This document shows, piece after piece, positions 1 to 42,221 of a stretch of DNA of 42,221 nt; within the stretch, counting starts at the first letter, position 1, and each line of letters opens with the position of its first letter. Origin of the DNA: an uncultured Myxococcales bacterium (GTDB lineage: Bacteria > Myxococcota_A > Polyangia > Palsa-1104 > JAEUJZ01). The stretch is from assembly GCA_937859535.1 (NCBI GenBank), contig CALLYL010000240.1, forward strand, positions 1 through 42,221, read 5' to 3'. The position numbers were made by a program, and so were the translations under genes. Below the pieces are notes generated by a model. The model saw nothing but the letters and a program-made list of their open reading frames with translations, made no database searches and was not told the origin of the DNA.

Positions 1-2
1 TG

Positions 3-1133
3 CACCTGACCGATTTGGAGCTGCCGAAGACCGCGACGCGCAAGGTGAAGCGGAAGTTGGTGGTCGAGGAGCTGCGTCGGCTGGAACGTACCCGTCGTCA
101 GGCCCAAGCCGAGACGCACAGTGGGGGGACGCAAGCGGCGGGTGACTGGCTGCTCAACCTGCTGGCCGATGTGACGGGCAAGCCGCGCTCGGCGGTTCGT
201 CCCGAGTCGACGATGCAGGAGCTGGGGCTCGACTCACTGTCATTTGCCGAGCTGGGCGTTGCGCTCGAGGCAGCGGGGGTGTCGGTGCCCGAAAATGCCG
301 ACATCACCAGCTTGGTCAGCGTGCCCGAGCTGCAAAAGGCGATTGCGCAGTGGGGCCGTCGCAAGCCGCAAAAAGACCTGCCGAAGGCAAAACAGTCGAA
401 GAAGAAAAAACCAGAGACCGAGAGCACCGACGATCGACTGGTGCTGCCAGACTGGCTGGTGCGAGCCGGCAATCACGGGCTCAATGTTGGTCAGCGAGCG
501 TTATACGAGCGGGTGCTCAAGACGCGGGTGACCGGCAAGGCCTATCTGCCGGCGGCTCGTCAGTTTATCGTTGCTGCGAACCACAGTAGCCACCTCGATA
601 TGGGGCTGGTCAAGCATGCCCTGGGCGACTGGGGCGAGCGGCTGGTGGCGCTGGCGGCGAAGGACTACTTCTTTGATGATCCGCTCAAGCGCGTGTACTT
701 CGAGAACTTCACCAACCTGATTCCGATGGATCGGACGGGCTCTCTGCGGGAGTCGTTGCGGCTGGCAGCTCGGGTGATCGAGGAAGGCTACGTGCTGCTG
801 ATCTTCCCGGAGGGAACGCGCAGCGAAACCGGGGTGATGCAGTCGTTCAAGGCGTCGATTGGCTACTTATCGCTGCACCACAAGATCGACGTGCTGCCGA
901 TGTACCTGGAAGGGACTCATGATGCGATGCCGAAGGGCAACGTCCTGCCCAAGCAGGGCACGGCGGTCGCTGCGCACATTGGTCCCGTCTTACGCTACGA
1001 GAGCTTGCAGAAAGCCGTGGCGAAGGTGCCGCGTACCGAGCAAAACCGGGAGGCAGCGCGGCTCGTCGAGGTGGCGGTCCGCAAGCTGGCCCCAGTTGGT
1101 CCGAACCGAGACATGCCGACCGAGTCGGAGTAG
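3..1133 (+). CDS. Acyl-activating enzyme-ACP-acyltransferase fusion, C-terminal part (5' truncated by window edge)
   Basis: The frame is open from base 3, so the TTG at 15 is not a real start; the gene begins outside the window. The first residues (LPKTATRKVKRK) look like the C-terminal A10 region of ANL-family acyl-CoA/acyl-ACP synthetases. Numbering from the TTG codon, residues 40-112 form an acyl carrier protein domain with the phosphopantetheine serine in LGLDSLSFAEL (Ser74). After a Lys-rich linker (115-135), residues 150-345 are a PlsC-type glycerolipid acyltransferase with NHSSHLD (His190, Asp195; HX4D) and FPEGTRS (264-270). Inferred role: activate a free fatty acid, load it on the built-in ACP, and transfer it to a lysophospholipid or related acceptor at the membrane. 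E. coli Aas has related activities in the reverse domain order and without an ACP. The domain calls are strong; substrate and acceptor are unknown. Confidence 0.88.
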   Translation, partial: HLTDLELPKTATRKVKRKLVVEELRRLERTRRQAQAETHSGGTQAAGDWLLNLLADVTGKPRSAVRPESTMQELGLDSLSFAELGVALEAAGVSVPENADITSLVSVPELQKAIAQWGRRKPQKDLPKAKQSKKKKPETESTDDRLVLPDWLVRAGNHGLNVGQRALYERVLKTRVTGKAYLPAARQFIVAANHSSHLDMGLVKHALGDWGERLVALAAKDYFFDDPLKRVYFENFTNLIPMDRTGSLRESLRLAARVIEEGYVLLIFPEGTRSETGVMQSFKASIGYLSLHHKIDVLPMYLEGTHDAMPKGNVLPKQGTAVAAHIGPVLRYESLQKAVAKVPRTEQNREAARLVEVAVRKLAPVGPNRDMPTESE

Positions 1134-1184
1134 CCGTGGGCGACCTGGCGACCCAGGTTCCGGTCGGTCCCACGACGGTGCAGG

Positions 1185-3464
1185 CTAAAACTTCACTTTG
1201 AGCTTGGTGCCCTTCTTCTTCACCTTGAGCGACTTTTCGCGCAGCTCATCGGAAGTGGGGCTCAGGAAACCGAGCGTGTACTTGCCGGGCTTGAGCATAA
1301 GCTCGTTGGTCGGGCAGCTCAGGCCACTGTCGTTGCCGTCGACCAAGATGCGCAGCTCGCCGTCACGCTTGCACTTGACCTTGACCGCCGCCGGGCCACT
1401 GACGTCATCGGGAAGGGCGGCTTTCGCCAACTTGGCGGCGATGGACTGGCCGCCGCTGGCTTCCTGGCGGAAGAACTTGTACGCATCGGCGACGAGTAGG
1501 AGCTTGTGTGGACCGGGCTTGACCTTCAGCGTAATCGGTGACTTGCCCTTTGCTTCTCCGTCGAGATACACGGCGGCGGCAGGTGTGCTGTCGACCTGGA
1601 TTTCGTCGCTGGGCGTTTTGGCGACGGTCGGTTCTTTCCCCGCAGACATGCCATCGGCGCTGCCACCGTCGCTGACAGTGGTTCCGCCACCGGGTCCACG
1701 GCCGATGACCGCAAACATCACGACACCCGCAATCAATGCTGCACCGATGCCGATGCCAATGAACGCCGGTGTCCCGAGCCGTTTTTGTTCATTCAGCGGT
1801 GGTGGTGAGGGCTCGGCAGAAGCGGTCGAGTGACTGGCGGAAGCCGTCGATGCTTCGGAGCTAGCGCGTTCACTCAGGTCAACCGGTGGCAGCTCCGGCT
1901 GCGAGTAGTTGCCGGTTGAGTCGAGCGCCGGGTTTTCTTCCATCACCTCAGCAGCATCGAGCGTCGAGGGATCGCTGACCGTGGCGGACAGCTTGGCTTC
2001 GTCGGCTCGAAGCTGGGCTGCGGCGGCGTCGAGCTTGAACTGATCGGTCGGTTCATCGCCAACGGCCTTCGATGGCGTGGCGGTACGACGTGGCGTAGCC
2101 CGGGGAGTGGCTTTTGGCAACGGGGCCATCGCCGGATTGGTATCCGTCACTGAGATCGTGTCTGCTTCAGGCAGCGCCGTGCCGGAGGGACGCTTCTTGG
2201 CCGTCGCGAAAATCTTGTTGGAAATGTCGTTGGAACTGTTCGCGGCCTCTGCGGCGGCGGCGTCGAGGTCGGCGGTAGGTGTGACAGCGGACGTAGCACT
2301 GCCAGCCATGCCAGCGCCAAACGCAGCGCGTGGGTTGATCGACACCGGGCTTGCCGTCGGATTGGCGTCGGCGGAGGCCTTCTCTGCGCCGACCACGGTG
2401 GCGGGTTTGGCCGTGGGTATCGATTTCTTGCTGTCGGCAGCCGTTTTTGACGCAGCCTGGTTTGCCGCTGGTGGTGGTTTGATCGCCGTCGCAGGACTGC
2501 TGGGCTCGCCTGATTTTCCGACGGCAATTCGCATGCTCGGTGGCGGCGGTAGTGGCTCGGCGCTCGAGCGATCGCTGGTGGTAACTGGCTGAGGAACAGT
2601 GTCTCCGGCCAGCTCAAACAGTTGTCCAAACCGCTGCAACTGGAGCTGAGCCGCCTCGGTGACCCGGATTGCATCGAGGCGACTGACCACCTCGAGCATG
2701 TTCGACAGGCGCTGTCCGGTCGACTTCTCGGTCGCTTGTTGACACAGCGCTTGCAGCACCGGCTGCGCCGCTTTCGATTCCGGGGTCAGCTTGTCCGACG
2801 GCGTGAGTCGGAGCAGTTCGCTTAGTAAACTCCCGAGTGCAAACACCTCGCTGCGTGGGCCAGGCACACCGTTTTCGATCAGCTCTGGGGCCAGAAAGCT
2901 CGTCAGCGGCTTGAGCGCTCCGTCGAGCTTCCACGGTCCTTGCGGGAGCACCGACCACAGCCCAAGCTCCGCGAGCAGCGCTTCGCCACTCTGATCGATC
3001 CAAACGCATGAAGGGGAGAGCAAGCCATGCATTACGCCGCGCTCTTGAGCTGCCGCCAGGGCTCGCGCAAGCTGTTTCCCGATGAGCGCCACGATCTGTG
3101 GCAGCAGCGACTTTGCTTCATCGCCCAGCAGCTCGATACCGGCCTTCAGCTTGCCCAGATCGGCAAAGCCGACGAATTCATAGGCGACGAACTGATCGCC
3201 AGCCTGGTTTCCGAACTCTTCGAGCCGCAGCAGGTTCTGGTGCTGGATCTCCGAGACACTGCGCAGCGCGGCCTGGAGTCGTAGGTTCGCCGTCGGATCT
3301 TGGGCCAACGCGGTAGCGCTGATCCGATAGACCAGATACTGACGGTCCAGACCGGCCAGACCGAAGCGCTTGGCCCGCCACACCTCTCCGACAGGGCTTG
3401 AGCCAAGTCGCTCGACGCAGGTGTAACGCCCGAGCGTGAACGTACGAGATAGCACGACGACCAT
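1185..3464 (-). CDS. Membrane pseudokinase with C-terminal PEGA domain
   Basis: Protein of 759 aa with an N-terminal Ser/Thr protein kinase fold (about 11-280), a long Ala/Ser/Pro/Thr-rich linker (290-560), one transmembrane helix (about 566-588) and a PEGA domain (about 621-680, with VYLDGEAKGKSP), then a second PEGA-like beta segment to the end. The catalytic signature is lost throughout: the glycine loop reads GSSPVG, the VAIK lysine is replaced by Arg47, HRD is HGL (146-148), and DFG is ELG (166-168). APE is kept (192-194). It should bind partners or substrates rather than phosphorylate; the PEGA part would lie outside the cytoplasmic membrane. Myxococcota carry many PEGA kinases. The ATG at 3464 begins directly before the LGRYTCVERLG beta strands. 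It is convergent with the upstream acyltransferase gene. An enzymatically active atypical kinase cannot be excluded but is unlikely with this many changes. Confidence 0.85.
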   Translation of the reverse strand: MVVVLSRTFTLGRYTCVERLGSSPVGEVWRAKRFGLAGLDRQYLVYRISATALAQDPTANLRLQAALRSVSEIQHQNLLRLEEFGNQAGDQFVAYEFVGFADLGKLKAGIELLGDEAKSLLPQIVALIGKQLARALAAAQERGVMHGLLSPSCVWIDQSGEALLAELGLWSVLPQGPWKLDGALKPLTSFLAPELIENGVPGPRSEVFALGSLLSELLRLTPSDKLTPESKAAQPVLQALCQQATEKSTGQRLSNMLEVVSRLDAIRVTEAAQLQLQRFGQLFELAGDTVPQPVTTSDRSSAEPLPPPPSMRIAVGKSGEPSSPATAIKPPPAANQAASKTAADSKKSIPTAKPATVVGAEKASADANPTASPVSINPRAAFGAGMAGSATSAVTPTADLDAAAAEAANSSNDISNKIFATAKKRPSGTALPEADTISVTDTNPAMAPLPKATPRATPRRTATPSKAVGDEPTDQFKLDAAAAQLRADEAKLSATVSDPSTLDAAEVMEENPALDSTGNYSQPELPPVDLSERASSEASTASASHSTASAEPSPPPLNEQKRLGTPAFIGIGIGAALIAGVVMFAVIGRGPGGGTTVSDGGSADGMSAGKEPTVAKTPSDEIQVDSTPAAAVYLDGEAKGKSPITLKVKPGPHKLLLVADAYKFFRQEASGGQSIAAKLAKAALPDDVSGPAAVKVKCKRDGELRILVDGNDSGLSCPTNELMLKPGKYTLGFLSPTSDELREKSLKVKKKGTKLKVKF

Positions 3465-3552
3465 GTTATCACGTATTCACGCGAAAAAATCGTTTGTTAG
3501 CTTAATGTTTTTCGACGGTTGAATGAGATCGGAAAGGCGGTAGCGGGACGGA

Positions 3553-4593
3553 TTACATCGAGGCAGCGGCAGCCGCGCTCTTTTTGCGACGCAGGCCCAT
3601 CTGAGGCAGACGAATGCGCGGAGGCTTGGGCTGCTTCGGCTGGACTACCTTGCCTCGCACCGGCGGCAGGTACGGGATAAGCGGCAGATCGACCGGCTGC
3701 GGCTCGGCGAGATCGTCGATTCCGGCTTGGGCCAGGAACACCTCTTGCGATGGTGCTGAGAAGTCTCCGTTGACGAAATACTCGTACGCCAGCGTGGTCA
3801 GCGTGCCCAGTCGCCGCTCTGCTGCGGTGAAGAAGTCGCGGGTATCAAACTCCGAGTTTACAAAGTACCGCTCGCGGAGCGCCTCGGTCCGGGTCTTCTG
3901 GCTGTGTTTGGCCACCCAGGGAGTGGACAGCAGCAACCCAAACTGGCGGAAGTTGCGAACCCACTTGCTGAACTGCACCACCGACGGTGCGGACCCATAC
4001 GCTTCGCGGAAGGCGCTGGCCATCAGATCGAGGATCGGCTGCTCGATCTTGAGTGACAGCGATGTGCCGCGCTTGGTGATCCGGCAACGCTCGGCAAACG
4101 CGGGCGTACCGATCTGATCGTCTCCGAGTCGCCACAAGTGAATGAACAGCGCGTGATACTTTTCGGTCAGCCGGTGGTGCGTGCTCTCGTGGCCGCCGTG
4201 ACGCAGCACATCGCGTCGCGCACAGTAGTTGACGAGCGGGTGCATCGACAGATCGATCGCGCAGTGCGAGAGCAGACCACCAACGAGAGCGAGGCGCTCC
4301 TGATCGTTCAGGCCTGGCACGGTGCGAGCGGCGCGAATGTACGAAGCCACCAATCGGTCGGGATGAACGGAGTGCAGCCGATATCCCCAAGGCTCATCGA
4401 GCGCCTGCGCGCCCAGTCCGTAGCGAACCGCCTCGAAGACCATCGGAGCGTAGTAGTAGGGCAGGTCGTGAAAAATCGAGCCGAGCCGTGCGTAGACCGG
4501 TTCTGCGGCGCAAGCCCGTCGCATCGCGAGCGGGACGAGGGGGTTGTGTTGAACGAGATCGCCGAATGTTAGGTGAAGCTGCGGCGCAGGCAT
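3553..4593 (-). CDS. Zinc-dependent phospholipase C family protein
   Basis: Resembles the bacterial zinc-dependent phospholipase C/S1-P1-like family (PF00882 type): an N-terminal LHLTFGD segment, then histidine-bearing helices in GSIFHDLPYYYAP, LLSHCAIDLSMHPLVNYC and the GGHESTHHRLTEKYHALFIH region, which would supply the metal ligands. Members of this family without a signal peptide are common and mostly uncharacterised; no export signal is visible here. The frame is open further up to a GTG at 4653, but ATG 4593 places MPAPQLHLTFGD at the N terminus, as expected for the fold, and avoids the inverted repeat at 4635-4663. Neither start has a convincing Shine-Dalgarno sequence. The C-terminal 40 residues are Pro/Arg/Lys-rich. 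It lies between two signalling genes with no clear functional link. The family call is fairly good; the lipid substrate is unknown. Confidence 0.7.
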   Translation of the reverse strand: MPAPQLHLTFGDLVQHNPLVPLAMRRACAAEPVYARLGSIFHDLPYYYAPMVFEAVRYGLGAQALDEPWGYRLHSVHPDRLVASYIRAARTVPGLNDQERLALVGGLLSHCAIDLSMHPLVNYCARRDVLRHGGHESTHHRLTEKYHALFIHLWRLGDDQIGTPAFAERCRITKRGTSLSLKIEQPILDLMASAFREAYGSAPSVVQFSKWVRNFRQFGLLLSTPWVAKHSQKTRTEALRERYFVNSEFDTRDFFTAAERRLGTLTTLAYEYFVNGDFSAPSQEVFLAQAGIDDLAEPQPVDLPLIPYLPPVRGKVVQPKQPKPPRIRLPQMGLRRKKSAAAAASM

Positions 4594-4634
4594 GCGGACG
4601 ATTCTATCAGCACACACCTCGTTCGGCGTGGCGA

Positions 4635-4663
4635 TCTCCGTCGCAAGGTTCACACGACGGAGA
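4635..4663. other. Inverted repeat, 9-bp perfect arms
   Basis: TCTCCGTCG at 4635-4643 pairs with CGACGGAGA at 4655-4663 across an 11-nt loop. It sits downstream of the diguanylate cyclase stop (4757) and upstream of the phospholipase-like gene, both on the minus strand. There is no U-tract, so it may be an mRNA 3' stabiliser, a weak terminator or an operator rather than a classical terminator. Confidence 0.4.
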
Positions 4664-4756
4664 CGATGACCCGACCAGTGCGCTATCAGGATGGAAAGAT
4701 TGGAGCATTCGGCCGTCCAAACCAGCCCCGATGCTGCGAGTTATCGTTCACCTGGA

Positions 4757-7003
4757 TCAGGCGGCAGGCCGTTCCTTGCCAGCTTGGAGATCGCGATAAC
4801 AGACCACTCGATTGCGGCCTCCGTGCTTGGCGGCATACAGCGCAGCATCGGCGTGAGCGATCAGCTCAATCGTGCTCTGGCCATCACCGGGAAAGGTCGC
4901 CAGCCCCAGTGACAGCGTGCAAAAAAAGGTGCCTTTTTCGCTGTGCAGCGTGAGTTTTTCGGCTTCTTGACGGATGCGTTCGGCCAACAGTCGCGCTCCT
5001 TCTTGCTCGGTCGCTTCGAGGAGGATCGCGAATTCCTCACCGCCGTAGCGCGCTGCCAAGTCGACCTTGCGAACCGTGTCCCCGAGCAATCGGGCGATCT
5101 GCCGCAGCACCTCATCCCGAACGAGATGGCCTCGGGTGTCGTTGATCTTTTTGAAGTGATCGATGTCGCACATGATGAGCGACAGGGTCCGGCCTTGGCG
5201 ATGAGCACGCTCGCGCATCTCGTCGATCCGGAGCTGGAACGTTCGACGGTTGTATAGCCCTGTGAGCCCATCGGTGGTCGCCAGCGATTCGACGGCCTGA
5301 TACATCCGTGCGTTGTCGAGTGAGACGGCGATTTGGTTTGCCAGTACCTTGAGCAGCGCTTGGCGCTCGGGTACTGCCTTTTCGCTGCGACCGGCAACGA
5401 TCAGCGTGCCGCGTGGCTTGTTGTGCAGCAACAGCGGTAGCACCATCAGCCAGCGATAGCCGCGTAGCCGGGTTGCATCGTCGAAGACCTGGGTATCCGC
5501 ACCGTGATCGCGCAAAATGCCACCCACCGGCAAGATCGTCTGCCGACGGATCACTGACGAACACAATCCTTCGTTATCGGCGAAGCGCAGATCCTTCACC
5601 TCGCGGCACAGCGCGGCGTCGCCACTAACCGACAAGACCAGGTGTTGGTGGAGCTTGTCGTCATATTCGGTGAGCGCCGCAAAATCGAACGGACACAATC
5701 GAGAAACAGCGTGGAGTGCGGTCTGCACGACCTCTTCCGGGCGCAGTGCTGCGGACAACAGACCGGATGCGGCGGCGAGACCACGGCTGGCGTCCCGGCC
5801 TTGCTCGACGGAACGGAAGACACGCTCGGACTGGATGCTGCGGAGAATGACAGGTACCGCCGCCCGCAGCGCCTCCTCGTCTCGATGCGAAAAGGTTGTC
5901 GCAGTTTCTCCCTCGCTGATGAAGCGGTCGACGCACAGCACTCCACATTGCGCGCCTTCTTCGAAGAGGGGCAGCACCATCGCGGAGGCACAGCGTACGC
6001 CGTCGAGCTCACCCCCGGACTCATGCCGATCGTAGTAGGGCAACTGCGACAACTTGGGGGCAGTCACCGTCAGCATCGTTCGTGTCTTCCGGACCGAGCC
6101 AATCAGCCCCGCGCTCGCCGGCACCGTGCGCAGTAGCGTCAGAGGACTGTTGGTTGAGGCTGCAACCACTTCCAGCTTGTTGCCGTCGTCGTTTTGCCAC
6201 AGGACCGCGCACGTCGACAGACCGAGCGCTTGCCGAAGTAACCCGACCAGCGCATCGAGGTTTTGCCGCACCATCACCACCGCGCTGTGCAGAATCAGCA
6301 TCTCGGCCTCGCTGCGGTCGACGTGATCGGCGGTCTTGATGCTGCCGTGATCGGTCCACTCCGTCGTCGTCGCGACCAGCGAGTCCTCGGTCAGGTTCAA
6401 GCGAAACAGTTCGGCTTGGCGGGTCAAGTCGAGGATTGCGTCTTTGACCCGAAGCTTGTGCTCGATCTGTTGGCGCAGCAGTTCGCCGCGAAACACCGCC
6501 TCGCGGAGACCCATAAACAGCCCCAAAATCAGCAAAGATCCCAGAATTTCGCTGGGTGTATGTTGTCCCGTCGCATAACGAAACAGTCCTTCGCACAGCA
6601 GCGCCAGCACCGACAGCCCGGCCAGCCGCAGCCCACGGTGAAAGCCGAGCACCACCGCGACGATCGCGTAGCGAACCACGGCGGCTTCTCCCCACAGTCC
6701 CCCGAGTCCCTGCGCCAACGCAAAGCCGAGCGTTAGTTGTGCAGCTCCCGTCGCCAAGAGACCGTCTTGGGTCGACCCACCGGCGTCTGTGGGACGGCCC
6801 GGCCACATTCGCAGCAGCAAAAGTCCGAGCAACGCCACAAAGCTGAGTGCTGTCGGAATGCCCGTCGAGCCCTCTCCAAATGCCCGAAATCTACCGTCGG
6901 CAATCAGCAGCAGCACTGCGCCGAGCAGGCCCCACAGCGCCCACCACTCACAGCGACGAGCGACGGGCCGAGCGACATCGTGCAGCCACTTTTGGACGGA
7001 CAT
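4757..7003 (-). CDS. Membrane-anchored GAF-GGDEF diguanylate cyclase
   Basis: Protein of 748 aa predicted to make cyclic di-GMP from two GTP. The first 170 residues hold several hydrophobic helices (for example WWALWGLLGAVLLLIAD and LSFVALLGLLLLRMW), giving a membrane sensor module. Two GAF-like regions follow (about 230-400 and 410-570). The GGDEF domain begins at TTDGLTGLYNRRTFQ; the active-site loop is GGEEF at 654-658, and an inhibitory I-site RKVD lies five residues before it (645-648), so product inhibition is expected. IMCDIDHFKKIND carries the metal-binding Asp. ATG 7003 directly follows the TAG stop of the FtsB-like gene, with an AAGGTGGA ribosome site inside that gene's end, so the two are translationally linked. 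The ligand of the GAF domains is unknown. Confidence 0.93.
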   Translation of the reverse strand: MSVQKWLHDVARPVARRCEWWALWGLLGAVLLLIADGRFRAFGEGSTGIPTALSFVALLGLLLLRMWPGRPTDAGGSTQDGLLATGAAQLTLGFALAQGLGGLWGEAAVVRYAIVAVVLGFHRGLRLAGLSVLALLCEGLFRYATGQHTPSEILGSLLILGLFMGLREAVFRGELLRQQIEHKLRVKDAILDLTRQAELFRLNLTEDSLVATTTEWTDHGSIKTADHVDRSEAEMLILHSAVVMVRQNLDALVGLLRQALGLSTCAVLWQNDDGNKLEVVAASTNSPLTLLRTVPASAGLIGSVRKTRTMLTVTAPKLSQLPYYDRHESGGELDGVRCASAMVLPLFEEGAQCGVLCVDRFISEGETATTFSHRDEEALRAAVPVILRSIQSERVFRSVEQGRDASRGLAAASGLLSAALRPEEVVQTALHAVSRLCPFDFAALTEYDDKLHQHLVLSVSGDAALCREVKDLRFADNEGLCSSVIRRQTILPVGGILRDHGADTQVFDDATRLRGYRWLMVLPLLLHNKPRGTLIVAGRSEKAVPERQALLKVLANQIAVSLDNARMYQAVESLATTDGLTGLYNRRTFQLRIDEMRERAHRQGRTLSLIMCDIDHFKKINDTRGHLVRDEVLRQIARLLGDTVRKVDLAARYGGEEFAILLEATEQEGARLLAERIRQEAEKLTLHSEKGTFFCTLSLGLATFPGDGQSTIELIAHADAALYAAKHGGRNRVVCYRDLQAGKERPAA

Positions 7004-7339
7004 CTATTCCACCTTGAACAAAAGCTCGTCGCTGTGGATGAGTCCCAGCTCGTCTCGCGCCACTCGTTCCAGCTCTGTGTCGTCTTCTTGGACCCGCAGC
7101 AGTTGCAGCCGCAGCTCGCTGTTTTCGCGACGAACTTTGTCGTTACCCTCCATGAGGGTGCGCAATTCCCGTCGCAGCGAGATGTGTTGCTGGAGCCCCG
7201 TGCGAACATATAACCGATATGGCACGTAGCCGACGAATGCCGCGAGAAGTAGCGCTGCTCCAATCCGCAAGCTCCAGACAGTGATCAGCCACGACGGACG
7301 AGAGCGTCGAACCGAGGTCGCGACATGGGAACCGTACAT
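7004..7339 (-). CDS. FtsB/DivIC-type septum formation initiator
   Basis: Small bitopic membrane protein (111 aa from ATG 7339): a short basic N terminus, one transmembrane helix (IGAALLLAAFVGYVPYRLYV), then a coiled coil (about 50-90, LRRELRTLMEGNDKVRREN) and a short C-terminal region (ARDELGLIHSDELLFKVE) typical of the FtsB/DivIC family, which bridges early and late divisome proteins. The frame is open up to a TTG at 7375, but ATG 7339 has a GAGGA ribosome site about 8 nt upstream and the TTG has none. It lies 54 bp downstream of hutH and abuts the diguanylate cyclase without a gap. Whether it serves as the main FtsB of the cell cannot be judged from this window. Confidence 0.82.
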   Translation of the reverse strand: MYGSHVATSVRRSRPSWLITVWSLRIGAALLLAAFVGYVPYRLYVRTGLQQHISLRRELRTLMEGNDKVRRENSELRLQLLRVQEDDTELERVARDELGLIHSDELLFKVE

Positions 7340-7393
7340 TGGCTCGATCCTCGTGGCAGACGGCAAGGATCTCAAATTTTCTGTCGCTGGGGG

Positions 7394-9001
7394 TTAGAGC
7401 AGTGCGGCGTGCTGTTTGGCCGCAGCGAGGACGGAACCATTTTCACACAGTGTGCGCACCGCCTCGATTTCCAAGTACAGTGGCCGATCTTGGATGAGCT
7501 CCGGCACCCGCGAGCGCACCAGGCGATGCACCGCTGATAGTGCGGCAGCGGGCATCAAAGGTGCGCGCAGCGAGATCCCCTGCGTCGCACAGCACAGCTC
7601 GATGGCCAGCACGGTACGGACGTTGTCGACGATACGTTGGAGCTTGTCGGCGGCGTGCACACCCATCGAGACGTGATCTTCGCGACCGGCAGAAGATGGA
7701 ATCGAGTCCACCGACGCCGGGTGCGCCAGGATCTTGTTTTCCGAGACCAGCGCTGCCGCCGTCACCTGTGCGATCATGTAGCCCGAGTTCAGCCCGCTGT
7801 TGCGGATCAAAAACGCCGGCAATCCCGACGAAAGGTGTGGGTTGACGAGCTGCTCGATGCGACGTTCGGAGATATTGGCCAGCTCGGCGGTGGCAATGCC
7901 GGCAAAGTCGAGCGCCAGCGCCACCGGTTGGCCGTGAAAGTTGCCGCCGCTGACGATGTCGTAGCGCAGTTCATCGCCCGACTTATCGTCCGGTTCCACA
8001 AAGATCAGCGGATTGTCGGTCGCGCTCTGGGTCTCGTGCAGCAGTACCTGTTTGGCATAACCGAGCCCGTCTCGAGAGGCCCCATGAACCTGCGGCATGC
8101 AGCGCAGGGAGTAAGGATCTTGCACTTTGCCGCAGTTGCGATGCGAGTCGACGATTGGGCTGCCGGAAAGCAGCGTACGCAGGTTCATCGCCGACACCGC
8201 CTGCCCTGGCTGCGGCCGTGCGGCATGGATTCGCGCATCGAAGGCGCGTGGCGTTCCGAGCAGCGCTTCGAGCGACATCGCCCCGACCACATCGGCCAGC
8301 GTACACAGATCGAGCGCATCCGCGACGGCCAGTGCCCCGATCGCGGTCATGCACTGCGTGCCGTTGATGAGCGCCAAACCTTCCTTGGCAGCCAGCACGA
8401 TCGGCTCAAGCCCGGCCTCATCATGCGCTTGCGCCGAGGTCTGCGTCCGTTCACAACCGGGCAGGCCGACCTGTACCTCACCTTCGCCGATCACCCCGAG
8501 CGTCAGATGTGCGAGCGGTGCCAAGTCTCCCGATGCACCGACGGAACCACGGCTTGGCACGCACGGATGAATGCGGCGGTTTAGCAGCTCACAGAGACGC
8601 TCAGCAACGAACAATCGCACGCCACTGTGTCCCAGCGATAGCGTGCAGGCGCGCAGCAGGAGCATCCCGCGCACCACAGCGATCGGCAGAAGCGGACCGA
8701 CGCCCGCCGCGTGCGAGCGAACCAAGTTGTATTGCAGCTCGACGATCTGCTGGGCCGAGATGCGCACGTCGGCCAAAAAGCCGAAGCCCGTATTGATTCC
8801 ATACGTACTCGGCGCGGAATCGCCTCCCTTGAGCATCTGATCGACGACGGAACGCGAATTTTCGATGCGCTGCTTGGCCGCGTCAGCCAGCACCACCCGC
8901 CGCCCTTCGCGACAGATCTCGCGCATCGACTGGAAGTCCAGCACATCGAGACCAATACGGAACGGCTCGGCTTGCTCACTGCGCGACTTGGATATCGACA
9001 T
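7394..9001 (-). CDS. hutH: Histidine ammonia-lyase
   Basis: Protein of 535 aa that converts L-histidine to trans-urocanate and ammonia, the first step of histidine breakdown, in the cytosol. The Ala-Ser-Gly triplet that cyclises to the MIO electrophile is in GSVGASGDLAPLAHL. The selectivity loop reads NLVRSHAAGVG; the Ser-His pair points to histidine rather than tyrosine or phenylalanine lyase. YGINTGFG supplies the catalytic Tyr loop. The family's usual length is 500-510, so the N terminus is slightly long (about 25 extra residues, rich in Ser/Arg/Glu). No other hut gene (hutU, hutI, hutG) is present; instead the gene runs into an FtsB-like and a diguanylate cyclase gene, so it may be under separate control from the rest of the pathway. 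Confidence 0.93.
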   Translation of the reverse strand: MSISKSRSEQAEPFRIGLDVLDFQSMREICREGRRVVLADAAKQRIENSRSVVDQMLKGGDSAPSTYGINTGFGFLADVRISAQQIVELQYNLVRSHAAGVGPLLPIAVVRGMLLLRACTLSLGHSGVRLFVAERLCELLNRRIHPCVPSRGSVGASGDLAPLAHLTLGVIGEGEVQVGLPGCERTQTSAQAHDEAGLEPIVLAAKEGLALINGTQCMTAIGALAVADALDLCTLADVVGAMSLEALLGTPRAFDARIHAARPQPGQAVSAMNLRTLLSGSPIVDSHRNCGKVQDPYSLRCMPQVHGASRDGLGYAKQVLLHETQSATDNPLIFVEPDDKSGDELRYDIVSGGNFHGQPVALALDFAGIATAELANISERRIEQLVNPHLSSGLPAFLIRNSGLNSGYMIAQVTAAALVSENKILAHPASVDSIPSSAGREDHVSMGVHAADKLQRIVDNVRTVLAIELCCATQGISLRAPLMPAAALSAVHRLVRSRVPELIQDRPLYLEIEAVRTLCENGSVLAAAKQHAALL

Positions 9002-9162
9002 CCGACGTTCGTAGCACAGGTATGCGCATTTTTCGCGGCTTCCCCCTTGCTCTCAGCGCGCCGGTTGTGGAATCGATAAGATGAAAGAGGCAGTCACACC
9101 TCAAAGCCCATATCACCGCTTGGATCCTCTGGCAGGACCGAGACGGCAAGGAGGCAGTCCGG

Positions 9163-10128
9163 ATGTCCGTTCACAGCGCTCGGCGCGGCAAGGTCACACA
9201 CCTAGAGCTGCGCAAAATGAAGGAGCAAGGCGAGCGAATCGCTATGCTCACCGCCTACGACTACAGCTTTGCCCGTCTGTGCGATCAGGCCGGTACCGAC
9301 ATCTTGCTCGTCGGTGACTCGCTGGGCATGGTCATTCAGGGGCAGAAAAACACGCTCCCTGTGACGATGGATCACATGATCTATCACTGCCAGGCCGTCG
9401 CTCGTGGGGTCGAAGCGGCGAGCGGTCGAGCGATGGTCGTCGGCGATCTCCCATTTATGTCCTATCAATCGGACCTCGATGAGGCGATGCGCAACGCGGG
9501 TCGGCTCATCAAAGAAGGCCAGGCCGAGGCGGTGAAGCTCGAAGGTGGCGCGGAATATTGCGAGCTGGTTCGCAAGCTGGTTCGCGTTGGCATTCCCGTG
9601 ATGGGCCATGTTGGACTGACTCCACAATCGCTGCACTCACTGGGCGGGTTCAAGGTCCAAGGTCGCGACGATTTGCACGGGCAGCGAATCAAGAGCGATG
9701 CCATTGCACTGGCCGAGGCGGGCTGTTTTTCGCTGGTCCTTGAGGGCATTCCCCAAGAGCTAGGTACCGAGATCACCGAAGCCGTGTCGATTCCGACCAT
9801 CGGCATCGGCGCTGGTCCCGATTGCGACGGTCAGGTGTTGGTGATTTACGATCTACTCGGAATGAACGAGGAGTTTCGGCCACGCTTCGTCAAGCGCTAC
9901 GAAAACTTCGCCGTCCGCGTTCGTACCGCCATCGACAGCTACATTGGCGAGGTCCGCAGCGGTGCCTTTCCAGGCCCCGAGCACTCGTTTTCACGCACCG
10001 AAAAGAGCAAAGAAAGGCCTCGTGCGGTGGCAGTGGGGGGCGTGGTTGCCGAATCGGAAGGCAGCCAGCTCGAAGCGATTGGTGTCGGCTGCATTCCCCT
10101 GCGACCGATGGGCAGCAAGCCGCAATAG
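9163..10128 (+). CDS. panB: 3-methyl-2-oxobutanoate hydroxymethyltransferase
   Basis: First committed enzyme of pantothenate synthesis: transfers a hydroxymethyl group from 5,10-methylene-tetrahydrofolate to 2-oxoisovalerate to give ketopantoate. The family's conserved active-site segments are all present: MLTAYDYSFARL, VGDSLGM, VVGDLPFMSY, AVKLEGG, GHVGLTPQS, the catalytic Glu in LVLEGIP, and IGIGAGPDCDGQVLV. ATG 9163 is preceded by an AAGGAGG ribosome site. The protein has 321 residues against about 265 for the family; the extra 50 or so are a C-terminal tail after FPGPEHSF, rich in Lys/Arg then Gly/Val, with no recognised domain. It is divergent from hutH across 160 bp. No panC or panD is in the window. 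Confidence 0.96.
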   Translation: MSVHSARRGKVTHLELRKMKEQGERIAMLTAYDYSFARLCDQAGTDILLVGDSLGMVIQGQKNTLPVTMDHMIYHCQAVARGVEAASGRAMVVGDLPFMSYQSDLDEAMRNAGRLIKEGQAEAVKLEGGAEYCELVRKLVRVGIPVMGHVGLTPQSLHSLGGFKVQGRDDLHGQRIKSDAIALAEAGCFSLVLEGIPQELGTEITEAVSIPTIGIGAGPDCDGQVLVIYDLLGMNEEFRPRFVKRYENFAVRVRTAIDSYIGEVRSGAFPGPEHSFSRTEKSKERPRAVAVGGVVAESEGSQLEAIGVGCIPLRPMGSKPQ

Positions 10129-10234
10129 CAGGTGGACGTGCGCCCGAGCCTCGCCTCGATGTACCCAGCGCGAAAAAAGAGGTTTCTTCTCTGCGTCCTT
10201 TGGTCTGTCATGATGGAGAAGAAGAGGAGTACAG

Positions 10235-10723
10235 ATGGCCGAAGACACTGCGACTCGTGAACTGAACCGGTCGGCATTTCAGGAATCGTTTGCCAAAGTT
10301 TCGCCCGCGATTCTGGCCGAATGGGAACAGATCGAAGCGGCCGCGCTCTCGGCCACTGGTGGTGAGCTGGACAAGGTGGTGACGCTGATTGCCGACCGCA
10401 CGGCTCATACCAAAGCGCTGGTGCGGCGGCAACTGCAAGAGCTGTGGCAGGTGAGCATGGAGCCGCCACGTCATCGTCCGGTCGGTAGCGGGTCGCGACT
10501 ACACCAGAGCATCCACAATGCCCTGCCCGATTCAGCAGACGAACTACTCCAAGAGCTGGAGGAACGCACGGCACACCTGCTGCGTGAGCTGCGTGGCGGC
10601 GTCCTGAAAGAGACTCGTGCCAAGGTCAAAGACAACCTGCTGTTTTCGTTGCTGGTAAGCATCGGGCTCGGATTTATCGTCGGTGTGCTCTTTACTGGCT
10701 GGAACTTTCAGCGTGGAAAATAA
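10235..10723 (+). CDS. YqjD/ElaB-like (DUF883-type) membrane-anchored protein
   Basis: Protein of 162 aa: a charged, mainly helical N-terminal region (1-130) with a TGGELDKVVTLIADRT stretch and an ELLQELEERTAHLLREL helix, ending in one hydrophobic helix (LLFSLLVSIGLGFIVGVLFTGW) and a short basic tail. This layout matches the C-tail-anchored YqjD/ElaB group, which in E. coli are stationary-phase inner-membrane proteins that bind ribosomes. It is longer than those (about 100 aa). A GAGGAG ribosome site precedes ATG 10235. The next gene is a YqjE-like holin-fold protein, the same neighbour as in E. coli, which supports the assignment. Sequence similarity itself is weak; the call rests on architecture and context. 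Confidence 0.6.
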   Translation: MAEDTATRELNRSAFQESFAKVSPAILAEWEQIEAAALSATGGELDKVVTLIADRTAHTKALVRRQLQELWQVSMEPPRHRPVGSGSRLHQSIHNALPDSADELLQELEERTAHLLRELRGGVLKETRAKVKDNLLFSLLVSIGLGFIVGVLFTGWNFQRGK

Positions 10724-10724
10724 T

Positions 10725-11150
10725 GTGTCCGAACCACTGCGCGGACCGAACCTTGACGAGCTGCGGGATGACGTGGGCTATGGTTCGGCACCACCTGCTG
10801 GGAACTCCGGATCGCGGATGATTCGCCTGGTGAGTGGTCTGTTTTCGGTGCACGCCGAGGTCGCCCGCCAAGAGCTTGGTCGCGAGCAGGGTCGTCTGTT
10901 TGCGGGACTCCTGCTCCTGTTCCTTGGCTTGGTTTGTCTGTCCATGCTGATCCTGCTGTTGCAAGGTTTTGGCATTTGGATTCTGATGCAGCGCGGACTT
11001 GGGCTCGGATGGGCGCTGTTGGTGATGTCCGGTATCGATGCGCTGATCGGCATCGTCGCGATTCAGCTTGGCCGGCGAGCGCTCGGAAAACCACTTTTGC
11101 CCGAGACTCGCGCCTTGGTTCGCCGCACGATCTCAACGGTTCTTCCGTAG
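10725..11150 (+). CDS. YqjE-like phage-holin-family (Holin-X type) membrane protein
   Basis: About 141 aa with a charged N-terminal helix containing the family-typical SRMIRLVSGLFSVHAEVARQE region, followed by two long transmembrane segments (GLLLLFLGLVCLSMLILLLQG and LGWALLVMSGIDALIGIVAI) and a basic C-terminal tail. This matches the putative Holin-X/YqjE family; despite the name such chromosomal genes have no phage context here. The start is uncertain: GTG 10725 lies one base after the TAA of the previous gene with a GGA 7 nt upstream, while GTG 10713 would overlap that gene; I prefer 10725. It forms a tight unit with the YqjD-like gene and, 12 bp downstream, the duplicated lipoprotein. Confidence 0.68.
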   Translation: MSEPLRGPNLDELRDDVGYGSAPPAGNSGSRMIRLVSGLFSVHAEVARQELGREQGRLFAGLLLLFLGLVCLSMLILLLQGFGIWILMQRGLGLGWALLVMSGIDALIGIVAIQLGRRALGKPLLPETRALVRRTISTVLP

Positions 11151-11162
11151 CGCCCGTGGCCC

Positions 11163-12182
11163 ATGCAGCGCCTTGTCTACCTGATTGGGAGTCTGCTCGT
11201 CCCCCTGTGCATTGGGCTTACCGCATGTCACGGACCCACGGTGCAGCCGCAGGAACTTGAACAGCTCACGGCGGCGCAGCTTCCTGCTACAGCGATTCCG
11301 AGTCCTCCCTCTGATCGGACCCCAGCGACGGCTTTGCAGAAGCTCACGGGTACGTGGGATTGGCTGTTGCGCGGCACCACCCAGCAAGGGGATCTCCGCA
11401 TCGAACAAGAGGAGTGGCACCTAGAACAGCGCGACAGCAAGCTAAGCGGCGATTATCTTCGCCAAGTCACCACGCTGTCGATTGATCAGAAACCCTATCG
11501 CTGTAACGGTCAGCTTGGCTACTTGGTGACATCACGGATTCGGGTGTTGGGCGAAATGGCTGGGGACCGTGTGCGGCTTACAGAGACCTCTGCTGATCAT
11601 GAACAGAGCCCGTGTAGCGACGAACGGACACCGCTCAAGAGCTATGAAGGAATCCTGCATGGTGATCGCCTGACGCTGCGCTGGCCGGGGGGAGAACAAC
11701 AGCTCATCTATCGTGCGCGGAGTAGTCCTGTCACGTCTCTGTTACCGCTCGAAGGGGGTGGTCGGGACGTGATCTCGGAGGCGGATCGCAAGCTCACCGG
11801 AGTCTGGGAATGGCAGCTTCAGTCGACCGCTGTTACCGACGGTGAAGGCGACCTTCACAGCGAAGTAGAGGAATGGCACTTGGTCGACTTGGATGGCAAG
11901 CTCGCGGGCTACTTCGATCGCATCGTGCTGCGCAGTCGTGCGAAAGGAGTGTTTCCGTGCAGCGGGACTCCGCAGGTGCGCACCGTCACCCGTTATTCGC
12001 TTCGGGGCCGTCGTACCGGCGAGCATTTTTTCCTGAACGAAGTCGATTACAAGAGCGAGCCGAGCCCGTGTGAAAACGGAGGACGCAGGCTCGATTCCTA
12101 TCGTGGCACGGTGTTGCCGATGGGGCAGCTTCTGTTGGAATGGAGCGGCGGCTCTCAGATCCTACGCCGCCGTCGCGAATAG
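11163..12182 (+). CDS. Lipoprotein made of two tandem copies of one beta-rich domain
   Basis: Not recognised as a known family. The signal peptide ends in a lipobox GLTAC (Cys22), so it should be a membrane-attached lipoprotein. After a Pro/Ala linker the mature part is an internal duplication: residues 61-183 and 211-333 share LTG-W-W (61-67; 211-217), EEWHL (83-87; 236-240), KL-G (93-96; 246-249), a single Cys (114; 266), SPC (149-151; 301-303), SY-G (160-163; 312-315) and L-W-GG (172-177; 325-330). The two Cys in each copy probably form a disulfide. The pattern of short alternating hydrophobic strands and LTGxW resembles lipocalin-like or other small beta-barrel folds, but that is a guess. 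It starts 12 bp after the YqjE-like gene and is probably in the same transcript. Confidence 0.8.
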   Translation: MQRLVYLIGSLLVPLCIGLTACHGPTVQPQELEQLTAAQLPATAIPSPPSDRTPATALQKLTGTWDWLLRGTTQQGDLRIEQEEWHLEQRDSKLSGDYLRQVTTLSIDQKPYRCNGQLGYLVTSRIRVLGEMAGDRVRLTETSADHEQSPCSDERTPLKSYEGILHGDRLTLRWPGGEQQLIYRARSSPVTSLLPLEGGGRDVISEADRKLTGVWEWQLQSTAVTDGEGDLHSEVEEWHLVDLDGKLAGYFDRIVLRSRAKGVFPCSGTPQVRTVTRYSLRGRRTGEHFFLNEVDYKSEPSPCENGGRRLDSYRGTVLPMGQLLLEWSGGSQILRRRRE

Positions 12183-12235
12183 TTGCGGCGATTCCCCCGC
12201 CAAAAAGAAACGCTAGGCGGGCCAATCATCGTTCC

Positions 12236-12241
12236 TATAAT
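12236..12241 (+). promoter_or_regulatory. -10 box placed for a leaderless esterase mRNA
   Basis: A perfect TATAAT lies only 6 nt before ATG 12248, so transcription would begin at or next to the start codon. No Shine-Dalgarno sequence is visible before this ATG, which agrees with a leaderless transcript. No good -35 hexamer is present 16-18 bp upstream; a CCCGCC/GGCGGG inverted repeat lies there instead. The call rests on position and the -10 match only. Confidence 0.4.
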
Positions 12242-12247
12242 CCCGCC

Positions 12248-13279
12248 ATGAACCGTAACCTGATAGTAAAGCGTGGCAATCGATCTTGGTTTCTTGGGCT
12301 CGGTGTCTCCGTCGGTGTAGCCGTGTGGCTGTCCGGGGCGCTTACAGGGTGTTTGTCCGGGGGACAGGACAAGCCGGTGCTCGATACAGAGTCCGATGGC
12401 AGCACGGTGGTCGAGGACTTGGCCGATCCGATCGACCTGTCGATGCCGGATTTGCAGGCACCACCTCCGCGCTGTACTGGCCGAGCGGTGATGACGGCGG
12501 GTACCACCACCAAGAAGATCATGTCGGGAGGCAAAGAGAGAACCTATCTTTTGCATATTCCCACGGCCTACGATCCGAGCAAGCCGACTTCGCTGGTGTT
12601 TGCGTTCCATGGTCTGTCTGACAAAGCGCCGGACTTCCTAAAAGGAATCGATCTCGAGCGCGAAGCGGACAAACGCAACCTCATTGCCATTGCGCCGCAG
12701 GGGTTGGGAATCCTCGCGGGCTGGAATGCAGGCAACTGCTGTGGAGAGCCGCAGCTCTTTAAGATTGATGACGTCGGATTTGTGCGCGACATGATCGATC
12801 TGGCAAAGCGCGAGCTGTGCATCGATGACAAGCGGATCTACGCGATGGGATTTTCGAACGGCGGTATGTTCACCCACCGTCTCGCTTGCGAGCTGTCCAC
12901 CGTGTTTTCGGCGGTTGGTCCGGTGTCGGGAACGCTGATGTTTCCGACCTGCAAGCCCGATCGACCGGTTTCGATTTTCCATCTCCATGGCAATGCCGAT
13001 CCGGTGGTTGGATATGAGGGCGGCGGCAGCGGTACGTTCCCGAAAGTGACGGATGTGATCGCGGAGTGGGCGCGTCGTGATGCCTGCACCGGAATGCCTC
13101 AACAGACCTACAAGATGGGTTCGGTGACCTGCAACACTTCCCAGACCTGTGCAGAAGGGTCCGATGTGACGCTCTGTACGATCGATCAAGGCAAGCACAC
13201 CTGGCCCGGTTCCGATGGCAACAAGGACATCTCGGCGACCACGGCTCTGCTGGACTTCTTTGCCCGCCACTCGCGCTAG
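12248..13279 (+). CDS. PHB depolymerase/feruloyl esterase-like alpha/beta hydrolase lipoprotein
   Basis: Protein of 343 aa with a lipoprotein signal peptide ending LTGC (Cys35), an acidic linker, and an alpha/beta hydrolase domain of the LpqC/polyhydroxybutyrate depolymerase group. The triad is visible: Ser203 in GFSNGG, Asp251 in HLHGNADPVVGY, His317 in GKHTWPGS. VFAFHGLSD supplies the oxyanion region. Members cleave short-chain polyesters or ferulic/acetyl esters of polysaccharides; the substrate here is unknown. Cys pairs (for example Cys164/165 and several between 280 and 310) suggest disulfides in an exported protein. ATG 12248 is chosen over an upstream start at 12140 because it begins a clean signal peptide; the upstream extension lies inside the preceding gene. 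Confidence 0.86.
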   Translation: MNRNLIVKRGNRSWFLGLGVSVGVAVWLSGALTGCLSGGQDKPVLDTESDGSTVVEDLADPIDLSMPDLQAPPPRCTGRAVMTAGTTTKKIMSGGKERTYLLHIPTAYDPSKPTSLVFAFHGLSDKAPDFLKGIDLEREADKRNLIAIAPQGLGILAGWNAGNCCGEPQLFKIDDVGFVRDMIDLAKRELCIDDKRIYAMGFSNGGMFTHRLACELSTVFSAVGPVSGTLMFPTCKPDRPVSIFHLHGNADPVVGYEGGGSGTFPKVTDVIAEWARRDACTGMPQQTYKMGSVTCNTSQTCAEGSDVTLCTIDQGKHTWPGSDGNKDISATTALLDFFARHSR

Positions 13280-13303
13280 AACGGTACGGAAGGACACCCC
13301 TCC

Positions 13304-14914
13304 ATGAGCAACGTAAGCAGCGGATTTCCAGCGACGGCAGATGATGACTGTGTACCGAACCTGCTGGAACGGAGCGCGGCGCGTAGTCCGAACGCCATCG
13401 CGATTGCCATCGGTGAGACGCGGATCTCCTACTCCGAGCTGGCGCAGGGGGTGCGGAGTCTTGAGCAGGGAATGGCGGAGCTAGGAATCCGCAAGGGCGA
13501 TCGCGTCGCGCTGATGCTGCCGAATACTCCGGCGTATGTGATGACGAGCTACGCGCTGCTGCGAATCGGCGCAGTGATACTCAACGTCAGTCCGCAAAGC
13601 CAAGGCAGTGAGCTGCTGCACATCTTGCGTGAGACCGAAGCGATGGCTTTGTTTACGCTCGATGTGTTTCTGCCGGGACTGTACAAAGTCCTAGATAAGA
13701 GTCTTATAAAATACCTCTTTATCTCTTCGGTACAGGGGTTGGAAAAGAAGCTGCCGGTTCCGGAGCGAACTCCGATCCCGCGCTATCTGGAAGAGCTGTT
13801 TCGACCCCCAAAGAGTTCCACCGAGCGACCCGCATCCGTCGCAGATGACCTGGCGGTGATCCAGTTTACGAGCGGCGCGACCGGGACTCCCAAAGGGGTG
13901 ATGCTCAGCCATCGCAACCTGCTGGCCAGTGTCCGGCAGAGTGCGGTGTGGATGAACGCAGCAGAGCTTCCCAATGCGGGCGTACTGTGTGTGATTCCGT
14001 TCTTCCATGTCTTCGGAATGACGATTGGGCTGCACCTCACCATCGCCAAAGGGTATCGACTGATCTTGGTGCCGCGTTTTGATGCGCTCGATCTGATGCC
14101 GATCCTGCGCCTGATTGAAGCTGAGCGACCGCTCTCTTTCCCAGCGGTACCGACGCTGTGGGCGGCACTGATGTCCCATCCTTTGGTCAAGCAGGAATCG
14201 CTCGCCAGCATCCGGGTGGCCTCCAGTGGCGGGGCCTCCTTACCGGAGTGGGTGCAGCGCAAATACCGTGAGCTGACCGGACTCCCAATTTATGAAGCGT
14301 ATGGACTCTCCGAAGCGGCAGGTGCGACCCACTGCTCTCCCTTCCCACAAGGCGGCCCGCTTGGATCGATTGGGAGTCCGCTTTCGGCGGTGGCTGCCAA
14401 GCTGTGTGACCCGAGCGATCCAGAACGCGAAGTTTCCGACGGTGAAGTGGGCGAATTGGCGGTCCGAGGAGAGGTCGTGATGCGCGGTTATTTCGGCAAT
14501 CCGACCCTGACCGACAAAGTGATTCGCAACGGCTGGCTCTTTACCGGAGATCTGGCGCGACGCGATGCCGAAGGACTGTACTTTATCGTCGATCGCAAGG
14601 ACGACCTCATCATCACCAGCGGCTACAACGTCTATCCGAGCGAGGTGGAAGCGGTGCTGTCGCGACATCCTGCGGTCGCCGATGTGGCGGTGTCTGGTCG
14701 TGCCGATCGGCTGCGGGGCCAGGTGGTGATTGCCCATGTCGTTCTACGGCCTAATACCGTCATCACCACCGAGGAACTGGCCCAGCTCTGTCGTGATAAC
14801 CTGCCCGATTACAAAGTCCCCCGCAGCGTGCTGTTCACCGATCGCGTGCCCCGCAATCCGGCAGGTAAGACGCTGCGCAAGGACTTGAAGAAGGCGGAAG
14901 GTGAGTCTTTGTAG
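13304..14914 (+). CDS. Long-chain fatty acid--CoA ligase family (AMP-binding) enzyme
   Basis: ANL-superfamily acyl-CoA synthetase of 536 aa that would activate a carboxylate with ATP and attach CoA. Motifs are complete: the P-loop-like FTSGATGTPKGVMLSH, YEAYGLSEAAGATH, GELAVRGEVVMRGY, GWLFTGDLARRD, the hinge IVDRKDDLIITSGYNVYPSEVE, and the catalytic Lys in NPAGKTLRK. These favour a FadD-type medium/long-chain acyl substrate, but chain length cannot be read from sequence. A GGAAGGA ribosome site precedes ATG 13304. It lies 24 bp after the esterase gene and is probably co-transcribed, which could couple ester hydrolysis to acid activation. An AT-rich patch at about 13690-13735 (VLDKSLIKYLFIS) uses codons unlike its surroundings. 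Confidence 0.93.
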   Translation: MSNVSSGFPATADDDCVPNLLERSAARSPNAIAIAIGETRISYSELAQGVRSLEQGMAELGIRKGDRVALMLPNTPAYVMTSYALLRIGAVILNVSPQSQGSELLHILRETEAMALFTLDVFLPGLYKVLDKSLIKYLFISSVQGLEKKLPVPERTPIPRYLEELFRPPKSSTERPASVADDLAVIQFTSGATGTPKGVMLSHRNLLASVRQSAVWMNAAELPNAGVLCVIPFFHVFGMTIGLHLTIAKGYRLILVPRFDALDLMPILRLIEAERPLSFPAVPTLWAALMSHPLVKQESLASIRVASSGGASLPEWVQRKYRELTGLPIYEAYGLSEAAGATHCSPFPQGGPLGSIGSPLSAVAAKLCDPSDPEREVSDGEVGELAVRGEVVMRGYFGNPTLTDKVIRNGWLFTGDLARRDAEGLYFIVDRKDDLIITSGYNVYPSEVEAVLSRHPAVADVAVSGRADRLRGQVVIAHVVLRPNTVITTEELAQLCRDNLPDYKVPRSVLFTDRVPRNPAGKTLRKDLKKAEGESL

Positions 14915-14958
14915 TGAAGCCAAGCAGCGACGGCTGACAGATAAGAGGATTCTAAAAA

Positions 14959-14995
14959 GACTCTTTAATAAGAGTCATTTCATATGACTCTTATT
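14959..14995. terminator. Bidirectional terminator with competing hairpins between convergent genes
   Basis: A perfect 12-bp stem (14967-14978 with 14984-14995, loop TTCAT) lies between the converging fadD-like and S9 peptidase genes. The heptamer GACTCTT occurs at 14959-14965 and 14986-14992, and its complement AAGAGTC at 14970-14976, so a shorter stem (14959-14965 with 14970-14976) would compete with the long one. The stem is AT-rich and flanked by A- and T-rich runs on both sides, fitting termination in both directions. Confidence 0.65.
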
Positions 14996-15001
14996 GGGAG
15001 G

Positions 15002-17197
15002 CTACTTGGCGATGGTCGTGGCGGTGTCGATGATCTTGGGATCGGGACGGGTACCACCGAGGTACCGACCCAGCCAGTCGAGCACCGTGGCGTACCACAG
15101 TCGGGTATGAAGCGGCTTGCCGACCCAGTGGTTCTCCCCAGGAAACAGCAGCAGTCGCGACGGTACTTTGCGATTCTGGAGCGCGCTGAAAAACTGTAGG
15201 CCTTGGCCCGCAGGCACTCGATAGTCGCGCTCTCCGGCGATCACCAGCGTCGGCGTTTTGAACTTATCCGCAAAGCGGGAGGGACTGAAGCGATCGTACT
15301 GATCGCTCTGCCACGAGTCGCCGCCGAACTCCCAGCGCGGGAACCACTGCTCCTCGGTTTCGCCTGCCATCGAGCGCAGATCGTAGACCCCGGCGTGACT
15401 CACCAGCGCCGAGAAGCGATCGGTGTGTCCCGCGATCCAGTTGACCATGTAGCCGCCGTAGCTTGCTCCCGCCGCGCCGATTCGTTTCGCGTCGATGTAG
15501 GGCTGCTGGGCAAGTACGTCGGTCAGCTTCATCAGGTCGTCGTAGGGCTTGCCACCCCAGTCGCCCGATACTTGGTCGAGGAACTTTTGGCCAAAACCCT
15601 CCGAGCCGCGAGGGTTGGCGAGCAGCACCACATAACCTGCTCCAGCGAATAGCTGCGCATTCCAGCGCCAGTGCCACGAGTCTTCCCACGCACCCTGTGG
15701 TCCCCCGTGAATGAGGATCACCGCCGGATACTTTTGCGTCGGCGTAAAGTCAGGCGGGGTAATGACATGGCTGTGTAGCGTCAGGCCATCTTGACTGCGA
15801 CCAAATAGCTGACTGGTTGGTCCGGGCCGAAGCTCAGCGAGCGCGGCGTCGTTCTGTCGGGTCACCTGGCTGGCCGGACCGGTCGCTTTTCCCATCGCAT
15901 CGAGGTCGATACGGAACACCTCGGGTGGACGCTGCAAGCTACCCCGCGAAAAGTACAGCGCTGGACCGCTGCGTCCTTTGACCAGTTGCAGCTCGCTGGC
16001 GTCTCCCTGGCCAATCTCGACCGGAGGCTGTTTGCCGCTGATGTCGACGGCCATGATGGCGCGCCGACCCTTTAGGCTGGTCACAAAGTAAATACGCTGA
16101 CCGTCGTCCGACCAGGTCAGCTCATGGGCCATCAGGTCCACTTTTTCGGTCAGCGAGCGGTACTGTCCGGTGACGCGGTCGTGTAGCCAGATTTCCCAGC
16201 GGTCCGCCTCGAAGCCGGGTCGCCTCTGCGCCAGGTACGCCAGGAAGCGTCCGTCGGGCGAAAAGCGTGGTGCGACGTCCGACGCCAGGTTCTTGCTGGT
16301 CAGATTGCGAGGCTGCCCAGCCGGAACAAAGTCCTTACCAAGCGGGACCGCCCACAAATCCGAATTCGTCGACGAGGCAATGTCGCGGTCGCGATTTTGG
16401 ACAAACACCAGCTCCTTGCCATCGGGGGCAATCGCGTACGGTTCATCGCCGCCTCGGGCAATCGGAGGTGCATCGAAATCGCCCGGCGTCAAATCGACCG
16501 GCGAGGGCACTGGCGTAGTCGCAGAATCGGGAATCATCACCCGCAGTACATGCTTGCGCTTGCCATCAAACCAGTCGTCCCAGTGACGATAAAATAGGCG
16601 GTCAGCGATGCGGGCCACCACCGGGTTCTGCTCTTGCGCCGTGTTGCGTTTGCGGTTGCACTCCTCCCCAGCGGGCAACGGCGGACAGTCGGCGTAGACC
16701 CGAGTGGTGAAGATGAGCCCACGGCTGTCGGGCGTCCACACCGGATCACTTGCCCCAGACGGTAAAGAGGTCAATCGTTGCGCTTCGCCGCCGAACAGCC
16801 CCATCACGTAGATTTGCGGTGGGCCGCCATCTCGGGTCGAGACAAAGGCCAGCTTGCTGGCGTTGGGCGACAGACGCGGCGCAAAGTCCTGGCCTTCACC
16901 CTTGCCGCTGTGCTCGGGAAACGTGTACGGATGCGCCGGTCCCTGCGGCTGCCCAGTAGCGGACAGTGGCTGTACCCAGATGCTTGCTTGCCAGCGGTTG
17001 CCGTCGAGACGTGCCTGCGCCTGCGTAAAGAACAGGAGCCTCTCGTCGGGTGTCACCTGCGGGTCGGACACCTTGTACAGCCGCAACATGTCGTCGACGG
17101 TATAGGGATGTGGTGCCGCCAGGGCTGTCGTCGCCCAAAGGCCGGAGGAAATACAAACCAGAGTGAGTGAAGAGAGCAGGCTAGAGGTTCGCCCCAT
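15002..17197 (-). CDS. S9 family prolyl oligopeptidase/acylaminoacyl-peptidase, exported
   Basis: Protein of 731 aa with a Sec signal peptide (cleavage probably after TTALA), an N-terminal beta-propeller region with repeated TolB/PD40-type strands (for example APRLSPNASKLAFVSTRDG, DPVWTPDSRGLIFTTR, APRFSPDGRFLAYLAQRR) and a C-terminal alpha/beta hydrolase domain. The triad is in place: Ser579 in GASYGGYM, Asp658 in GERDYRVP, His690 in PGENHWVGKP. Such enzymes trim short peptides, often as periplasmic or outer-membrane-associated di/tripeptidyl or acylaminoacyl peptidases. ATG 17197 begins the signal peptide. It is convergent with the acyl-CoA ligase and divergent from the Ser/Thr kinase, sharing with the latter a 220-bp regulatory region that holds a perfect palindrome. 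Confidence 0.93.
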   Translation of the reverse strand: MGRTSSLLSSLTLVCISSGLWATTALAAPHPYTVDDMLRLYKVSDPQVTPDERLLFFTQAQARLDGNRWQASIWVQPLSATGQPQGPAHPYTFPEHSGKGEGQDFAPRLSPNASKLAFVSTRDGGPPQIYVMGLFGGEAQRLTSLPSGASDPVWTPDSRGLIFTTRVYADCPPLPAGEECNRKRNTAQEQNPVVARIADRLFYRHWDDWFDGKRKHVLRVMIPDSATTPVPSPVDLTPGDFDAPPIARGGDEPYAIAPDGKELVFVQNRDRDIASSTNSDLWAVPLGKDFVPAGQPRNLTSKNLASDVAPRFSPDGRFLAYLAQRRPGFEADRWEIWLHDRVTGQYRSLTEKVDLMAHELTWSDDGQRIYFVTSLKGRRAIMAVDISGKQPPVEIGQGDASELQLVKGRSGPALYFSRGSLQRPPEVFRIDLDAMGKATGPASQVTRQNDAALAELRPGPTSQLFGRSQDGLTLHSHVITPPDFTPTQKYPAVILIHGGPQGAWEDSWHWRWNAQLFAGAGYVVLLANPRGSEGFGQKFLDQVSGDWGGKPYDDLMKLTDVLAQQPYIDAKRIGAAGASYGGYMVNWIAGHTDRFSALVSHAGVYDLRSMAGETEEQWFPRWEFGGDSWQSDQYDRFSPSRFADKFKTPTLVIAGERDYRVPAGQGLQFFSALQNRKVPSRLLLFPGENHWVGKPLHTRLWYATVLDWLGRYLGGTRPDPKIIDTATTIAK

Positions 17198-17283
17198 TGC
17201 ACGTCCGAAAGTTCTGAATGGTCACAGGATTATGTTTGAAATTACGAAAAAAATGAACACTAAACAGCCCAAGCTAGGCCTTC

Positions 17284-17301
17284 CAGATCGAAATCGATCT
17301 G
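17284..17301. promoter_or_regulatory. Perfect 18-bp palindrome, operator candidate
   Basis: CAGATCGA and TCGATCTG flank a 2-bp AA centre. It lies in the divergent region between the S9 peptidase and the PEGA kinase, about 45 bp upstream of the kinase's -10 box. A perfect dyad of this size in an AT-rich promoter region fits a dimeric repressor or activator site; the regulator is unknown. Confidence 0.45.
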
Positions 17302-17345
17302 ATAGCTGACTGAAATCAAGTCGAATTGTTGGAAGTCGTTCCGGA

Positions 17346-17351
17346 TATAAT
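17346..17351 (+). promoter_or_regulatory. -10 box of the PEGA Ser/Thr kinase gene
   Basis: A perfect TATAAT sits 66 bp upstream of the chosen GTG start. No strong -35 hexamer lies at 16-18 bp spacing (TTGTTG at 17326-17331 leaves only 14 bp), so activation by a protein bound at the upstream palindrome is plausible. Confidence 0.45.
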
Positions 17352-17417
17352 GCCAATTCAAAATCGTAAGCCGAATTTCTTTTTTTGGATGCGATTGGTA
17401 GCTCTCAGGGAACTGAC

Positions 17418-18860
17418 GTGGACAAACGGATTGGCCACTACCAGATCGTCCGCATGATCGGCTCCGGCGGAATGGGGCAGGTCTACGAGGCTGTGCATGA
17501 TCAGATGAAGCGGCGTGCCGCCATCAAGATCCTGCACAAACGCTTCGCTCACAACCGTCAGATTGCCACCCGTTTCTTGAACGAGGCCAAGGCCACCAGC
17601 ATCGTCGAGCATCCCGGCATCGTTCACATCTACGAGTTTGGTCAGACCGATGATGGCACCGCCTACATCGTCATGGAGTACCTGAGCGGCGACACGCTCC
17701 GGCAGCGCCTCGACGCCCAGGGGGGCAAGCTTCCGCCGGAAGCCATGATGCGCATCGGTCGCCAGATGGCCTCCGCCCTGCAATCCGCCCACGAAAAAGG
17801 CATCGTCCACCGCGACCTCAAGCCAGTCAACATCATGATCGTGCGTGATCCCGAGACGACCGGGGGTGAGCGATCGAAAATCCTCGACTTTGGACTGGCC
17901 AAGATCATTGAACCGGAGGGCGGCGAAGGAATCACCAATACCGGGACGATCCTCGGGACGCCAGCTTACATGGCACCTGAACAGTGCAAGAGTGCACGGG
18001 CCGCCGACCCAAAGAGCGACGTCTATTCACTCGGTGTGATTTTTTACGAGATGCTGAGCGGCGAAATTCCGTTCGATGCCGACACCGACGCGGAGCTGCT
18101 GTCAAAGCACATGTTTTCGGATGCGCCGCCGCTGCTATCGAAAGCCCCGCAGGTGGGGATGGCGCTCGCGGCCCTGGTCCATCGCATGCTCGATAAGGAC
18201 TTGGTCAGTCGGCCCTCGGCGGCAGAGGTTGCCAGTGAGCTGCAACAGCTATACGGCAGCTCGTCGCTCAGTTCGGCTATGACCAACGCTGTCTCGGCCC
18301 CGGTCACGGACGGTGCGTCTCGTCGTAATGTGGCCAAGGAGCCGCTACCGGTGCGCCACGTCGATCCGGCAGCGCCTCAGGAAGTGGCTGCGCACGAACC
18401 GACGGCCAAGACGCCGCAGCTCGCCTCGGTTCCCGGGCGCTCAGGGCGCAAGTATCTGTGGTTTTTGCTATCAGTGCTCCTCTGTGGGACCGGTGGGGCC
18501 GTGCTGTGGCAGGTCAAGGGCCGCGAGGTCTATGCCGCGATGACGCAGAAGCCGCCGGTGAGGTGGTCGATCGCCAGCATCCCGGCCGAGGCTGAGGTGC
18601 TGGACGAAAATGGTCGAGTGCTCGGCAAGACACCGCTGTCCGTCGAGCGGCCGATTGGCCCTGGTATCGTGTCGCTTACCTTGAGGCTTGCTGGCTATCT
18701 CGACAAGCCGGTGGCGATGCCGCTGTCTGCCGACACCGCAATCACCGAGCGGCTGGAGTTGGTGCCCGCGCCAAGTCCTGGGCCGAGCGCAGTGCAGGAT
18801 GGTGGAACACCGGCAGACCTGACTGTGCCGACCACCACCGCACAATCCCCCGATCCATAA
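17418..18860 (+). CDS. PknB-type Ser/Thr protein kinase with PEGA domain
   Basis: Membrane kinase of 480 aa, apparently active: glycine loop GSGGMG, Lys37 in AAIKIL, HRDLKPVN (131-138), DFG (157-159), GTPAYMAPE (180-188). A linker (285-343) leads to one transmembrane helix (about 345-366) and an external PEGA-type domain (about 382-450). It would phosphorylate cytoplasmic Ser/Thr in response to an envelope signal. GTG 17418 is chosen because an AGGGA ribosome site lies 6 nt upstream; a TTG at 17385 in the same frame has none. Compared with the PEGA pseudokinase at 1185-3464 it has the same layout but a complete catalytic core. The gene immediately precedes the rpmH cluster, where many genomes carry dnaA. 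Confidence 0.93.
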   Translation: MDKRIGHYQIVRMIGSGGMGQVYEAVHDQMKRRAAIKILHKRFAHNRQIATRFLNEAKATSIVEHPGIVHIYEFGQTDDGTAYIVMEYLSGDTLRQRLDAQGGKLPPEAMMRIGRQMASALQSAHEKGIVHRDLKPVNIMIVRDPETTGGERSKILDFGLAKIIEPEGGEGITNTGTILGTPAYMAPEQCKSARAADPKSDVYSLGVIFYEMLSGEIPFDADTDAELLSKHMFSDAPPLLSKAPQVGMALAALVHRMLDKDLVSRPSAAEVASELQQLYGSSSLSSAMTNAVSAPVTDGASRRNVAKEPLPVRHVDPAAPQEVAAHEPTAKTPQLASVPGRSGRKYLWFLLSVLLCGTGGAVLWQVKGREVYAAMTQKPPVRWSIASIPAEAEVLDENGRVLGKTPLSVERPIGPGIVSLTLRLAGYLDKPVAMPLSADTAITERLELVPAPSPGPSAVQDGGTPADLTVPTTTAQSPDP

Positions 18861-18898
18861 CTGTTCGCCGCAGTATTTGTAGCTTGGGCTGGTTTGCG

Positions 18899-18918
18899 CC
18901 CAAAAAACGACTTTTGGG
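18899..18918 (+). terminator. Stem-loop after the PEGA kinase gene
   Basis: CCCAAAA (18899-18905) pairs with TTTTGGG (18912-18918). An overlapping alternative stem pairs TTGGGC (18884-18889) with GCCCAA (18898-18903). Located 39 bp after the kinase stop, it is a plausible end of that transcript, though no clean U-tract follows. Confidence 0.45.
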
Positions 18919-18995
18919 TCTGTTCTGGGCTGCAACGCCTGCGGTTGCTCGAACTGTTACGGCGTCGCTGGGTTGGGCTCACTCGCTCGCCATGC

Positions 18996-19024
18996 TTGAC
19001 AGACGGTGTCGGCTTTTGATACCT
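18996..19024 (+). promoter_or_regulatory. Housekeeping promoter of the rpmH operon
   Basis: A consensus -35 TTGACA at 18996-19001 is followed, at 16-17 bp spacing, by a weak -10 (GATACC at 19018 or ATACCT at 19019). It is 68 bp before the rpmH start codon, the only strong -35 in the gap, and is correctly oriented for the conserved rpmH-rnpA-yidD-yidC-mnmE run. Confidence 0.55.
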
Positions 19025-19038
19025 AGCTTTCTCTCATT

Positions 19039-19059
19039 GCCCCTGCATAAGGGGCTGTT
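19039..19059 (+). promoter_or_regulatory. Attenuator-like stem-loop in the rpmH leader
   Basis: GCCCCT (19039-19044) and AGGGGC (19050-19055) enclose a GCATA loop and are followed by TGTTTT. This resembles a short intrinsic terminator placed between the promoter at 18996 and the rpmH ribosome site AAGGAG (19080-19085). It could terminate early transcripts or mark the end of transcription arriving from upstream. Confidence 0.45.
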
Positions 19060-19091
19060 TTCCCGCGAGAATTTCGTACAAGGAGATCGCT

Positions 19092-19241
19092 GTGAAGCGT
19101 ACCTATCAGCCTCACAACCTACGTCGTAAGCGCACCCACGGGTTCCGTGCCCGTATGGCCACTCTCGGTGGTCGCCTCGTTCTGAACAATCGTCGCCGCA
19201 AGGGCCGCAAGCGCCTGACCGTCAAGGTCGCCTCGAAGTAA
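19092..19241 (+). CDS. rpmH: 50S ribosomal protein L34
   Basis: Complete 49-aa L34, translated as [20 protein letters not shown] and onward through [20 protein letters not shown] to VKVASK, matching the family along its whole length. The start is GTG 19092, with AAGGAG 7 nt upstream. L34 is a small basic protein of the large subunit that binds 23S rRNA. The gene heads the conserved rnpA-yidD-yidC-mnmE cluster. Unusually, the gene before it is a Ser/Thr kinase rather than dnaA, so the replication origin is probably elsewhere. Confidence 0.98.
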
Positions 19242-19280
19242 CGAGGCTAGAAGGCCGCACAAGTAGGCGTCGAGCCGCTC

Positions 19281-19661
19281 TTGTCGCCGCTCACAACTCC
19301 GTCTCCACTCGGCAGTACCTTTCCGAAAGCCGAGCGAATCCGCAAGCGTCCCGACTTCATTCGCATCCAAAGCGAAGGCCGCAAGGTCGTTACCAAAAAC
19401 CTGCTGGCCTTTTACCTGTTTGCAAGTGAAGGATTGCCGCGTATGGGGATCACTGCGTCACGGAAAGTGGGCGGAGCAGTCGAGCGAAATCGGATCAAGC
19501 GCCTCCTTCGCGAGGCTTTTCGACTTGGCAAGCACGAGTTGCCAGGTGGATTGCTGCTCGTATTGATCGCGAAGCCACACGCAAAAAGCGCCACGTTTTT
19601 TGAGCTGTGCGACGAGCTGGCCGAAGTTCGTACCCGCATCCGCAGCCCTCGCGTCTCCTAA
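19281..19661 (+). CDS. rnpA: Ribonuclease P protein component
   Basis: Protein subunit of RNase P, which with the M1 RNA removes tRNA 5' leaders. The RNR signature is clear in [18 protein letters not shown], and the N-terminal [19 protein letters not shown] is typical. The start is most likely TTG 19281: it is the only usual start codon between the in-frame stop at 19248-19250 and the conserved region, and it has no good ribosome site, so translation may depend on coupling to rpmH 39 bp upstream. Length (126 aa) is normal. Confidence 0.96.
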
Positions 19662-19674
19662 GAGTTCCAAACGC

Positions 19675-20001
19675 ATGCCCGAGACTTCTGCTGCCAGGAC
19701 CACTCCTCTGCTCTTGCCGTCCGCGGTGGAGCAGGTAGTCTTGCCACGCATGTCGTCGAATCGGCTTGTGCCGATAGGCTCTCGCCTTCTCCTCCACCTG
19801 GTCCGCTTCTATCAGCGCTTCTTTTCCTCGGCGTTGGCGATGCTGTCTGGGTCGGGTTGTCGCTTCTATCCGACGTGCTCAGAGTATGCGCGCCTCGCTA
19901 TCGCCCATCACGGTGCGCTAAGGGGTAGCAAGATGACGCTGCTTCGGCTATGTCGCTGTCACCCATTTCATCCCGGCGGCTATGACCCGCCGCACCGCTA
20001 G
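19675..20001 (+). CDS. yidD: Membrane protein insertion efficiency factor YidD
   Basis: Small cytoplasmic-face protein (108 aa) that assists YidC-dependent membrane insertion. The family core is intact: [58 protein letters not shown], with the conserved Cys residues. The N terminus is about 35 residues longer than in compact homologues and not conserved. ATG 19675 begins 13 bp after the rnpA stop with an AAGAG upstream; an internal ATG at 19750 ([10 protein letters not shown]) would give a more typical length and remains possible. Neighbours rnpA and yidC confirm identity. Confidence 0.94.
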
Positions 20002-20015
20002 GAGCATTTGTCCTC

Positions 20016-21839
20016 ATGAACCAGGAAAGACGGGCCATGCTGGCCATCGGGCTGTGCTTGGTCGTGGTGGTTGCTTGGTCGATGCTGACCGGCTTCTTCC
20101 AGAAAAAAGCGACGCCCGTAAGCAACCCGAACCAGACTGCCGGCCAGACGAGCGGGCAGGGCGACGGGCAGGTGAGCGGCCAGGCGGCTCCCGCAGCGAT
20201 TCCAGGTACCGCGACCACTCCACCACCGGTCGAGGAAGTGCGGCGCATCGTCGAGCAGCCGGGGTTGTATCGCGTTGAGGTCACCAGCCGAGGGGCAGCG
20301 CTCACCAAGTTTGAACTGCTGGACAGCAAGATGTGGAGCCGCGATCTGCGCTGGCTGACGCTGAAGAATGGCCAGCCAGTTCAGGAAGTGCGTAGCCAGG
20401 ACGGTCCGACGAACCTGCTCACCAGCTACCGTCCTTCCCTGGTGGTTCGTTTGCCGGAGAGCGGGGTCGCCCTACCGGAGCCCGCCGAACAGCAGCCGTA
20501 TGCGCTCGTCAGCGATGAGACGTTGCCCGACCAAACGCGGCGGCTCAGCTTTGTGCTCGAGTTGCCCGAGGTCAAAGTCGTAAAGACGTTTTCGTTTCCG
20601 CCGAAGAGCCTTCAAATTGGCTTTACCGTCGACATCGAAAACAAAAAGAACGCGCCGGTCAGCCATCACCTGGAAGTCAGCCTCGAAGGTTATCAAGACC
20701 CGTCGCAGAAGGCCGGCATGTTTTCGCCACGGGTCGTGCAAAACGAGGTGCTGTGGGACAAGGCTGGTAAGCGCCACAACCTAAACCTCGAAGCGCTCCT
20801 TGAGCACAAGACCGATGCCGAGGATCTGCGCGGGGGGCTGCGCTGGCTTGGTATTGCGCAGCAGTACTTCATCACGGGGCTGGCGATGCCGTTTGGTGCC
20901 CAGGTTGGCGACAAGCAGGCCAAGGCCAAGGCCGATGCCAACGGCGCGATCTCCGCATCGGTGGTGTTTAGTGACCAGCTCTTGCAGCCGGGCCAGAAGC
21001 TCAGCTATCCGTTCACGCTGTACGCCGGACCGAAGCAGCCAGAGGCGCTTGACGCGGTGACGGTGAGCGGACAGACCGTCGGAATGTCGACGGCGATTGA
21101 GTACACCTGGGGACTCGGCGCGATTGCTCGACCGCTCCTGTGGATCTTGCGGCAGTTCTTTCACATGACGGGCTCATGGGCGATTGCGATCGTGCTGCTG
21201 ACGCTGTTTGTGAAGCTGGCGATGCTGTGGCCATCCCTCAAAGCGATGAAGTCGGCCAAGGCGATGCAAGAGCTGAAGCCGAAGATGGATGCGCTGAAGC
21301 TGAAGTATCCCCGCGACGACCAGCGCAACGAGATGAATATGGCGATCATGCAGCTACAGCGGGATCACGGCGTCAGCCCACTTGGCGGCTGCTTGCCGAT
21401 CCTGCTCCAGATGCCGATCTGGGTGTCGCTGTACTCGATGCTGGGCAATGCCGTGGAGCTATACCGGGTGCGGCTGTGGTGGATCGCTGATATGACGGCG
21501 TCCGATCATTACTTTGTGCTGCCGCTCCTGACCGGTGTGCTGATGTTCCTGCAGACCAAGCAGTCAGCGAAGACGACCCCGGTCGATCCGCAGATGAAGA
21601 TGGTCACGACGATGATGCCGATCATGTTCACGGTGTTCAGCATCTTCCTACCAGCCGGACTGACGCTGTACATTCTGACGAACACCGTCCTTGGCATGGT
21701 CCAGCAAGAAATCATCAACCGTGTGAACAAGACCGGCGCTGGGCAAGCCGCTGCGGCTGAGCCGACCGTCGAAGTCCTAGACGCTCCGGCCAAGAAGCCG
21801 TCTGCTAGCAAGAAGTCGCCCGGTAGCAAGAAGAAGTAA
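20016..21839 (+). CDS. yidC: Membrane protein insertase YidC (long, Gram-negative form)
   Basis: Protein of 607 aa that inserts and folds inner-membrane proteins with or without SecYEG. The first transmembrane helix (MLAIGLCLVVVVAWSMLTGFF) is followed by a Gln/Pro-rich linker and the large periplasmic beta-supersandwich domain (about 85-360, starting PGLYRVEVTSRGAALTKFEL), then the conserved five-helix core. The core includes WAIAIVLLTLFVKLAMLWPSL, the coiled cytoplasmic hairpin AMQELKPKMDALKLKY, GGCLPILLQMPIWVSLY and the last helices around MFTVFSIFLPAGLTLYILTN. The C-terminal tail is Lys/Ser-rich, as in homologues that contact ribosomes. The long periplasmic domain indicates a diderm cell. 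ATG 20016 lies 14 bp after yidD. Confidence 0.98.
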   Translation: MNQERRAMLAIGLCLVVVVAWSMLTGFFQKKATPVSNPNQTAGQTSGQGDGQVSGQAAPAAIPGTATTPPPVEEVRRIVEQPGLYRVEVTSRGAALTKFELLDSKMWSRDLRWLTLKNGQPVQEVRSQDGPTNLLTSYRPSLVVRLPESGVALPEPAEQQPYALVSDETLPDQTRRLSFVLELPEVKVVKTFSFPPKSLQIGFTVDIENKKNAPVSHHLEVSLEGYQDPSQKAGMFSPRVVQNEVLWDKAGKRHNLNLEALLEHKTDAEDLRGGLRWLGIAQQYFITGLAMPFGAQVGDKQAKAKADANGAISASVVFSDQLLQPGQKLSYPFTLYAGPKQPEALDAVTVSGQTVGMSTAIEYTWGLGAIARPLLWILRQFFHMTGSWAIAIVLLTLFVKLAMLWPSLKAMKSAKAMQELKPKMDALKLKYPRDDQRNEMNMAIMQLQRDHGVSPLGGCLPILLQMPIWVSLYSMLGNAVELYRVRLWWIADMTASDHYFVLPLLTGVLMFLQTKQSAKTTPVDPQMKMVTTMMPIMFTVFSIFLPAGLTLYILTNTVLGMVQQEIINRVNKTGAGQAAAAEPTVEVLDAPAKKPSASKKSPGSKKK

Positions 21840-21845
21840 TCGCTC

Positions 21846-23213
21846 GTGCCGACGACCACCATCTGTGCCATCGCCTCGGGTATTGGCGGAGGCATCGGCA
21901 TCATCCGAATCAGCGGCCCAGACGCAGAGTCAATCGCCCAGCGTCTTCTTGTGCCGTGGCCGAGTGCGGTCGAGAGCCATCGCTTGTACTACGGACAGGT
22001 GGTGTCTCCATCGCATGCACAGGATCCGCCAGGGCTGCCCGAGGTCATCGACCAAGTGCTGTTCTGTTTGATGCGTGGTCCTCGTTCATACACCGGTGAA
22101 GACGTCGTCGAAATCCATGGTCATGGCGGTGCGGTCACGCTGCGTCGCATCATTGAGGCCTGTCTCCATGCCGGGGCGCACTCTGCTGAGCCAGGGGAGT
22201 TTACGCGGCGGGCGTTTTTGGCGGGGAAGCTTGATCTGACTCGAGCCGAGGCGGTGGCGTCGCTGCTGAGTGCTCAGTCGGTGCAGGCAGCGCGGCAAGC
22301 GCAGCGCCAATTGGCGGGCGAACTCGGATCACGAATTGCCGAGCGGCGGCGGCAAGTCACCTCGCTCCTGGCCGACATGGAGGGTCTGCTCGACTTTCCC
22401 GATCTCGATGAAGACGCAGCCATTCTCAATCGTGGCCGAGAGAAACTAGCCGAGCTGGCAACGCAGCTAGAGTCGCTGGGACGCACCTTTCGAGATGGAG
22501 GCAAGGCGCTGTCGTCTGGACTGGAGCTGGCGCTGCTCGGACGCACCAACGCCGGCAAGTCAAGTCTGGTCAACGCCCTATCGGGGTGTGAACGGGTGCT
22601 GGTGGATGCCAGACCTGGTACAACCCGCGACTTCGTCGAGGTGCGTGCTGAGTGGGACGGTGTGCCGGTGACCCTGATCGATACCGCCGGCGAACGGGCA
22701 GACAAGAGCGAGCTTGAGCAGCAAGGTCTACGACTGGGCCAAAGGCGCTACAGCGGGGCCGATTTGGCGTTGGTGATCGTCGACGGCAAGCTTGGCCTCG
22801 GCGAGGAAGAGCGGCAGCTTATCGTCGGGCTGCCTGAGGCTCTACCGTCTCTGATCATCTGGAACAAGATCGATCAAGTGGACTGTCTGCCAGTTCCCGA
22901 GGGCGCAGTGGGGGTGAGCGCGCTCAATGGCTGGGGACTCAGTGATCTGCGACGGGCGGTGATGACTCGTTTGGCTGGTAGCGTGGCGGCCCAGGATGAG
23001 CTGTTGGTGACGAGTGCTCGCCAGGCTGAAGGTGTGCGGTTGGCGGCTGATGCGCTGCGACGAGCCGAGCAGGTTATCGCACACGGTGGTGCTGCCGAGA
23101 TGGCTGCCGCCGAGCTACGGATTGCCAGCGTTAGGCTCGGTGAAATCACTGGTGAGGAAGTCTCGGAAGCTGTGCTGGACGGGATTTTTTCTCGGTTCTG
23201 CGTCGGTAAGTAA
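21846..23213 (+). CDS. mnmE: tRNA uridine-5-carboxymethylaminomethyl modification GTPase
   Basis: GTPase that with MnmG installs the (carboxymethyl)aminomethyl group on U34 of certain tRNAs. The N-terminal folate-binding domain (TICAIASGIGGGIGIIRISG; YTGEDVVEIHGHGG) is followed by a helical domain split by the G domain: G1 GRTNAGKSS, G2 GTTRDF, G3 DTAGER, G4 NKID. The C-terminal FCVGK carries the conserved catalytic Cys (CxGK). The start is GTG 21846, only 6 bp after the yidC stop. In many genomes a jag/khpB RNA-binding protein gene lies between yidC and mnmE; here there is no room for it. Length (455 aa) is normal. Confidence 0.98.
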   Translation: MPTTTICAIASGIGGGIGIIRISGPDAESIAQRLLVPWPSAVESHRLYYGQVVSPSHAQDPPGLPEVIDQVLFCLMRGPRSYTGEDVVEIHGHGGAVTLRRIIEACLHAGAHSAEPGEFTRRAFLAGKLDLTRAEAVASLLSAQSVQAARQAQRQLAGELGSRIAERRRQVTSLLADMEGLLDFPDLDEDAAILNRGREKLAELATQLESLGRTFRDGGKALSSGLELALLGRTNAGKSSLVNALSGCERVLVDARPGTTRDFVEVRAEWDGVPVTLIDTAGERADKSELEQQGLRLGQRRYSGADLALVIVDGKLGLGEEERQLIVGLPEALPSLIIWNKIDQVDCLPVPEGAVGVSALNGWGLSDLRRAVMTRLAGSVAAQDELLVTSARQAEGVRLAADALRRAEQVIAHGGAAEMAAAELRIASVRLGEITGEEVSEAVLDGIFSRFCVGK

Positions 23214-23267
23214 GCAGCTTCGCCGTCTCCCTCAATTGGTTCGTCGCTGACTACAAAACCAGCGGAG

Positions 23268-23309
23268 CCCTCGCAAACCCAAGTAACATAACAAGTTACG
23301 CTGCGAGGG
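23268..23309 (+). promoter_or_regulatory. Stem-loop that covers the ribosome site of the next lipoprotein gene
   Basis: CCCTCGCA (23268-23275) pairs with TGCGAGGG (23302-23309); inside the loop GTAAC (23283-23287) can pair with GTTAC (23295-23299). The 3' arm contains the purine-rich GAGGGGGG that serves as ribosome site for ATG 23317, so folding would hide it. This suggests translational control of the following gene. Confidence 0.5.
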
Positions 23310-23316
23310 GGGCTCG

Positions 23317-24888
23317 ATGACGCAGGGGGGTTTGCGGGCAGTGGTCGATCCACTGCTGATCTGGATTGGGTGGTTTGGGTTGGTGCTCCAGTTGGCCGGA
23401 TGTGCCGGTCGGTTGCCGTCGACTAGCAACCAAGCGACAGCTCCAACGGCAAAAGGGACAGCGACGGGCGAACGTAGTCGATTTTTTAGTCGGGTAGAGG
23501 TGAGAAGTTCCGAAGCGCTGTCCGACTACAACTTCATCGGGCAAGAGCTGAGCGATTGGGGTCCACGGTTGATGCGGGCTCTTGATGAGTCGCTCGGTCG
23601 AGAGTCGTTGCCGCGCACGATCGTGGTCCAGCTCACGATGCATCCGAGTCGCGAGGCCTCCGTGGAACTGTCGGCCAGTCCCGCGCTGCCGCAAGAGTTG
23701 GCGCTGCGAATCGGTCAGGCCTTTGCGCAGAGTCGTCCGCCACAGACCAAGCTGGTCGACTTTACACTGCGGGTGATCGCCAAGGTTGGTGCGGGTTCCC
23801 CCGAGGGAGAATCGGCGTGCCTGCCCAAGCTGCTGTCGCCCCATGAGCAACGACTGGCATCGCTGCGGGCGGCGTCGCTTGGTGAACGGGTGCGGCTGCT
23901 CCAAAAATGGTCGCAGCAAGAAGTAATGCCGGTCTTATCGACGGTGATGAAGGCTGCCGAGCCCGACTTCACCGGTGTTCGCAGTACCGGTGAGCTACTG
24001 GCTGGCGAGCGCTCGCTCGGGCCGGTCGCCGAATCACTCGACAAAAGCCCGCTGTACTGGCGTGGTCTGCTGGAGATGTCGCCTGGCAATCCGCTGCTGG
24101 TGTCATCGCGGCTGTTTGTGTACGTGGCGCGAGGCGAGCTGGATTTGGCGCGACTGTATCTGAAGCCGATCTATTACTTTTCGAAGACCGACAACCTGGC
24201 GCACGACTTTCTGGAGCAGCTTCGCGACTACCTGATCGTGTTTTACGAGTCCCTGGATGCGCGGATTCGGGTCGGGGTCGAGCTGCACGAGCAGGCTCGC
24301 TTCGACGATGCGATCACGCTGTACGACGGGATCTTGCTCGAATATCCGTGCTCGGCGTTGGCGCGCTACGAGCGATGGTTTGCCAAAAACATGCGCGAGC
24401 TGCGGCCGGGTTCAAGCAGCTCTCGGGTGGCGCTGCGGCGCGCTGAGCAGGCCGATGATTCCTTCGATGAGTGGGAACAGACGCGAACCGAGGTCTTCCG
24501 GTGCAACCCGATGTTCGAGATCGATGCGGTGTCCCGTGGTGAGCAGCGGCGACAGCAGATGCTGCGACGGCTGGCCCTGCGCTCGCTATGGAAAGAGCGT
24601 CGCATCGAGGGGGAGGACTATCTGCGCTATGCCGATATCGCGCTGGATCTGGGCGAATATGGGCTGGCTGCACATCTGTATTTCTTGATTGGGACGGGGC
24701 TTTCAGCCAAGGAGTACGGCGACCGCAAAGTCCTCGCGCACTTTCTATTTTCCGTCGAACAGCTCGGAGTAACGACGCTCAAAGAGCTGTTTAAGGGCGA
24801 TCATGTGCGGGACTTTGCCGAGATTCAGAAGCAAAGCGCTTCTCGACTACGTGGCGATGGAAAGGAAGTGGGTCGACCTGGGGTGTAG
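23317..24888 (+). CDS. Uncharacterised lipoprotein with TPR-like helical repeats
   Basis: Not assigned to a known family. Protein of 523 aa with a signal peptide ending in lipobox LAGC (Cys29). Residues 60-150 form an alpha/beta region (RTIVVQLTMHPSREASVELS), and from about 180 on the protein is mostly amphipathic helices with TPR-like spacing, such as SRLFVYVARGELDLARLYL, VGVELHEQARFDDAITLYDGIL and YADIALDLGEYGLAAHLYF. It may be a periplasmic scaffold for an envelope assembly, but nothing in the sequence shows the partner. ATG 23317 follows a GAGGGGGG ribosome site that is part of a stem-loop. It lies 103 bp downstream of mnmE and is convergent with the oxidoreductase gene, 12 bp apart. Confidence 0.78.
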   Translation: MTQGGLRAVVDPLLIWIGWFGLVLQLAGCAGRLPSTSNQATAPTAKGTATGERSRFFSRVEVRSSEALSDYNFIGQELSDWGPRLMRALDESLGRESLPRTIVVQLTMHPSREASVELSASPALPQELALRIGQAFAQSRPPQTKLVDFTLRVIAKVGAGSPEGESACLPKLLSPHEQRLASLRAASLGERVRLLQKWSQQEVMPVLSTVMKAAEPDFTGVRSTGELLAGERSLGPVAESLDKSPLYWRGLLEMSPGNPLLVSSRLFVYVARGELDLARLYLKPIYYFSKTDNLAHDFLEQLRDYLIVFYESLDARIRVGVELHEQARFDDAITLYDGILLEYPCSALARYERWFAKNMRELRPGSSSSRVALRRAEQADDSFDEWEQTRTEVFRCNPMFEIDAVSRGEQRRQQMLRRLALRSLWKERRIEGEDYLRYADIALDLGEYGLAAHLYFLIGTGLSAKEYGDRKVLAHFLFSVEQLGVTTLKELFKGDHVRDFAEIQKQSASRLRGDGKEVGRPGV

Positions 24889-24900
24889 CGGGGGCTGGGG

Positions 24901-25881
24901 CTACGATAGGCCGCTGAGCATTTGGAGCCGGAGCGACTGGGTGAGCCGCAGCGCTGCGGTGGCATCCTCAGCGGTGACCAGCGGAGGCTGGCCGGTTCGA
25001 GCGGCGCGCACGAAGTCCTGAATTTCCAACAGAAGCGGCTCGATCGTCGGAATCTGCACCTGTTCGATCTGGGTGTTCTGCTGGTACGACACGCCACCAT
25101 CCGCCGTTTGGTACGACGAGGTGTTGTTGCGGTAGCTCTGGATTTCCTTGCGGAGCAGGTCGGCGACGATAAAGGCGGACGGTGTCGTGACCTCGATGCT
25201 GCGGACCTTATGCTCGGTGACTCGCGAGGCAGTGAGCGTGACGACTGGACCACCTGCAAAGCCGACGTGGGCAACGCTGTGATCGATCTCGCGGGTGCGA
25301 ACGATCCGGCCCAGACCATCGTGATGTGAGATGGACAGGCCGCGACACAGATCCAGCATCAGGTCGATGTCATGGATCATTAGGTCGAGCACTACGTCGA
25401 CCGCTTGACTCGACGTAGAAAAGCTCGACAAACGACGAAACACGATCGCAAACGGGCACTGCTTGCCGTCCGCAATGAGTCGCTTTAGCTCCGAAAAGAC
25501 CGGGTTATAGCGCTCAATGTGACCGACCATCAGCAGTTTGCCGGTGCGACGGGCCAGCGCCGTCAACACTTCTGCTTGATCGACCTGTTCGGTGATCGCC
25601 TTTTCGACGAGCACGTGCTTCCCTACGCTCAGGCTTTGCTCTACGTGAGCAAAGTGCAGCGGCGTCGGTGAGGCAATGCTCACCGCATCAACCTCGGCGA
25701 GCAGCGCTTCCGGGGAAGGTGCCACCTTGGTTCTGTAGCGAGCCGCCACGGCCTGAGCACGATCGGGGTTTACATCGAAAACAGCGACGAGCTGGGCATC
25801 GGGCTGGCTGCTCAGCACACGAGCATGCCGTTCGCCCATCAGTCCAGTGCCCCACACACCTACGCGAAGCGGTGTCGTCAC
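24901..25881 (-). CDS. Gfo/Idh/MocA family NAD(P)-dependent oxidoreductase
   Basis: Protein of 326 aa with an N-terminal Rossmann fold (VGVWGTGLMGERHARVL), the conserved EKAITE motif (EKP-type lysine in HVLVEKAITE) and the GHIERYNPVF segment, followed by the C-terminal alpha/beta substrate domain. GHIERYNP is common in UDP-sugar (UDP-N-acetylglucosamine-type) dehydrogenases, so a role in nucleotide-sugar or lipid A sugar metabolism is plausible but not proven; no partner aminotransferase or glycosyltransferase lies nearby. The start is GTG 25881 with AAGGTG just upstream. It follows the secreted-protein gene by 30 bp on the same strand and is likely co-transcribed with it. Confidence 0.87.
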   Translation of the reverse strand: MTTPLRVGVWGTGLMGERHARVLSSQPDAQLVAVFDVNPDRAQAVAARYRTKVAPSPEALLAEVDAVSIASPTPLHFAHVEQSLSVGKHVLVEKAITEQVDQAEVLTALARRTGKLLMVGHIERYNPVFSELKRLIADGKQCPFAIVFRRLSSFSTSSQAVDVVLDLMIHDIDLMLDLCRGLSISHHDGLGRIVRTREIDHSVAHVGFAGGPVVTLTASRVTEHKVRSIEVTTPSAFIVADLLRKEIQSYRNNTSSYQTADGGVSYQQNTQIEQVQIPTIEPLLLEIQDFVRAARTGQPPLVTAEDATAALRLTQSLRLQMLSGLS

Positions 25882-25911
25882 ATGGCACCTTCGCTTGTCA
25901 TCACCCCGAGG

Positions 25912-26553
25912 CTAAGGGGTAGAAGTCTGAGCCTTGCGTAGAGGAGCAAACACCGATCGGTACTCGTTTTTGCCAACACGATAGTATTTGAGCTTCGACC
26001 ATTCGTCGTCCGAGAACAAGTCTTCTTCGCAGCGCGAATCCCAGACGGTGAGCGCGCCAGAACTCTGCGGTTGGGTGATCAAAATTCTTACGGCACGGGG
26101 ATCTCGATCGCGCAGCATCAGCAGGCGAGCCTTGCGGGCGACGGCATCGAGGCTGTCGACCTCAAGCGGTGGCTCATCGGTCTGCTCGTTAAACGACGAC
26201 GGCAGTTGAAAACTAACCAGGCCTTGGACGTTGGCGGAGTAGGCGGCAACGGCGGTGAGGGTCTGGGGTGACATCGTGCGCGCCAGCTCGTTACTGCAGC
26301 TCGGGGGCGGCTGGCCTTCACTGCATGGTGCCGTCGCCGCTGCCGGCCCGCCACAGACCTGCACCGATAGATCACGGTACGCAATTGGTGCGCCCATTGC
26401 GTCGGTTCGCTTGCCGATGAGTGATACGTCGACACATGCCGCCTGACGGAGCGTACACGGGTCACTTGTTTCGCAGCCGCTCGTCGAGCACATCCCGAGC
26501 ATTCCGAATAGCAGCCCGACGGAAAAAAGACGCTTGCCAAGTTCCATGACCAT
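25912..26553 (-). CDS. Uncharacterised secreted, Cys-containing protein (possible lipoprotein)
   Basis: Not recognised. The N terminus from ATG 26553 (MVMELGKRLFSVGLLFGMLG) is an export signal; the region STSGCETSDPC could hold a lipidated Cys27, although the lipobox is imperfect (Thr at -3). The mature part has several Cys (CTLRQAACVDVSL, QVCGGPAAATAPC, PPSCSNE) that probably form disulfides, then a region with strands such as VRILITQPQSSGALTVWDSRC. The frame stays open to 26718, but the extra residues have no ribosome site and do not resemble a signal peptide. The short-Cys-rich plus small beta layout is typical of lipoproteins in this bacterial group, function unknown. Confidence 0.65.
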   Translation of the reverse strand: MVMELGKRLFSVGLLFGMLGMCSTSGCETSDPCTLRQAACVDVSLIGKRTDAMGAPIAYRDLSVQVCGGPAAATAPCSEGQPPPSCSNELARTMSPQTLTAVAAYSANVQGLVSFQLPSSFNEQTDEPPLEVDSLDAVARKARLLMLRDRDPRAVRILITQPQSSGALTVWDSRCEEDLFSDDEWSKLKYYRVGKNEYRSVFAPLRKAQTSTP

Positions 26554-26872
26554 GGCCGCGCAACCTACCATAGGTTCACGGGCCCGCCATAAGTCAATGT
26601 GAGTCGTTGTCCCGGGTGTCGATGATTCGGTAGATAGCAGCCTCGACAACAGGACCGATGATCCGACTTTTCGCAGGCTGTGCAGGAATCGCAGTTGTGC
26701 TATAAAGGCGGCCTTCAAGGTCGGCTGATGCTAGGCATCAAGTTTTTCTTCGCACCAAGTCAGGTTCTACCTTCGACGGTGGTTTGTGCCCCGCTTCGAT
26801 CGGGCGCTCTCTCTGTCAGAGGCGTGGTGATCAGATAGTCCCCCGATGGGACTGCCATATGAGGACTGGCCG
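26554..26872. other. Intergenic region between a secreted-protein gene and a diguanylate cyclase
   Basis: About 320 bp separating divergent genes. It holds a TATAAA at 26701-26706, a GCCTT/AAGG-type short dyad just after it, and an intrinsic terminator at 26726-26750 on the plus strand. No gene, tRNA or recognised riboswitch is visible; in particular it lacks the conserved core of the known cyclic di-GMP-I riboswitch. The terminator without an upstream plus-strand gene hints at a short RNA or an attenuated leader. Confidence 0.5.
26726..26750 (+). terminator. Intrinsic terminator upstream of the diguanylate cyclase gene
   Basis: TGATGC (26726-26731), loop TAG, GCATCA (26735-26740), then AGTTTTTCTT. 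This is a textbook plus-strand terminator shape with a 6-bp stem. No plus-strand coding gene ends before it, so it most likely terminates or attenuates the leader of the gene starting at 26873, or ends a small RNA starting near the TATAAA at 26701. Confidence 0.6.
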
Positions 26873-27970
26873 GTGCGTGAATTCATCCTGTGCCTAGACG
26901 ACCAAGAGTGGGAGCTGTTGCGATTGCGACAGCAGCTCCTCGCCCGCTTCGGCGAGCGTTGTATCGTCGAGAGCTTGCAGTCCCCAACTGCGCTGCTTCA
27001 CCGGCTCGACGAACTTGAGCAGCGGGGCGAACAGGTGGCGCTGCTTCTCATCGGTGGTCAGATCCTGCACGAAGGGGGGCTGGAGGCGCTCATCGAACTC
27101 CATCAGCGGGTGCCGCAGGCGGGCAAGCTGTTACTCATGGCGTCTCCGCAGGATGAGCTGGTGACCCTGTCCGTGAGTCACGCAGGCGTCTGCCATTACG
27201 TGGTGCGACCGTTTGAAGAAGCCCAGCTTCACCTGTGCGTGGAGTCGATCCTGCGGGAACAGCGGCTCCAGCGGACCAGTGAAACGTTGCTGCATACGCT
27301 GCGCGAACAGCAGAAGCAGTTAGAAGCAGTGCAGCAGGACGTCGACGCGAGAGTTCGCGAACGAACGCGGGCGCTCGAAGAGGCGAACCGCCGTTTGACC
27401 CAGCTTGCGGCGACCGACGGACTCACTGGATTGCACAACCATCGCTACCTGCAAGAACACTTGGTGCTGGAAGTCGAGCGCTCCCTGCGAACCGGCATTC
27501 CGCTGGGAATGCTGATGGTCGATGTCGATCACTTTCGGCAGTACAACAATCGCTTCGGGCACCAGACCGGAGATGAGGTATTGCGACGGGTGGCGCGCCT
27601 CATTGCCGAACACCGTCGTGTCAATGACGTCGTCGCTCGCTACGGTGGCGAAGAGTTCGCGCTGCTGCTGATCAACGCGGATCACCGCGTGGCCTCGAAT
27701 ATTGGCGAGCGCTTGCGAGCACGGGTCGCCGCAGAACGTTTCCCACAGACCCACGAGCTGCCCGGCGGCATGCTGACCATATCGGTGGGTGTCGCAAGCT
27801 GTCCCACCGATGGAACCTCGGCAGCGAGTCTATTGCAAGCCGCTGATGCCGCGCTGTTTCGGGCCAAGCAGGGGGGTCGGAACCGTGTTTGCATTGCCGG
27901 GGAGCCACCGCTGTTCGGGGAGCCGAAAGCCGTTCGACTTCAGACCGCTCGAGTCAGCAAGAGCGGCTGA
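26873..27970 (+). CDS. Diguanylate cyclase with degenerate receiver domain
   Basis: Protein of 365 aa. Residues 1-120 have the receiver-like alternation of strands and helices but lack its chemistry: the usual phospho-Asp position reads ALLLIGGQIL (no Asp) and the conserved Lys-Pro is Arg-Pro (VVRPF). It is therefore a pseudo-receiver, not switched by phosphorylation in the usual way. A coiled coil (about 125-178) leads to a complete GGDEF domain with DVDHFRQYN, the I-site RVND (249-252) and GGEEF (258-262). GTG 26873 is preferred because GAGG lies about 8 nt upstream; ATG 26846 in the same frame has no ribosome site. It is the second diguanylate cyclase of the window, both with I-sites. Confidence 0.9.
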   Translation: MREFILCLDDQEWELLRLRQQLLARFGERCIVESLQSPTALLHRLDELEQRGEQVALLLIGGQILHEGGLEALIELHQRVPQAGKLLLMASPQDELVTLSVSHAGVCHYVVRPFEEAQLHLCVESILREQRLQRTSETLLHTLREQQKQLEAVQQDVDARVRERTRALEEANRRLTQLAATDGLTGLHNHRYLQEHLVLEVERSLRTGIPLGMLMVDVDHFRQYNNRFGHQTGDEVLRRVARLIAEHRRVNDVVARYGGEEFALLLINADHRVASNIGERLRARVAAERFPQTHELPGGMLTISVGVASCPTDGTSAASLLQAADAALFRAKQGGRNRVCIAGEPPLFGEPKAVRLQTARVSKSG

Positions 27971-28030
27971 GCGGGGCCGAGGTTGGGACCGAGGCTTCCC
28001 ATTTGCGACGACCCTTGCTAGGTTGCCGCC

Positions 28031-28450
28031 ATGGTAGTTTCGACGGCCCGGGCGCTATACGCCGACACCGATCAAATGGGGATCGTAAACCACGCGGTGG
28101 CGCTGCGCTGGTTCGAGCAAGCGCGGGCCGAGTGGCTGCGGCGGCTTGGGTACTCGTATCACGAGATGGAAGCCGAGGGCATGCTGCTGCCCGTCTACGA
28201 ACTGCAAGTGCGTTACCACAAGTCGGCACGCTACGATCAGGTTGTGCTGCTCGACGCGATGCTGCGTCAGCCGGGGCCGGTGCGGGTGATCTTCGACTAC
28301 AAGATCCTCGACTCGGACAGCCGAGAGCTGCTGATCGCTGGCACCACCCATCACGCGGTCGTCGGTCGCAATGGTCGCCCGCGTCGGCTCTCGGAGTCGA
28401 TGCAGACGTTGCTTTCTCGCGGCAAGCTAGCCGACAGTGAGCAGCCTTAA
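28031..28450 (+). CDS. YbgC/4-hydroxybenzoyl-CoA-type acyl-CoA thioesterase
   Basis: Hotdog-fold thioesterase of 139 aa. The catalytic segment YADTDQMGIVNHAVALRWFEQAR carries the expected Asp (Asp14) in the DxxGxVxH pattern of the 4HBT/YbgC group, followed by the typical LPVYELQVRYHKSARYDQ strand. It hydrolyses an acyl-CoA or acyl-ACP; the actual substrate is not predictable. In many Gram-negative bacteria ybgC heads the tol-pal operon, but no tol gene is here; the neighbour is glpX, 55 bp downstream of this gene. Confidence 0.88.
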   Translation: MVVSTARALYADTDQMGIVNHAVALRWFEQARAEWLRRLGYSYHEMEAEGMLLPVYELQVRYHKSARYDQVVLLDAMLRQPGPVRVIFDYKILDSDSRELLIAGTTHHAVVGRNGRPRRLSESMQTLLSRGKLADSEQP

Positions 28451-28505
28451 CGCATCGAACCCGTTGGCGTCTTGGCTCCCTATTCTCGACAAGGAGAACG
28501 TACAG

Positions 28506-29498
28506 ATGGATCGCAACTTAGCGTTAGAGATGGTTCGTGTCACCGAGGCGGCGGCGCTTTCGTCGGCGCGGATGATGGGACGAGGCGATCGCAAAGCAGC
28601 AGATCAAGCGGCCGTCGACGCGATGCGGCGCGCTTTCGACTCCGTCGAGATCAAAGGCACCGTCGTGATCGGCGAAGGCGAGCGCGATGAAGCGCCGATG
28701 CTGTACATCGGTGAGCGCGTCGGGAGCGGCTGGAATCATCCCGATCATCATGCTCCGCGAGTCGATATCGCTGTCGATCCGCTGGAGGGTACCAACTTGT
28801 GTGCGACTGGGCAGCCGGACTCGATCGCAGTCATTGCGGTGGCTGACGACGGTCAATTCTTGAACGCGCCCGATACCTACATGCACAAGATCGTCGTCGG
28901 ACCGTGGGCTCGCGGGGCGATCGATATCGCGAAGTCACCGACCTGGAACCTATCTGCGGTCGCCGAGGCCAAACGCTGCGCGGTGTCCGACCTAACCGTC
29001 GTCATCTTAGAGCGAGATCGTCACATCGAGCTGATCGCTGAAGTGCGTAAGGCCGGAGCACGGATTCGTCTCATCAGCGATGGCGATGTGGCGCCCGCAG
29101 TGGCGGCGACCCAGCCCGATAGTGGCATCGACATTTTGCTCGGCACCGGCGGTGCTCCCGAAGGTGTGCTGGCCGCTGCGGCCGTGCGCTGCATGGGTGG
29201 GGATATGCAAGGTCAGTTGCGCTGGCGCAATAACGATGAAATCCGACGAGCCGAAAAGATGGGCATCAAGGATCCAAGCCGGATCTATCAGCTTGAAGAC
29301 CTTGCGCAGGGTCAGGTGATGTTCGCGGCGACCGGCGTGACCGACGGTAGCTTGCTCCGAGGGGTGCGCTTCCTGGGCGGCGCGGCATCGACTCACTCGG
29401 TCGTCATGCGTAGCAAGAGCGGCACCATCCGCTTCATCGAAGCCCGCCACCACATTGGCACCAAGCCGGGCCTCGAGTTCCTCCGCGCCCGCACCTAA
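28506..29498 (+). CDS. glpX: Class II fructose-1,6-bisphosphatase
   Basis: Gluconeogenic phosphatase of 330 aa that converts fructose 1,6-bisphosphate to fructose 6-phosphate with divalent metal. It aligns from MDRNLALEMVRVTEAAALSSARMMGRGDRKAAD onward, with VVIGEGERDEAPMLYIGE and the metal/phosphate signature DPLEGTNLCATGQP, and LGTGGAPEGVLAAAA. The frame is open to 28437, overlapping the thioesterase end, but ATG 28506 with AAGGAG 9 nt upstream gives the usual N terminus. Some class II enzymes also act on sedoheptulose 1,7-bisphosphate; that cannot be decided here. Confidence 0.96.
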   Translation: MDRNLALEMVRVTEAAALSSARMMGRGDRKAADQAAVDAMRRAFDSVEIKGTVVIGEGERDEAPMLYIGERVGSGWNHPDHHAPRVDIAVDPLEGTNLCATGQPDSIAVIAVADDGQFLNAPDTYMHKIVVGPWARGAIDIAKSPTWNLSAVAEAKRCAVSDLTVVILERDRHIELIAEVRKAGARIRLISDGDVAPAVAATQPDSGIDILLGTGGAPEGVLAAAAVRCMGGDMQGQLRWRNNDEIRRAEKMGIKDPSRIYQLEDLAQGQVMFAATGVTDGSLLRGVRFLGGAASTHSVVMRSKSGTIRFIEARHHIGTKPGLEFLRART

Positions 29499-29638
29499 CG
29501 ATCCGAGCGGCTTCACACTTCTTTACGGTCTCCAAACGGACGCTTAACAGTGCCTAGCTACGGTTAGGGACAGATAAGCACTGAGCCACGAAACGCGGGT
29601 TGCGGGTCGGCGGCTCGGTCCAAAAAGGGAGAACGAGT

Positions 29639-30181
29639 ATGTGTGGATTCATCCTGGGTTCGATCTGTCTGGTGGCGTTGGCTAAGGTTCTACGTGGCGG
29701 TTGCCGGGGTCGCTGGCGCGGTGGGTGTGGTGGTGGGGGATGTGGTGGCGGTGGATGTGGCGGCGGGTGGCATCGTCACGGACATGGGCACGGCAACAGC
29801 GCAGAAGGCGGAGAGGGCCAGGAATCGTTTGGTGGCTCGCGGATGGGCGACTTCTTACTGCGTCGTGTCTCATCCGAGCTGAATGCAACGCCTGCTCAAG
29901 AAAAAGCGCTGCGTGAGGTGTTGGGCAACCTCCGCGAAGTGATGAGCAAGAACCGTGACGTCCTGAGGGCTGCCCGTGGCGATGTCGCCCGCACCCTGCG
30001 CAGCGAGTCGTTCAGCGAGGAAGCCCTGGCCGAAGCTGTGACGAGACACGATGAGGCCCACGATGCGTTGCGCAAAGCCATGGTCGATGCCATCGCCAAG
30101 CTGCACACGACCTTCGACGCCGATCAGCGTGAGCGACTCGCCAACCTGATCGCCAACGGCCCCTTCTTTGGTCGCTGGTAG
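29639..30181 (+). CDS. Cys/Gly/His-rich Spy/CpxP-like periplasmic metal-sensing protein
   Basis: Protein of 180 aa. A short hydrophobic N-terminal helix (about 3-18) is followed by a low-complexity stretch of Gly with Cys at 22, 30, 35 and 40 in near-regular CGGGG units and a His cluster (45, 47, 49, 51), a strong candidate metal-binding tail. Residues 70-175 are a helical domain of the Spy/CpxP/heavy-metal-resistance type (LNATPAQEKALREVLGNLREV; TTFDADQRERLANLI in the LTxxQ position). It may detect or buffer thiophilic or transition metals in the envelope. ATG 29639 has a GGGAG ribosome site. Gene order (this protein, a tiny Cys/His protein, regulator, kinase) suggests it modulates the two-component system downstream, as CpxP does for CpxA. 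The metal is unknown. Confidence 0.75.
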   Translation: MCGFILGSICLVALAKVLRGGCRGRWRGGCGGGGCGGGGCGGGWHRHGHGHGNSAEGGEGQESFGGSRMGDFLLRRVSSELNATPAQEKALREVLGNLREVMSKNRDVLRAARGDVARTLRSESFSEEALAEAVTRHDEAHDALRKAMVDAIAKLHTTFDADQRERLANLIANGPFFGRW

Positions 30182-30197
30182 AAGCACCGACCTCGAT

Positions 30198-30234
30198 GGC
30201 GAGGGGTGACTGTCGCAGGCGACGGCCCCTCGCC
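30198..30234 (+). other. Large intercistronic hairpin
   Basis: GGCGAGGGG (30198-30206) pairs perfectly with CCCCTCGCC (30226-30234), and inside the loop GTCGC (30212-30216) pairs with GCGAC (30219-30223). It lies 17 bp after the Spy-like gene and has no U-tract. It probably shields the upstream mRNA from decay or partly limits read-through, giving more of the metal-binding protein than of the regulators. Confidence 0.55.
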
Positions 30235-30296
30235 AATAGAACCGAAAACGACGTGACCGGAAGCCCCGGACAGAGTTTCGTCAGGAGAAAACGACC

Positions 30297-30515
30297 ATGC
30301 GACGCAAAATTGTCATCGCCTTGCTAGGACTCGGTGTGATTGCAGGCTTCGGCGGTGAGATCGCCCGTATTCGCTACATGCATCGTGGCGGTGCGCCCTT
30401 GTCGCGCTTTTGTCATCGCGACCACTGCTGCAAAGGTGGCCATAGCGATGCTGCGCCAGCGACGAATCCGAGTGCCACTCCGCCTGCTGCGGAAGCCGCT
30501 CCACCCGCCAAGTAG
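30297..30515 (+). CDS. Tiny membrane protein with Cys/His cluster
   Basis: Protein of 72 aa, not recognised. A basic start and one transmembrane helix (IVIALLGLGVIAGFGGEIARI) are followed by FCHRDHCCKGGH, with Cys39, His40, His43, Cys44, Cys45 and His49 as possible metal ligands, and then an Ala/Pro tail. A GGAG ribosome site lies about 8 nt before ATG 30297. Lying between a Cys/Gly/His-rich periplasmic protein and a two-component system, it probably belongs to the same metal or redox response. Length and composition would let automatic annotation miss it, but the ribosome site and conserved operon context make it credible. Confidence 0.65.
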   Translation: MRRKIVIALLGLGVIAGFGGEIARIRYMHRGGAPLSRFCHRDHCCKGGHSDAAPATNPSATPPAAEAAPPAK

Positions 30516-30565
30516 ACACCGCCCTTCGTCCGTGAAAGGCTCAGCCCCAAAGGAGCTTGTCGGTC

Positions 30566-31258
30566 ATGGCCGAGATTCGCGCCCTGCTCATCGACGACGA
30601 CGGCCGCATCGCCGAGTTACTCAAGACCTTTTTGGGCCAAAACGGCGTCGCTGTCGAACACCGCAGCGACGGACACAGCGGCCTGCGGCTTCTTGAAAAC
30701 GCCAGCTTCGATGTGGTTCTCCTCGACGTGATGATGCCCGGCATCGACGGTCTTGAGGTCTGTCGCCGCATCCGCAGCAAAGGCGGCCGCGTCCCGATCA
30801 TCATGCTCACCGCTCGTGGCGACGAAGCCGACCGCGTTGTCGGTCTCGAACTGGGGGCCGATGATTACCTCGCCAAGCCATTTAGTCCCCGTGAGCTACT
30901 TGCCCGCATTCGTGCCTTGCTCCGACGAGCGCAGCCCGGCCAAGATGGCGAGCGTCTCGTCGTAGCTGGTATCGCGTTCGATATCGCTTCCCGTCGGGTT
31001 CTCAGCGAAGGTCGAGAAGTCGACATCACCGGACTCGAATACGATCTACTGCTGGCCTTGGCCAAGCGCGCCGGACGGGTGGTTCCTCGCGATGCACTGC
31101 TATCGCTTGCTGGTCGAGACGATGTCATCGTTGGTGAACGCACGGTCGATGTCCACATCTCGCATCTTCGCGCCAAGCTCGGGGACGATCCCAAGTCACC
31201 GAAGCTCATCAAGACCGTTCGCGGTGTCGGCTACGTGCTCGCCAAGGAGCGCGAGTGA
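30566..31258 (+). CDS. OmpR/PhoB-family response regulator
   Basis: DNA-binding regulator of 230 aa. The receiver domain has the acidic pocket (Asp10-Asp12), phospho-Asp54 in VVLLDVMMPGIDG, Thr in MLTARGDE and Lys104 in YLAKPF; the C-terminal winged helix ends EKLIKTVRGVGYVLA-like (KLIKTVRGVGYVLAKE). The region ITGLEYDLLLALAKRAGRVVPRD is typical of the CpxR/RstA branch. ATG 30566 has AAGGAG 10 nt upstream. The stop overlaps the kinase GTG start (GTGA), so the pair is translationally coupled. The adjacent Spy/CpxP-like gene suggests a CpxR-like envelope or metal stress role, by analogy. Confidence 0.95.
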   Translation: MAEIRALLIDDDGRIAELLKTFLGQNGVAVEHRSDGHSGLRLLENASFDVVLLDVMMPGIDGLEVCRRIRSKGGRVPIIMLTARGDEADRVVGLELGADDYLAKPFSPRELLARIRALLRRAQPGQDGERLVVAGIAFDIASRRVLSEGREVDITGLEYDLLLALAKRAGRVVPRDALLSLAGRDDVIVGERTVDVHISHLRAKLGDDPKSPKLIKTVRGVGYVLAKERE

Positions 31259-32538
31259 GAGACTTTCATCAAAGACCCTGCCAACCTGCGACCCGTCGAG
31301 ATCGGATGCGGTATTACTTCCGAGCCCGGCTGCGCAGGCGGCTGTTTGTGTGGCTGACGCTGGCGATCATGACCACGCTAGTAGCGGTGGTGCTGGTGCT
31401 GCGAGCGACGGGCAGTGGCAATGACTGGCGCAGTCATCAGCAAGGGGTGGCTCGGTTTGTGTCGGGGCTGCTACTTCCGGTGTGGGATGATCCCCCGGCG
31501 CGGCTGCGGGTGCAGCAGAGCATGGGCCACGACCTCGGGGTAGCGACGCGAGTGGTGTTGCCTTCGGGGGAACTGCTCGATGGGCACGACTTCCCAGGGC
31601 GCTGCCGCTTTCCGTTTCGGGCACCCCTTTTGCGCGACGGAGTGCTGCTCGGACGGGCCGAGCTGTGCTTTGACTCGGGTATGGGGCGAGCACCGTGGCA
31701 GCGGACGCTCCTGGCGCTGCTGGCGGCGGTGGGTGTGCTGTGGGGACTGGCCGGTTGGGTGTCGCATCGAGTCGGGCAGCCGCTGAGCGAGCTGGCCGAT
31801 GTCGCCCGTCAACTGGGTGAGGGCAAGCTCGACCGGCGAGCGCGGCTTCGGCATGGCGAGGTCGGCGAGGTCGGTGAGCTGTCGCTGGCCATCAACGAAA
31901 TGGCGAGTCGGATCGAGCAGCAGTTGAAGGACCAGCGCGAGCTATTGGCGGCGGTGTCGCACGAGCTACGGACCCCGCTGACCCGGATTCGCTTGCTACT
32001 AGAAATGGCGCGGGATGGCAACCAACACCACCTCGATGAGATCGACCAAGAAGTCGTCGAAATGGATCAGCTCGTGGGCGAGCTGTTGGCGCAGGCCCGA
32101 CTCGACTTTTCAGCGCTGTCGAGGCGCACGGTCAGTGCGCACGATCTGGCGGCACGGGCGTTGTCGCGGGCGGCCCTTCCCGAGAGTCTGCTTGTCGCTG
32201 AAAACGTGTCTCTGTCGGCGGATGCGACCTTGTTATCTCGGGCGCTGTCGGCGCTGCTCGACAATGCCAAAAAGCACGGAGCCCCACCGATCGTGCTGCG
32301 GGTCGAGCGTGTGGCCGAAGCCGTGCGTTTTTCCGTCGAAGATCATGGCGCAGGTTTTTCCGAAGGCGAAGAGAGCCGGGCCTTTGAAGCGTTTCGCCGA
32401 GGTTCCCGCGATGGGGGCGGTCTGGGCCTAGGGATGTCGCTGGTCCGGCGCATCGCCGAAGCCCACGGTGGTCGGGTGTTTGCGAAAAATGGTGAGTCAG
32501 GCGGGGCCATCGTTGGGTTTGAGCTACCGCTCGCCTAA
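31255..32538 (+). CDS. Membrane sensor histidine kinase
   Basis: Protein of 427 aa that should phosphorylate the regulator encoded just upstream. Two transmembrane helices (about 29-50 and 150-170) enclose a periplasmic sensor of roughly 100 residues with His61, His92, His111, Cys117 and Cys138, which could bind metal. A HAMP linker (about 171-225) is followed by the HisKA domain with His236 in SHELRTPLTRIR and an ATPase domain with N box ALLDNAKKHG, G1 VEDHGAGFSE and G2 GGGLGLGMSLVRRI. The start is GTG 31255, overlapping the regulator stop by 4 nt; ATG 31306 is an alternative without loss of domains. The gene is convergent with the DUF4384-like lipoprotein 14 bp away. Confidence 0.94.
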   Translation: MRDFHQRPCQPATRRDRMRYYFRARLRRRLFVWLTLAIMTTLVAVVLVLRATGSGNDWRSHQQGVARFVSGLLLPVWDDPPARLRVQQSMGHDLGVATRVVLPSGELLDGHDFPGRCRFPFRAPLLRDGVLLGRAELCFDSGMGRAPWQRTLLALLAAVGVLWGLAGWVSHRVGQPLSELADVARQLGEGKLDRRARLRHGEVGEVGELSLAINEMASRIEQQLKDQRELLAAVSHELRTPLTRIRLLLEMARDGNQHHLDEIDQEVVEMDQLVGELLAQARLDFSALSRRTVSAHDLAARALSRAALPESLLVAENVSLSADATLLSRALSALLDNAKKHGAPPIVLRVERVAEAVRFSVEDHGAGFSEGEESRAFEAFRRGSRDGGGLGLGMSLVRRIAEAHGGRVFAKNGESGGAIVGFELPLA

Positions 32539-32552
32539 ACGCGATCTGTCCA

Positions 32553-33173
32553 TTACTCCGAGCGCAATACCAGTGTCCGCACCGTAACCGAGTCGCTCCA
32601 TCCTGCTGAATTCATACAGGGGCCAAGGATGGTGTTGCCGCCACGCGATTCTCGAGCCGGGGGCTTTCCGGTGTCTCCCCCAGAAGTAGAGGAACCGCTG
32701 GAACTGTCCTTGCCATCCTTCGTCGGTTCGGGATCGCCACGTCCTCCGCCATCGGAACAAGGAAGACGCAGGAGTTGCTTGAGCATGGGTGCAGTTGGGG
32801 TGGCACTCACGGCGAGTACAATGGGCAGTTCAGATTCCTTCACTCCCGGCGGCGCATTTCGCGGAACAGTGACGCGCAGTGACTGATTGGCTGGGAGTAG
32901 CGCGTTGCCCACGTTCGTGAGTGCTTGCGAGATCCCAGCAGCGGCGTACAGCACTGCGGTCACGTAGGACGGACGATCCACTCGAATGTCGAGCACAGCT
33001 TCCTGCCGGGCACCTAGCACATCTGTAGCCACAAGAGGACTTAGGCCGCCGCTCTTCGCATCCTTCCGAAACACATCAATCGTGACAGAAGGACTTCCAC
33101 TTTTTTGTATTGGAGCAGCGCATCCGACGCCCAATACGACACACCACATCAACAAGGCCAAGCATCGAGACAT
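32553..33173 (-). CDS. DUF4384-like lipoprotein
   Basis: Lipoprotein of 206 aa with signal peptide MSRCLALLMWCVVLGVGC (lipobox VGC, Cys18). Residues 30-130 resemble DUF4384 domains: a strand-rich segment LDIRVDRPSYVTAVLYAAAG, a LLPANQSLRVTVP segment and PIVLAVSATP near the end. A Gly/Ser/Asp linker and a Cys-containing C terminus follow. ATG 33173 has GAGG 6 nt upstream; the frame extends to 33329 but that part overlaps the preceding kinase gene. It starts 43 bp after the kinase-FGE gene and is the last gene of the sigma54/kinase operon. DUF4384 also occurs at the C terminus of the caspase-family protein at the right end, which links the two halves of this locus. Confidence 0.68.
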   Translation of the reverse strand: MSRCLALLMWCVVLGVGCAAPIQKSGSPSVTIDVFRKDAKSGGLSPLVATDVLGARQEAVLDIRVDRPSYVTAVLYAAAGISQALTNVGNALLPANQSLRVTVPRNAPPGVKESELPIVLAVSATPTAPMLKQLLRLPCSDGGGRGDPEPTKDGKDSSSGSSTSGGDTGKPPARESRGGNTILGPCMNSAGWSDSVTVRTLVLRSE

Positions 33174-33216
33174 CACGAACCTCGAACGACACACCCGCAT
33201 CGGGTGATGGAGAGCG

Positions 33217-35223
33217 CTACTGAACTTCTCGGACACAACGGAAGCCGACGCCGGAGAGCAATCGATCTTCCGGAGCACGAAAGCGGGCAGCACCACGAGC
33301 AGACAGAAAGTCCTCATTCCAAGCGCCACCTCTCAAGACGCGGTAGCGCGGCTGATTGGGGCTCGGCGTTTGAGGCGCATCTTGGTGAGGAGAATGCAGA
33401 ACCGTCGAGCTTTCGGGCAGCTTGATCACAAACCAGTCAGAGGTCCACTCCGATACACTGCCTCCCATGTCCAGGACGCCATCCAAGGTTCGATCGAGGG
33501 GCATCGAGCCCACATTGGGAAGCTTCGGACTTCCTATTTTGGGAGTGCAGGCACAGCGTTCGCCATCCGTTCCACAGCGCTCGAGGACCGAGTGGCCACA
33601 GCTTGGACGCTCGGCCCCCCATGGGAAGCGACGGTCGCCGCGTCGAGCCACGTATTCCCACTCTGCTTCTGTGGGGAGTCGTTTACCCTGCGCAGCACAG
33701 AAGTCGGTGGCCGCTTGCCACGAAACCATCACGACCGGGTGACGACGAAACTCCGGGCTGACAACAAAGCTTCGCTCCTCCGCTTTGTACGTCATTCCGC
33801 CGTAATGAGGATCATTGTACAGGTTCTTGTAGGGTGCGCCGTTGACCGTTCGATAGACGCAGGGGAAACCCTTCACTCCGATGTTCGGATGTTTTTCCCC
33901 TGGACACTCATCCTTGACAACGATGCGTCCGACTTGAAGTTCCTTCCGCAGGAACTGAGCAAACTCCTCGTTTGTCACCTCCTTGCGATCGATATCGAAA
34001 GCCGGTAGTTCCACAGTGCGAATGACCGACTCTCTATCCAGGTAATCTTGGACAAGATAGTTCTGAACGTAGAACTGTTTTTCCTTTGGAAGATCGCGGT
34101 CTAGTTCCACAGCCAGGTCGCGTGCAACCTGACGCTCCGCTACCGTCGAGCCCATGATGAAGTGCCCGCCGGGGATTCGAACCATCACCGATTCCGGGAA
34201 ATACTCAGCCAATGGTCGGGGAAGCAGCCGTACGACCTGGTGCGGTGCCAGTAGAGCCAACAAGATGAAGAGAAGCAGAGGCATACTGATGACGTAGGCA
34301 AGGCGTATGCCAGTCCCTTGTGGTCGCAGGTGCCGCCAGAGCCAGCGCCGCTTCCATGATGCCCGCTCGGGCTCGATGAGCAGTGCTCTGGCTCGTCTTG
34401 CAACCTCGGTGGCGGAGGGACGCTCGGTGGGCTCACGTGCCAGCAACTCCAGCACAAATTCACTCACAGCACGGGGTAGCGTTGGGACGCGTTTGCGGGG
34501 AGGCTCGGGCCGCTGGAAGATGTGCTTCGACATCAAGTTGCCGCCGTCGGGTAGATAGGGCGGACGACCACACAAAAGCTCGTACAGCACACAGCCAAGC
34601 GAATAGATGTCGGCCTGCCCATCGACTCGCTGACCCGCGCAACTCTCTGGGGCCATGTAGAGCGGCGTGCCCGGCACGTTGGTCTGCGTGGTGGCGTTGT
34701 CCTCGAGCAGCTTGGCGATTCCCAAGTCGAGCAGCTTGGTGCGCATCCCGCTCCGAGAATGCTCATCAGGCACTAGCATGATGTTGTCGGGCTTCAAGTC
34801 GCGGTGGATCACTCCCTGGGCATGCAGCTTGGTCAAAGTTGTCGCGACTTGCGCCACGATCGAGAGCGCGAGGTCGAGCGGAAGCCGCGATGGAGAGGAC
34901 TCCTTTAGACGCGCTCCGAGGTTTTGTCCCTCGACGTACTCCATCAGGATGTAGGGGGAGCCGTTGGGAAGTTCGCCGACGTTGTGAATGCTGACCAATC
35001 CCTCGGCATGGACTTTTCCGAGTGCCTTCGCTTCACGAATGAACCGGATTCGAGCCTTTTCGTCTTGGTTCGCGAGCGGTGAGATGGTCTTCACTGCCGC
35101 TAGGCTGCCAAGCTCCTCGTGTCGAGCCAGGTAGACCACCCCCATTCCACCTCTCCCAAGCTCACGCTCGATGCGGAATCGGTCGACGACTTGGCCGAGC
35201 AAGGGATCTCGCGAGTCGATCAT
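33217..35223 (-). CDS. Ser/Thr protein kinase fused to a formylglycine-generating-enzyme-like domain
   Basis: Protein of 668 aa. The kinase domain (about 15-290) is intact: GRGGMG, Lys45 in AAVKTI, HRDLKPDN (140-147), DLG (166-168; the DFG variant common in PknB-like kinases), GTPLYMAPE. One transmembrane helix (about 313-335) leads to a C-terminal FGE/SUMF1-type domain (about 350-668) with MVRIPGGHFIMGS, VEVTNEEF-like KEVTNEEFAQFL, RLPTEAEWEYVARRG, GGSVSEWTSDW, RVLRGGAW and GFRCVR. In such fusions the FGE-like domain often acts as a binding or sensor part rather than a sulfatase activator. ATG 35223 overlaps the stop of the FHA-sigma54 gene (ATGA), so both are made together: a kinase plus a phosphothreonine-reading transcription factor. 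Confidence 0.94.
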   Translation of the reverse strand: MIDSRDPLLGQVVDRFRIERELGRGGMGVVYLARHEELGSLAAVKTISPLANQDEKARIRFIREAKALGKVHAEGLVSIHNVGELPNGSPYILMEYVEGQNLGARLKESSPSRLPLDLALSIVAQVATTLTKLHAQGVIHRDLKPDNIMLVPDEHSRSGMRTKLLDLGIAKLLEDNATTQTNVPGTPLYMAPESCAGQRVDGQADIYSLGCVLYELLCGRPPYLPDGGNLMSKHIFQRPEPPRKRVPTLPRAVSEFVLELLAREPTERPSATEVARRARALLIEPERASWKRRWLWRHLRPQGTGIRLAYVISMPLLLFILLALLAPHQVVRLLPRPLAEYFPESVMVRIPGGHFIMGSTVAERQVARDLAVELDRDLPKEKQFYVQNYLVQDYLDRESVIRTVELPAFDIDRKEVTNEEFAQFLRKELQVGRIVVKDECPGEKHPNIGVKGFPCVYRTVNGAPYKNLYNDPHYGGMTYKAEERSFVVSPEFRRHPVVMVSWQAATDFCAAQGKRLPTEAEWEYVARRGDRRFPWGAERPSCGHSVLERCGTDGERCACTPKIGSPKLPNVGSMPLDRTLDGVLDMGGSVSEWTSDWFVIKLPESSTVLHSPHQDAPQTPSPNQPRYRVLRGGAWNEDFLSARGAARFRAPEDRLLSGVGFRCVREVQ

Positions 35224-36704
35224 TCGTCGTTGCGCTCTGGCTCAGAACTGGGAGGAGGCTTTTGGGCTGGCTTTGTACTGATTCCCCCGCGTGCAAAGGG
35301 CCGAAAAATGCCAAATTCATCCATCCGTCGCCGAACCTGTCGTGCCGATCGCCCGAGCAGCTTCGCCACCACCGAGATTTTGCCGTCATGTTCACTCAGT
35401 AGACGGACGAGTAACTCTTGGGTAATCGGCTGTTCCTCTCCATCCGGATCGGTGCTGTCATCCGTCGGCACTTCCGTTCGCGGCGAGGAGGGTGCCGATA
35501 GCTGCTCCAGCAAATCTTCCGGGAGATCCGTGAGATCAATCACAGCCGCCGAAGGAAGCAGCGAGCGTAGCCGTTTGCACAGGTTCTCTAGCTCGCGGAC
35601 GTTGCCAGGCCACGGATATAGCAGCAGTAGCTCGCCCAAGCGTGCGCTCAGCCGGTGCGGTCGGTCCGCCGGGTTCGCCAGGTTTAGGTAGTGCTGCACC
35701 AGCGGCAAGATGTCCTCCCGGCGCGTGGAGAGGGCAGGGAACCGCACTGGTAGCACGGACAGTCGCTGGAGCAGGTCTTCTCGGAACTTCCCTTCGCTGA
35801 CAGCTCGGCGCAGATCATGAGTCGCCGCGATGATGCGTACGTCAACCTGAAACTCGCTCTGACCACCGTAGCTCTGCACTCGCAACAGGTTGCGATTTGG
35901 TGGCATGGCAGGCCCACTGTGTGCGGGCTGGAGCGTGCGCAGTAGCTTGGCCTGGATCTCCAACGGCAGCTCGCCCACTTCATCCAGTAGCAGCGTTGCG
36001 CCGTCGGCCTGTTTGAAGTAGCCGTCGTGATCGCGCTCCGCTCCGGTAAATGCGCCGCGCCGATGACCAAAGAGCGCACTTTCCGCCGCGCCGTGAGGAA
36101 TCGCCGCACAGTTGACCGCCACCAGGGGCCGACTGCTTCGCGAGGACAGAGCATGGATGGCCGCTGCCCCCAACTCCTTGCCGGTTCCCGTCGGACCAGT
36201 CAATAAAACAGGCTCCCCCGAGCGCGCTGCTACGCTCAACGAGTGACGCAGCGAGCGAACCTCCTGCGACCGACCGAGGAGTCGCTCGTGGAGTGGCTTG
36301 TCCGTTCGTGGTGCATCGACAACGCTTGGCCGCTCCCAGCGCAGCACAAACAGTGAGTTGCCAACCCGCACCACCGACCCATCACGCAGCAATTCCTTTG
36401 AGACCTGCTGGCCGTTTACATACGTGTGGTTTTTGCTGCCCAAATCGACCAGTTCGAGTGCGCCTGCGGACGGGCGGAGTCGTGCATGTTGCTTCGACGC
36501 TTTGGCATCGTCTGCCAGTCGAATGCCCGCATTGGCATCTGCCTCGCGGCCAATCAGAACCTCGTGATCAACGACCCATGCCGATAGAGTCGACCCACTG
36601 AGCAGCGAAAATCCCTCAGGCAGCGGCAACACCTGCTTCAGTACGGGCACCGGCACCGTGGCCGATGGGATCTGGAGATCGGTTTCAGTCGGTCGAGAGG
36701 TCAT
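35220..36704 (-). CDS. FHA-domain sigma-54-dependent transcriptional activator
   Basis: Protein of 494 aa. An FHA domain (about 45-115, IGREADANAGIRL, SKQHARLRP, GSKNHTYVNGQQV) recognises phosphothreonine and replaces the usual receiver. The AAA+ domain is complete: Walker A GPTGTGK (170-176), GAFTGA (217-222) for sigma-54 contact, Walker B TLLLDE (237-242), and the arginine-finger region FREDLLQRLSVLPVRFPAL. The C-terminal helix-turn-helix is ISVVAKLLGRSARQVRRRMDEFGI. It should open sigma-54 promoters when a kinase, probably the co-translated one, phosphorylates a partner or itself. Its gene is divergent from the TPR-CHAT gene; the region between them carries tandem repeats and a sigma-54 promoter match, so CHAT is the likely target. 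Confidence 0.95.
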   Translation of the reverse strand: MTSRPTETDLQIPSATVPVPVLKQVLPLPEGFSLLSGSTLSAWVVDHEVLIGREADANAGIRLADDAKASKQHARLRPSAGALELVDLGSKNHTYVNGQQVSKELLRDGSVVRVGNSLFVLRWERPSVVDAPRTDKPLHERLLGRSQEVRSLRHSLSVAARSGEPVLLTGPTGTGKELGAAAIHALSSRSSRPLVAVNCAAIPHGAAESALFGHRRGAFTGAERDHDGYFKQADGATLLLDEVGELPLEIQAKLLRTLQPAHSGPAMPPNRNLLRVQSYGGQSEFQVDVRIIAATHDLRRAVSEGKFREDLLQRLSVLPVRFPALSTRREDILPLVQHYLNLANPADRPHRLSARLGELLLLYPWPGNVRELENLCKRLRSLLPSAAVIDLTDLPEDLLEQLSAPSSPRTEVPTDDSTDPDGEEQPITQELLVRLLSEHDGKISVVAKLLGRSARQVRRRMDEFGIFRPFARGGISTKPAQKPPPSSEPERNDE

Positions 36705-36783
36705 TTCCTCCTCTCATGTCTACCGCGAGGGCGAGTCCGACTCAATCGAAATTCGCCGACGACAACCACCCGATCGTACTGGC

Positions 36784-36831
36784 TAGGCGGGCCGATAGGC
36801 GGGCCGATAGGCGGGCCCAGGGCGGGCCTAT
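36784..36831. repeat. Four tandem 12-bp repeats, enhancer candidate
   Basis: Units TAGGCGGGCCGA at 36784-36795 and 36796-36807, TAGGCGGGCCCA at 36808-36819, and a diverged GGGCGGGCCTAT at 36820-36831. GATAGG (36806-36811) and CCTATC (36827-36832) form inverted ends. The block lies 53-100 bp upstream of the sigma-54 promoter match, the usual distance for an enhancer-bound activator, and between that promoter and the activator's own gene. Confidence 0.6.
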
Positions 36832-36883
36832 CAACAGCAATGGGTCCGCGAGTTTCTGTCGACACCTGCGCAATCGGCAGCCA

Positions 36884-36899
36884 AGGCGCAACACTTGCT
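36884..36899 (+). promoter_or_regulatory. Sigma-54 (-24/-12) promoter of the TPR-CHAT gene
   Basis: AGGCGCAACACTTGCT contains GG at 36885-36886 and GC at 36897-36898 with exactly ten bases between, the invariant sigma-54 spacing; the -12 element TTGCT is perfect and the -24 element AGGCGC keeps GGC-C. Transcription would begin near 36910, leaving a leader of about 34 nt with an AAGGTGAG ribosome site before ATG 36944. Orientation, spacing and the adjacent GAFTGA activator support it. Confidence 0.6.
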
Positions 36900-36943
36900 T
36901 GGTGGATTGGCATCTGCGGGTCGACTTCCACTAAGGTGAGCCC

Positions 36944-39925
36944 ATGAAACATCGATTGCCAATCATGCTCTGGCTGATGACCTGTCTATTAGGGCTCATC
37001 ACGTGCGTTGCATTCGCTGAGACGGCGCAAAGCCCGAAGCAGATGTTGTCGCCAAGTTCTCAGATGTGTCTCAAGCTGACCGAGGCCGGTACATTCCAAG
37101 AAGCGCTAGCAGCTTGTCAGGATGCGCTTCGAGAGGCCCAGTTACGGCATGGAATACAACATCCGAGAACCTGTGAACCACTGGCGAACCTAGCTCGTTT
37201 GCAATTTCAGCGGGGCGAGTATCAGCTAGCCGAGAAACTGTATCGAGAGGCTATCGAGAGCCTTATCACAGTAGCGGCGAAATATCAATTCAAAATGGTC
37301 ATGCTCAAAACTTCACTTGCCGCAACACTAGATATTCAAGGTAAATATCAGCAAGTCGAAGAGGCCTATCAGCAAGCCATTGGTATTCTAGCCAAGGATG
37401 ACTCTTCTCAAGCGTCGGTACGCGCATCAGTGCTCAACAATCTGGCGGAATTCTATCGCTCGCAAGCCAAATACGATCGAGCTGAGGCGACTCTGCAAGA
37501 AGCACTGGCGGTGCTCAAAAAGGCTGGCCTCACCGAGGACCGGTGGTACGCTCATGTATTGAATAGCCTTGGCGAACTTCATCGCGAGCTGGGACGATTT
37601 GCCTACGCTGAAGAATTCTTGCGAACCTCGCTGGAGCTTCGAACGAAAATCCTACGTGCACAAGATCCAGATATTGCCACCACTCTCAATAATTATGCCG
37701 AATTGCAGCGAGAGCGTGGTCGATATGCTGAAGCCTTGCCGATGTATGAAAGAGCCATTTCGATCCGTCGACAAAGCCTAGGTGATCGACATCCGCATTA
37801 TGCTTCGACGATAGAAAATATAGGCAAACTATATCTAGATAGTGGAAATGCAGAACGGGCTGAATTGTTTCTTAAGGAGGCGCTGAATCTTAGAGAAAAG
37901 TCGGTTGGCACACAGAATTATCTATATGCAAAGACGCTATATAGCATGGCACAATTCCATAGAATCCAAAGGCACTGGAGTGTCGCACGTGAAATGCTGC
38001 TTCAAGCCCTCGCGGTTCGCGTCAAGATTTTTGGTGAAAATCATATATTGGTTGGACAAGTTGAGCATGAATTGGCTCTGGTTGCGTTTGGCCAAGGCGA
38101 TGAGCGAACGGCCCTTGTACACTTACAACGAGCACTTGAGATCGAAGAAGGAATCCTTGAGCTTGCTGATGGAGAGACTCGATTACTTGCTCTTATGGAT
38201 AAATATCAGGCACTAGCCATGCATGTATACAGTCTGCTCTTTTCAAAAGCACCGACGGCGCGTCAACTCGCCATCAGGCTGCTTCTATTACGTAAAGGAC
38301 GATGGTTGGAGGCTGGACTCCGCGCAAATTCGACAACGCAAACTAACAACACTGTAGCCAACACCAATGAGGTAATGGAGAGGCTTCACTCACTTCGTGG
38401 TCAGCTCGTGTTGCGGTTATTGGGAAAGCATACCAATACAGGTAATCGTGATGACAATTCCATCATTTCATCTATGCAAACTGAAATTGATGAATTAGAG
38501 CGGAAACTGGTAGCTGCGAGTGGCCAGAGTCGCCGTCCACTTGTTCAATCACTAAACACCATTTTGGATCAAGTAACTTCTCGACTCAGTTCTGGCGAAG
38601 CGCTCATCGAGTTCGTGAGATTGTCTCCGTATCGCTTTATGGCACCAGGCATGGCTGAGTCACTGCGTTGGTCACCTCCTCGATATGTTGCTATTGTGAT
38701 TTCACCTAACAATGCTCCGCTGGTCTATGACTTAGGTGTTGCCGGTAAGATCGAAGACGCTGTTTCTGTATTCATGTCAGCAATTTATAATAGGCGTAGT
38801 TCTCCAATGGCTTTAGCAAATGGTGTTTATGAAATGATAATATCAAAGATGAAGAAATATTTCATGAAATTCAAAAAGATTTACATTTCTACGGATGGGG
38901 TTCTGAATACATTGCCATTCTATGCTCTCCATGATGGACAGAGCTATTTGATCGATAAATTTGAATTTGTCTACTTGACCTCTGGACGCGATCTTGCTCG
39001 TGGATTTGATACAATATCAAAAAGTCGATTAGGCACTGCATTGCTATTCGCAGATCCTGCTTATGGTGATATAAGTGTAAGTCAGTCTGTTGCTACTACT
39101 GAAGGATCTTCAATGGCACCGCTGGCCTATCGTTCCAAAGACCTTCTGGGAATGGCTCAATCGTTAGTTGCATTACCCGGTTCGCGTGCCGAGGTGGATT
39201 CCATTGCCAAGTATCTGCCATCCTCACGAGTGCTCACCGGAACCGATGCATCAGAGAGCAACTTGCGACGAGCGGAGTCTCCTTGGCTGCTACACTTGGC
39301 GCTCCATGCCGGTGCCGGTCATCCGTCATCACGGGAAGCGTCTCGATTGGCGCAACCGGCTGCTACCTCACCGACAGATCCAATGGACCCCAAAGAGGCG
39401 GCCCAGACATCACGTGGACTCGCCCAGGCCATTGGGCCCGTTCGAAGAGAAACTCCGTCCATGGAACAGACCATGGTTGAGTCGCCTCAGCAACTTATGA
39501 CGCGCTCGGCCCTGTTTCTGAGCGGCGCAGCTTCTGCTGGTTCGATATCAGATGCCGGCTCTGACGGAATCCTAACCGCCGAGGAAGCCCGCAACCTTCA
39601 TCTGCATGGCACTGCGCTGGTGGTTTTGTCTGCTTGTGAGAGTGGTCTTGGGGTGTTACATGCAAGCCATGGCGTTTTTGGGCTTCGGCGCGCTTTTCTT
39701 GTCGCTGGCGCGGAATCGCTAGTGACCAGTCTGTGGCGAATCGATGATAACGCTACGGTTGGGTTAATGAAAGAATTCTACCGACAGCTTTTGACGGTGA
39801 AGCGAGAGAGGTCTTCGTCGCTACGAATGGCGATGCAAGCCCAGCGGGCGAAGTATCCGCATCCATATTACTGGGCACCATTCATCCTCATCGGACGCAG
39901 TGACGCGCTTCGTTTCGATCCGTGA
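36944..39925 (+). CDS. Exported TPR-CHAT protease
   Basis: Protein of 993 aa. The N terminus (PIMLWLMTCLLGLITCVAFA) is a Sec signal peptide, probably cleaved after AFA. Residues 40-410 are about eight tetratricopeptide repeats (for example ANLARLQFQRGEYQLAEKLYREAI, TTLNNYAELQRERGRYAEALPMYERAI). The C-terminal CHAT domain (about 550-990, caspase-related clan) has the conserved STDGVLNTLPFYAL, catalytic His788 in HLALHAG and Cys898 in VVLSACESGLG, then GVFGLRRAFLVAGAESLVTSLW. The His-Cys gap is 110 residues, roughly twice the usual, through a Pro/Ser/Thr/Ala-rich insert. Base composition changes inside the gene: very AT-rich at about 38700-39000, normal after 39130. It is divergent from the FHA-sigma54 activator and convergent with the caspase-family operon. 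The substrate is unknown; other TPR-CHAT proteases act in programmed cell death and CRISPR type III-E. Confidence 0.93.
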   Translation: MKHRLPIMLWLMTCLLGLITCVAFAETAQSPKQMLSPSSQMCLKLTEAGTFQEALAACQDALREAQLRHGIQHPRTCEPLANLARLQFQRGEYQLAEKLYREAIESLITVAAKYQFKMVMLKTSLAATLDIQGKYQQVEEAYQQAIGILAKDDSSQASVRASVLNNLAEFYRSQAKYDRAEATLQEALAVLKKAGLTEDRWYAHVLNSLGELHRELGRFAYAEEFLRTSLELRTKILRAQDPDIATTLNNYAELQRERGRYAEALPMYERAISIRRQSLGDRHPHYASTIENIGKLYLDSGNAERAELFLKEALNLREKSVGTQNYLYAKTLYSMAQFHRIQRHWSVAREMLLQALAVRVKIFGENHILVGQVEHELALVAFGQGDERTALVHLQRALEIEEGILELADGETRLLALMDKYQALAMHVYSLLFSKAPTARQLAIRLLLLRKGRWLEAGLRANSTTQTNNTVANTNEVMERLHSLRGQLVLRLLGKHTNTGNRDDNSIISSMQTEIDELERKLVAASGQSRRPLVQSLNTILDQVTSRLSSGEALIEFVRLSPYRFMAPGMAESLRWSPPRYVAIVISPNNAPLVYDLGVAGKIEDAVSVFMSAIYNRRSSPMALANGVYEMIISKMKKYFMKFKKIYISTDGVLNTLPFYALHDGQSYLIDKFEFVYLTSGRDLARGFDTISKSRLGTALLFADPAYGDISVSQSVATTEGSSMAPLAYRSKDLLGMAQSLVALPGSRAEVDSIAKYLPSSRVLTGTDASESNLRRAESPWLLHLALHAGAGHPSSREASRLAQPAATSPTDPMDPKEAAQTSRGLAQAIGPVRRETPSMEQTMVESPQQLMTRSALFLSGAASAGSISDAGSDGILTAEEARNLHLHGTALVVLSACESGLGVLHASHGVFGLRRAFLVAGAESLVTSLWRIDDNATVGLMKEFYRQLLTVKRERSSSLRMAMQAQRAKYPHPYYWAPFILIGRSDALRFDP

Positions 39926-39967
39926 GCGGGTATTCTCGGCTGATCGATGGCGAATTTCTATCAACCG

Positions 39968-40621
39968 CTACGGCTGTTCATGTCGATACATGATCACTTC
40001 TACGGTGTTTGTGACGCTGCAGCGAATGACAACCCGGCAGCAGGGCTGCCCAGGATATAGTGGTACCCATGGATTGGCGATGTGTACCGTAACGTGATGT
40101 GCGTCATCAATGCAACCACTCTGAATCAGATATTCTTTTGGTGCGTGAAGGAACACTTCGGCATCACCGGGACTCAATTCCGACCAGTACATATGCCAAG
40201 GTTCACCTGACAGCTCGGGTACTTGCGAAGATACATCCACAATTGTTTGAGAGATCGGCGGGAGCGGTTCCGTTTCAGTATCCTGGTTGGACGTTGACTG
40301 GGTTTGTCTATGCTGGAATCTCTGCGGGTCTTTGGGGTGTCTAAACAGGATCAAGTTTGAAAATAATGTCGTTTGGCTGCATAGCATCACCAGTCCTGTG
40401 GTATGGCTGCTTGCGCTCTTTGGAACATAAGCGTTGGCAATCCGGAGCGATAGTCGACCCACTCGCTTGGCCAGCTTGCTAGCGACCAGAATGGGCCCCG
40501 GATCGCGAAGGAATTCATCTTCATCCATGTCGAGTTGAAACCAATACAGTCGCCATGGCTCATCGCGGATCTCGGGAACTCGCTCTGTGACATCAATGAA
40601 CTCGATCAATTTGTCTTGCAT
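39968..40621 (-). CDS. Protein of two tandem copies of an unrecognised domain, downstream of the caspase gene
   Basis: Not recognised. The 217-aa protein from ATG 40621 (AGGAGG ribosome site 5 nt upstream) has no signal peptide and is an internal duplication. Copy 1 (about 5-96) and copy 2 (about 124-215) share VPE-EPW-YW (15-27; 134-146), IAN-VP (61-67; 181-187), CS-T (81-84; 201-204) and a final RH (94-95; 213-214), at nearly identical spacing. A Gln/Thr/Glu-rich linker joins them. The frame is open to 40771, but this extension overlaps the caspase gene and has no start signal. It lies 70 bp downstream of the caspase gene on the same strand and is AT-rich like it. It could be a substrate, inhibitor or effector of one of the two neighbouring proteases; the sequence gives no direct evidence. 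Confidence 0.72.
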   Translation of the reverse strand: MQDKLIEFIDVTERVPEIRDEPWRLYWFQLDMDEDEFLRDPGPILVASKLAKRVGRLSLRIANAYVPKSASSHTTGLVMLCSQTTLFSNLILFRHPKDPQRFQHRQTQSTSNQDTETEPLPPISQTIVDVSSQVPELSGEPWHMYWSELSPGDAEVFLHAPKEYLIQSGCIDDAHHVTVHIANPWVPLYPGQPCCRVVIRCSVTNTVEVIMYRHEQP

Positions 40622-40691
40622 CGCTTCCTCCTGGGTTCGTTGCCCGTTGCTATCACTACTTTTACACAATCTACTTTTTCGGCTGTCCCTG

Positions 40692-42221
40692 TTAACGTGA
40701 AATCTCAATCCACGCGTCGGTGGTTCCCCACACTTGAGAGGATGGGTTGCTGGTTGCACCACGCTCGCCATTCATCAGGTCGAGCAATAGCCGTGCCAGC
40801 GGCGATGTGCGATCACCCGATCGATCCGTACCTCGCTGGATCGAGCCTTGGATGGCTCCGCTCAAATCGATCGGATCTCGTGTCGCGATGAGCTTCAGAA
40901 GAGAGCGCTGACCGACTGGTCCCTTGATTATATACACATATGGACGATAGTCTAGTATATGAGGCTTCCCATCTGCTGCAATTAGGTTGTCAGTTGAATT
41001 TCTGTTTGTCGGAAATAGGACATCAACGCTACCAACGCTACCATCGCTGCCGAGTTCTAGTATTGTTACATATAGTGGATTTTTGGATGTGTTGGTAAGT
41101 TCAATCATGAAATAACTGTTCGATGGTTCAGTTAAGTGCTGGGTGGGGGGGCGATTGGGGTATGGGCTTGGCCTTTCGATCGGAAATCCATTTTTGTCTA
41201 GCGTTACGATAACCGGAAACGTCTTTAGTTGTACGTTTGCGGATGGATTGTCTTGTTGTAATCTGTATAAATGTTTCCAGCGCCAAAATTCCTTGAGTGT
41301 TCGCTGGAGCGATTCGGAGGGTTTCTGATCGAGCGGTAAGCCAATCATTGGTGTGCTTGAGCTGGCTCGTCGGACTTCGATTTTATTTGTTCGCTCATTG
41401 CACAGTACAGACACATCGTGTTGCTTGGAGTTGGCCTCAGACGTTGTGACTACATGCTGTGTGGTGATTGCTTTATACAATTCTGAGCAACGAACTTGTG
41501 CTTTGATGTTGTTGGGCTTGTTGATCCAATACAGTCGCAAGGGATCGTTGGTGTATGAGTGTAATTTCTCAATTCCAATGATGCCTTGGTTGGTGATACG
41601 ATTGCTTGGTAATGATAGACCATTTATCAAAGTGAGAGTTGCTTGCATTGGGTCAACTTGTTGTACTTCGGCCTCCCCCAGTGAGGATGCTTGATCGTAA
41701 TTTGTGCTTTCAGTTAGATACAGCGAAAACACCGACTGGGTTGTAATGCCATGGATCGAACCTGCTTGAAGCCGTAACCGCCCTTCTTTGTCGTACAGGA
41801 CACGATGGCCAGCAGATGCTAGAGCGTTCGATTTCATTTTTCCAGAGAATAGGAGCGAGTCGGGATTGCCTTCCAACTGAGGGCTTTGCTCTGGAACGAC
41901 GCTAGAGACTTCCACGGAGATTTTGTCTATCAATGTGCGATAGGTGGTTGTGTTATCTGCCGGAGACGTCGCGAGGGCATGGATAAGTGCGCGGGAATAC
42001 ACGCCCATTCCATTTTCTTCATGGGCCGTTTGGTCACTGCGAGAAGCCGATAACAAGACATAGTTACCATGAGCAGCCTCTCCTGTGGAGAACAGGCCAG
42101 TCGGGCCATCCATTTGACCACGCGGAAACGGTCGCGGCTTGGGCCCATCCAATGAGACGTTCCAAGGTCCGCCTCTCTCAATCAGAATACCGCGAGTAGC
42201 CGTGCCAGAGAAGCAGCTATC
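40692..42221 (-). CDS. Caspase-family (peptidase C14) protein with DUF4384-like C terminus, 5' truncated by window edge
   Basis: The frame is open to the last base of the window; the TTG at 42152 is only an internal codon. The first visible residues are DSCFSGTATRG, the catalytic-Cys motif of bacterial caspases and metacaspase-like C14 enzymes; the catalytic His lies outside the window. The p10-like part follows: NYVLLSASRSDQTAHE, GVYSRALIHALA and EQSPQLEGNPDSLLFSG. Next come a strand-rich region typical of caspase-DUF4384 proteins (AGSIHGITTQSVFSLYL), a stretch with PLRLYWINK that weakly recalls the EPW-YW motif of the downstream protein, and a DUF4384-like domain (SYFMIELTNTSKNPLYVTILEL to LLKLIATRDPIDLSGAI). 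The gene is AT-rich relative to the rest of the window. It probably forms an operon with the duplicated-domain gene. Confidence 0.85.
   Translation of the reverse strand, partial: DSCFSGTATRGILIERGGPWNVSLDGPKPRPFPRGQMDGPTGLFSTGEAAHGNYVLLSASRSDQTAHEENGMGVYSRALIHALATSPADNTTTYRTLIDKISVEVSSVVPEQSPQLEGNPDSLLFSGKMKSNALASAGHRVLYDKEGRLRLQAGSIHGITTQSVFSLYLTESTNYDQASSLGEAEVQQVDPMQATLTLINGLSLPSNRITNQGIIGIEKLHSYTNDPLRLYWINKPNNIKAQVRCSELYKAITTQHVVTTSEANSKQHDVSVLCNERTNKIEVRRASSSTPMIGLPLDQKPSESLQRTLKEFWRWKHLYRLQQDNPSANVQLKTFPVIVTLDKNGFPIERPSPYPNRPPTQHLTEPSNSYFMIELTNTSKNPLYVTILELGSDGSVGSVDVLFPTNRNSTDNLIAADGKPHILDYRPYVYIIKGPVGQRSLLKLIATRDPIDLSGAIQGSIQRGTDRSGDRTSPLARLLLDLMNGERGATSNPSSQVWGTTDAWIEISR

Follow-up and report, generated by a model that had tools for sequence, protein, structure and literature searches.

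The window analysed here, a contig of 42,221 bp from an uncultured Myxococcales bacterium, contains a 239-bp intergenic region between two divergently transcribed genes, one on the minus strand for an enhancer-binding protein (EBP) and one on the plus strand for a TPR-CHAT protein. The genes and elements are as follows, with open reading frame (ORF) starts taken by the longest frame:

33217 to 35223, minus strand: Ser/Thr protein kinase with a C-terminal FGE-sulfatase-like domain (Pkinase E 6.7e-50, FGE-sulfatase E 8.6e-40)
35220 to 36704, minus strand: activator of 494 aa with FHA, sigma-54-interacting AAA+ (GAFTGA) and Fis-type HTH domains (Pfam, translation)
36784 to 36828, plus strand: 12-bp GC-rich direct repeat in 3.8 copies, core GGCGGGCC, linkers GATA/CA/TATC; found by TRF and a candidate array for the FHA-EBP
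36806 to 36832, no strand: 27-bp imperfect palindrome GATAGGCGGGCCC-A-GGGCGGGCCTATC formed by the last two array units, arms 85% complementary (repeat search)
36884 to 36899, plus strand: candidate sigma-54 -24/-12 element AGGCGCAACACTTGCT of the TPR-CHAT gene, 44 bp upstream of its ATG; contains GG-N10-GC, matches TTGCT perfectly and scores 10.4 bits
36944 to 39925, plus strand: TPR-CHAT protein of 993 aa (Pfam CHAT PF12770, E 2.6e-56, and TPR_12; translation)
40692 to 42221, minus strand: C-terminal part of a caspase-like (Peptidase_C14) protein, ended by the contig edge at 42221 (alignment with L100)

The activator carries the three parts that mark an FHA-type EBP: an FHA domain (PF00498, E 5.5e-14), a sigma-54-interacting AAA+ domain (PF00158, E 5.4e-52, followed by AAA_lid_14) with the GAFTGA loop that is required for sigma-54 contact, and a Fis-type HTH that is marginal as HTH_8 (21.8 bits against a cut-off of 22). 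The kinase gene overlaps the activator gene by 4 bp, and the two probably form one operon. In the TPR-CHAT protein, which begins with a signal-like stretch, the motifs LHLALHA and SACESG can be read, and their His and Cys are the probable catalytic dyad of a putative CHAT protease. The caspase-like protein beyond it aligns from DSCFSG with a caspase-like protein of the same genome (L100) that matches PF00656, at 31% identity over 515 columns. Within the 3' end of its ORF lies a perfect consensus -24/-12 element, TGGCACGGCTATTGCT (40783 to 40798, minus strand; 0 mismatches, 17.8 bits), about 160 bp before the likely start (MQDK, ~40621) of an ORF at 39968-40771, whose product has two similar halves and belongs to no recognised family.

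In the intergenic region, the -24/-12 element that a preliminary description had placed before the CHAT gene is indeed present, and a Shine-Dalgarno-like AAGGTGAG precedes the ATG at 36944. AGGCGCAACACTTGCT differs at two positions from the consensus TGGCACNNNNNTTGCW (near TGGCAC-N5-TTGCW), the T at -26 being replaced by A and CAC by CGC. By an approximate matrix with weights based on the consensus, a score of at least 10.4 bits is reached at 15 of 84,412 positions in the window and on the plus strand of 1.8% of shuffled intergenic regions, so that the element is only moderately rare. Moreover, sites of this quality lie within 180 bp of 11 of the 105 genes in the loci fetched from the same genome, and AGGCGCAACACTTGCT alone is thus weak evidence: taken by itself it is a moderate match, suggestive rather than strong. 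A scan of the region for sigma-70-like promoters found none, and the genome encodes RpoN (PF00309 match on contig C647, E 3.1e-14).

For the repeats next to it, TRF reports a period of 12, 3.8 copies, a 91% match and a score of 69, the highest in the window; when the 239-bp region was dinucleotide-shuffled 2000 times, no score exceeded 60, which argues that the array is non-random and bears out the about four GC-rich 12-bp repeats described earlier. The units read GGCGGGCCGATA, GGCGGGCCGATA, GGCGGGCCCA(G) and GGCGGGCCTATC, with starts spaced 12, 12 and 11 bp. Their distance had been given as 53-100 bp upstream, which holds if counted from the promoter (the array edge is 55 bp from the -24 element) but not from the ATG, from which the array spans 116-160 bp; on its other side the array is 79 bp from the activator start. 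Upstream activating sequences are repeated or dyad sites that an EBP binds 80-200 bp upstream of the start; position, repetition and dyad are seen here, which makes the array a candidate.

No close orthologue of the window EBP was found in 379 genomes of the phylum at E 1e-78, and conservation was therefore judged on paralogues; a contig search with the same protein brought up one distant EBP and otherwise just pieces of FHA proteins unrelated to it. Two contigs of the same genome, C921 and C555, together contain an old paralogous module with the same set of genes: FHA-EBP, kinase-FGE, caspase-like and TPR-CHAT. C921 ends within an EBP that is 56% identical to the window EBP, and C555 (L100) opens within an EBP C-terminus (51%). 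Next on C555 come a kinase-FGE gene whose product is 52% identical to the window kinase over its full length, a small ORF, an opposite-strand caspase-like (C14) gene and the TPR-CHAT gene. Presumably the two contigs belong to a single locus and the two EBP pieces to a single gene. When the EBP C-terminus of C555 is compared with the window EBP, the recognition helix is nearly identical (SARQIRRRMDEF vs SARQVRRRMDEF).

Upstream of the paralogous CHAT gene, TGGCAATCTGCTTGCA stands ~42 bp (offset 41-42) before the ATG, near L100:5432-5448, and scores 14.7 bits. Only 0.04% of shuffles of this upstream region give a window-grade site within 3 bp of the same offset, and the offset is a fair test because the window site was named before the paralogous locus was seen. 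The position kept in a diverged paralogue, the RpoN of the genome and the intact GAFTGA of the activator support a sigma-54 promoter, which probably drives CHAT. It is improbable, by comparison, that the -24/-12 match is accidental and that CHAT uses another sigma factor, in which case the array might still bind an EBP. The imperfect site, its equals before other genes of the genome and the mostly site-less upstream regions of distant TPR-CHAT homologues that have no EBP nearby would fit an accident; the stronger paralogous site at the same offset would not, nor would the distribution of scores among the 14 CHAT genes with a visible upstream region. Four of these (window, C555, C364 and C73) reach 10.4 bits, clearly separate from the other ten, which stay at or below 7.4.

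The array did not follow the promoter. Exact copies of its core TAGGCGNGCCCAGGGCGNGCC number two in the 7.4 Mb of the genome: one is in the window array, and the other precedes the C921 EBP, where it belongs to an array of 11-bp period. No array was found near the paralogous CHAT promoter, and matches to GGCSGSCCGAT in L100 were at chance level only. Of the two elements whose conservation in relatives the preliminary description proposed to check, the promoter is kept in the paralogue, whereas the array is absent from the paralogous CHAT gene and stays with the EBP gene.

A further locus of the same genome, on contig C22 (L057), has a comparable layout. Here an FHA-EBP/kinase operon diverges from a target gene that carries TGGCATTTGCATTGCT 43 bp before its start, and the intergenic region holds three 13-bp repeats, GATCAGGCGGCCC. 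With the register held fixed, the unit agrees with that of the window in 10 of 12 positions, a likeness reached by 0.6% of permutations; the orientation of the units relative to the EBP gene is reversed, which counts against the reading preferred below. In another genus, the EBP of L067 is the orthologue of the C22 EBP (50% identity), and it has retained the array, with the divergent gene preceded by the promoter TGGCACCGAGGTTGCA. Homology between the target ORFs at these two loci is not clear, which leaves EBP, array and promoter type as the only conserved parts. All five matches to the tandem pattern AGGCSGSCCGAT-N0-2-GGCSGSCC in the family's six genomes fall at three of the FHA-EBP loci described here; since the pattern was drawn from these arrays, this shows specificity, not discovery. 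Three distant single matches have no EBP nearby.

Because related arrays precede FHA-EBPs whose recognition helices resemble each other, among them two orthologues from different genera, the repeats are probably binding sites of the activator. That they are instead neutral slippage products, or an RNA hairpin or attenuator, seems very unlikely to us. The repeats are GC-rich and direct, and a terminator-like hairpin at 36822-36849 overlaps the array end, but the RNA fold is ordinary (z -1.57), no transcript is expected to run through the array toward the hairpin, and related units recur 5' of FHA-EBPs at other loci and in another genus.

Three other tandem arrays were seen beside FHA-EBPs or EBPs. 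On contig C911 of the same genome (L105 7955-8014), three 20-bp direct repeats ATCTGTTTGTCAACYTCCCT lie upstream of TGGCGCAGCACTTGCA (~8174-8189), which is 34 bp before a 236-aa ORF convergent with another FHA-EBP; this is likely another EBP array, with another motif and another recognition helix. A 21-bp repeat in 4.3 copies (L069 7649-7739, G004:C22) ends ~60 bp upstream of an EBP gene, from which it appears that tandem arrays beside these EBPs may be common. The 11-bp repeat AGGAATCGAAC in 8.7 copies (L063 10400-10495, G002:C99) separates an FHA-EBP gene from the kinase-FGE gene that comes next.

If the array binds the activator, which gene does it serve? Over four loci, the gap between array and EBP start is 79, 68, 69 and ~100 bp, while the gap between array and the -24 element of the target is 55, 118 and 278 bp. 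The steady EBP gaps, the variable target gaps and the lack of an array at the paralogous CHAT gene tie the array more steadily to the EBP gene. The array is therefore probably no less important for the promoter of the activator itself than for that of CHAT, and autoregulation would be the simplest function common to the arrays. In the divergent loci, the array is also likely to act as an enhancer for the sigma-54 gene on the other side, since both promoters are within reach.

These distances raise the alternative that the array is an operator of the activator-kinase operon only, with a real sigma-54 promoter at CHAT that responds to another activator or through other sites. We regard this as the most serious rival, albeit one we would bet against. 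The near-constant distance to the EBP start fits it, as does the paralogous module, in which the array lies beside the EBP and an array-less CHAT gene kilobases off. There is also precedent in Nla28 of Myxococcus xanthus, an EBP whose operon is autoregulated through tandem half-sites, imperfect 8-bp repeats upstream of -24/-12 elements that often form clusters of 3-5 (PMC9765219). Nla28 differs in its half-site CT(C/G)CG(C/G)AG of variable spacing and in its input from the histidine kinase Nla28S, whereas the window has near-exact, phased 12-bp repeats and FHA input. Against an operator alone, three of the four loci have their array flanked by the EBP gene and a divergent -24/-12 gene, within the usual enhancer range.

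Our preferred reading, which we hold with somewhat better than even confidence, is that the array is the binding site of the FHA activator, which turns on CHAT by way of sigma-54 and probably controls its own operon as well. The stretch 36784-36944 would then be a two-sided regulatory region, with the operon of EBP and Ser/Thr kinase on its left and the TPR-CHAT gene on its right. Activator dimers would occupy the array at roughly one site per helical turn, and the FHA domain would read the kinase, or a phosphoprotein that it produces, and thereby license the AAA+ ring. The ring would remodel sigma-54 RNA polymerase at 36884-36899, with CHAT transcription predicted from ~36910, and the same array, so close to the activator start, would most likely autoregulate the activator-kinase operon too. 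The preliminary description had called this activator the only EBP in the window, with which a Pfam scan of the nine surrounding proteins agrees; but at least 43 EBPs are encoded in the genome, so that its neighbouring position is little proof. We infer that CHAT is driven by the window activator and not by one of the 40 or so others. The direct line from activator over repeats to CHAT that was first proposed is thus kept in part: the sigma-54 promoter is supported and the repeats are likely activator sites, but the arrays follow the activator gene and not the target.

How general might such control be? Of the other CHAT genes with a good site, that of C73 lies just 3' of a different EBP gene. 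The one on C364, a third TPR-CHAT gene with a 1506-aa frame, has TGGAACGCCTGTTGCT upstream (L099 ~7613-7628, minus strand), and no EBP was recognised on its contig. In the fetched loci of the class, FHA-EBPs have 18 divergent neighbours, of which 4 carry a site that comes close to 10.4 bits or exceeds it, compared with ~4% of other genes, so that the layout is not universal among FHA-EBPs. Distant TPR-CHAT homologues of the class without a neighbouring EBP mostly have no -24/-12 site. In two other genera of the family (G003:C6 and G004:C18; L113 6107-12186 and L114 7159-12968), kinase-FGE is directly followed by a co-directional TPR-CHAT gene, with no EBP and no sigma-54 site. By these family and class homologues, sigma-54 control is not a general feature of CHAT genes. 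It looks lineage-specific, and the kinase-CHAT pairing, found in those two genera without EBP or sigma-54 site, may be older.

FHA-EBPs join an FHA domain to a sigma-54 AAA+ domain and a Fis-type HTH and are linked to Ser/Thr kinase signalling. The window activator has the same domain build and kinase link, but its partner is a kinase-FGE protein and the gene opposite it encodes TPR-CHAT, with a caspase-like output; the FHA-EBPs of M. xanthus are the subject of a 2005 paper by Jelsbak, Givskov and Kaiser (PNAS 102:3010). Tandem dyads are found at the gcs2 promoter of Pseudomonas aeruginosa, where three GcsR sites lie upstream of the RpoN promoter of a neighbouring operon (PMC4894688); the window would share this layout, but GcsR is TyrR-like and glycine-sensing, with 18-bp sites and a metabolic output. 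As for the output, Csx29 of the type III-E CRISPR Craspase is a TPR-CHAT caspase-like protein (PMC10028731, PMC9729208), compared with which the window TPR-CHAT protein is apparently controlled transcriptionally through sigma-54 and adjoins a second caspase-like gene. The neighbouring genes that were examined include no recognisable CRISPR genes. The arrangement is thus a canonical sigma-54 enhancer architecture, and its new part is the caspase-like output; what is notable is this target, the second copy that the genome holds, and the way in which arrays and recognition helix go together.

More tentatively, the two loci could be copies of a duplicated cell-death or immunity module, in which an FGE-sensor kinase would signal to the FHA-EBP, and the EBP, through a phased GGC-N2-GCC array and sigma-54, to TPR-CHAT and C14 proteases; we think this possible but doubtful. 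Discussions of CHAT and caspase-like proteins in bacteria usually centre on a post-translational trigger. Sigma-54 promoters are silent without an activator, and if the proposed circuit is true, the supply of CHAT and caspase-like proteins would therefore be held near zero until a phospho-signal arrives. Furthermore, a given recognition helix is accompanied by related repeats at more than one locus, which suggests that activator-target pairs may be readable from FHA-EBP loci.
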